A DNA stretch of 35,302 bases from contig JAMPEO010000002.1 in NCBI GenBank assembly GCA_023665105.1, positions 1 through 35,302 on the forward strand, in the 5' to 3' direction. Below the pieces are notes generated by a model that had not been told where the DNA came from, did no database searches, and saw only the letters and a program-made list of their open reading frames with translations. Shown one piece after another: positions 1-35,302 of the stretch (position 1 is its first letter; each line of letters begins with the position of its first letter). This DNA comes from Candidatus Gastranaerophilales bacterium. Lineage in GTDB: Bacteria; Cyanobacteriota; Vampirovibrionia; Gastranaerophilales; Gastranaerophilaceae. The position numbers were made by a program, and so were the translations under genes.

Positions 1-82
1 AGATTCTCTGCATGCTAGTCAAAAGAAAATAGATTGTCTTGATTATTTGATTTTTAACTTAAAACAAAATTAGGCAGGATTA

Positions 83-110
83 TTGCAAACTCTGTTTTCT
101 AAGTTATAAG
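83..110 (+). promoter_or_regulatory. Candidate sigma70 promoter for the acyltransferase operon
   Basis: TTGCAA at 83-88 and TATAAG at 105-110 are separated by 16 bases, a reasonable -35/-10 pair about 60 bases before the first gene. Bases 1-172 show no other recognisable element. In AT-rich DNA such matches are common, so this is tentative. Confidence 0.35.
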
Positions 111-172
111 AGAATATACTGTGATGGTATTGTAGATATGAGAAACAAATTGAAAATATAAAGGAGAATAAA

Positions 173-715
173 ATGGCTAATGTTGAAGAACTCAGAATTG
201 ATTGTGCAAAATTAACTTTAGAAGAAAAAGAATACTGGAAACAAGAGGTGCAAAATGTTTGGAAACTTAATCAAACGATGCCATACAGTGATGAATATAA
301 TGAATTATTAAAGAAAATAATTCCGCATCAAGGAAAAAATGTTGATATTAGAACACCAATAACAGGTGTTAATTTTGAAAAAGTAAAAATTGGAAATAAT
401 GTTGTTGTTATGAATGGTTCATTAATGATGGCATCTGGCGGAATTACAATAGAAGATGATACAATGCTTGCAGCAAATGTAAGGTTAATTTCAAATAATC
501 ACGATTTAGATGAAAGATCGATAATAACTTGTCTTCCTATCCATATCAAAAAAAATTGTTGGATTGGAGCAGGTGCAACAATTTTAAGAGGTATTACAAT
601 CGGTGAAAATTCTGTAGTTGGAGCGGGTGCTGTTGTGACAAAGGATGTTCCCGATAATGTAATTGTTGCAGGTAATCCAGCTAAAATTATTAAACATATT
701 GAAACTAAAAAATAA
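173..715 (+). CDS. Hexapeptide-repeat (left-handed beta-helix) O-acetyltransferase, maltose/galactoside type
   Basis: This 180-residue protein is a LacA/Maa-type acetyl-CoA-dependent sugar O-acetyltransferase by its features. It has a helical N-terminal part (about 1-55) followed by hexapeptide repeats (about 60-175). The family's catalytic histidine is in NNHDLDER near residue 109, and the C-terminus has the signature [13 protein letters not shown] followed by GNPAK. The start is supported by AAGGAG about eight bases upstream. Its stop lies 13 bases before the CMD-cupin gene, so the two are probably cotranscribed, and a second family member closes the operon. The acceptor substrate cannot be read from sequence; family members acetylate sugars, glycans or chloramphenicol. 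Confidence 0.85.
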
Positions 716-728
716 ATGAGGCTGAATA

Positions 729-1589
729 ATGAAAAAGATACTAACTTTGTACTTGGTAATGGCACTTACAGGTTTAAATATTGTATTTGCGTCGACAACA
801 AATAAGGGACATAAAACTATGAAAAAAATTATACAAACTGCAGGCAGGGACAGATTAGGTGATTTTGCTCCTGACTTTGCACATTTTAATGATGATATTT
901 TATTTGGTGAAAATTGGAATAATAATGATATTGATACCAAAACACGTTCAATAATTACAGTTGTAGCTCTTATTTCACAAGGGATTACGGATTCGTCTTT
1001 GCAGCATCACTTACAAAATGCTAAAAATAATGGCGTGACAAAGGAGGAAATTGCTGCAATAATTACAAATACAGCTTTCTATGCTGGTTGGCCAAAAGCT
1101 TGGGCAACATTTAACCTTGCAAAAGAAGTTTGGGGGGTAAATACAGTAGGAAATGATACGTCTGTAAAAACCGCAAAAGAACAATACGCAGAAAGTATTA
1201 TGTTTCCGATAGGAGAACCAAATACTGCGTATGCAAAATATTTTGTAGGTCAAAGCTATTTAGCGTCGATTTCAACTTCTCAGGTTAAAATGTTCAATGT
1301 GACATTTGAACCGGGATGTCGTAACAACTGGCATATCCATCACGCAAAAAGTGGTGGCGGACAGATATTGGTTGTAATAGGCGGTAGAGGTTACTATCAG
1401 GAATGGGGCAGACCTGCTCGTGAACTTAAGGTTGGTGATGTCGTAAATATTCCTGCCGGAGTGAAACACTGGCACGGTGCAGCTTCTGATAGTTGGTTCT
1501 CTCATATAGCAGTCGAAGTTGAAGGTACTGAAACATCTAATGAATGGTTGGAAGCTGTAACAGATGAAGAATATAATAAATTAAAATAG
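729..1589 (+). CDS. Secreted carboxymuconolactone decarboxylase-like / cupin fusion protein
   Basis: Of 286 residues, 1-21 look like a signal peptide (MKK, a hydrophobic run, cut near VFA-S). A CMD-like helical domain follows (about 35-135, with the GWPKAW motif). The C-terminal half is a cupin (about 185-265) with likely metal ligands in WHIHH (H202, H204) and KHWHG (H247). The CMD domain lacks the AhpD CxxC pair, so it is not an obvious peroxidase. CMD-cupin fusions are known in gut bacteria, but their substrate is mostly undefined. A GAGG ribosome site precedes the ATG. The gene sits between two acyltransferases with gaps of 13 and 12 bases. An internal ATG at residue 31 could start a cytoplasmic form. 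Confidence 0.8.
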   Translation: MKKILTLYLVMALTGLNIVFASTTNKGHKTMKKIIQTAGRDRLGDFAPDFAHFNDDILFGENWNNNDIDTKTRSIITVVALISQGITDSSLQHHLQNAKNNGVTKEEIAAIITNTAFYAGWPKAWATFNLAKEVWGVNTVGNDTSVKTAKEQYAESIMFPIGEPNTAYAKYFVGQSYLASISTSQVKMFNVTFEPGCRNNWHIHHAKSGGGQILVVIGGRGYYQEWGRPARELKVGDVVNIPAGVKHWHGAASDSWFSHIAVEVEGTETSNEWLEAVTDEEYNKLK

Positions 1590-1601
1590 GAGTATAATAA
1601 A

Positions 1602-2174
1602 ATGGTTGAGATGGAAGAATTTTATGCTTATATGAGAGAGCAAAAGCTTGTGGAAGAAAATTCTCCTATGTTGCAAAAGTTCGGAGAATTGGCACAAGAT
1701 GCTCTTAAAATTACAATGGAACTTAACAACAAATATCATACACCGGAAGAAATAGTTGAGATTTTTTCAGAACTTACAGGTAAAAAAGTTGATAAAACAT
1801 TTAGGTTACATCCGCCGTTTCATACAGACTGTGGTAAGAATATAACTCTTGGTAAAAATGTTTTTATAAATGCAGGCTGTAAGTTTCAAGATCAAGGTGG
1901 GATTTTTATTGATGATGGTGTTTTAGTCGGGCACAATGTTACGTTTGCAACTTTAAACCATGAAGAACTACCTAAAAAAAGACAAAATATTAAGCCTGCA
2001 CCTATTAAAGTTGGTAAAAATGTATGGATTGGTTCTAATGCTGTTATATTACAAGGTGTGACTATAGGTGATGGTGCGATAATTGGAGCCGGTTCAGTTG
2101 TTACAAAAGATGTTCCTGAAAATTCTATAGCAGTTGGTACACCTGCGAGAGTAAAACGAAAAGTAAAATTATGA
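1602..2174 (+). CDS. Second hexapeptide-repeat acyltransferase
   Basis: This 190-residue protein has a helical N-terminus (1-70) and a left-handed beta-helix with hexapeptide repeats (about 80-185). The catalytic-type histidine is in TLNHEEL, and the C-terminal family signature GAGSVVTKDVPEN is followed by GTPAR. AGGAG lies nine bases before the ATG. It is the last gene of the operon beginning at 173 and is only distantly similar to the first gene: the N-terminal domains differ while the C-terminal coil signature is shared. Two such enzymes may act on different positions or acceptors. No terminator is obvious in the 77 bases downstream. Confidence 0.83.
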   Translation: MVEMEEFYAYMREQKLVEENSPMLQKFGELAQDALKITMELNNKYHTPEEIVEIFSELTGKKVDKTFRLHPPFHTDCGKNITLGKNVFINAGCKFQDQGGIFIDDGVLVGHNVTFATLNHEELPKKRQNIKPAPIKVGKNVWIGSNAVILQGVTIGDGAIIGAGSVVTKDVPENSIAVGTPARVKRKVKL

Positions 2175-2251
2175 ATTAGGTGTAATCTTAGGCAATTATT
2201 AATTGAAAAAATACTTTATATATATGTATTACTATTGGGAATAGTTGATAT

Positions 2252-2992
2252 ATGTCATTAGATACATCAAATACATTTGACAGATTTCGAAATATGCATA
2301 CAACTACTTGTTCAGGAGGTGCTGGAGCTACCGGTTGTACTCCTGTAACGTCATCTGTAACGAGTGATAGTTATTCTTTTACCTATGGAATGAGTGAAAA
2401 CCTTCGTTATTCCCAAGAAAAGTCCATTGCAGGTCCTGTTTTTGAGGGAACATTAAATGGAAAAGATACTACTATGAAGATAGTTGCTGATAAAGATAAA
2501 GTATATTATGAAGGTGTTATTGACGGAAAAAAAATAATGCTTGAAGTATCTGAAAATAATTATAAGGGTATTTATGGCGATAAAGAAATTAACTTGAATG
2601 TTGAATATAACAAACCATCAAAAATAAGTAAATTCTTTAATAGTACAATTAGAGGAAAAGTTTTTAAACCTGATTATTTTAATATAAAAGGAAATATTGG
2701 AAATAAAGAAGTAGCAATAAATTTACCGAATGCTCCTGTTCCTAATGATGAAGATGAAAAAGATATGTATTCACTTCTTCTTTTTGATAATGGTTGCGGT
2801 GTAAGGACTTTTAATAATAATATCATTGGTTTAGGTTATTCAAATGAAAATAGAACTAATATAAAAAGACATTTAGATCATCGTGAACAAAAATTTGACG
2901 AAAATGTTAAACCACTTGTAATGCAATCTATAAGTATGATTGCCAGTGTTGCACTTGGTGCGTTGCTTGCTAAAGTTGGATTTAAACACTAA
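2252..2992 (+). CDS. Hypothetical protein with four beta-type repeats and a C-terminal membrane segment
   Basis: I do not recognise a family for this 246-residue protein. The N-terminus is rich in Ser, Thr and Cys. About residues 63-160 hold four similar units of the form [F/Y]xGxxxGKxxxLxV: FEGTLNGKDTTMKI, YEGVIDGKKIMLEV, YKGIYGDKEINLNV and IKGNIGNKEVAINL. This pattern suggests stacked beta-hairpins. A hydrophobic stretch at about 225-243 could be a C-terminal membrane anchor. The ribosome site is weak (GGGAA). Residues around 42-46 (YSFTY) loosely resemble the F-T-G motif of other proteins in the window. The gene converges on the M29 aminopeptidase. Confidence 0.6.
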   Translation: MSLDTSNTFDRFRNMHTTTCSGGAGATGCTPVTSSVTSDSYSFTYGMSENLRYSQEKSIAGPVFEGTLNGKDTTMKIVADKDKVYYEGVIDGKKIMLEVSENNYKGIYGDKEINLNVEYNKPSKISKFFNSTIRGKVFKPDYFNIKGNIGNKEVAINLPNAPVPNDEDEKDMYSLLLFDNGCGVRTFNNNIIGLGYSNENRTNIKRHLDHREQKFDENVKPLVMQSISMIASVALGALLAKVGFKH

Positions 2993-3012
2993 TTTCTTTA
3001 ATTTTTTATTAA

Positions 3013-3045
3013 ATAATCTTGTACAAGAATTTTGTATAAGATTAT
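3013..3045. terminator. Hairpin between convergent genes, possible bidirectional terminator
   Basis: ATAATCTTgTACAA (3013-3026) pairs with TTGTAtAAGATTAT (3032-3045) around a five-base loop, giving a 14-bp stem with one G-T pair. It lies midway between convergent stop codons at 2992 and 3070. There is no strong T-run, so efficiency is uncertain. Confidence 0.5.
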
Positions 3046-3069
3046 CTGTATTATTATAAATTGTATGGT

Positions 3070-4827
3070 TTAAGACAACAAGAATTTGTCATCTTTAATA
3101 ATCTCAATTTCATCACCTGTTTGATTATTTTCAGCATAGATATATACATTTGGACCACCCACCATAAAATCATCGTGAGTAGTAGATGAATTTATATTTA
3201 GCTCTTTAAGAAATTTTTGTTGTTCTTCGTAGTCATCTATTTCCATTGCACCATCAATACAATCAGGGTATGCATCACCAAGTGCAAGGTGGCAGGCAGC
3301 GTTTTCATCTAATAAAGTACTTTTAAACAGTCTTCCTGTTTTTGCGATTGGAGAACCTGCAACTAATGCAACTTCACCTAATTTATCAGCATTTTTGTGT
3401 GATTTTATATGTTCTTTTAACATTTCCTCATTTTTTGAAGCTGAAACTTTAATAACTTTACCATCTTTGAATGTAAGAACGATATCATCAACAACTTTAC
3501 CATTAAGTACTAACGGCATCGTTGCGGCAATTTTACCTTGAGCGGAGTTTGCTAAAGGTGCGGTAAATACTTCTTCTGTCGGAATATTTACAATCGGATT
3601 ATGTCCGAATTTTTCCATATTTTCTCGGGCAGCTTTAAATAAAGATTTGTCTGACATTGTTATTCTAAAATCGGTTTTGCCATCAGGCTCTTTTGTTTCT
3701 GGGTTAACGCTTACGTAATGTAATGTACGATAACCTTCATTCATAAGTTCATTCATTTTATCGGCACGGGATTGTAATGTTTTTACGTGTTCTTCTAAGT
3801 TACCAATACGGTTGATTTTATTAGCATCTTTGTATGCTTTAGAAATCCTTTTTGTAGGGTTATCAATTTCAGGGTATACTTCTTTGCAAGATTTTGTAGT
3901 AGGTGCATAATATACTAGCCAAGGATTGTTAGCAGTCATTAAATTTCGATATTTTTTACTAGGTTCACTAAATGCTAATGATCTTTTTAGAATACGTTTT
4001 GAATCAACGCCTTCAAGAGCATTAGGGTCTTCTCCATCCAAGAAAAGACGAGCTACATCTTTTTTATAATATTCTTTATAAGACTCAATTTTGCTTTGTG
4101 GAACTTGTTCTAATAATTCTTCTTTTCCATATTTTAAAAGATTAACATCTCGAATTATATTTTCATCTGAGAAAGTTACATCTACAAGTTTTGAGTCATT
4201 TTTAGAGTACAAATAATCTACCATATCTATAATATATGGCAAATGTTCTCTTTCACCACTTATCATAATTGGCTGTCCCTTGTGGATATCAAGTGCAGTT
4301 TTAAAAATTTCTTCTGGGTTTATTTTGAACTGAGTTCTGATATTTTTAGGCATTGGTGGATAGATTTTTTCTATTTCTGATTTAACTTCAAACTCTTTAA
4401 GTCCTGCCTTTTTGTACGGGTTATTATTATCATCAAATGAAAGTTTTAAAGCATTTTCGAACTCTTTACGTTCTTGCTTTTTATAATCGAACTCTTCTTT
4501 AATATGATATTTCCGTTTAAGGTTTTCAAGTTCTGGTTCTTTTGCAACTATTTTTACATATCCGGAACCTTTTTTATATGCTTCTTGTGCCAGAATGTTC
4601 ATAAATGGTAAATATTTAGAATCTGCTTCTATATATACAGGTTGATTTTCTTTAAGTTTTGATTCTGTTAAAAGTTCTATTGCATATACTGACATTTTAT
4701 CTGAAGGTGTGACACTACCTGTAAACGAAATACTGTCTGCTTTAAGAGTTTCGTTGGGTTTTATAAAACGCTGTTTAGTTTGTTGTATATTATAAATAGG
4801 GTTATTTGTTACGTTTTTTATATTCAT
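3070..4827 (-). CDS. M29-family aminopeptidase with extra N-terminal module and ISFTG motif
   Basis: The C-terminal 415 residues match the AmpS/AmpT (M29) metallo-aminopeptidases. All metal and active-site positions are present with family spacing: E419, E485 (LGEVAL), H513 and Y520 (ENAACHLALGDAY), H551 and D553. The family is usually about 410 residues; this protein is 585. The extra part comprises an Asn/Gln-rich leader with ISFTG at 33-37 and an additional copy of the first-domain motif (about 61-94, repeated at 184-218). There is no Sec signal peptide. GGAG precedes the ATG. It lies 180 bases downstream of the MFS gene on the same strand, so it probably has its own promoter. It should remove N-terminal residues from peptides. 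Confidence 0.85.
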   Translation of the reverse strand: MNIKNVTNNPIYNIQQTKQRFIKPNETLKADSISFTGSVTPSDKMSVYAIELLTESKLKENQPVYIEADSKYLPFMNILAQEAYKKGSGYVKIVAKEPELENLKRKYHIKEEFDYKKQERKEFENALKLSFDDNNNPYKKAGLKEFEVKSEIEKIYPPMPKNIRTQFKINPEEIFKTALDIHKGQPIMISGEREHLPYIIDMVDYLYSKNDSKLVDVTFSDENIIRDVNLLKYGKEELLEQVPQSKIESYKEYYKKDVARLFLDGEDPNALEGVDSKRILKRSLAFSEPSKKYRNLMTANNPWLVYYAPTTKSCKEVYPEIDNPTKRISKAYKDANKINRIGNLEEHVKTLQSRADKMNELMNEGYRTLHYVSVNPETKEPDGKTDFRITMSDKSLFKAARENMEKFGHNPIVNIPTEEVFTAPLANSAQGKIAATMPLVLNGKVVDDIVLTFKDGKVIKVSASKNEEMLKEHIKSHKNADKLGEVALVAGSPIAKTGRLFKSTLLDENAACHLALGDAYPDCIDGAMEIDDYEEQQKFLKELNINSSTTHDDFMVGGPNVYIYAENNQTGDEIEIIKDDKFLLS

Positions 4828-5007
4828 TATATTATCTCCATTGAAAAGTTTTATGTCGAATTTTTATAATTAAACAGTATTTTTATAATACAGATAAATA
4901 CTTGATTTTGCTGTTTTATGCATAAAAATTTACAATTAAAAATAAATTAACTTAAAATAATTATGACAACTATATTATAGATATAAAAATTGAATAAATA
5001 TTAGCAT

Positions 5008-6183
5008 TTAGTTGTTATTGTTGACCGTTTCGTTAGGTATGTATTTAATTATATATGATGTAATTGCTGGGAATATTGCTAAAATAGTTAGCACATTTGT
5101 TATGCCAAATTTTTGAGCACATAGTCCGATAAGTGATAAGAACACTGCAATAACTCCCCAGGCAAAACCGTTCATAAAACCTGCAACGATACTTTTAAAT
5201 TCCGGTAAAATCTTCTGACCCAATACCATAGTGACAGGTTGTGCAAGCATTGTTGTATAACCAATAACAACAAATGTAATTAACGATATTATAGGATGTT
5301 GTTGGTATGTAAGATGAAAGAGGATTATCATGGGTAGTGTTGCTATCATTGAAAAATATAATAATTTTTTTGTGCCCCAAGCTACTTCAATGTTTCTGCT
5401 GGTTAATGAACCAACACCGCCTGCCATAACGAATAAGAATAATGCTGTTCCTATATATAACGGTGAATAATGCATTTCATTTTTCCATAAGAATGGTAAT
5501 AGTGTACAGCAGCTTGTTGTTACCAAAACTTTCATCATAGAAATTACCATAAGTAAATTCATTGTTCTGTTTGTTAATATTGTAATAAATGAATCTTTAA
5601 ATTTTTTATATTCAGGTTTTGGATATATATTAGAAAGTTTGGGTACGCAAATAAACATCAAGCTCGCCAAACTGAGCCCCATAATTGATGTTACAGGCAT
5701 TTTTGCCATGTCAAAGTATTGGGTTACTACCGCCGCCAATAATGGTCCTAATGCGTAACCAATCGAACCCATACTAATAAAAAATCCCATTTGTCTGGCA
5801 CCGTTATCTCCGCTTCCTGCAAATTTGTTTACAAATCCGGTTGCTTGAGGGTGATAAAAACTGCTTCCTAAGCTGCCGAGAATAATGAATATTATCAATA
5901 AATATATATTTGGAGCAAGTGGTGTCAGTGGTATAAATATTGAAGTCATAATTAAACCCCAGAATATAAATACTCGTTTAAGCATATTATCAGCAAAGAA
6001 TCCAAATATAGGTTGTAACATTGATGAGCAAATATTAGAAATGCTCAATACTACTGTTGCCATTGCCATTGTTATACCTAATTTTGCTGCAATGAACGGC
6101 ATTATAGGGTTTATAAAACCTGTGTATGAATCATTTACTAAGTGCCCTAGTGAGAGCCATGTTATAGCTTTTTTTGTTTTCAT
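5008..6183 (-). CDS. MFS transporter, fosmidomycin-resistance (Fsr) type
   Basis: This 391-residue protein has about twelve hydrophobic membrane spans. It carries the Fsr-type N-terminal signature LGHLVNDSYTG, the conserved LQPIFGFFADN, and GSSFYHPQATG in the fourth to fifth span. Fsr homologues are drug/proton antiporters of the inner membrane; related proteins export other small molecules. The start is eight bases after the stop of the zinc dehydrogenase gene on the same strand, so the two are likely one transcript. That suggests the exported or imported compound is linked to the dehydrogenase substrate, but this is inference. Confidence 0.82.
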   Translation of the reverse strand: MKTKKAITWLSLGHLVNDSYTGFINPIMPFIAAKLGITMAMATVVLSISNICSSMLQPIFGFFADNMLKRVFIFWGLIMTSIFIPLTPLAPNIYLLIIFIILGSLGSSFYHPQATGFVNKFAGSGDNGARQMGFFISMGSIGYALGPLLAAVVTQYFDMAKMPVTSIMGLSLASLMFICVPKLSNIYPKPEYKKFKDSFITILTNRTMNLLMVISMMKVLVTTSCCTLLPFLWKNEMHYSPLYIGTALFLFVMAGGVGSLTSRNIEVAWGTKKLLYFSMIATLPMIILFHLTYQQHPIISLITFVVIGYTTMLAQPVTMVLGQKILPEFKSIVAGFMNGFAWGVIAVFLSLIGLCAQKFGITNVLTILAIFPAITSYIIKYIPNETVNNNN

Positions 6184-6191
6184 AATTCTTT

Positions 6192-7163
6192 CTAAAACTT
6201 AACTAATACTTTTATTGTTTCTTTTGATTTGTTTGCTTCAAATGCTTCGACAGCGTCATCTATAGAATAAATAGCTGATATGAATTGTTTGAAATCAATA
6301 CGATTATTTTCTAAAAGTTTTAATGCCGGAGGGAACTGCCCGCATCTTGAACCTAGAACAGTGATTTCGTTTATAACTATTGGTGCAAGATTAAGTTCTT
6401 TTCCTGTTGCAATCGTACTTTTTAGCACAAGAACACCTCTAGGTTTAACAAGACTTAATGATGTTTCAAAACCTGAAACAGAACCGGTAGCTTCTACAAC
6501 TACATCGTAATTATTATTGATAGTTATATCTTGAAGTAGTTGAGTTTTAACCCCTTGATTTTTTGCGATATCAAGTTTATTTTGATGTTTGCCTATCAAG
6601 GTTACGTCAAGTCCTTGTGAAAATAATGTTAAAGCTGTTGTTAGTCCAAGTTTACCATCTCCCAGAACAACAACTTTTTGTATTGGCTGGATATGTAGTT
6701 GTTCAGTTATTTCACACGCTGCAGCCAGTGGTTCTACAAATACGGCTTGTTCATCAGTTACATTTTCAGGCACTTCAAATAAAACATTAGTTGGCATTGT
6801 TAAATATTCTGCAAAGCAACCGTCTTTTGCGACAATACCTAATGTATGTCTATTTGGACAATGGCGATAATTTTTTACAGCACACCATTCACATTTAGGG
6901 TCATTGCATCCATAGCTTATTTCTGCTACAACACGCTTACCAACGAGTGATTGGTCGTCACCGTTTACTTCTTCTACTACACCCACAAATTCGTGACCTA
7001 AAATGCCGTTATATCCCATATATCCTTTTGTTATTTCAAAATCAGTATTACATATACCTGCAAGAGATACTTTTATTAAAGCTTCGCCCTTGTTCGGAAT
7101 TGGTTTCTTATAATTTGTGTCAAGACGTAAACCGTCTTTATCATTAAATGTTACTGCTTTCAT
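6192..7163 (-). CDS. Zinc-dependent alcohol dehydrogenase (MDR superfamily)
   Basis: This 323-residue medium-chain dehydrogenase/reductase has catalytic zinc ligands C38, H57-E58 (GHEF) and E144. The structural zinc cysteines are C86, C91, C94 and C102. The Rossmann-fold glycine motif GDGKLG is at 168-173. The family oxidises alcohols or polyols such as sorbitol or threonine with NAD(P). At 323 residues it is slightly shorter than the usual 340-350. A good AGGGAG ribosome site lies eight bases before the ATG. It is the first gene of a pair with the Fsr-type exporter and is divergent from comEC, with 110 bases between them. Confidence 0.83.
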   Translation of the reverse strand: MKAVTFNDKDGLRLDTNYKKPIPNKGEALIKVSLAGICNTDFEITKGYMGYNGILGHEFVGVVEEVNGDDQSLVGKRVVAEISYGCNDPKCEWCAVKNYRHCPNRHTLGIVAKDGCFAEYLTMPTNVLFEVPENVTDEQAVFVEPLAAACEITEQLHIQPIQKVVVLGDGKLGLTTALTLFSQGLDVTLIGKHQNKLDIAKNQGVKTQLLQDITINNNYDVVVEATGSVSGFETSLSLVKPRGVLVLKSTIATGKELNLAPIVINEITVLGSRCGQFPPALKLLENNRIDFKQFISAIYSIDDAVEAFEANKSKETIKVLVKF

Positions 7164-7273
7164 TTTATACTCCCTTAGTCTTATATATAAATTTTAAAAT
7201 AAGCAATTAAAAAAGTCCAATATCATAAATCACTTTTCTTTAAATTTTTCTAATATTATGTAATAATCACTTT

Positions 7274-9697
7274 ATGGAAAAGATTTTTGGGGATTTTATA
7301 CAAAATAAAAATGTTCTGATGTTTACTTCTGCAATCGCATATATTATGGGATTATATGCATATTTTACTGATAAACCAATTTTGTTTGCGGGAATTTTTA
7401 CATCAGTAGTTGTTATTTTATTATTAAAAAATTTTCCGTTAAAAATTGCATCTGTATGGATTATTATTTTTTATTTTGCTTTTTTTAATGCCAGTTTAAG
7501 GATTACAAATACAGATGATTTGTTTAAACTTGCACCGGTTGATTGTAAAATATACGGTCAGGTTGTTTCTATTCCAAATAGTAATATCCCGAATAATTCA
7601 AAGTTCTTTTTTAATGTACAAAAAGTTGAGTGTAATAATAAAATTTATAATCTTAATAATAAAACACTTGTGAATATGACTGTAGCACGTGATTTCTCAA
7701 TTTCTGATAATATATCTGTTGGTGAATATTATGAGTTGAAAGGTAAGCTCTCAAAGCCATTTCAAGCAACAAATCCTTCTCAGTTTTCGTATGGAAATTA
7801 TTTGAGAAATTTTAAAACATATACTGTATTCTATGCAACTGATGTCGGTGTAAAGCATATTGCACAAAATTTAACACTAAAGTGGAAAGTAGTTAAATAT
7901 CTCAATGATAAACGTAATGATATTTTAAAAACTCATTCTACCTATCTAAAAAGTCCGAATCTTGAAATACTTGGTGGTGTTGTATTTGGTGATGATGCAG
8001 TTGCTCCGCCGGATTATGTAAAAACATCTTTTATCAATTCCGGCTTACTTCATATTCTTGCTGCATCAGGCATGAATGTTGCTTTTATTAGCGGCTTTTT
8101 ATTCTTTTTCTTAAGAAGATTTGGTGTACCTTATAATATTAGAATTATTTCCGGAATATTGGTTATAATTCTGTATTCTTTGATGACAGGACTTGGTGCT
8201 TCTGTTATTAGAGCTGCTCTAATGTTAATTTTTATACTTTTGGGTAAGCTTATTGATAGAGACGCTCATAGTGTTGCTCTGTTATCGTTTGTAGGATTAT
8301 TGATGCTTATTTATAATCCTGCATATATAAACGATGTTGGTTTTCAGTTATCTTTTATAGTAACTTTTGGGATTTTGGTTTCTGCTAATGCTGTGATGAA
8401 GTATACAAAAAGAATACCGCTTTGGTTGGCAGGGGAAATTTTTATTCCTATTATTGCTCAACTTTGGGTTATTCCGATACAGATGTTTTATTTTAATACA
8501 ATAAGTACGTATTCTATCTTTGCAAATATTGCTTCGATGCCGTTTTTGTCTGTGATAAGTTTTGGAGGGTTTATCAGTTCTGTATTTTCTTTGTTTGAAC
8601 CTATTGCAGATTTTATTTGCCACTGGTTCGATTTTATACTTAACCCTATGCTCAATGCTCTTGTATGGATATCAAATTTTTTCGCAGGACTTCCTAATTC
8701 CTTATTTATAACAACGCATCCAAGTATATTGCAAGTTCTGTTATATTATGTAATTTTATCAGCGTTCGTTGTATTGCTGCATATTGAGTTCAAAAATAAA
8801 AAGTTAATTCTTTCCACAATAATAATGTCATTTGTATTGTTAATATCTGCTGTATTGCATTTACCTAATCATAAGTTTGAGGTAATAGCATTTGAAGTCG
8901 GTAATGCTGATATGTTCTTATTAAAGACACCGCAAAATAAATATTTTGTTGTTGATACGGGACGTCTTGGTTATAAAGGAAGACGTTCACAGGCTGATAT
9001 TATAATGCTTAAATATCTTAAAGATAAAGGAATAAAAGATATAGAAGGGCTTATCATAACTCACTTTGATTCGGATCATGCCGGTGGGGCTGTTGATTTA
9101 ATTCAAAATCTTAAAATAAAACATGTTTATATGAATTCTTTATCTGATAAAAAACGACTTGCATCTAATATTTATACAGTTATTGATAAGAATGTCTATA
9201 CTGATATGGTTGATGCAAAGAATAACACTCTTATATACTCTGAAAAAGATGGTTTTACAATTAAAACTTTTAGGGCAAATGTTTCTAATAAAAATGGGGA
9301 TTTGTCTGAAAATGAAAATTCTGTTATTACCCTTGTTCAGTTCGGTAAAATGTCTATGTTATTTACAGGTGATTCAGGAGTTAGGGCTTTTGAATTGCTA
9401 AAACACGAATTACCCCAAGATATAACTGTATTGAAAGTAGGGCATCACGGTGCAAAAAATGTTGTTAATAAAGAAATGCTTGATTACTTAAATCCGGAAA
9501 TATCTCTTGTATCGGTTGGTTTCAATAAATATGGTCATCCTTGCCCTTTGACTATAAAACTTTTATCCAAGACAAAACTCGTAAGAACAGATAAAATTAA
9601 CTCAATTCGTATTGTTGCAAATCAAAAAGGGTACGAAGTTGATGGATTTGATTCAAAGTCGCATAAATACTACAAGAAATATTCACGAAAGTTTTAG
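7274..9697 (+). CDS. comEC: ComEC/Rec2 DNA-uptake channel protein
   Basis: This 807-residue inner-membrane protein carries single-stranded DNA into the cytoplasm during transformation. It has N-terminal membrane spans, an OB-like periplasmic domain (about 60-200), the competence channel domain (about 210-480, many spans) and a C-terminal metallo-beta-lactamase-fold domain. Motifs of that last domain are visible: THFDSDHAGG near 596-605, LFTGDSG near 696 and HHGAKN near 722. All three classic regions are present, so the gene looks intact. No clear ribosome site precedes the ATG. Its TAG overlaps the TAA of the convergent downstream gene. Other competence genes are not in the window. Confidence 0.9.
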   Translation: MEKIFGDFIQNKNVLMFTSAIAYIMGLYAYFTDKPILFAGIFTSVVVILLLKNFPLKIASVWIIIFYFAFFNASLRITNTDDLFKLAPVDCKIYGQVVSIPNSNIPNNSKFFFNVQKVECNNKIYNLNNKTLVNMTVARDFSISDNISVGEYYELKGKLSKPFQATNPSQFSYGNYLRNFKTYTVFYATDVGVKHIAQNLTLKWKVVKYLNDKRNDILKTHSTYLKSPNLEILGGVVFGDDAVAPPDYVKTSFINSGLLHILAASGMNVAFISGFLFFFLRRFGVPYNIRIISGILVIILYSLMTGLGASVIRAALMLIFILLGKLIDRDAHSVALLSFVGLLMLIYNPAYINDVGFQLSFIVTFGILVSANAVMKYTKRIPLWLAGEIFIPIIAQLWVIPIQMFYFNTISTYSIFANIASMPFLSVISFGGFISSVFSLFEPIADFICHWFDFILNPMLNALVWISNFFAGLPNSLFITTHPSILQVLLYYVILSAFVVLLHIEFKNKKLILSTIIMSFVLLISAVLHLPNHKFEVIAFEVGNADMFLLKTPQNKYFVVDTGRLGYKGRRSQADIIMLKYLKDKGIKDIEGLIITHFDSDHAGGAVDLIQNLKIKHVYMNSLSDKKRLASNIYTVIDKNVYTDMVDAKNNTLIYSEKDGFTIKTFRANVSNKNGDLSENENSVITLVQFGKMSMLFTGDSGVRAFELLKHELPQDITVLKVGHHGAKNVVNKEMLDYLNPEISLVSVGFNKYGHPCPLTIKLLSKTKLVRTDKINSIRIVANQKGYEVDGFDSKSHKYYKKYSRKF

Positions 9698-12006
9698 ATT
9701 TTCTTCATTTCTGAAATTTCAGGATTTAACAGGCGGCGTCCAACACTTGCAAAATTAACTGAGCATAGTAATTTATCACCGTAGTTAATCATTTTTTCGA
9801 CAACGCCTTCTCCAAATTCCTCGTGCATTACTCTGTCACCTTGTTGAATGGCATCACTATTAACTTTATCTTCATCAGGAATATCAGACGGATAGACCGG
9901 TACAATTGGAGTTGTATTTGAACGTGTCTGTAATGGCTCGTCTGTTGACGGCATTTGTGCATTCATAATTTCTTCGTCTGCACCATGTTCTTCTGTTGGT
10001 ATTGGTTGTTCAATTACTTCAGGTTCAGGTACAGGTGTCGGTGATGGAGCTGCTGCTTGTTCTTGTTCAGCTTCTTGATTGATTATAGATATTTCCTCAT
10101 CAGGTTTTGATAATTCTTCTATCATATCTAAGTCATCATCTGAAAGTTCTTCGTCATCTTCCATGTCAGGAACTGCTTCAAGAGCTTCTTCTACTTCGTT
10201 CATAACAGGTTCTTCTGTTTGTTGTACTACTTCTGTCATTGCCTCTTCCGGTAATACATTAACAGGTGTTTCTTGTGTTATATTTTCTTCAACATCTGTT
10301 GTTTCTGCTTCTATTTCTATTTCTTCTATTTCTGTTTGTACAATTTCTTCAGCAATAGGTGCTTCGATTTCTTGAACAGGAACTACTTCTTCAATTAGTT
10401 CGATATCTTCATTTAATTCGTTTTCAACAGAATTATCGCTTTCGATTTCTTGTTGTTCTTCTGTAGTAGCATCATCATCATCTTCTTCATCATCATCATC
10501 ATCATCATCATCTTCTTCTTCTTCAATGCTTTCTTCTGCAGGTATTTCAGTATCGTTTTCAGGTGTTTCTATTGTTTCTTCAATATCAGTTGAATTTTCA
10601 ATCGATTCTACGAGTTCTTCTACTAATTCTTCTTCAACCGCATCTTGCTGTAATACTTGAACAGGCACTGGTTCTTCTTCTAATATTACAGGTTCAATAG
10701 TAGTTTCTTCTATAGATACTTCATTTATATCTTCTTGAAGTGGTTCTTCAATTACAGGTTGAATAATCTGTTCCGCTTGAACTGTTTGACAAATAGGTTC
10801 TGTTATTTTTGGTGTATAAATTTCTTCTGATTTGAGTTGATGAAGTTTTGCAATCAGCGGTACAAATTTTGTCATTTTACCGTAAGCAATAAATTCATCT
10901 TCTGCCATTTTTTGCAAGAATATATTATATCCGCCAAAATCTTTTTGTTGTTTTAGCGGTGTGAACATAAGCATATTCTTAGAACATTTTTTTAAATCGG
11001 TAAGTAGTTTATAATCATATCCGCAAATTATTGATGTGTGAACATTTTCTGTGTCAGAAATCTGTTTTAATATCAATTTATCGGAGTTATCATTTGTTAC
11101 CGGTGTGAATGCATAAAATTCTGAGTTTATTTCTTGAAGCACCGAATATATATATTTGATACATTCTTTTTGCAAGCTTTCTTGTATACAAGAAATATCT
11201 ATTACAACTGTATTTTCTGTTTCAAATTTCGTTTTTAATATTGAAAAATCTTGTTCGTTTTGTGCAAAAACATTCCAATCTCTTATTTGTTTGATTTTAT
11301 TTTTCAAAATTACAAGCTGCATTAGTCTGGTTCGCATAAATTCAGAATCAATAACAGCTTTGAATGTGTCAAACGGAATAAATTCAACAGTTTTAGAATA
11401 TTCACTTAACTCTTCAAATATTGCTTGAATCATTGACTTGCTTTCAGCAGTCGCATCTTCAAACCCCTTTTCATAAATATAGTTTATAGTTGAAGAATTT
11501 AGCGGAAGTTTGAAATCTTTTGTTAAGGTAATTTTATTTGATTTAAATATACCTGTGGTATCAAAAACAACAATTTTTTGTTTTCTTGCTTGTAGTTGTA
11601 ATGCTAGATTATTTAATAGAACTTTCGTTGTAAAGAACTTTTCAGCACAAATAATAGGGTTATCTTTTAGAATATTAAAATCCACAATAAGTTTATTTTG
11701 TTGCTGTGCAAGATTACATAAGTTGAGCGGGTCTGAATGCTCAAGAGAGTCTAGTAATACAGATGAATCTATTGGTTCAAGTTCAGCTCTTAGTGATGGA
11801 ATAGAACCATCATAGGCAGAGATGCCATTATTATATTTGAAAATTAATTTTGCAATAGCTACTTTACCAATTCTTGTTGCTTCAAGGTGAAGTACTTGTG
11901 CAATATAACTGTTTTGACTATCTGTTATTTTGATGAATCCTGATAAAACAAGTTCATTTTCATAACATAATTTTATCAAACTATTCTTAACTTCAATAAT
12001 ATTCAT
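9694..12006 (-). CDS. HerA-like degenerate ATPase with acidic disordered region and UvrD/PcrA-type C-terminal domain
   Basis: I do not know a named family for this 770-residue protein. Residues 1-80 resemble the HAS-barrel found at the front of HerA-type ATPases. About 115-400 follow the HerA layout, including VVFDTTGIF (146-154) and a strand like Walker B (VVIDIS, about 267). The P-loop position (AEKFFTTKVLLNNLA, 121-135) lacks the GxGKS/T residues, so ATP hydrolysis is doubtful. About 407-700 is an extremely acidic low-complexity region with runs of Asp and Glu. The last 50 residues (GDRVMHEEFGEGVV, then a basic RRLL) match the Tudor-like tail of PcrA/UvrD helicases, which binds RNA polymerase. 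A DNA- or transcription-related scaffold is plausible. Confidence 0.6.
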   Translation of the reverse strand: MNIIEVKNSLIKLCYENELVLSGFIKITDSQNSYIAQVLHLEATRIGKVAIAKLIFKYNNGISAYDGSIPSLRAELEPIDSSVLLDSLEHSDPLNLCNLAQQQNKLIVDFNILKDNPIICAEKFFTTKVLLNNLALQLQARKQKIVVFDTTGIFKSNKITLTKDFKLPLNSSTINYIYEKGFEDATAESKSMIQAIFEELSEYSKTVEFIPFDTFKAVIDSEFMRTRLMQLVILKNKIKQIRDWNVFAQNEQDFSILKTKFETENTVVIDISCIQESLQKECIKYIYSVLQEINSEFYAFTPVTNDNSDKLILKQISDTENVHTSIICGYDYKLLTDLKKCSKNMLMFTPLKQQKDFGGYNIFLQKMAEDEFIAYGKMTKFVPLIAKLHQLKSEEIYTPKITEPICQTVQAEQIIQPVIEEPLQEDINEVSIEETTIEPVILEEEPVPVQVLQQDAVEEELVEELVESIENSTDIEETIETPENDTEIPAEESIEEEEDDDDDDDDEEDDDDATTEEQQEIESDNSVENELNEDIELIEEVVPVQEIEAPIAEEIVQTEIEEIEIEAETTDVEENITQETPVNVLPEEAMTEVVQQTEEPVMNEVEEALEAVPDMEDDEELSDDDLDMIEELSKPDEEISIINQEAEQEQAAAPSPTPVPEPEVIEQPIPTEEHGADEEIMNAQMPSTDEPLQTRSNTTPIVPVYPSDIPDEDKVNSDAIQQGDRVMHEEFGEGVVEKMINYGDKLLCSVNFASVGRRLLNPEISEMKKI
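10470..10525. repeat. Trinucleotide (GAT/GAA) microsatellite inside the acidic gene
   Basis: On the plus strand this is a run of CAT and CTT triplets, which read GAT and GAA (Asp, Glu) in the minus-strand gene. They encode the Asp-rich run at about residues 494-512. Slippage would change the length in steps of one residue without breaking the frame. Confidence 0.85.
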
Positions 12007-12042
12007 ATAAAGAACCCTTTTATATACTATCTCTCATCGTGT

Positions 12043-12051
12043 ATTCTAGCA
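12043..12051 (-). promoter_or_regulatory. Candidate extended -10 promoter of the HerA-like gene
   Basis: On the minus strand the sequence reads TGCTAGAAT, an extended -10 (TGnTANAAT), about 37 bases before the ATG at 12006. No good -35 is present, which is normal for extended -10 promoters. A 12-base palindrome TGGATATATCCA (12063-12074) lies where a regulator could bind. Confidence 0.4.
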
Positions 12052-12111
12052 TAAAATTTGTTTGGATATATCCATTAAACAGTCTATTCATTATTCAAAT
12101 TTTAAATAAGA

Positions 12112-12873
12112 TTATTGTTTTCGGTATGCTCTTATGAAACCTGATTCAGCACTTAATCTTTCGTTAAACCAGATAAAATTATTTTTTTCTAATATATCAG
12201 TTATTTGTTGGTGTCCTTTTAAATGCCATTCAAGAAAAACAATATCTATTTTATTAAAAAGACCTGATATATCAATATCTTTTATGCACTCGTACTCTGC
12301 ACCTTCTATATCCATTTTTAATATAATAGGATTGTCTGTATGTTTAGCTAGAACCTCTTTAAGAATATCAGAACTTTTTTTTAGTTCTATCTTGCTTTCT
12401 TCTGAACATTCACGTTTGATAGCTTGTGCAAAATCCGGAACAACTGTATTAACAGCACTGGCATTGATATCATCTATTTCAGGAAGATTATCTTTTATAT
12501 TTCTGCTAAACCATCCATAATTATAGAGTTCTATTTTTTCTGATAATTCTGGATTCATTGAAATATTTGTTTCTGCCATATTATATGGTCTTGAAAACGG
12601 TTCATAAGCATATACTTTTTGTATATTTTGTTTTGAAGCAGCATATAACGCCGAATCACCAATGTTAGCACCAACATCAATAAAAATACAATTATTTAAC
12701 CCTCCAAATTCATAATCCATTCTGGAGAATATCTCAAAGAAACCAATAAGGTTAACCATTTTTGAGAATTTAATCCCGTTAAATTCAATATGGTCATCAA
12801 ACTCATCCCATTCAAGAGGAATTCTGACCTGAAAAATGGTTCCTTTATGTTTATATTCTTCATATTGAGGCAC
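12112..12873 (-). CDS. FkbM-family SAM-dependent methyltransferase
   Basis: This 253-residue protein has the class I methyltransferase fold typical of FkbM. The SAM-binding motif FIDVGANIGDSAL is at 64-76, the acidic VYAYEPF follows, and LKMDIEGAEYECI in the second half is the FkbM hallmark. These enzymes O-methylate sugars of glycans or small molecules; the acceptor is not readable here. Translation seems to begin at GTG, two bases after the accC stop codon, with no in-frame ATG nearby, so it is translationally tied to accC. No role in fatty-acid synthesis is known for this family, so this is an operon passenger or a lineage-specific partner. Confidence 0.82.
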   Translation of the reverse strand: MPQYEEYKHKGTIFQVRIPLEWDEFDDHIEFNGIKFSKMVNLIGFFEIFSRMDYEFGGLNNCIFIDVGANIGDSALYAASKQNIQKVYAYEPFSRPYNMAETNISMNPELSEKIELYNYGWFSRNIKDNLPEIDDINASAVNTVVPDFAQAIKRECSEESKIELKKSSDILKEVLAKHTDNPIILKMDIEGAEYECIKDIDISGLFNKIDIVFLEWHLKGHQQITDILEKNNFIWFNERLSAESGFIRAYRKQ

Positions 12874-12875
12874 TA

Positions 12876-14228
12876 TTATTTTAAACCTTTACGTTTATAA
12901 TAATCTTCAATGAAGCCTGTATTGAATTTACCGCTTACGAAAACTTCATCTTCAATAATACCTTGATGGAAAGGAATTGTTGTACTAATACCTGTAACAA
13001 CATATTCTTTTAGTGCTTGGTACATTCTTCTTCTTGCTTCGTTTCTGGTTTCGCCCCAGCAAATCAATTTACCAATCATAGAATCATAATATGGTGGAAT
13101 TGAATATCCTGGGTATACGTGAGAATCTACTCTTATACCAAAGCCTCCCGGTGCGAAATAACCATCAATTTTACCGGGACAAGGCATAAAGTCTTTGTCA
13201 GGATTTTCAGCATTGATACGGCATTCAATAGCGTGACCACGTAATTGAATATCATCTTGTGTATAGTCAAGTTTTTCACCTGCGGCAACTCTGATTTGTT
13301 CTCTTACAATATCAACTCTTGAAATCATCTCTGTTACACAATGTTCTACTTGAACACGTGTATTCATTTCCATAAAGTACCATTTGCCATCGTGGTCTAA
13401 TAAGAACTCACAAGTACCTGCACCTTCATAGTTAATTGCTTTAGCTGCACGAACAGCTGCGGCACCCATTTCAGCTCTTGTTTTTTCGTCAATAGCAGGA
13501 GATGGAGCTTCTTCTAATAATTTTTGATGACGTCTTTGGATAGAACAATCTCTTTCTCCAAGGTGAATAACGTTGCCAAAACTGTCACCTAATACTTGAA
13601 CCTCGATATGTCTAGGGTTTTCTAAGAATTTTTCTGCGTAAACATCTGGATTTCCAAAGAAATTTTGAGCTTCTTGTTGGCATAAGTTTAAGTTTGCTTC
13701 AACATCTTCATCTCCACGACAAACTCTCATTCCTTTTCCGCCGCCGCCTGCTGTAGCTTTTAGAATAATAGGATATCCAACTTTGTTCCCGAAAGCTTTA
13801 ACTTCTTTTGCAGTTTTAACAATACCTGTACCAGGAGTAACAGGTACATCATTTTCAATCATTGTTTTACGAGCGGTAGCTTTATCGCCCATTTTTCTCA
13901 TTGCTTCTGAAGTTGGTCCAATAAATTTTATACCGCTTTCTTCGCACATTTCTGCAAAATCAGCTCTTTCAGATAAGAAACCATATCCCGGATGGATTGC
14001 ATCTGCTCCGGATACACTAGCTGCTGCCATAATTCTGCTTATATCAAGATAACTTTGGTTACTTTGTGCTGGTCCGATACAATATGAATCGGTTGCTAAT
14101 CTAACGTGTAATGATTCGGCATCAGCCTGTGAATATATTGCAACAGTAGGAATACCAAGTTCTCTGCAAGCTCTGATAACTCTTACTGCAATTTCCCCTC
14201 TGTTTGCTACTAATACTTTTTTAAACAT
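12876..14228 (-). CDS. accC: Acetyl-CoA carboxylase, biotin carboxylase subunit
   Basis: This enzyme carboxylates the biotin on AccB using ATP and bicarbonate, the first half-reaction of malonyl-CoA synthesis. At 450 residues it has the usual length. Clear motifs are VLVANRGEIAVR at the N-terminus, the ATP-grasp glycine loop KATAGGGGKGMR and the active-site EMNTRVQVEH. A purine-rich AGGATAGAGG lies just before the ATG. It follows accB by 75 bases, but a strong hairpin with a T-run lies between them. It is followed without space by the FkbM gene. Confidence 0.97.
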   Translation of the reverse strand: MFKKVLVANRGEIAVRVIRACRELGIPTVAIYSQADAESLHVRLATDSYCIGPAQSNQSYLDISRIMAAASVSGADAIHPGYGFLSERADFAEMCEESGIKFIGPTSEAMRKMGDKATARKTMIENDVPVTPGTGIVKTAKEVKAFGNKVGYPIILKATAGGGGKGMRVCRGDEDVEANLNLCQQEAQNFFGNPDVYAEKFLENPRHIEVQVLGDSFGNVIHLGERDCSIQRRHQKLLEEAPSPAIDEKTRAEMGAAAVRAAKAINYEGAGTCEFLLDHDGKWYFMEMNTRVQVEHCVTEMISRVDIVREQIRVAAGEKLDYTQDDIQLRGHAIECRINAENPDKDFMPCPGKIDGYFAPGGFGIRVDSHVYPGYSIPPYYDSMIGKLICWGETRNEARRRMYQALKEYVVTGISTTIPFHQGIIEDEVFVSGKFNTGFIEDYYKRKGLK

Positions 14229-14261
14229 ATCCTCTATCCTTTATTCGGCTATATTAACCAT

Positions 14262-14295
14262 AAAAAAGGCTGCCTATTTTAGGTCAGCCTTTTTT
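14262..14295 (-). terminator. Intrinsic terminator/attenuator between accB and accC
   Basis: AAAAAAGGCTG (14262-14272) pairs with CAGCCTTTTTT (14285-14295). The stem extends inward through CCTA/TAGG, with one bulged base, to a three-base loop. Read on either strand it ends in six Ts. It lies eight bases past the accB stop and 34 bases before the accC start, so it should cut down or regulate read-through to accC. Confidence 0.75.
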
Positions 14296-14303
14296 AATAA
14301 ATA

Positions 14304-14765
14304 TTATTCAACGTACATGATAGTTTGACCGTATTCAACAGCCTGACCGTCTTGTACACAAATTTCTGTAATTTTACCTGAAAATTCAGATTCAATTTGA
14401 TTCATTAGCTTCATTGCTTCAACGATACAAACTGTATCACCTGCAGAAACTGTATCACCAACTTTTACAAATGGTTCTGCATCAGGAGATGGTTTACTAT
14501 AGAAAGTACCAACCATAGGTGAAACAATAGCGTTACCTTTCTTAGCAGGTTCTGCTGCTTCTGCAGTTGCAGGTGCAGATGGTTGTGCCGGTGTTGCTGC
14601 TGCAACTGGTGCTGCAACTGGCATTGGCATTCCTGCACTAATAACTTCAGGTAGGTCTTTTCTGATAGTTATTGCTTGTTCGCCTTCTTCTAATGATATT
14701 TCTGTTAATTCATTATCAGCAATTATCTTAGCTAATTTTTCAATATATTCTACTTCAAATTTCAT
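14304..14765 (-). CDS. accB: Acetyl-CoA carboxylase, biotin carboxyl carrier protein
   Basis: This 153-residue biotin carrier shuttles the carboxyl group between AccC and the carboxyltransferase. The N-terminal helical part is followed by an Ala/Pro-rich flexible linker (about 46-76) and the biotinyl domain. The biotinylated lysine is K119 in [11 protein letters not shown]. The size is typical of BCCP. The start lies 22 bases after the efp stop, so the two genes are cotranscribed; efp-accB adjacency is a common cyanobacterial arrangement. A ribosome site AGAGGAA is present. Confidence 0.96.
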
Positions 14766-14787
14766 TATATTATATTCCTCTTTAGTT

Positions 14788-15345
14788 CTAGCAACGATCT
14801 AAATATTCATTAGATCTGGTATCTACTCTGATAACGTCACCGTTAGATACGAAGAACGGAACGTTAACTACAGCCCCTGTTTCTAATGTAGCAGGTTTTG
14901 TACCGCCTTGTGCAGTATTTCCCTTTTCTGCAGGTGGTGTATCTACAACTTCTAATTCAACGTGAGCAGGGATATCAACACCGATGATTTTCCCATCGTG
15001 CATAAGTACTTGTATTACCATATTTTCTTTTAAATACTTAACGCCGCTGCCTACTTGATCTTCTGTTAGCTGCATTTGTTCATAAGATTCGTTATCCATC
15101 ATAACGAATTCTTTACCTTCTTTATATAAATATTGCATTTCACGTCTGTCTAATGTCGCTTTTGCAACTTTTTCACCGGCTCTGAATGTTTTTTCAACTA
15201 CTTGACCTGTTTCTACGTTTTTCAATTTAGAACGTACAAACGCTGCACCTTTACCAGGTTTTACGTGTAAAAATTCAACTACTGACCAAAGACCATTGTC
15301 TAATTGTAGAGTTAAACCTGTTTTAAAATCGTTTACAGAAATCAT
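14788..15345 (-). CDS. efp: Translation elongation factor P
   Basis: EF-P (185 residues) enters the ribosomal E site and relieves stalling at consecutive prolines. The N-terminal KOW-like domain has the loop [10 protein letters not shown], with K32 as the modifiable tip residue, followed by two OB domains ending in [12 protein letters not shown]. The length matches the family. AAGGAG lies six to seven bases before the ATG. It heads the efp-accB-accC-FkbM block. No modification enzyme (epmA, epmB, earP or ymfI) is in the window, so the modification state cannot be judged. Confidence 0.97.
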
Positions 15346-15451
15346 ATAAGCTCCTTATAATATCTATAATATACTGTTTTTCCTGATGATACCATAAAAA
15401 CTTTAATTTTCAAAATATATATGAAGTTTTAGCAATAAAAATTGTTATTAC

Positions 15452-17827
15452 TTAACTTCCTAAAAGTAAAGTTCCGTCCAGCGTGAGGTTTGTTGTATCT
15501 TTTAGCTGAGGATAATTTTCTATATTATTGTTCTTTACGAAATCAATCGCAGAACTTCTTGCTATTTCAAGAATTTTTGCATCTCTTACGATATCTGAAA
15601 TCATTAAATCAGGTAGCCCGCTTTGTCGTACCCCTAAAAATTCTCCAGGTCCTCTTATTTCTAAGTCTTTTTCCGCAATGACAAATCCGTCATTTGTTTC
15701 AGTCATTACTGATAAGCGATGTTTGACATCTTGTGATGAAGAAGATGTTGTCAGGATACAATATGATTGAAGATTGCATCTTCCTACCCGTCCTCTTAGC
15801 TGATGAAGTTGTGATAACCCGAATCTTTCTGAATTTTCTATTACAATAACGGTGGCATTTGGAACGTCAACACCAACTTCTACAACGGTAGTTGCTACAA
15901 GAATATTATATTCTCCGTTCTTGAATTTTTCCATAACTTCATCTTTTTCTGCGTTTCTTAGTTTCCCGTGAAGAAGTCCTATTTTTAAATCGTTAAAAAC
16001 AGTTTCTTGTAAACGTTCTGCTTCTTTTGTTGCGGCTTTTGCTGATAAGGTTTCGCTTTCATCAATTAACGGATAAACAATATATGCTTGATGACCTGCC
16101 TTAATTTCATCACGAATAAGTGTGTATATCTGTTTCTTTGTCATTCCCATTTTGGTAATGATTGGTTTTCTGCCTTTTGGCAGCTCATCTATAATCGTTA
16201 AGTCTAAATCACCATTCATTGTGATTGCTAATGTTCTTGGAATAGGAGTTGCAGTCATTGTTAAAGTTTGAGGATTATGTGCTTTTTTTCTTAGCTCAAG
16301 ACGCTGTTTAACGCCAAATCTGTGTTGTTCATCAATTACAACAGCTCCAAGATTAGCAAAATCTACGCTATCTTGAATCAAGGCGTGGGTGCCTACAGCA
16401 ATATTTATCTGCCCGTTTCTTAGTCCTGTTTCGAATTCTTGTCTTTCTTTTTTTCTAAGACTTCCTAAGAATAATCCAACACTTAAACCAAGAGGAGTAA
16501 GCCATTTTACGAGGTTGTTGTAATGCTGTTGAGCAAGTATTTCTGTCGGAGCCATCATAGCTGCTTGGTATCCGTTTTCAACAGCAGCAAGAAGCATAAT
16601 GCAGGCAACAATAGTTTTCCCGCTGCCGACATCTCCTTGCAGAAGTCTTTGCATTGGTTCTGTGGAATTCATATCGTTTAAGATTTCGTTTACAGCTTTT
16701 TTCTGTGCTCCGGTTAGTTCGAATGGTAAACTTTTTATAAATCGCATTACAAGTCCATCTGTCTGTACTTGTAATGGCAAAGATTTATTTTCGATTTTAT
16801 TTGTTTCTCTTGCTATGGCAAGTTTTAGTTGTATTAAAAATAATTCCTCAAAAATCAATGAAAAGCGGGCTTTTTCTAATTGTTCCAAACTATCCGGAAA
16901 ATGAATTTGTTCGACAGCTTCTTTTTTATCTAATAGTCCGTATTTTTGACGTAAATAGTCAGGAACAACATTTACAATAGTTTCTTTATAGCATTGTATT
17001 GCATTGTAAATAGCTTTGCGTAATGTTTTTATATTTAATTTTTCGCTTAAGGAATACACTGGTACTATTCTTGCCAGATTAAGGTTTGTGTTTGTTAGAA
17101 AATCTTCTGACATTATTGAATATGTAGTATTTTCAAGTGTGTATTTCCCGTCATAAGAGTTCATTTTTACGGTTCCGGAAATGACAATACCTGCTCCCGT
17201 AGGGAATTGACGTTTAGAACGTTCGAGAATGAATTTTGAGCTTTTTGCAAAAAAGAAACATAGTTCTATACTTCCGGTTTCATCTGCAATGCGAACTTTC
17301 ATAACACCTAATCCTTTAGGAGTTACAAAACAATCAACGGATTTTATGTAGGCAAATACGGTGGTTGTTTGTCCAAGCTCAAGGTTTTTTATCAAAGTTC
17401 TTTGTGAATAGTCAATATGTTTACGAGGAAAATAAAATAATAAATCACTCGCTGTGAATATTCCAAGTTTATTAAGCATAGCTCCAACTTTTGGACCTAC
17501 ACCTTTTACGTATGTTACAGAAGAAAACGGATTAGGTTTACCATTTTCGTCTTTAATCGGATTGTTTGCTTTTTCGTCAAGTTCAAGTTTTAGAACTTTT
17601 ACAAAGTATTCAATAGCAATTTTTCTATCCGGTAAAGATGATGTTGAGTACATTTCAAAGTATTTTAAAATGACTTTCCATCTTTCCGGAATAGATGATT
17701 TTTTAATAATTTTTCTTATATGTGAGCACATAAAAGCAGAAAAATATTGTTGTTTTCCACGAATATTTATATATTTGTTTTTTACTTCTACATTTATGGC
17801 TTTTTTTATGATTTCTAAATTATCCAA
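15452..17827 (-). CDS. recG: ATP-dependent DNA helicase RecG
   Basis: RecG remodels stalled forks and branched DNA. The 791-residue protein has an N-terminal extension of about 100 residues, a helix-hairpin-like stretch (YVKGVGPKVGAMLNK) leading to the OB wedge domain, and two helicase domains. Visible motifs are Walker A GDVGSGKT (about 398-405), DEQHRFG (about 496), TATPIPRT and the motif VI-like RGRVGRC. The apparent start is TTG at 17827, overlapping the last eight bases of the cyclase gene. The next in-frame Met is residue 33, so the exact start is uncertain. Cotranscription with the cyclase is likely. Confidence 0.93.
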   Translation of the reverse strand: MDNLEIIKKAINVEVKNKYINIRGKQQYFSAFMCSHIRKIIKKSSIPERWKVILKYFEMYSTSSLPDRKIAIEYFVKVLKLELDEKANNPIKDENGKPNPFSSVTYVKGVGPKVGAMLNKLGIFTASDLLFYFPRKHIDYSQRTLIKNLELGQTTTVFAYIKSVDCFVTPKGLGVMKVRIADETGSIELCFFFAKSSKFILERSKRQFPTGAGIVISGTVKMNSYDGKYTLENTTYSIMSEDFLTNTNLNLARIVPVYSLSEKLNIKTLRKAIYNAIQCYKETIVNVVPDYLRQKYGLLDKKEAVEQIHFPDSLEQLEKARFSLIFEELFLIQLKLAIARETNKIENKSLPLQVQTDGLVMRFIKSLPFELTGAQKKAVNEILNDMNSTEPMQRLLQGDVGSGKTIVACIMLLAAVENGYQAAMMAPTEILAQQHYNNLVKWLTPLGLSVGLFLGSLRKKERQEFETGLRNGQINIAVGTHALIQDSVDFANLGAVVIDEQHRFGVKQRLELRKKAHNPQTLTMTATPIPRTLAITMNGDLDLTIIDELPKGRKPIITKMGMTKKQIYTLIRDEIKAGHQAYIVYPLIDESETLSAKAATKEAERLQETVFNDLKIGLLHGKLRNAEKDEVMEKFKNGEYNILVATTVVEVGVDVPNATVIVIENSERFGLSQLHQLRGRVGRCNLQSYCILTTSSSSQDVKHRLSVMTETNDGFVIAEKDLEIRGPGEFLGVRQSGLPDLMISDIVRDAKILEIARSSAIDFVKNNNIENYPQLKDTTNLTLDGTLLLGS

Positions 17828-19754
17828 TTAAGCGAATAACCTCGTATAAGTCTAAAGTATGTTCTTTACCTCTGATTTTTACATTTGATATTTTAACAAT
17901 ATCAACAATTCCTCTTACGTGTGCATAAGTTGAACTGCTTATAAGAAGATTTGTTTTATATATTTTATTGTTACCTTCAATTCTGCTTGCAAGGTTTACC
18001 ATATCGCCGATAACGGTATATTCCATACGTTTTTCTGAACCTATATTACCAACGAAAGCCTCACCTGTATTTATCCCAATACCGATTTCTATTTTTGGTT
18101 TTCCCTCTTCCAGCCATTTAGTCTGAAGTTCTTTTACCTTATCTAACATTTCGCAGGCACATTTTACTGCGTTTTTAGGGTGATTTTCATCTTGAATAGG
18201 CTCGCCAAATATTGCCATAACAGCATCACCGATAAATTTATTTATGACTCCGTTGTTTCTTGTTACAATAGGCTCTATTTCAGTAAAATATTCGTTTAAA
18301 ATCACAGAAACTTCATCTGCAGAAAGTTTTTCACTCATTGATGTGAAACCTCTTATATCGGCAAATAAAACTGTAACATTTGCTTTTTTCCCGCCAAGTT
18401 TTAATTCATCTATGTTTTTTACAACACTTTTCATAATGTCTTCTGAAATGTATTTACCCATAGCAGATTTTATTTTTTCTTTATTTCTGTCTTCAAGAAT
18501 ATACTTATGTGAATATGCAAAAATCATAGTAATTATTGTCATTGATATTGGAGTTATAGTATTGATTGCGTATCCGTGACGATATAGCAATGCACATAAT
18601 GTAATGTATGCAATAATAATAATTGATACTTCTGTTAAAGCAATGAATAATGTATGTTTTCTAATTATTATAAATGTAAGAAGCATTAGTGATAATGCAA
18701 AGAATACATTTTGCCAGTCCTGAAGTTCGTACATGAAGTATTTGTTCAAAATGTTATCTAATGTAGTTGCTTGAATATCAAGTCCAGAATGTTCGTTAGA
18801 TATAGGTGTTCTTTTTACATCAGCTAAGCCTGTTGCTGCTGCTTTTACATTAGCACCGATAAGAACAATTTTATTGTCAAATTCTGATGGGTCAACTAAT
18901 GGCTTTTGACCTAGTTTTAATTCTTTATAAGAATCCATAATATCTATGGCAGAGTACGTTTTATGCGAATACGAAGAAGATGACGGATTAGGTTGATAGA
19001 ATCTTAAATGAGAGAAAATCCCTTCATTTTCACGATTTGTAGGAATGTGTACCTTACTTTTATCGCCAATTATTTCTCTGTCTGTTATGCAAAAACCTTC
19101 ATTGTCATTTATATATGAAAATGCACGGAGAGCTAACGATGGATATATTGTCCCTTTATAATTGATTGCATTTATCGCAACACGCAGGTATCCGTCAGCT
19201 CCTCTTGCAGTGGTTATAGAACCTGCCATTTTTATAGAATCCAGATAAGCTTCAGGAAAAATAACTGCACTTTTGAATGGAAAATCATTTGCGTGTATAC
19301 GTAAATCATTTATATCAATAGCAAGTTTATTATGAAATTTTTTATCGTATTCTTCTCCAAACTTTTTATCATAATAAGGTCTTGCACTAAAGGTTGTTCC
19401 TACAACAAGGTTGTTCATTTGTTTTAGGCAATTAAAATATTCTCTGTCTGCTTGAATATCGTCATTTGAAGTTACAATGCTATCAGAGATAACAACTTTT
19501 GCTTTTGTGTATTCTCTGAAATAGTTATAAATTCCGCAATATAAATTACGTTTCCAAGGCCATCTGTGTCTGCCGATAGATTTATCATCAATTACAATTA
19601 GGACAATATTGTCACTCCCTGCTTTGTTCGCAGTGAATGTTTTAACCATATAATTATATGCTTTAGGTTCAAAAAATTCGTCAGTTGCCCAATAAGCAAG
19701 CCACAAAAATAAACCTATTGATAATAGCAATAATAAAAATTTTAAAAATCTCAT
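17820..19754 (-). CDS. Class III adenylate cyclase with CHASE2 sensor
   Basis: This 644-residue membrane receptor probably makes cAMP from ATP. It has one N-terminal span (about 4-24), an extracytoplasmic CHASE2 domain (about 30-345), three C-terminal spans (about 348-420) and a cytoplasmic cyclase domain (about 455-640). Metal ligands are in FADIRGFTSM (about 463-472) and IGDAVMAIFG (about 508). The lysine of NKFIGD and the aspartate of VIGDMVNLASR fit ATP rather than GTP specificity. CHASE2-cyclases are frequent in cyanobacteria. AAGAGG precedes the ATG. It is divergent from the aldolase gene and overlaps recG downstream. Confidence 0.9.
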   Translation of the reverse strand: MRFLKFLLLLLSIGLFLWLAYWATDEFFEPKAYNYMVKTFTANKAGSDNIVLIVIDDKSIGRHRWPWKRNLYCGIYNYFREYTKAKVVISDSIVTSNDDIQADREYFNCLKQMNNLVVGTTFSARPYYDKKFGEEYDKKFHNKLAIDINDLRIHANDFPFKSAVIFPEAYLDSIKMAGSITTARGADGYLRVAINAINYKGTIYPSLALRAFSYINDNEGFCITDREIIGDKSKVHIPTNRENEGIFSHLRFYQPNPSSSSYSHKTYSAIDIMDSYKELKLGQKPLVDPSEFDNKIVLIGANVKAAATGLADVKRTPISNEHSGLDIQATTLDNILNKYFMYELQDWQNVFFALSLMLLTFIIIRKHTLFIALTEVSIIIIAYITLCALLYRHGYAINTITPISMTIITMIFAYSHKYILEDRNKEKIKSAMGKYISEDIMKSVVKNIDELKLGGKKANVTVLFADIRGFTSMSEKLSADEVSVILNEYFTEIEPIVTRNNGVINKFIGDAVMAIFGEPIQDENHPKNAVKCACEMLDKVKELQTKWLEEGKPKIEIGIGINTGEAFVGNIGSEKRMEYTVIGDMVNLASRIEGNNKIYKTNLLISSSTYAHVRGIVDIVKISNVKIRGKEHTLDLYEVIRLIG

Positions 19755-19774
19755 AGCCTCAACCTCTTATTTTA

Positions 19775-19783
19775 TGATATAAT
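19775..19783 (+). promoter_or_regulatory. Extended -10 promoter for the aldolase-csaB operon
   Basis: TGATATAAT is a perfect extended -10 (TGnTATAAT) 23 bases before the ATG at 19807, inside the 52-base divergent spacer with the cyclase gene. No -35 is recognisable. The predicted leader is only about 15 bases and contains the AAAAGGA ribosome site. Confidence 0.5.
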
Positions 19784-19806
19784 AAATTCAGTAAAAAGGA
19801 CAGATT

Positions 19807-20418
19807 ATGAACAAAAATTTAATACAAATGTTATCAGAAGAGAAGTTATACCCGATAATCCGTCAAAAAGATGCATCAAAAGCTGAAGATATTGCTAATG
19901 CTCTTATTGATGGCGGTGTAAAGATTTTAGAAATCAATGTTGAAAATTCTAAAATATACGATGTTATATCGAATGTTTCAAAAAGAGCTACTGTTTGTGC
20001 GGGAAGTATAATAACTACTTGGCAGGCTAATGCAGCATTCAATGCGGGAGCAAAAATGTTTTCATCACCAATTTTTCAAATGAATATGGTGAAAATTTCC
20101 AAGAATATAGGTGTTCCGTTCATTGCCGGTGCAACAACTGCGAATGAAGCATACAATGCTTGGAAAGCAAGAATTCCAATGATAAAAATTTTCCCTACAA
20201 CAGCATTAGGCGGGGTGCAGTATATAGAAGATATACTTAGACAGATGCCTTTCCTTAATATTCTTCCTATGGGTAATATCAGAGTTGATGAAATATCGTC
20301 TTACTTGGAAGCAGGAGCTGTTGCAGTTGGTATTGGCAGAGATTTATGTGATTGTGACAATCTTAATGAAATTACTGCAAAAACAAAACAAATATTTGAG
20401 TCTATTAGAAACAAATAA
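19807..20418 (+). CDS. eda: KDPG/KHG-type class I aldolase
   Basis: This 203-residue protein is of the 2-dehydro-3-deoxy-phosphogluconate / 4-hydroxy-2-oxoglutarate aldolase family. The Schiff-base lysine is K127 in MIKIFPTTALGG. The catalytic glutamate is E42 in LEINVEN, and the AGSI segment (65-68) is the phosphate/carboxylate loop. Members cleave KDPG to pyruvate and glyceraldehyde 3-phosphate or act on related ketoacids. No Entner-Doudoroff dehydratase is nearby; instead csaB, whose product transfers a pyruvyl group, begins 12 bases downstream. The symbol reflects the family; substrate specificity is not proven. Confidence 0.85.
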   Translation: MNKNLIQMLSEEKLYPIIRQKDASKAEDIANALIDGGVKILEINVENSKIYDVISNVSKRATVCAGSIITTWQANAAFNAGAKMFSSPIFQMNMVKISKNIGVPFIAGATTANEAYNAWKARIPMIKIFPTTALGGVQYIEDILRQMPFLNILPMGNIRVDEISSYLEAGAVAVGIGRDLCDCDNLNEITAKTKQIFESIRNK

Positions 20419-20430
20419 ATTGAGGGCAGA

Positions 20431-21480
20431 ATGAAGAAAGTACTGATTTCCGGTTATTATGGGTTTGATAATTTTGGTGATGAAGCCATTCTCGGAATTT
20501 TATTAGATAAATTAAAAGATTGTCAGGTGACAGTGCTTACTGCTGACCCGAGAAAAACTTTTGATACTTATGGGATTCACACGGTTTATACTTTTTCATT
20601 AGATCATGTTTTGAAAGAAATTGCGGCTTGTGATGTTTTGATTTCCGGCGGTGGAAGTTTGCTTCAAAATGCTACAAGTTCAAAAAGCTTATGGTTTTAT
20701 TCAAGTATTATACAATTTGCATTACTAATGAAAAAGGAAGTTGTCATTTTCGCTCAAGGAATAGGACCTATCAAAGGTTGGTTTTCAACAATGTTAGTAA
20801 AAGGGCTTTTGAAAAAGTGCAAATATATTTCTGTTAGGGATGAAAACAGTCTTAAGTTGTTACAGAAATGGAAAATAAAAAATGCAAATCTTGTTTGTGA
20901 CCCGATGTATGGTTTAGAAGTTGTTCAGCCGGAAAGAACTTCTAAGATTGGTATTCAATTAAGAAGATTTGATACACTTACAGATGAATTGTTCGACAAA
21001 ATAGTTCAGCAGGTTAAATCAAGATATTATAATCGTGAAATAGAGTTATTATCGTTGCAGGATGAGATGGATGCAGGTATCTCACAGGTATTTATCAATA
21101 AGTTAAAACATGTTGATCCGAATATTAAAGTTAAACTTGTTACTGGTTTGAATAATGAGCAGATTATTAAGCGAATATCGGAATATGATTGTTTAGTTGC
21201 AATGCGTTTTCATGCTTGTCTTGTTGCTTTGAAATATGGTGTTAAAACTCTTGCAATAGCTTATGACCCTAAGGTTGAAACTTTAGCGAAAGATGCAGGA
21301 ATTCCATATTTAAATATGGAAAGCAAGAAAAATAATTATGAACAATTATTTAATGATATGGAAAATCTTTCACGCTGGAACTTGATGGAAGCTGCGAAAA
21401 ATAAAAAGTTTAGTTGGGAAAAAACAGGTATTTATGAGGTTAAAAAGGAAAAAGACCCTCGTAAAAGAAAAAGGAAATAA
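20431..21480 (+). CDS. csaB: Polysaccharide pyruvyl transferase CsaB
   Basis: CsaB adds a pyruvyl ketal from phosphoenolpyruvate to a cell-wall-linked polysaccharide, which then binds SLH-domain proteins. The 349-residue protein has the family start GYYGFDNFGDEAIL (8-21), the SGGGSLLQ glycine segment, FAQGIGPI, and the C-terminal catalytic region MRFHACLVALKYG. The C-terminus ends in a strongly basic tail (PRKRKRK). It follows the aldolase gene by 12 bases with a GAGG ribosome site and is probably cotranscribed. In cyanobacteria-like cells it would serve to attach SLH porins or S-layer proteins. Confidence 0.9.
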   Translation: MKKVLISGYYGFDNFGDEAILGILLDKLKDCQVTVLTADPRKTFDTYGIHTVYTFSLDHVLKEIAACDVLISGGGSLLQNATSSKSLWFYSSIIQFALLMKKEVVIFAQGIGPIKGWFSTMLVKGLLKKCKYISVRDENSLKLLQKWKIKNANLVCDPMYGLEVVQPERTSKIGIQLRRFDTLTDELFDKIVQQVKSRYYNREIELLSLQDEMDAGISQVFINKLKHVDPNIKVKLVTGLNNEQIIKRISEYDCLVAMRFHACLVALKYGVKTLAIAYDPKVETLAKDAGIPYLNMESKKNNYEQLFNDMENLSRWNLMEAAKNKKFSWEKTGIYEVKKEKDPRKRKRK

Positions 21481-21482
21481 AC

Positions 21483-21514
21483 AAGAAGCCTGTTGTTATT
21501 ACAACAGGCTTCTT
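21483..21514. terminator. Bidirectional terminator between csaB and the 171-residue gene
   Basis: A perfect 14-bp inverted repeat: AAGAAGCCTGTTGT (21483-21496), loop TATT, and its complement at 21501-21514. It starts three bases after the csaB stop and faces the convergent gene ending at 21534. It is GC-richer than its surroundings and can serve both strands. Confidence 0.8.
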
Positions 21515-21533
21515 AATATAAGTTTGTTTTATA

Positions 21534-22049
21534 TTACCCGAAGAGTCTTCCGAAGAATCCTTTTTTAGCGGTGTTCTTTATTGGTTTTGCGTCAGGAATC
21601 GGTTCATAAATTACATCTGAAGCAATTCCCTTTAATCCTTGTAAACCTTCTTCAATAGATTTTGTGTCATTCTTTTCGCTTAGTGAATCAATTTGTTTAG
21701 CAATATTTTTACCTAAATTTTCAGGACCTTTAGCAATAAATATAGAGTCACCCATTACGAAAGGAACAAATGCTGAAACGTTTTCTGCTTTAAGATGTAA
21801 TCTTGAATTGTTACCTTTTACTGTAAAGCTCATATCTGTAAATAGCATATTGTTTGGGGCATGTTGTAGAATATTTGATGTATATTCCAGAATTGTGTCT
21901 TCTCCTGCTTTTTCATTGGTAAGTATTTTTTCTTTGATAGCAGTTGAATTTAGTGCACTATTTAGTATATCTTTATTCCATTTGCTGGGGTGTGGTTTAA
22001 TTGTTACTGCTGTAAATTGGGGGCTGTTATAATTTGTATTAAAGTTCAT
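21534..22049 (-). CDS. Hypothetical protein with N-terminal PQFTA motif
   Basis: I do not recognise a domain in this 171-residue protein. The Asn-rich N-terminus contains PQFTA at 10-14, matching the recurrent motif of this window. The middle is a mixed helix/strand region (about 20-150), and the C-terminus has a short basic-hydrophobic end (KKGFFGRLFG). There is no signal peptide or membrane span. A strong AAGGAG site lies eight bases before the ATG. It follows the GNAT/JAB pair on the same strand by 83 bases, which may hold its own promoter. Confidence 0.6.
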   Translation of the reverse strand: MNFNTNYNSPQFTAVTIKPHPSKWNKDILNSALNSTAIKEKILTNEKAGEDTILEYTSNILQHAPNNMLFTDMSFTVKGNNSRLHLKAENVSAFVPFVMGDSIFIAKGPENLGKNIAKQIDSLSEKNDTKSIEEGLQGLKGIASDVIYEPIPDAKPIKNTAKKGFFGRLFG

Positions 22050-22132
22050 AATGTACTCCTTTTAGGGTTTACATATACTATAAATTATCTAAAAATATTT
22101 TTTGCTGATATATTACGCAATATTAACAATAA

Positions 22133-23035
22133 TTAGTTAAGATATGAGTAATTTGTTTCATATATTAAATTTATTTTTGGAGCAGTTTCTTTCCAAAAAT
22201 TATGTATACATTTAATTCCGTCTATAGAGGTTTGATACTCGATAATAACGTCTTCTTCTGTATATTTGGGACCTACATATATGCTATCGTTATCAATATA
22301 ATTATAGTTAAAAGGATTGTTCTTATTTTCTTCAGTTATTTCTCCTATTTGTTCCCATTTTTCCGGCATTTTTTCTTTTGATTCTTCTGTCAATCGGTTC
22401 CAAATTTCAGTTCCAAGTTCATATAATGTATCGTAGTCTAATGGTTCAAATTTATCTGTCTTTTTTAAGCTGGAGTATTCACCATCTTTATTGAGAGCTA
22501 TTTCTTCGTGTAACTTATCATTATTATTCAAAACTTTGAAATCAGAAAAACTTAATGGAGTTGTTAGTCCATCGTGATCTGGATGACCGTGAATAGAGGT
22601 ATAGTTATATCCAGGAATTTTTGTTTTTAACATATCAAAGAATAACAAATCTCCATAGACACTTTCTGAATCTCCTCGATATTCTCCTAATATGTCATTA
22701 TTTTTTCCAATATAAACCATATATTCTCTTGGATATGGTTTGTTTAATTCGTTAATTATCTTTTCTTTTGCGTATTCCATTGCATCAGTTCTGTTATCAA
22801 AGCTTGTTTGTTCAGATTCTACAATAGGTGAAAAATTAAAAGCATCGTATACCGTTTGAACAGCTGCACCTGTTCCTATAAAAAATCCTGCTGTTGCTAA
22901 ACATAATTTAGGCAGCAATCTTGATGAATGTTTTTGAGAATCATTTTCTTTATCTTTTGAATCAATCGGATTAGATGATTTTTTACCTGTAAAATATAAT
23001 GGTTGAATTGGTTGTAAAGAACTATTTATTTGCAT
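22133..23035 (-). CDS. JAB/JAMM-like putative metallopeptidase with membrane segment and LYFTG motif
   Basis: This is a 300-residue protein counted from the ATG at 23035, chosen because GAGGTG precedes it and the upstream in-frame GTG lies inside the previous gene. The N-terminus carries LYFTGK (13-18), then a charged linker and a hydrophobic span (about 43-63). The next part resembles RadC/JAB domains: a candidate catalytic E104 in REYMVYIG, ILGEYRGD, then H149-x-H151-P, followed after ten residues by S162-x-x-D165 (PLSFSDF). JAMM proteins usually have seven residues in that last gap, so a three-residue loop insertion is implied. The JAB assignment is inference. The start is one base after the GNAT stop. 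Confidence 0.55.
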   Translation of the reverse strand: MQINSSLQPIQPLYFTGKKSSNPIDSKDKENDSQKHSSRLLPKLCLATAGFFIGTGAAVQTVYDAFNFSPIVESEQTSFDNRTDAMEYAKEKIINELNKPYPREYMVYIGKNNDILGEYRGDSESVYGDLLFFDMLKTKIPGYNYTSIHGHPDHDGLTTPLSFSDFKVLNNNDKLHEEIALNKDGEYSSLKKTDKFEPLDYDTLYELGTEIWNRLTEESKEKMPEKWEQIGEITEENKNNPFNYNYIDNDSIYVGPKYTEEDVIIEYQTSIDGIKCIHNFWKETAPKINLIYETNYSYLN

Positions 23036-23036
23036 A

Positions 23037-23609
23037 TTACACCTCACAATCTAATATTAAATTGTTTGGTGCTTTTTCTTCATTGGTTACTATAAAACCG
23101 CATTTCTTGTAAAAAGGTACAGCATCTTGTACGGCTTGAACAGAGATAGGTTTATCATTATAGGTTTCTTTTATGTAGTTTATCATTGAGGAACCGACTT
23201 TTTTATAGTGTCTGTCACAATGGTTTTTAGAGTTGTTGTCGGGATCAACTTGAAGCCAGCTTATTTCATTTGTATCTTGGTTTAATTCAGAAAAAAGTAC
23301 TAAGCCTAGAATTTTGTCCGGATTTAAATGTTCATAATCATCTTTTTGTGTTGTGAGTGCGATATAATGTTCTTTATCAACAATATCATAGTTGCAACCT
23401 TTTACTGCATCCGAATATATATTAAAAGCGTATGAAATACCTCGTGTTTCCCACTCTCTTGCTGTATCAAAAAGACACTCTGTGTCATTATCATCATTAA
23501 TATCTAATTCAACCAATGCAGCTTGTTTATTTTCTGTAGTATTGTTAGGTTTGCATTGTTGGATAGATGTATTTTTTATAAAGTTGGCTGTAAAATTAAT
23601 GGGATACAT
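23037..23609 (-). CDS. GNAT-family acetyltransferase-like protein with INFTA motif
   Basis: This 190-residue protein begins with INFTA at 4-8. The body looks like a GNAT acyltransferase: a strand ILGLVLFSEL, then EISWLQVDPDN, an acetyl-CoA-binding helix start KVGSSMINYIKE and the C-terminal AVPFYKKCGF. The pyrophosphate-loop pattern (usually R/Q-x-x-G-x-G/A) is reduced to YKKVGS, so activity is likely but not certain. Its ribosome site is weak. The stop codon is separated by one base from the JAB-like gene, so the two are translationally coupled. It is divergent from the 5'-nucleotidase gene, with 84 AT-rich bases between. Confidence 0.68.
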   Translation of the reverse strand: MYPINFTANFIKNTSIQQCKPNNTTENKQAALVELDINDDNDTECLFDTAREWETRGISYAFNIYSDAVKGCNYDIVDKEHYIALTTQKDDYEHLNPDKILGLVLFSELNQDTNEISWLQVDPDNNSKNHCDRHYKKVGSSMINYIKETYNDKPISVQAVQDAVPFYKKCGFIVTNEEKAPNNLILDCEV

Positions 23610-23693
23610 ATTCTTTTTAAAACATCAAAAAATATTTTTTGCTATAAAAATAAAAAAATATGCAAAATTTATTTTTAGAAGTTTTATACTATT

Positions 23694-25193
23694 ATGATGT
23701 ATAGTATGGATAATAAATTTTCATTTACAGGTAAGACAAAAATTTTTGCAATTTCGGATTCTCATCAGGATACAAGAAAAACGCGTGCTTTTCTTTCCGA
23801 AGTTATAAATCGTTCCAAATCAGATGATAATATTTTATTATTAAATTGTGGAGATATGTTTAAAGGCATATATCCAAGAGAACTTGAAAGTGACAGCTAT
23901 ACAAAAACTAAGCAGTTAGCTCCAAATGTTGAGATTGTTTCTACTCTTGGCAATAATGATTTTGGTTTTAATAAAGAAAGTGTTGATTATCTTGTTGATA
24001 CAGTTAAAAACTTTACTAAAAAAGGTATTCACATGGTATGTGCAAACATATTTGAAACAGGAACCGGTAAACGTCCTGAATGGCTTAAACCTTATACAAC
24101 GGTTAACCGTGATGGTGATAAAACACTTGTTACAGGTTTTTGTATAAATAATATCAATACTCAACGATTTGGATTATATCCGAAAAAACAAGAAGAAGTT
24201 TTAGAAGAAATAAAAGGATATATTGAAAAAGAAAAACCTGATAATGTTATTGTTTTAAACCATGATTATATGTCCTCAAGTCTTTCTCTGCAAGAAGCAG
24301 CAGAAGAAAAAGGGGTTCATTTTGATGCAATTATAGGCGGTCATGACCACAATTATATTAAACCTGATGTAGAAAAACATATATTCTATCCTCAATCTTT
24401 CAGTGATTCAATGTATGAATTTGAACTAAATAAAGATGGGTCGGCAAAAACTTTAGAAAATTTGAAAGTTTTGAAGCAGGATGATGTTCATATATCAAAA
24501 GAGTTAGAAGCAGATTTGATACCATTCGAAAAAGAAACAGAACTTTTAGAAGACTTTGCACCAAGTATTTTAAATTTGGAAAAAAGATATTCTGAACCTT
24601 GTTCTATGGGAACATTTTTTGCTGATGAGATGAAAAATATGACAAATTCAGAAATTGCAATGTTTTCATCAGGGTTTATGATGAAACCTATTCCATATCA
24701 AGAGGCACCGCTTACAAATTACGATTTTAAGAAGCTTGTAATAGGTAATAATCCTATTCAAAAAGTTGAGTTGGGTGCTGAGGACTTGAAAGAGATTTTT
24801 GAACATAGTTATGAACTCAGAACTAAAGATATAGAAGCTAATTCACGATTCTTACAATGTTCTTCTAATCTTGGTGTAGAAGGTATATGTGATAAGAAAA
24901 ATGGTAAATTTATTGTTAATCAGCTTTATGTTGACGGACAACCATTGTTAGATGAAAATGGAAAAGCTTTGAATGGCGGGCAGAAAATCTCTTGCGCTAT
25001 AGATAGTTATATAGGTGGCGGCGGTCAAGGGTTTGAAATTTTAGATAGAACTTCAAAAGAAAATTGTGTATATGACAACAAAGAACTAACTATTGATAAT
25101 GTGTTCAGGCATGCACTCTCTGAAACTGCTTTGCAATTTACTAAGGGTGATAGCTATCCTAAATACAAAATAATTGAAGAAATTATAAATTAG
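23694..25193 (+). CDS. 5'-nucleotidase/UshA-like metallophosphatase with FSFTG motif and no signal peptide
   Basis: This 499-residue protein has the two-domain layout of UshA/CpdB enzymes. Metallophosphatase metal motifs are D22-x-H24, G53-D54, GNND (86-89), H190 and GGHDHN (215-220). The C-terminal 5'-nucleotidase domain (about 285-480) contains the substrate loop SYIGGGGQGFEIL. Such enzymes are normally exported by a Sec signal; here the N-terminus is only about ten residues with FSFTGK at 9-14. Three Met codons (residues 1, 2, 5) are possible starts. A TATACT box only five bases upstream suggests a leaderless message or use of residue 5. No ribosome site is visible. Confidence 0.85.
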   Translation: MMYSMDNKFSFTGKTKIFAISDSHQDTRKTRAFLSEVINRSKSDDNILLLNCGDMFKGIYPRELESDSYTKTKQLAPNVEIVSTLGNNDFGFNKESVDYLVDTVKNFTKKGIHMVCANIFETGTGKRPEWLKPYTTVNRDGDKTLVTGFCINNINTQRFGLYPKKQEEVLEEIKGYIEKEKPDNVIVLNHDYMSSSLSLQEAAEEKGVHFDAIIGGHDHNYIKPDVEKHIFYPQSFSDSMYEFELNKDGSAKTLENLKVLKQDDVHISKELEADLIPFEKETELLEDFAPSILNLEKRYSEPCSMGTFFADEMKNMTNSEIAMFSSGFMMKPIPYQEAPLTNYDFKKLVIGNNPIQKVELGAEDLKEIFEHSYELRTKDIEANSRFLQCSSNLGVEGICDKKNGKFIVNQLYVDGQPLLDENGKALNGGQKISCAIDSYIGGGGQGFEILDRTSKENCVYDNKELTIDNVFRHALSETALQFTKGDSYPKYKIIEEIIN

Positions 25194-25251
25194 ATTTTAG
25201 GATATTGATATACTTTTCTTTTCTTACTAAAATGAGCAAAAGGAGAGTTTT

Positions 25252-25731
25252 ATGATTAACCGTTTAAAAAATACATTAGAAGAGTTTAAGACATTTGCGA
25301 TGCGTGGCAATGTTATTGATATGGCTGTCGGTATCATTATTGGTGCTGCATTTGGAAAAATTGTTGACTCTATGGTGAAAGATATAATAATGCCTCCGTT
25401 AGGCTGGCTTATGGGAAAAGTAGATTTCGCAAATTTATATTTTACATTACCTAATTCTGATGGACATATTGTTTCATATCCGTCACTAGAAGCTGCTCAA
25501 TCAGCAGGTGCTGTTACCATCAATTATGGGTTATTTATCAATACATTGATAAGTTTTATTCTTGTGTCATTTTGTGTCTTTTTGCTAATAAAACTCATTA
25601 ACAAGCTTAGAGCTGCTGCAAAACTCGACTGTGAAAAAGAAGAAGTTATTGCAACTAAAGAATGCCCGAGGTGTTATTCAGTTATCGATAAACGAGCAAG
25701 TAAATGTCCTTGTTGTACTGCTGATATTTAA
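25252..25731 (+). CDS. mscL: Large-conductance mechanosensitive channel with C-terminal zinc ribbon
   Basis: MscL opens on membrane tension to release solutes during osmotic downshock. The 159-residue protein has the amphipathic N-helix, the pore helix TM1 with [20 protein letters not shown], a periplasmic loop and TM2 (about 90-115). The usual cytoplasmic helix is followed by a four-cysteine ribbon, CPRC near 138-141 and CPCC near 152-155. MscL versions with such ribbons exist in many bacteria. AAAGGAGAG precedes the ATG. Its TAA is immediately adjacent to the stop codon of the convergent gene. Confidence 0.95.
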
Positions 25732-26118
25732 TTAACCTTTTATATCAAAAATCTTTTTTAAGGCATTCATGTTTTGGTGAATATTGTTTTGATTATCAGC
25801 TGCTTTCGCTGCGGCTTTCATTGAGTCAAGTATTCTTAAATCTTTTGGACCGTGATTACTGTAGTAAACTCTATTTCCAACAACTGCCATATATTCATCA
25901 AGGCAACCACTTGTTATACCTTGTTCGATTGGAACAGGATTGCTCTTTTGGCTTTCAACAATTTTTCCAATTTCAGTTACAAAATCTTTTCTTTCTTCAG
26001 GTTTTAACGACGCTACTGCTTCTTTCATTCTTTGTAAAACTTCAGGACTTGGTTTTTTAAATGCCATTCCGAATGAAGTTTGGTTTCTGTTATAAGCTGG
26101 TGTCATTGGGGTAATCAT
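25732..26118 (-). CDS. Hypothetical protein with N-terminal TSFGM motif
   Basis: This unrecognised 128-residue protein is likely soluble and helical. The N-terminus has a polar leader and TSFGMAFKK at 14-22, a looser version of the F-T-G motif. The body contains amphipathic helices (PEVLQRMKEAVASL, MKAAAKAADNQ). There is no signal peptide. A clean AGGAGA site lies eight bases before the ATG. It is convergent with mscL, with zero bases between stop codons (TAATTA), and lies 81 bases downstream of queF on the same strand. Confidence 0.6.
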   Translation of the reverse strand: MITPMTPAYNRNQTSFGMAFKKPSPEVLQRMKEAVASLKPEERKDFVTEIGKIVESQKSNPVPIEQGITSGCLDEYMAVVGNRVYYSNHGPKDLRILDSMKAAAKAADNQNNIHQNMNALKKIFDIKG

Positions 26119-26199
26119 ATTTTATCTCCTACTTTTAGTTCTACACAGTTTATATAAATACCCTCAAAATATTAATTGCCCTAAAATAGAAAAAACTTA

Positions 26200-27105
26200 T
26201 CATTGCTTAATACTTTTTCTTGCATATTTTGTAATATCAACCAATGAATTTATATCACCAATATTATAGCTGCAATTTTTACTCCATCGTGACGGGCAAA
26301 TATCAATTCCGCCTCTGCGTGTGTAAAGAGCACTAACCAGTATTTCATCATTTAGATTTAAGACATCAGATAACCTTTTATAAATCATTTCACAGCATTC
26401 TTCGTGAAAATGGTATTCAGAACGGAATGAACTTAGGTATTTTACCAAACTATCTTCTTTAATATGTTTAGTAGATTTATAGAAAATAAATGCATCTCCA
26501 AAATCAGGCTGGTGGGTTACCCTGCAATTTGAACGTAACGAATCAAAAGTAAGATAATACTCTTTTAAAGCATTTGTTTCTTCAATCTCAATTAGTTCAG
26601 GTGCTTCTTTGAACTTTTCAATTTTTAAAGTAGTTTCATCTACAAAACTCATTAAATCAACAAAGTTATTAAATATTTCAATGCGTTCTGCGTTGTTGTT
26701 AAAAAAGTTAATTGTTACGTTTGTTTTTAAAACATTACTTAAATCTTTTTCAATCATATTTTTACATGTATTTAAACATTCTTGCGTATCCTTGCCATAT
26801 TTGCTCATGTTGAATGAATTTAAGTATAATTTTAAAGATTTTGACTCAATAAGATAATCATTATTACAGTTATATTTTATTTTCATCACTCTTGTAACAG
26901 GAATTCCGTTTTTGGTCATAGAGGAGAACTCATAAGCATGCCAGATATCCCAGCCTTCAAATGGTAAGTTTTTTCCATCAAGATCATATTGTTCTCTATT
27001 GATTTGTCTTGGAACTGCGACCAACAATGTTGGGTCATAAGTTTCACTTCCGCTGCTTTTCTTTCCAAGATGTTTGGCTGCTATTTCGTTTGTTTTATCA
27101 ATCAT
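26200..27105 (-). CDS. queF: NADPH-dependent 7-cyano-7-deazaguanine reductase, long (two-module) type
   Basis: QueF reduces preQ0 to preQ1 in queuosine tRNA modification. The ATG at 27105 is preferred because AAGGAG precedes it, giving 301 residues; a longer frame upstream has no such site. The N-terminal module carries the QueF signature ESKSLKLYLNSF (87-98). The C-terminal module holds the catalytic Cys194 in LRSNCRVTHQPDFG, plus YHFHEECCE. This is the E. coli-type duplicated T-fold. No other queuosine gene and no preQ1 riboswitch is visible nearby. Confidence 0.95.
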   Translation of the reverse strand: MIDKTNEIAAKHLGKKSSGSETYDPTLLVAVPRQINREQYDLDGKNLPFEGWDIWHAYEFSSMTKNGIPVTRVMKIKYNCNNDYLIESKSLKLYLNSFNMSKYGKDTQECLNTCKNMIEKDLSNVLKTNVTINFFNNNAERIEIFNNFVDLMSFVDETTLKIEKFKEAPELIEIEETNALKEYYLTFDSLRSNCRVTHQPDFGDAFIFYKSTKHIKEDSLVKYLSSFRSEYHFHEECCEMIYKRLSDVLNLNDEILVSALYTRRGGIDICPSRWSKNCSYNIGDINSLVDITKYARKSIKQ

Positions 27106-27145
27106 AATCACTCTCCTTAATAACCGGATAATATTATTAAGCAAT

Positions 27146-27177
27146 AAAAAAGGCACTCTGTAAAGAGTACCTTTTTT
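27146..27177 (-). terminator. Intrinsic terminator upstream of queF
   Basis: AAAAAAGG-C-ACTCT (27146-27159) faces AGAGT-A-CC-TTTTTT (27164-27177) around a GTAA loop, with one C-A mismatch. It ends in a T-run on both strands. It lies 20 bases past the stop of the small gene at 27197 and separates it from queF. Confidence 0.75.
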
Positions 27178-27196
27178 CGATATTACAATATTGTTT

Positions 27197-27454
27197 CTAG
27201 TTGTTACTTAATACGATTTTTAATGTTGCTAAGTTCTTGATAGACAACATTTTATGTTTGTTTCTTTGAGCACGTGAAATTTCAAAAATTCTAATAATTC
27301 TTTGAATTTCATCTATATCTTTTTGTGAGTTAATTTTATAAACATTTTCTATTGGATCAGCGACAACTGCCATCATTGCGTTTAATTCAGATTCCTTCAT
27401 TATAAATTCCTTATCAAAATATCCTATATACTTTAATAAAGTTTTTTCTTTCAT
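27197..27454 (-). CDS. Small hypothetical protein
   Basis: This unrecognised protein has 85 residues from the ATG at 27454; a start 42 bases further upstream would add a short hydrophobic leader but has no ribosome site. It is helical and charged, with IDEIQRIIRIFEISRAQRN in the middle and a basic C-terminal half, which could contact nucleic acid or a partner protein. There are no cysteines or membrane spans. The gene has its own terminator downstream. The segment upstream contains a TATTAT box and an inverted repeat, suggesting an independent, possibly regulated transcript. Confidence 0.5.
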   Translation of the reverse strand: MKEKTLLKYIGYFDKEFIMKESELNAMMAVVADPIENVYKINSQKDIDEIQRIIRIFEISRAQRNKHKMLSIKNLATLKIVLSNN

Positions 27455-27490
27455 GATAATTGCCCTTTTTTTAGATAATATTAAGAAATG

Positions 27491-27506
27491 TTTCACTAAT
27501 GTGAAA
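27491..27506. promoter_or_regulatory. Inverted repeat between folP and the small gene
   Basis: TTTCAC-TAAT-GTGAAA is a perfect 6-bp inverted repeat with a four-base spacer. It sits 32 bases past the folP stop and 37 bases before the start of the 85-residue gene, just upstream of a TATTAT box. It could be an operator or a weak folP terminator. Confidence 0.4.
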
Positions 27507-27537
27507 AAGTTCTTTTATACCCCTTGTTTAGATTTGT

Positions 27538-28683
27538 TTAAATCAGTTCGTTTTGGTAGATATCAATTAGCTCTCTGTGCATTTTTACATTGTGAACTCT
27601 TATATAGTCAATATGATGTTCTATTGCAAGAGTATTTAATGCAAGTGTGAAAATGTCTTTCTCTTGATTTGTTCTATCTTTAATATTTAAGATACTTTTT
27701 CTTGAAATTCCCGTCATGATTGGATAGCCAAATGTGAATAATTCATCAATGCGGTTGAATATTTTAAAACTGTCTTCTCGAGTTTTGTCAAAACCTATAC
27801 CGGGATCGATTATTATTGATGTTATTTCTGATTTATTCGCAAATTCTATTTGTTTTGTTAAATCAAAAAATATTTCATCCATAATATTTTCAGTAACTAT
27901 AGGTTCTGACATGTTTATTTTATTACCTGCAGAGTGTTGTAAAATAAGCGTTGCATTGTTTGCTGCAACTACTTCTGCCATTTTGTCATCATATTTCAAT
28001 CCTGATACATCATTTATGATAGAAGCTCCGTTTTTGAGGCATTCTTGTGCGACAATAGAACTCCTTGTGTCAATGCTTATTGGAATGTTATATTGTTTGC
28101 TTTTAGCGTATTCTAATACCGGTAAAATTTTTTCAATTTGTTCAGTTGCATCAATAGGGCTTGCTCCGGGTTTTGTTGACTCTGCTCCTATGTCTATAAC
28201 GTCAGCACCTTCCTGTATTAGTTTTGTAAAATGTTCGCATGCTTTTTCTGTTGAGTTGTATTCTCCTCCATCAGAAAAAGAATTGGCTGTTATATTTAAG
28301 ATACCAACAATTTTTGTCTTGTTATGTTTTTCAAAAAGTGTTTTTGTGATTTCTTCCCCTAAAACTCCTAATGAAAAAGGTTGATGTTTAAGTTTTGCTG
28401 CGATTTTGTTAAGTTGAGAAAAACTCCCGCCCAAAATAGCATCAGATGTTTCTATCTTTCCAGTTATTACTTCTCTGTGAGTTGCACAATCTGCACCTAC
28501 AGATAGGGCTGTTTGTTTCAAAATGTTCGCTTGTGCAGGATTTAGATTGTATATTTTTAGGTTTTTGTATATGTATTTATCTACAGCTTTATGTTTATAG
28601 GATTTGTCAAATCCTATTTGCTCAAGCTCATTTTCTATATTCGTATTATTGATACTTTTTATTGAAAATCTTGTTGATACCAT
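27538..28683 (-). CDS. folP: Dihydropteroate synthase, long form
   Basis: FolP joins p-aminobenzoate to 6-hydroxymethyl-dihydropterin diphosphate in folate synthesis. The TIM-barrel core starts near residue 124 with GILNITANSFSDGG, followed by DIGAESTKPGA, IDTRSS, NDVSG, IIDPGIGFDK, GISRKS and a C-terminal RVHNVK. The first 120 residues form an extra domain seen in some long-form enzymes. In the flexible loop 1, the common N-x-T-P-D-S-F becomes N-I-T-A-N-S-F, so the usual P and D are A and N. The start is 13 bases after the small membrane protein gene; AAGGA lies within the spacer. Confidence 0.92.
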   Translation of the reverse strand: MVSTRFSIKSINNTNIENELEQIGFDKSYKHKAVDKYIYKNLKIYNLNPAQANILKQTALSVGADCATHREVITGKIETSDAILGGSFSQLNKIAAKLKHQPFSLGVLGEEITKTLFEKHNKTKIVGILNITANSFSDGGEYNSTEKACEHFTKLIQEGADVIDIGAESTKPGASPIDATEQIEKILPVLEYAKSKQYNIPISIDTRSSIVAQECLKNGASIINDVSGLKYDDKMAEVVAANNATLILQHSAGNKINMSEPIVTENIMDEIFFDLTKQIEFANKSEITSIIIDPGIGFDKTREDSFKIFNRIDELFTFGYPIMTGISRKSILNIKDRTNQEKDIFTLALNTLAIEHHIDYIRVHNVKMHRELIDIYQNELI

Positions 28684-28696
28684 TTTAAGGAAATCC

Positions 28697-28966
28697 TTAT
28701 CTTATTTCATCTTTATGGAAAAATCTGTAAAATTTAGTGTTTTCATACCAGTAGCAATATTTGTCTGCAATAGGTTCTATTATTGCAAAAACTACAGCCA
28801 ATATTTTTAAAGAAATTCCGCCAATATGAATTACTCCCAGTGCGACTACGTATATCAATAAAATGATTGCAATATCTCTGCCAAGTAGATTCATTATTCC
28901 CTGCCAGTGAAGATACAAGTAATATGCGATAGCACATCCGATAATCAGTGAAATAAGTTTTCTCAT
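28697..28966 (-). CDS. Small membrane protein
   Basis: This 89-residue protein starts at the ATG at 28966, preceded by AAGGGA. An upstream in-frame ATG at 28996 lies inside the SRP RNA and is rejected. Hydrophobic stretches at about 4-20, 33-55 and 57-72 predict two or three membrane spans, with a charged C-terminus (FFHKDEIR). I do not recognise a family. It lies between the SRP RNA and folP on the same strand, so read-through from the SRP promoter or a local promoter could express it together with folP. Confidence 0.6.
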   Translation of the reverse strand: MRKLISLIIGCAIAYYLYLHWQGIMNLLGRDIAIILLIYVVALGVIHIGGISLKILAVVFAIIEPIADKYCYWYENTKFYRFFHKDEIR

Positions 28967-28985
28967 AGAAATATCCCTTATAAAA

Positions 28986-29246
28986 AACCGTGCCACTACC
29001 TATCGGCAGGCATGAAATAATGAATCGGACTACAGTATCTCCTCCTTAATGATATAACACCCGCAAAGAATGCCTTAGTGCTGCTGTGTTTCCACCCTGA
29101 CACGGTTCGACAGTTTACGCCGCTATATATTAAGTTATCAACAATACGATAATCTTCAACAATACTCACACAAGCCTCACAGTAGGCCCTGCACCCCGCT
29201 AAGCGTTCGGGTCGAGAGGTCCGCTATGTCCCCGTGGAGCACGGTC
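28986..29246 (-). ncRNA. ffs: Signal recognition particle RNA, large bacterial type with Alu domain
   Basis: On the minus strand the S-domain core reads GTGTCAGGGTGGAAACACAG followed by CAGCACTAAG. This is helix 8 with its symmetric loop (CAGG / AGCAGC) and a GNRA-like GAAA tip. The 5' part (CGGGGACATAGCGGACC, then GCAGGGCC) aligns by eye with the Alu domain of the Bacillus RNA. The ends pair as ACCGTGC with GCACGGT, giving about 261 bases. A T-run follows the 3' end and TAATAT sits about eight bases before the 5' end. The RNA guides Ffh to signal peptides during translation. The ends are accurate to a few bases. Confidence 0.92.
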
Positions 29247-29335
29247 TATTTTTATATTAGCATAAATAACCATTTTGTATATTCCCCTATTAACATATAT
29301 GTTACATTCAATATATATTGTGATATTATACTGTT

Positions 29336-30238
29336 ATGAAAAAGTTTTTATTATTACTTAGTTTATGTATAGTTTTTCAATCTTTTGTCTTTGCGGAGGA
29401 TACTCAGGTTGGGCAGGTTGAAATCAATTTAGCGAATGTTCAGACATATTCTCAAAAAGGTAAGTTTGGGCTTACTGATGGTGAAAATAATATTACGAAA
29501 CCTATTTATAAAAAGCTAATCCGTTTGGGTGAATCTTCATGGATTGTTCAATATAAATCAAAATATGGTTTGATGGATTCGAATGGTAATTATTTGATAC
29601 TACCTAAATATAGAAATGTTGAACGATTTACTGAAAAATATGTTAAATTAGGTAATGATAATGATTACGGGTTATACGATGAGCACGGGCAAACTATTAT
29701 TCAGCCGGAGTTCTCTTCTATTGATATCATGTATGGCAAAATGTTTTTGACATGCAAAAATTATAAATATGGTATTGTTGATATAAATGGTAATACTATT
29801 TTAGAAAATGAATTTGATGATATTTACATGCCAAAAGCTAACGTATTACGAATTCAATATAATGGCAACTGGTGTGAAATTGAAAAAATATCTGAACAAG
29901 AAATTTCATTGCCTCAAGACATAAACAAATTGTCTGAGGATAAAGATTTCAAAATGACAAATTTGGTTGTAAATACCGGTGTGATGTCAGGTTATTCTGT
30001 TTTAACATTCACTGACTATGTGCTTAAGCTTGTTTCTTCAATTTCTCCTGCGTATGAAGCAACTATTGATGAGTTAATGTATTTGCAGGGTGCTGATGCT
30101 GTTAATGTTTTGATGAAGTTTATTTGGCTTCCAAAATTTCCGGTTGTTTATGCGAAGCATTATTATAAAAACTTGAGAAATCCAAATACAGGTGTGCTTT
30201 CTACCCCTCGAAAATCATTAAAAAAACAGATGCGATAA
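29336..30238 (+). CDS. Secreted WG-repeat protein
   Basis: This 300-residue protein has a signal peptide (MKK, hydrophobic core, cut near VFA-E at about 21). Several WG (KWG)-type beta repeats follow at about 38-185, with units such as KGKFGLTDGENN, KSKYGLMDSNGNY, DNDYGLYDEHGQ and NYKYGIVDINGNT. The remaining 115 residues are unlike the repeats, and the C-terminus is basic. WG repeats form beta-propeller- or solenoid-like binding surfaces; the partner is unknown. Periplasmic or surface location is inferred. The start has no obvious ribosome site. It is divergent from the SRP RNA across 89 bases. Confidence 0.75.
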   Translation: MKKFLLLLSLCIVFQSFVFAEDTQVGQVEINLANVQTYSQKGKFGLTDGENNITKPIYKKLIRLGESSWIVQYKSKYGLMDSNGNYLILPKYRNVERFTEKYVKLGNDNDYGLYDEHGQTIIQPEFSSIDIMYGKMFLTCKNYKYGIVDINGNTILENEFDDIYMPKANVLRIQYNGNWCEIEKISEQEISLPQDINKLSEDKDFKMTNLVVNTGVMSGYSVLTFTDYVLKLVSSISPAYEATIDELMYLQGADAVNVLMKFIWLPKFPVVYAKHYYKNLRNPNTGVLSTPRKSLKKQMR

Positions 30239-30361
30239 TGACTAGTTTGTAATTATTGTTAAAAGTACACTAAATAAAGTTATTTTGTTAACTTTTGTAA
30301 ACCCAAGAAATCGCATAGTTATTAGATTTCCTAAAAAATGCTTAAAAATGGAATAAAAATG

Positions 30362-30390
30362 TTGACATATTTTTTTAATATGTCATAATA
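30362..30390 (+). promoter_or_regulatory. Strong promoter overlapped by an 8-bp inverted repeat
   Basis: TTGACA (30362-30367) is spaced 16 bases from CATAAT (30384-30389). The perfect inverted repeat TGACATAT-N7-ATATGTCA (30363-30385) covers the -35 and reaches the -10, the usual position of a repressor site. The regulator is unknown. Confidence 0.6.
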
Positions 30391-30396
30391 ATAGAG

Positions 30397-30531
30397 TACT
30401 CTTTAAGTGTACATTAAACACTAAATAATATTAAAAACGCAAAAAATTTGAACTCCTAAAATAGATATAATAAACACTAAAAGACCATTAGGATGCAGAA
30501 AACAATCCACTCACAAGAGTGGTTTTTTTTT
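30397..30531 (+). ncRNA. Candidate small RNA, about 135 bases
   Basis: The RNA is inferred between the promoter at 30362-30389 and the terminator at 30507-30531. No open reading frame of significance lies in it. A second possible -10 (TATAAT, 30466-30471) could give a shorter form. Two copies of ACACTAAA lie inside. No known RNA family is recognised. It could instead be a leader fragment or the end of a longer transcript from the WG-repeat gene. Confidence 0.45.
30507..30531 (+). terminator. Intrinsic terminator
   Basis: CCACTC-ACAA-GAGTGG followed by nine Ts is a textbook plus-strand terminator. It lies 270 bases past the WG-repeat gene, with no gene directly before it, which points to a short transcript. 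Confidence 0.85.
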
Positions 30532-30612
30532 GCTATGAATTGGTTAATTATGTAGAAGTTGTTAGTTATGTAATATCTGGTAATAAGTGTTTATAAAATA
30601 ATCTTTTTAAGC

Positions 30613-30637
30613 AAAAAAAAAGAGCCTTCCAGGCTCT
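30613..30637 (-). terminator. Intrinsic terminator, minus strand
   Basis: AGAGCCT (30621-30627) and AGGCTCT (30631-30637) form a 7-bp stem with a three-base loop. The eight As at 30613-30620, plus the first A of the stem, read as a T-run on the minus strand. No minus-strand gene ends here, so it marks the end of an unannotated RNA. Confidence 0.85.
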
Positions 30638-30742
30638 GAAAATTTGTGAAGTGTAGTGTGTGTAGAAAGAAACTTAGTGTTTTTCTTTTAGTCCTCGTCC
30701 CGTTTTATTCGGGTTTCCTCGTGTTGTTTCTTCTCTTTATAC
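30613..30742 (-). ncRNA. Candidate structured small RNA, about 130 bases, minus strand
   Basis: On the minus strand a long-range stem (GAAGAAAC-type arm at 30726-30736 with GTTTCTTTCT at 30664-30673) encloses a CCCG/CGGG hairpin (30699-30713). The hairpin is flanked by exact repeats of ACGAGGA (30692-30698 and 30716-30722). The transcript would end at the terminator at 30613-30637. No coding frame fits. I cannot match it to a named family; 6S RNA was considered, but the pairing does not clearly fit. Confidence 0.5.
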
Positions 30743-30748
30743 TCTGTA

Positions 30749-30777
30749 CTTATATAAAGTTTTTGTCTAAACAAAAA
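30749..30777 (-). promoter_or_regulatory. Candidate promoter with inverted repeat for the minus-strand small RNA
   Basis: On the minus strand TATAAG (30749-30754) is a -10 candidate. The perfect inverted repeat TTTTTGT-CTAA-ACAAAAA (30760-30777) lies immediately upstream and overlaps the -35 position, as a regulator site would. Confidence 0.4.
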
Positions 30778-30863
30778 TTGACTCATGTATATATATTTCA
30801 TATATATTAGTTACAAAACTTAATATTTATCGTTAAAATATAAATATATAACGGTTTTTCCTA

Positions 30864-30892
30864 TTGACAGAATTTTGGTGCTATGTTATCCT
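30864..30892 (+). promoter_or_regulatory. Promoter of the DtxR-family regulator gene
   Basis: TTGACA (30864-30869), a 17-base spacer and TATCCT (30887-30892) preceded by TG (extended -10) form a convincing sigma70 promoter 42 bases before the ATG. The operator lies directly downstream, over the expected transcription start. Confidence 0.65.
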
Positions 30893-30897
30893 ATTTG

Positions 30898-30918
30898 TGT
30901 TAGGTTAGTCTAACAAAG
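30898..30918 (+). promoter_or_regulatory. DtxR-box operator
   Basis: TTAGGTTAGTCTAACAAAG (30900-30918) matches 15 of 19 positions of the classical DtxR/IdeR box. The core is a perfect inverted repeat, TGTTAG-N6-CTAACA (30898-30915). It covers the predicted start of transcription, so the encoded regulator probably represses its own gene when metal is plentiful. Confidence 0.75.
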
Positions 30919-30933
30919 TTAAGGAGTATTAAC

Positions 30934-31320
30934 ATGTTTTGTAAGACATTGAGTTCAGGATTAGAAGATTATCTTGAATGTATTTATAACAATATAGAAG
31001 ATAAAGGTTCTGTTAAGGCAATTCAATTATCAAAAGATTTGAATGTCTCTCGTGCCTCTGTTACTGATGCTCTTCACAGATTAGCGGAACGTGAGTTTAT
31101 ACATTATGAACGTTATGGAACTATTGCTATTACTGAAAAAGGTATTGCTAAAGCTCAAGAAATTATTGAGAAACATAATATTTTAAAAGCATTTTTCAAA
31201 GATGTTTTATTACTTTCAGATGATGAAGCATCTGAAAATGCATGCAGGATAGAGCATGTTATTACTCAAAACGCATTCAACAAATTAAAAGAATATACAA
31301 CAACGATTACAGGCAAGTAA
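30934..31320 (+). CDS. DtxR/MntR-family metal-responsive repressor, short form
   Basis: This 128-residue protein has the winged-helix DNA-binding domain (about 1-70, recognition helix SRASVTDALHRL) and the dimerisation/metal domain; the SH3-like third domain of DtxR is absent, as in MntR. Metal-site residues by eye are D12 and E15 (the MntR D8/E11 positions), H81, C104, E107 and H108. The cysteine in ACRIEH is the DtxR (iron) choice while D12 is the MntR (manganese) choice, so metal preference is ambiguous. AAGGAG precedes the ATG. A DtxR box overlaps its promoter. The membrane-protein gene starts two bases after its stop. Confidence 0.9.
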   Translation: MFCKTLSSGLEDYLECIYNNIEDKGSVKAIQLSKDLNVSRASVTDALHRLAEREFIHYERYGTIAITEKGIAKAQEIIEKHNILKAFFKDVLLLSDDEASENACRIEHVITQNAFNKLKEYTTTITGK

Positions 31321-31322
31321 TA

Positions 31323-32384
31323 ATGATTCAAAAAATTAAATTAGCAGGTAAATATTTAGACCAACCGTTATTAGTAGGAAAGTTTAAAAAAGCTGTCCCA
31401 TCTGTTTTTATTACCGGTGCAGCTTTATATGGTGCTAATGAAGTGAGAAAAGCTCCTGAAGGACAAAAAAAACGAACTGCTATAAACGTTGGCTCTGTAT
31501 TGGCTGCAACCGTTGCTTCTTCTCTTGCTGCACCAAAAATTGCTGCTAAATTGGTTGGTAAACCTTATGAAAAGTATGCAATCAACGAAATTAAATCAAA
31601 AAATACTGCTTTAGTTGATGAGTTTGTTAAATCAGGACAAAATATTTCAGATAGTACAAAAAATATTTTAGAAAAAGCAAAAACAAAAGTTCTTAAATAT
31701 AAAGAAGTGCAAAACCTTCATACAGAATTATCTCAAACTAAGAAAGGTAAAAAGTTTTTTAATACATTGATTCCGGAGCCTGATAATATCTCTGCAAAAG
31801 ATATTAGAGATGATATTGCAAGGTTATCTATAATGGGTGCAATTCCTGTTGCAGGTGGTGTAGCGGGAGGTATTGTCGGAGAAAAGGTTTCTGATAAAAA
31901 AATATCTAAAGCAAAAATGGCAGATAGAGTAAAAGAAGGTGCTTATCAATATCTTGCAAATATTTTCTTATGTAATGTCGGAGCAGGTTTAGCTCTTGCA
32001 GGAATGGAAAAAATGAATGTTAAATCAAAATCTGCACGAGCAATCGGTATGATAACCGGAATTGTTTCAACAGGTATAATTGGTGGCAATGCTATTGCAA
32101 ACTTTATTGGGAAAAAGGTTATTAACCCTATCTTTGAAGATAAAGAAACAAGAAAAAAACATAAAGGACCTGAACGTACTCCGGAAGTTGTTGATATTTG
32201 TCTACATTCAGATGATATTGCAACAATAGCTGTTATGTCAGGTTTAAAATGGATTGAGCCCTCACTTCCTATACTGTACGGTATCTCAGGATACCGTGCA
32301 GGAATAGGCTATAGAAACGGTAAAAAACATCATGAAATTGATGTGCCAAAAGTAAATGTTTCTGCTGATAATGTTACAAAATAG
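31323..32384 (+). CDS. Hypothetical multi-span membrane protein, cotranscribed with the metal regulator
   Basis: This unrecognised protein has 353 residues. The ATG at 31323 is chosen because the longer frame runs through the regulator gene. Glycine/alanine-rich hydrophobic segments near 27-41, 56-74, 172-190, 215-235 and 245-265 resemble glycine-zipper helices. They are separated by a long basic, helical region (about 75-165). The final 80 residues include a further weak span and a hydrophilic tail. No transporter or metal motif is visible. Operon position with the DtxR-type gene suggests metal-dependent expression, not necessarily metal transport. Confidence 0.6.
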   Translation: MIQKIKLAGKYLDQPLLVGKFKKAVPSVFITGAALYGANEVRKAPEGQKKRTAINVGSVLAATVASSLAAPKIAAKLVGKPYEKYAINEIKSKNTALVDEFVKSGQNISDSTKNILEKAKTKVLKYKEVQNLHTELSQTKKGKKFFNTLIPEPDNISAKDIRDDIARLSIMGAIPVAGGVAGGIVGEKVSDKKISKAKMADRVKEGAYQYLANIFLCNVGAGLALAGMEKMNVKSKSARAIGMITGIVSTGIIGGNAIANFIGKKVINPIFEDKETRKKHKGPERTPEVVDICLHSDDIATIAVMSGLKWIEPSLPILYGISGYRAGIGYRNGKKHHEIDVPKVNVSADNVTK

Positions 32385-32417
32385 CAAAAAATTTAACGAA
32401 CTTGTTTTATAACAAAT

Positions 32418-33287
32418 ATGAATAATATCAGTTTTAATGCTTTAAGTTCTATAAAATTACCTATGTTTAAAGGTAATTCTGTGAATAATTCTCAGGCTGC
32501 TTCTCAAGATTGTTTTGTGCGTTCTGATAAAAAAGATGTGCAAATGAAAAGGCTAAATGAATTGTTCCCAAATGGTGGAATTGATAAAGTATATGATGAT
32601 ATGAATAAAACCTTTGGAATTGATAAACCTGCTAAATTAACATTTGTAGGTGATAATGACGGCGTCGTTGGCGGTGGCTTCACGTTTTCTAAAAATGAAA
32701 TAAATTTAAGTTTGACGGATTTATTATCTGATACAAAAATTGTTGGAGTTAAAGATGGAAAACGTACTGTTTTGATATCTCCATCTGTTGGTTTACCATT
32801 ATTTGTTGATAGGCAATTAGCTGATAATTTTGTTAAAATGCACTCTCAAAATGGTAATCTTGGATTTGATGAATTAGTAGCTGAACCTGTTACCGATAAT
32901 GAACAAAGAAAGTTTATTATTCAAAAAATAAGTCATGAAGTTATTCATGCTCAGCAACATATGATTTTAAGGCGTACTGAAGGTATTGGCGAAAAAGAAA
33001 TCATAAAGGCTTGGACTCATAAAAAGCCTAAAAACATGGTAGAACAAAGAACTCTTAATATGATTACGGAGAAACTTTATGAGCAATCATATTGGGCAGG
33101 ACAGCCGGAAACAGAGAAAACTATAAAAAAAGGTACTGTTCCGGAAGCCTTTGCGAAAACTTGGCTTGAAGCAATAAGAAACTATCCGCCTGTTGATTCG
33201 CCTGAATATAATAAGAATGCTATAGAACTTGATGCATACAAGCGTTCAGCTGCGTATGCATACAAGACTTGCGGAGCTTGGAATTAG
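32418..33287 (+). CDS. Putative zinc metallopeptidase (HExxH) with ISFNA and MFKG motifs
   Basis: I cannot name a family for this 289-residue protein, but HEVIHAQQH at 173-181 is a clear HExxH zinc-site motif, with E270 in IELDAY a candidate third ligand. The region before it (about 45-170) is mixed alpha/beta. The N-terminus is polar and disordered, with ISFNA at 4-8 and PMFKG at 15-19, matching the recurrent motif. There is no signal peptide. The ribosome site is not visible. It lies 33 bases after the membrane-protein gene and may belong to its operon. Its TAG overlaps the TAA of the convergent autotransporter gene. Confidence 0.6.
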   Translation: MNNISFNALSSIKLPMFKGNSVNNSQAASQDCFVRSDKKDVQMKRLNELFPNGGIDKVYDDMNKTFGIDKPAKLTFVGDNDGVVGGGFTFSKNEINLSLTDLLSDTKIVGVKDGKRTVLISPSVGLPLFVDRQLADNFVKMHSQNGNLGFDELVAEPVTDNEQRKFIIQKISHEVIHAQQHMILRRTEGIGEKEIIKAWTHKKPKNMVEQRTLNMITEKLYEQSYWAGQPETEKTIKKGTVPEAFAKTWLEAIRNYPPVDSPEYNKNAIELDAYKRSAAYAYKTCGAWN

Positions 33288-35302
33288 TTTTTAGGTATAA
33301 CATAAATTGGTTCATCAAGTTTTATGTTATTTTTACCCAACGCCCATTTGAATCCAAATGAGAAACCAATACCGCTTCTTCCGATTGTGTTAAAGAAGAT
33401 TTGTCCAAAACCGGTAAATCTTTGTCCGTATTTCTTTTGTACACCAATACTATATCGAATAAATGGTTTTGTGCTTAGTTCTGGAAGAGATACATCATTT
33501 GCCTTAAATCTTGTATCATCAAGGAAATTCCAAACCAAATTTATTCCTGCATAAGGCTGCCAACCACGTTTAAGGTTTCCTATTAACTTAACTCCGGGCT
33601 GAACTTGTATCGCATTTAATGGATCTGATTTTATTCTTATTCCTGCTGCATTTGTGTAATCAAAAGTGTTTATAAATGAATATGATACTAGTACACTAGG
33701 TTGAATAATAAACTTGCCGTTTGCCATTTCAAAGTTATAACCGGTTTTCCAAGCGGCACCTGATAATAACATAGTGAAATCTTCTGAACCATATTTTGTT
33801 CCTGCATCTGCTATATTTGCACCTACGTTAACTGTTAAACCTGAGAACAAATTACCTTTATATGCTATACCTGTAAATCCGAGTGTTACACCATTTTGTG
33901 TAATGCTTATACCATTATAAGATTGGTGACTGCCATTGTATCCAACATATAATGAATACATTCCATCCCAGCCGTGTTTTAATGAATATATCTTTGAATC
34001 ACCGCCAAAGTATGAACCATACATTGTGTTTGATACTTTTGGACCATGACTTAAATTAACTTTTTCAAATGAAGCATACGGTCTAAACCAAGCATCGTTT
34101 GAATCTTTTGCTTTTAAATTTAAATAAAATGATGGATTATAAACTGAGTTTGCATCAGCTGTTTTGTTTGCATTTTTAAGTGCCTGTCTTTCAGAATATG
34201 TCATCAACATATACATATCCATATTTTGAAAAGCTTGGTCATAAGAGTTTAATTGTGAAAGATATCCGCCTGTTAGGGCTGCGACAGGTGCTGCAAGTAC
34301 AGATGGGTTGAAATCTTTATAACCGTTTCCTGTAGGTGCCATTGCTAACAGCCCTGTTTCATCTATGCTTCCTTTTAAATATCTTATTGGTGTTAGTACT
34401 TTTTGAACTTCTTGTTGTAGTGTTTCTGATATTGTTACGTTACTGCTGTTTATACCAAGTGCGTCTATAATATTTACAGAAACATTGTTTGCTTTTGTGT
34501 TTCCTAATGTATTTATGCTTGTAATTATTACATTACCTTCTACATTAGCTTTTTCAAAATTATCAGTCTTTTTATTTGCAAGATTAACATCTACTACTAG
34601 ATTAACATTATCACCAAGTGTTATATTATCACCAAAAGATGATATTTTATTATCTACGGTGCTTAAAGTTGTTCCATTTGCCATGTTTAGTTGTGAATTA
34701 TTTAAAACACTACCTTGTGCTAAATGGAAAGAACCATTTTGAACCGCTATTGCAGCATTTTTAATTTCAGAGTTGATGATAAGCGAACCGGTATTATTTT
34801 CTCCTGAATTAACCATTATTTGATAATTATTTCCGGATATACCGCTTGCAATAGTAACACTTTTGTTATCTGCTGCATTGATATTAAGTACAGATTTTTC
34901 TGTATTCATATAAATATCATTACCATCAACAGATTTGTTGCCGCTAAAGACTACGTTTTTGTTTATGGCATTTATAGTTAAATCAGAATTTGTAAATATT
35001 GCACCGCCCTTACCTCCTGCAGTATTATTTGAAAAACTTGTGTCACTTACTTCTAGAATACCGCTATTGTGAATAGCACCACCATCTTTATTTGATGAGT
35101 TATTAACGAAAGTAGAACTGTTAAGAGAAATTGTACCATCTACATCGCATCTACCACCTTTTACGTGATTGTATATTGCACCGCCCTCGTTAGCTTTGTT
35201 TCCATCAAAAACAGTATTTTCAATATTTATAGAATCATTTTTTGTATTTGAATCATAAAAATAGTTATCTAGTGCACCACCTGTAGTAGCGGCTATATTA
35301 TT
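33284..35302 (-). CDS. Autotransporter / Pmp-like outer-membrane protein, N-terminus outside window
   Basis: The frame is open from the stop at 33284 to the end of the window, giving 672 visible residues; an internal Met at 34909 is not the start. The first visible part is a beta-helix passenger with chlamydial Pmp-type repeats: FxxN (FDGN, FVNN, FSNN, FSGN) and GGAI three times. An Asn/Ser-rich region follows, and the last 290 residues look like an autotransporter beta-barrel (alternating aromatic strands such as GISITQNGVTLGFTG). After the final strand, GFSFGFKWALGK, there are about 15 extra residues, whereas barrels usually end in an aromatic residue. It should display its passenger on the cell surface. 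Confidence 0.82.
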   Translation of the reverse strand, partial: NNIAATTGGALDNYFYDSNTKNDSINIENTVFDGNKANEGGAIYNHVKGGRCDVDGTISLNSSTFVNNSSNKDGGAIHNSGILEVSDTSFSNNTAGGKGGAIFTNSDLTINAINKNVVFSGNKSVDGNDIYMNTEKSVLNINAADNKSVTIASGISGNNYQIMVNSGENNTGSLIINSEIKNAAIAVQNGSFHLAQGSVLNNSQLNMANGTTLSTVDNKISSFGDNITLGDNVNLVVDVNLANKKTDNFEKANVEGNVIITSINTLGNTKANNVSVNIIDALGINSSNVTISETLQQEVQKVLTPIRYLKGSIDETGLLAMAPTGNGYKDFNPSVLAAPVAALTGGYLSQLNSYDQAFQNMDMYMLMTYSERQALKNANKTADANSVYNPSFYLNLKAKDSNDAWFRPYASFEKVNLSHGPKVSNTMYGSYFGGDSKIYSLKHGWDGMYSLYVGYNGSHQSYNGISITQNGVTLGFTGIAYKGNLFSGLTVNVGANIADAGTKYGSEDFTMLLSGAAWKTGYNFEMANGKFIIQPSVLVSYSFINTFDYTNAAGIRIKSDPLNAIQVQPGVKLIGNLKRGWQPYAGINLVWNFLDDTRFKANDVSLPELSTKPFIRYSIGVQKKYGQRFTGFGQIFFNTIGRSGIGFSFGFKWALGKNNIKLDEPIYVIPKN

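Follow-up and report, generated by a model that had tools for sequence, protein, structure and literature searches.

The window analysed here, a 35,302-nucleotide stretch of DNA from a Candidatus Gastranaerophilales bacterium, includes a gene on the minus strand (positions 9694–12006) encoding a protein of 770 amino acids from an ATG start codon. The protein is predicted to comprise a HerA-fold pseudo-ATPase, an acidic linker and a PcrA/UvrD-type Tudor tail, and is hereafter referred to as the HerA-Tudor protein; the coordinates given for its features are all on the minus strand. The plus strand across 9694–12006 shows no open frame and many stops. The gene converges with comEC (7274–9697, plus strand), and the stop codons of the two genes overlap by four bases, at 9694–9697. 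The original prediction, made from sequence alone, did not include the minus-strand orientation, the two linker motifs, the distribution as a core gene across the order, or the loss of catalytic motifs other than the P-loop, all described below.

The N-terminal region was assigned by combining structure prediction with profile searches. In an AlphaFold model of residues 1–395 (pLDDT 91.5, pTM 0.88), a barrel of strands precedes a RecA-like core into which helices are inserted. The HAS-like beta barrel spans residues 1–79 (11770–12006), as identified from the AlphaFold secondary structure and the Foldseek match to HerA. The HerA-like RecA core, supported by profile, AlphaFold and Foldseek, spans residues 93–395 (10822–11730), and the helical bundle inserted within it corresponds in the AlphaFold model to residues 171–263 (11218–11496). 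When this model was compared to the PDB with Foldseek, the top match was HerA (4d2i, E-value 2.4e-15), with a query-normalised TM-score of up to 0.73, and most of the 50 matches listed were HerA or HerA complexes, the remainder being four TdpAB chains and complexes with generic titles or none. The alignments of the core show an rmsd of 5–10 Å over gapped columns.

At the sequence level, the window protein on its own matches the HerA family PF01935 below threshold (E-value 0.12), while 19 of the 68 family members match it, the best at 2e-9. A profile of the family retrieves the solved HerA 4d2i (E-value 3.1e-7), and a profile-profile comparison to three true HerAs of this order yielded a probability of 94 and an E-value of 1.4e-7 over 393 columns. 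Together, the sequence profiles and the structural model place residues 1–395 in the HerA (PF01935) fold family. Side matches to T6SS_Tdi1_C, YqeC, SepF and twinfilin, in Pfam or the PDB, were judged to be due to chance, as they are weak, differ from one member to the next and are overridden by the fold evidence.

The HerA-Tudor protein thus shares with HerA (4d2i from Sulfolobus; FtsK-HerA superfamily) the fold, in which the HAS barrel precedes the RecA core, and the inserted helical bundle. It differs from it in that the corresponding region is shorter (∼395 residues, against ∼460–600), that a linker and a Tudor domain are added, and that the catalytic motifs are lost. Profile alignment to true HerAs, together with a table of the alignment columns, locates a degenerate Walker A at residues 121–128 (AEKFFTTK; 11623–11646), with T127 at the position of the lysine and K128 at that of the serine/threonine. 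Neither [AG]xxxxGK[ST] nor GxGK is found anywhere in the 770 residues, no P-loop was found in any family member searched, and none of 68 sequences has a glycine at either of the two Walker A glycine positions checked (124 and 126). A lysine or arginine occupies the Walker A lysine position in 14 of the 68, mostly in the more distant families, and in two members it is followed by a threonine, in both cases without the glycines.

The site of the lost Walker B/DEAH motif, as located by alignment to true HerAs, corresponds to residues 299–308 (11083–11112), where T304 and N305 align with the DE of DEAH. On this alignment, both DEAH and the GRK motif that holds the arginine finger are missing from the family. 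The DEAH region aligns less securely than the Walker A region, and the loss of Walker A is therefore the stronger claim: the alignments indicate that Walker A is lost, and that Walker B/DEAH and the arginine finger apparently are too. Other landmarks are retained. D149 (11560–11562), the aspartate of the HerA DxxGEY motif, is invariant (68/68), and D270, S272 and N344 are kept in 60, 62 and 66 of 68 sequences, respectively; this aspartate is common to HerA, as are a DxS strand and a conserved asparagine and glycine near the end of the core. Since a lysine or arginine persists at the Walker A lysine position in some members, weak nucleotide binding is possible in the basal families. The HAS-like barrel and HerA-like core devoid of a P-loop, as originally predicted, are borne out by the motif search, the family profile and the AlphaFold and Foldseek results; the motif search found no intact P-loop elsewhere in the protein.

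I also searched for true HerA and for NurA in these genomes. No PF01935 match, and hence no true HerA, was found in the window's own genome, which is 85% complete, and strong true HerAs are present in just three of 38 relatives. All three possess intact GSGKS and DEAH motifs, and each adjoins a gene that appears SIR2-like by eye; these are probably defence pairs. NurA was likewise not found in the own genome (at the same completeness) or in 37 of 38 relatives, with a weak fragment in the remaining one, which further distinguishes the HerA-Tudor protein from HerA. Judged by sequence, of the features that would mark an active HerA, it lacks Walker A and the NurA partner, and apparently also the Walker B/DEAH and arginine-finger motifs. 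The HerA fold is also present in the SIR2-HerA and DUF4297-HerA defence proteins; however, these pair HerA with a second effector protein, whereas the HerA-Tudor gene belongs to the core genome of its order. It has no HerA-type match in PADLOC-DB, and a role as a defence element was rejected on this basis.

Residues 396–718 (9853–10821) form an acidic, low-complexity linker, as defined by composition. The acidic linker of the original prediction is confirmed, with 116 aspartates and glutamates and three lysines and arginines between residues 401 and 720. Two short motifs are conserved within it. Motif 1 (residues 621–629, LSDDDLDMI; 10120–10146) follows the family pattern L[ST][ED][ED]DL[DN][LMF][IL] and occurs in 55 of the 78 linkers, where shuffled sequences would be expected to give 0.005; used as a DNA pattern, it matches once per genome in five of five genomes, always within the HerA-Tudor gene. 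Motif 2 (residues 702–705, VPVY; 9892–9903), just ahead of the Tudor domain, follows the pattern [VIL]P[VI][YF] and is found in 74 of 78 linkers, against 1.5 expected, with the proline conserved in 64 of 65 sequences and the tyrosine or phenylalanine in 63 of 65. The patterns used for the search were slightly looser than those written here, and were chosen after viewing a set of related sequences, so that the expected counts are a rough guide; the linkers do, however, vary widely in length.

The C-terminal ∼52 residues (719–770; 9697–9852) are identified as a PcrA/UvrD-type Tudor domain by PF21196, the family profile and Foldseek. Alone, the window protein matches PF21196 (PcrA_UvrD_tudor) with an E-value of 0.0018, under the curated cut-off, and several family members score above it; the family profile matches solved UvrD tails with E-values of 3.7e-7 to 4e-6. 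The C-terminal 84 residues were also modelled with AlphaFold, with a pLDDT of 77.9 overall and ∼81–89 over the Tudor part, and the best eight PDB matches obtained with this model are all PcrA/UvrD tails. One of the matches, 7egs, shows the UvrD tail on the lobe of the E. coli RNA polymerase. The RNA polymerase-interacting Tudor domains of Mfd and CarD share the general fold and the use in docking, but match more weakly in both fold and sequence. Sequence and model thus both identify this region as a PcrA/UvrD Tudor domain, as had been proposed for the C-terminal module, and structural counterparts were found for this end of the protein as well as for the HerA-like one. No SF1 helicase core is present in the window protein, and the tail alone matches PcrA/UvrD; the HerA-Tudor protein is not a PcrA/UvrD helicase.

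Mutagenesis has shown that H681, W684, K712 and L714 of Geobacillus PcrA play a role in RNA polymerase binding (PMC5397179). By alignment, with the equivalences placed via E. coli UvrD, the PcrA residues H681, W684, F705, K712 and L714 correspond to H728, F731, F752, R758 and L760 of the window protein. The lysine K708 of E. coli UvrD is the same as PcrA K712. Across the family, these positions are occupied by H in 52 of 65 sequences, Y/F in 64, and F, R/K and L in all 65, so that the alignment indicates that the partner-binding face of PcrA is kept at five of five tested positions. The domain therefore has the fold, the sequence profile and the binding face in common with the PcrA/UvrD Tudor (PF21196; 5dma, 7egs, 7egt, 9dqs), and in PcrA, too, a long disordered linker leads to this domain (PMC8318588). 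It differs in that it is attached to a dead HerA core rather than an SF1 helicase, that the key lysine is replaced by an arginine in 60 of 65 members, and that it terminates with GRRLLDP, a signature specific to this family. Most relatives possess two PF21196 proteins, namely PcrA (∼850 amino acids) and the HerA-Tudor protein.

The PcrA tail binds RNA polymerase (PMC5397179; PMC8318588), docking on a hairpin with the sequence [VIL]DxxTGE[VIL][VILT] that is found both in UvrB and in RpoB, where it lies within the SI1 insert (PMC8318588). I therefore looked for this hairpin in both proteins. It is present in UvrB in nine of nine genomes of the order, as IDxxTGE in five and IDxxSGE in four, and the UvrB of the window's own genome and genus has SGE rather than TGE. 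For RpoB, neither an SI1-type insert nor the helicase interaction motif was found in the corresponding region in nine genomes of the order; a conserved stretch near residue 95, RDTGEIKEQEVY, is a different segment of RpoB. The hairpin being present in UvrB and the motif missing from RpoB, the balance shifts from RNA polymerase to UvrB, which from motif presence would be the better-supported candidate partner. RNA polymerase binding through the PcrA-type tail had been suggested originally; the type of tail is upheld, but the route to RNA polymerase is weakened by the state of RpoB in these nine genomes. The PcrA of the order retains its own Tudor domain, although RpoB lacks the SI1-type docking insert. 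When the own genome was scanned with the PcrA docking motif, the two matches both fell in ORFs resembling secreted or surface proteins, and neither was informative. No conserved operon with uvr genes was seen at the loci examined.

Members of the HerA-Tudor family were identified in 145 of the 146 genomes of the order, covering all 40 genera and seven families. The exception is 99% complete, and may represent an assembly gap or a true loss. Each genome has a single match to the N-terminal region, except for one weak second match. A profile of residues 1–402, built from 68 sequences and used with an E-value threshold of 0.001, matches 107 of 108 genomes of the order, but gives no match in 136 genomes from elsewhere in the phylum; a looser search across the class returned a single weak, partial match outside the order (E-value 0.005). 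The architecture is constant, with a core of ∼395 amino acids, an acidic linker of 136–774 and a Tudor end. The dN/dS ratio is ∼0.13–0.19 over residues 1–395 in comparison to three relatives, and ∼0.07 over the Tudor tail for one pair, a second Tudor pair being saturated at synonymous sites; these values indicate that the protein is under purifying selection. It is therefore a core gene of the order, and its presence throughout the order, with none seen outside, suggests a single origin at the base of the lineage. A chance ORF or a pseudogene is ruled out by these homologues and by the purifying selection. I found no Pfam or NCBIfam model dedicated to the family, and rejected a mobile-element origin, as tblastn against phages and plasmids gave no match.

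The genomic surroundings vary. The adjacency to comEC is unique to the window locus: comEC was not found in the available flanks of seven other loci of the same genus, or at about 40 loci from other genera and families. A functional link between the two, and with it the proposed connection to incoming DNA, was therefore rejected, comEC being a chance neighbour. At twelve loci of the window's own family, the HerA-Tudor gene follows two genes that, by eye, resemble nadD and yqeK. At nine loci in four other families, its divergent neighbour is a ComM-like Mg-chelatase gene, and at eight loci a gene of 151–162 amino acids, for which no convincing Pfam match was obtained, lies immediately upstream. 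No neighbour is conserved across the order, and context therefore yields no firm function.

Taking these observations together, I tentatively favour a model, to which I would give somewhat less than an even chance, in which the HerA-Tudor protein is an ATP-dead scaffold of HerA fold, docking through its PcrA-type Tudor domain on UvrB or on some other partner of PcrA. The HerA-like core would self-assemble as in HerA, acting as a passive clamp or platform and not as a pump, and the acidic tether would let the Tudor domain reach out. This domain may dock on the TGE/SGE hairpin of UvrB, or less likely on RNA polymerase, while the two conserved linker motifs may bind further partners. Such a scaffold could recruit or hold its partners, or compete for them with PcrA/UvrD, in nucleotide excision repair or transcription. 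A more specific proposal, in which it is an order-wide core factor of repair or transcription forming a passive, probably ring-shaped DNA clamp, with the Tudor domain bringing UvrB (or RNA polymerase), the linker motifs bringing other proteins, and PcrA/UvrD as competitors, is rather unlikely. A transcription-elongation accessory factor, with the Tudor domain on RNA polymerase, as for PcrA/UvrD, Mfd and CarD, and the HerA-like core on upstream DNA, is unlikely: the type of Tudor domain, its weaker resemblance to those of Mfd and CarD, the UvrD tail on the polymerase lobe in 7egs and the reported PcrA binding (PMC5397179; PMC8318588) are in its favour, but RpoB in the nine genomes offers neither SI1-type insert nor helicase interaction motif, and PcrA in the same cell bears the same kind of Tudor domain.

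The remaining possibilities would give the domains other roles. The GRRLLDP signature and the two linker motifs, all particular to this family, would suit a structural scaffold of the nucleoid or of cell organisation, unrelated to PcrA partners and with a repurposed Tudor domain; this is quite improbable given that the partner-binding face of PcrA is kept at all five positions tested. I give slightly less credence still to a partner in DNA uptake or recombination, where the dead core would be a passive DNA clamp in a ComM/ComEC context. The divergent ComM-like gene in four other families, the small upstream gene and the convergent comEC of the window point in that direction, but the ComM arrangement was not seen in loci of the window's own family, and comEC does not adjoin the gene at other loci of the genus. 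Least probable by some way is a nucleotide-regulated translocase of HerA type with a non-canonical nucleotide pocket, as the intact fold, the invariant D149 and the occasional lysine or arginine at the Walker A position are set against a family without the Walker A glycines, the DEAH glutamate or the GRK finger.

These bacteria are non-photosynthetic gut relatives of cyanobacteria, and the HerA-Tudor protein carried by nearly all members of the order suggests an undescribed factor that docks on proteins of DNA repair or transcription. It also lets one ask if the PcrA Tudor is a portable docking module for reaching, or competing for, UvrB or RNA polymerase. In the open-access literature, I found no description of a catalytically dead HerA or of any fusion between HerA and the Tudor domain of PcrA, and nothing relevant on the repair or competence biology of the order. 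Elsewhere in the window, positions 17820–19754 encode a fusion of a CHASE2 sensor domain with an adenylate/guanylate cyclase domain, in a gene that overlaps the start of recG.
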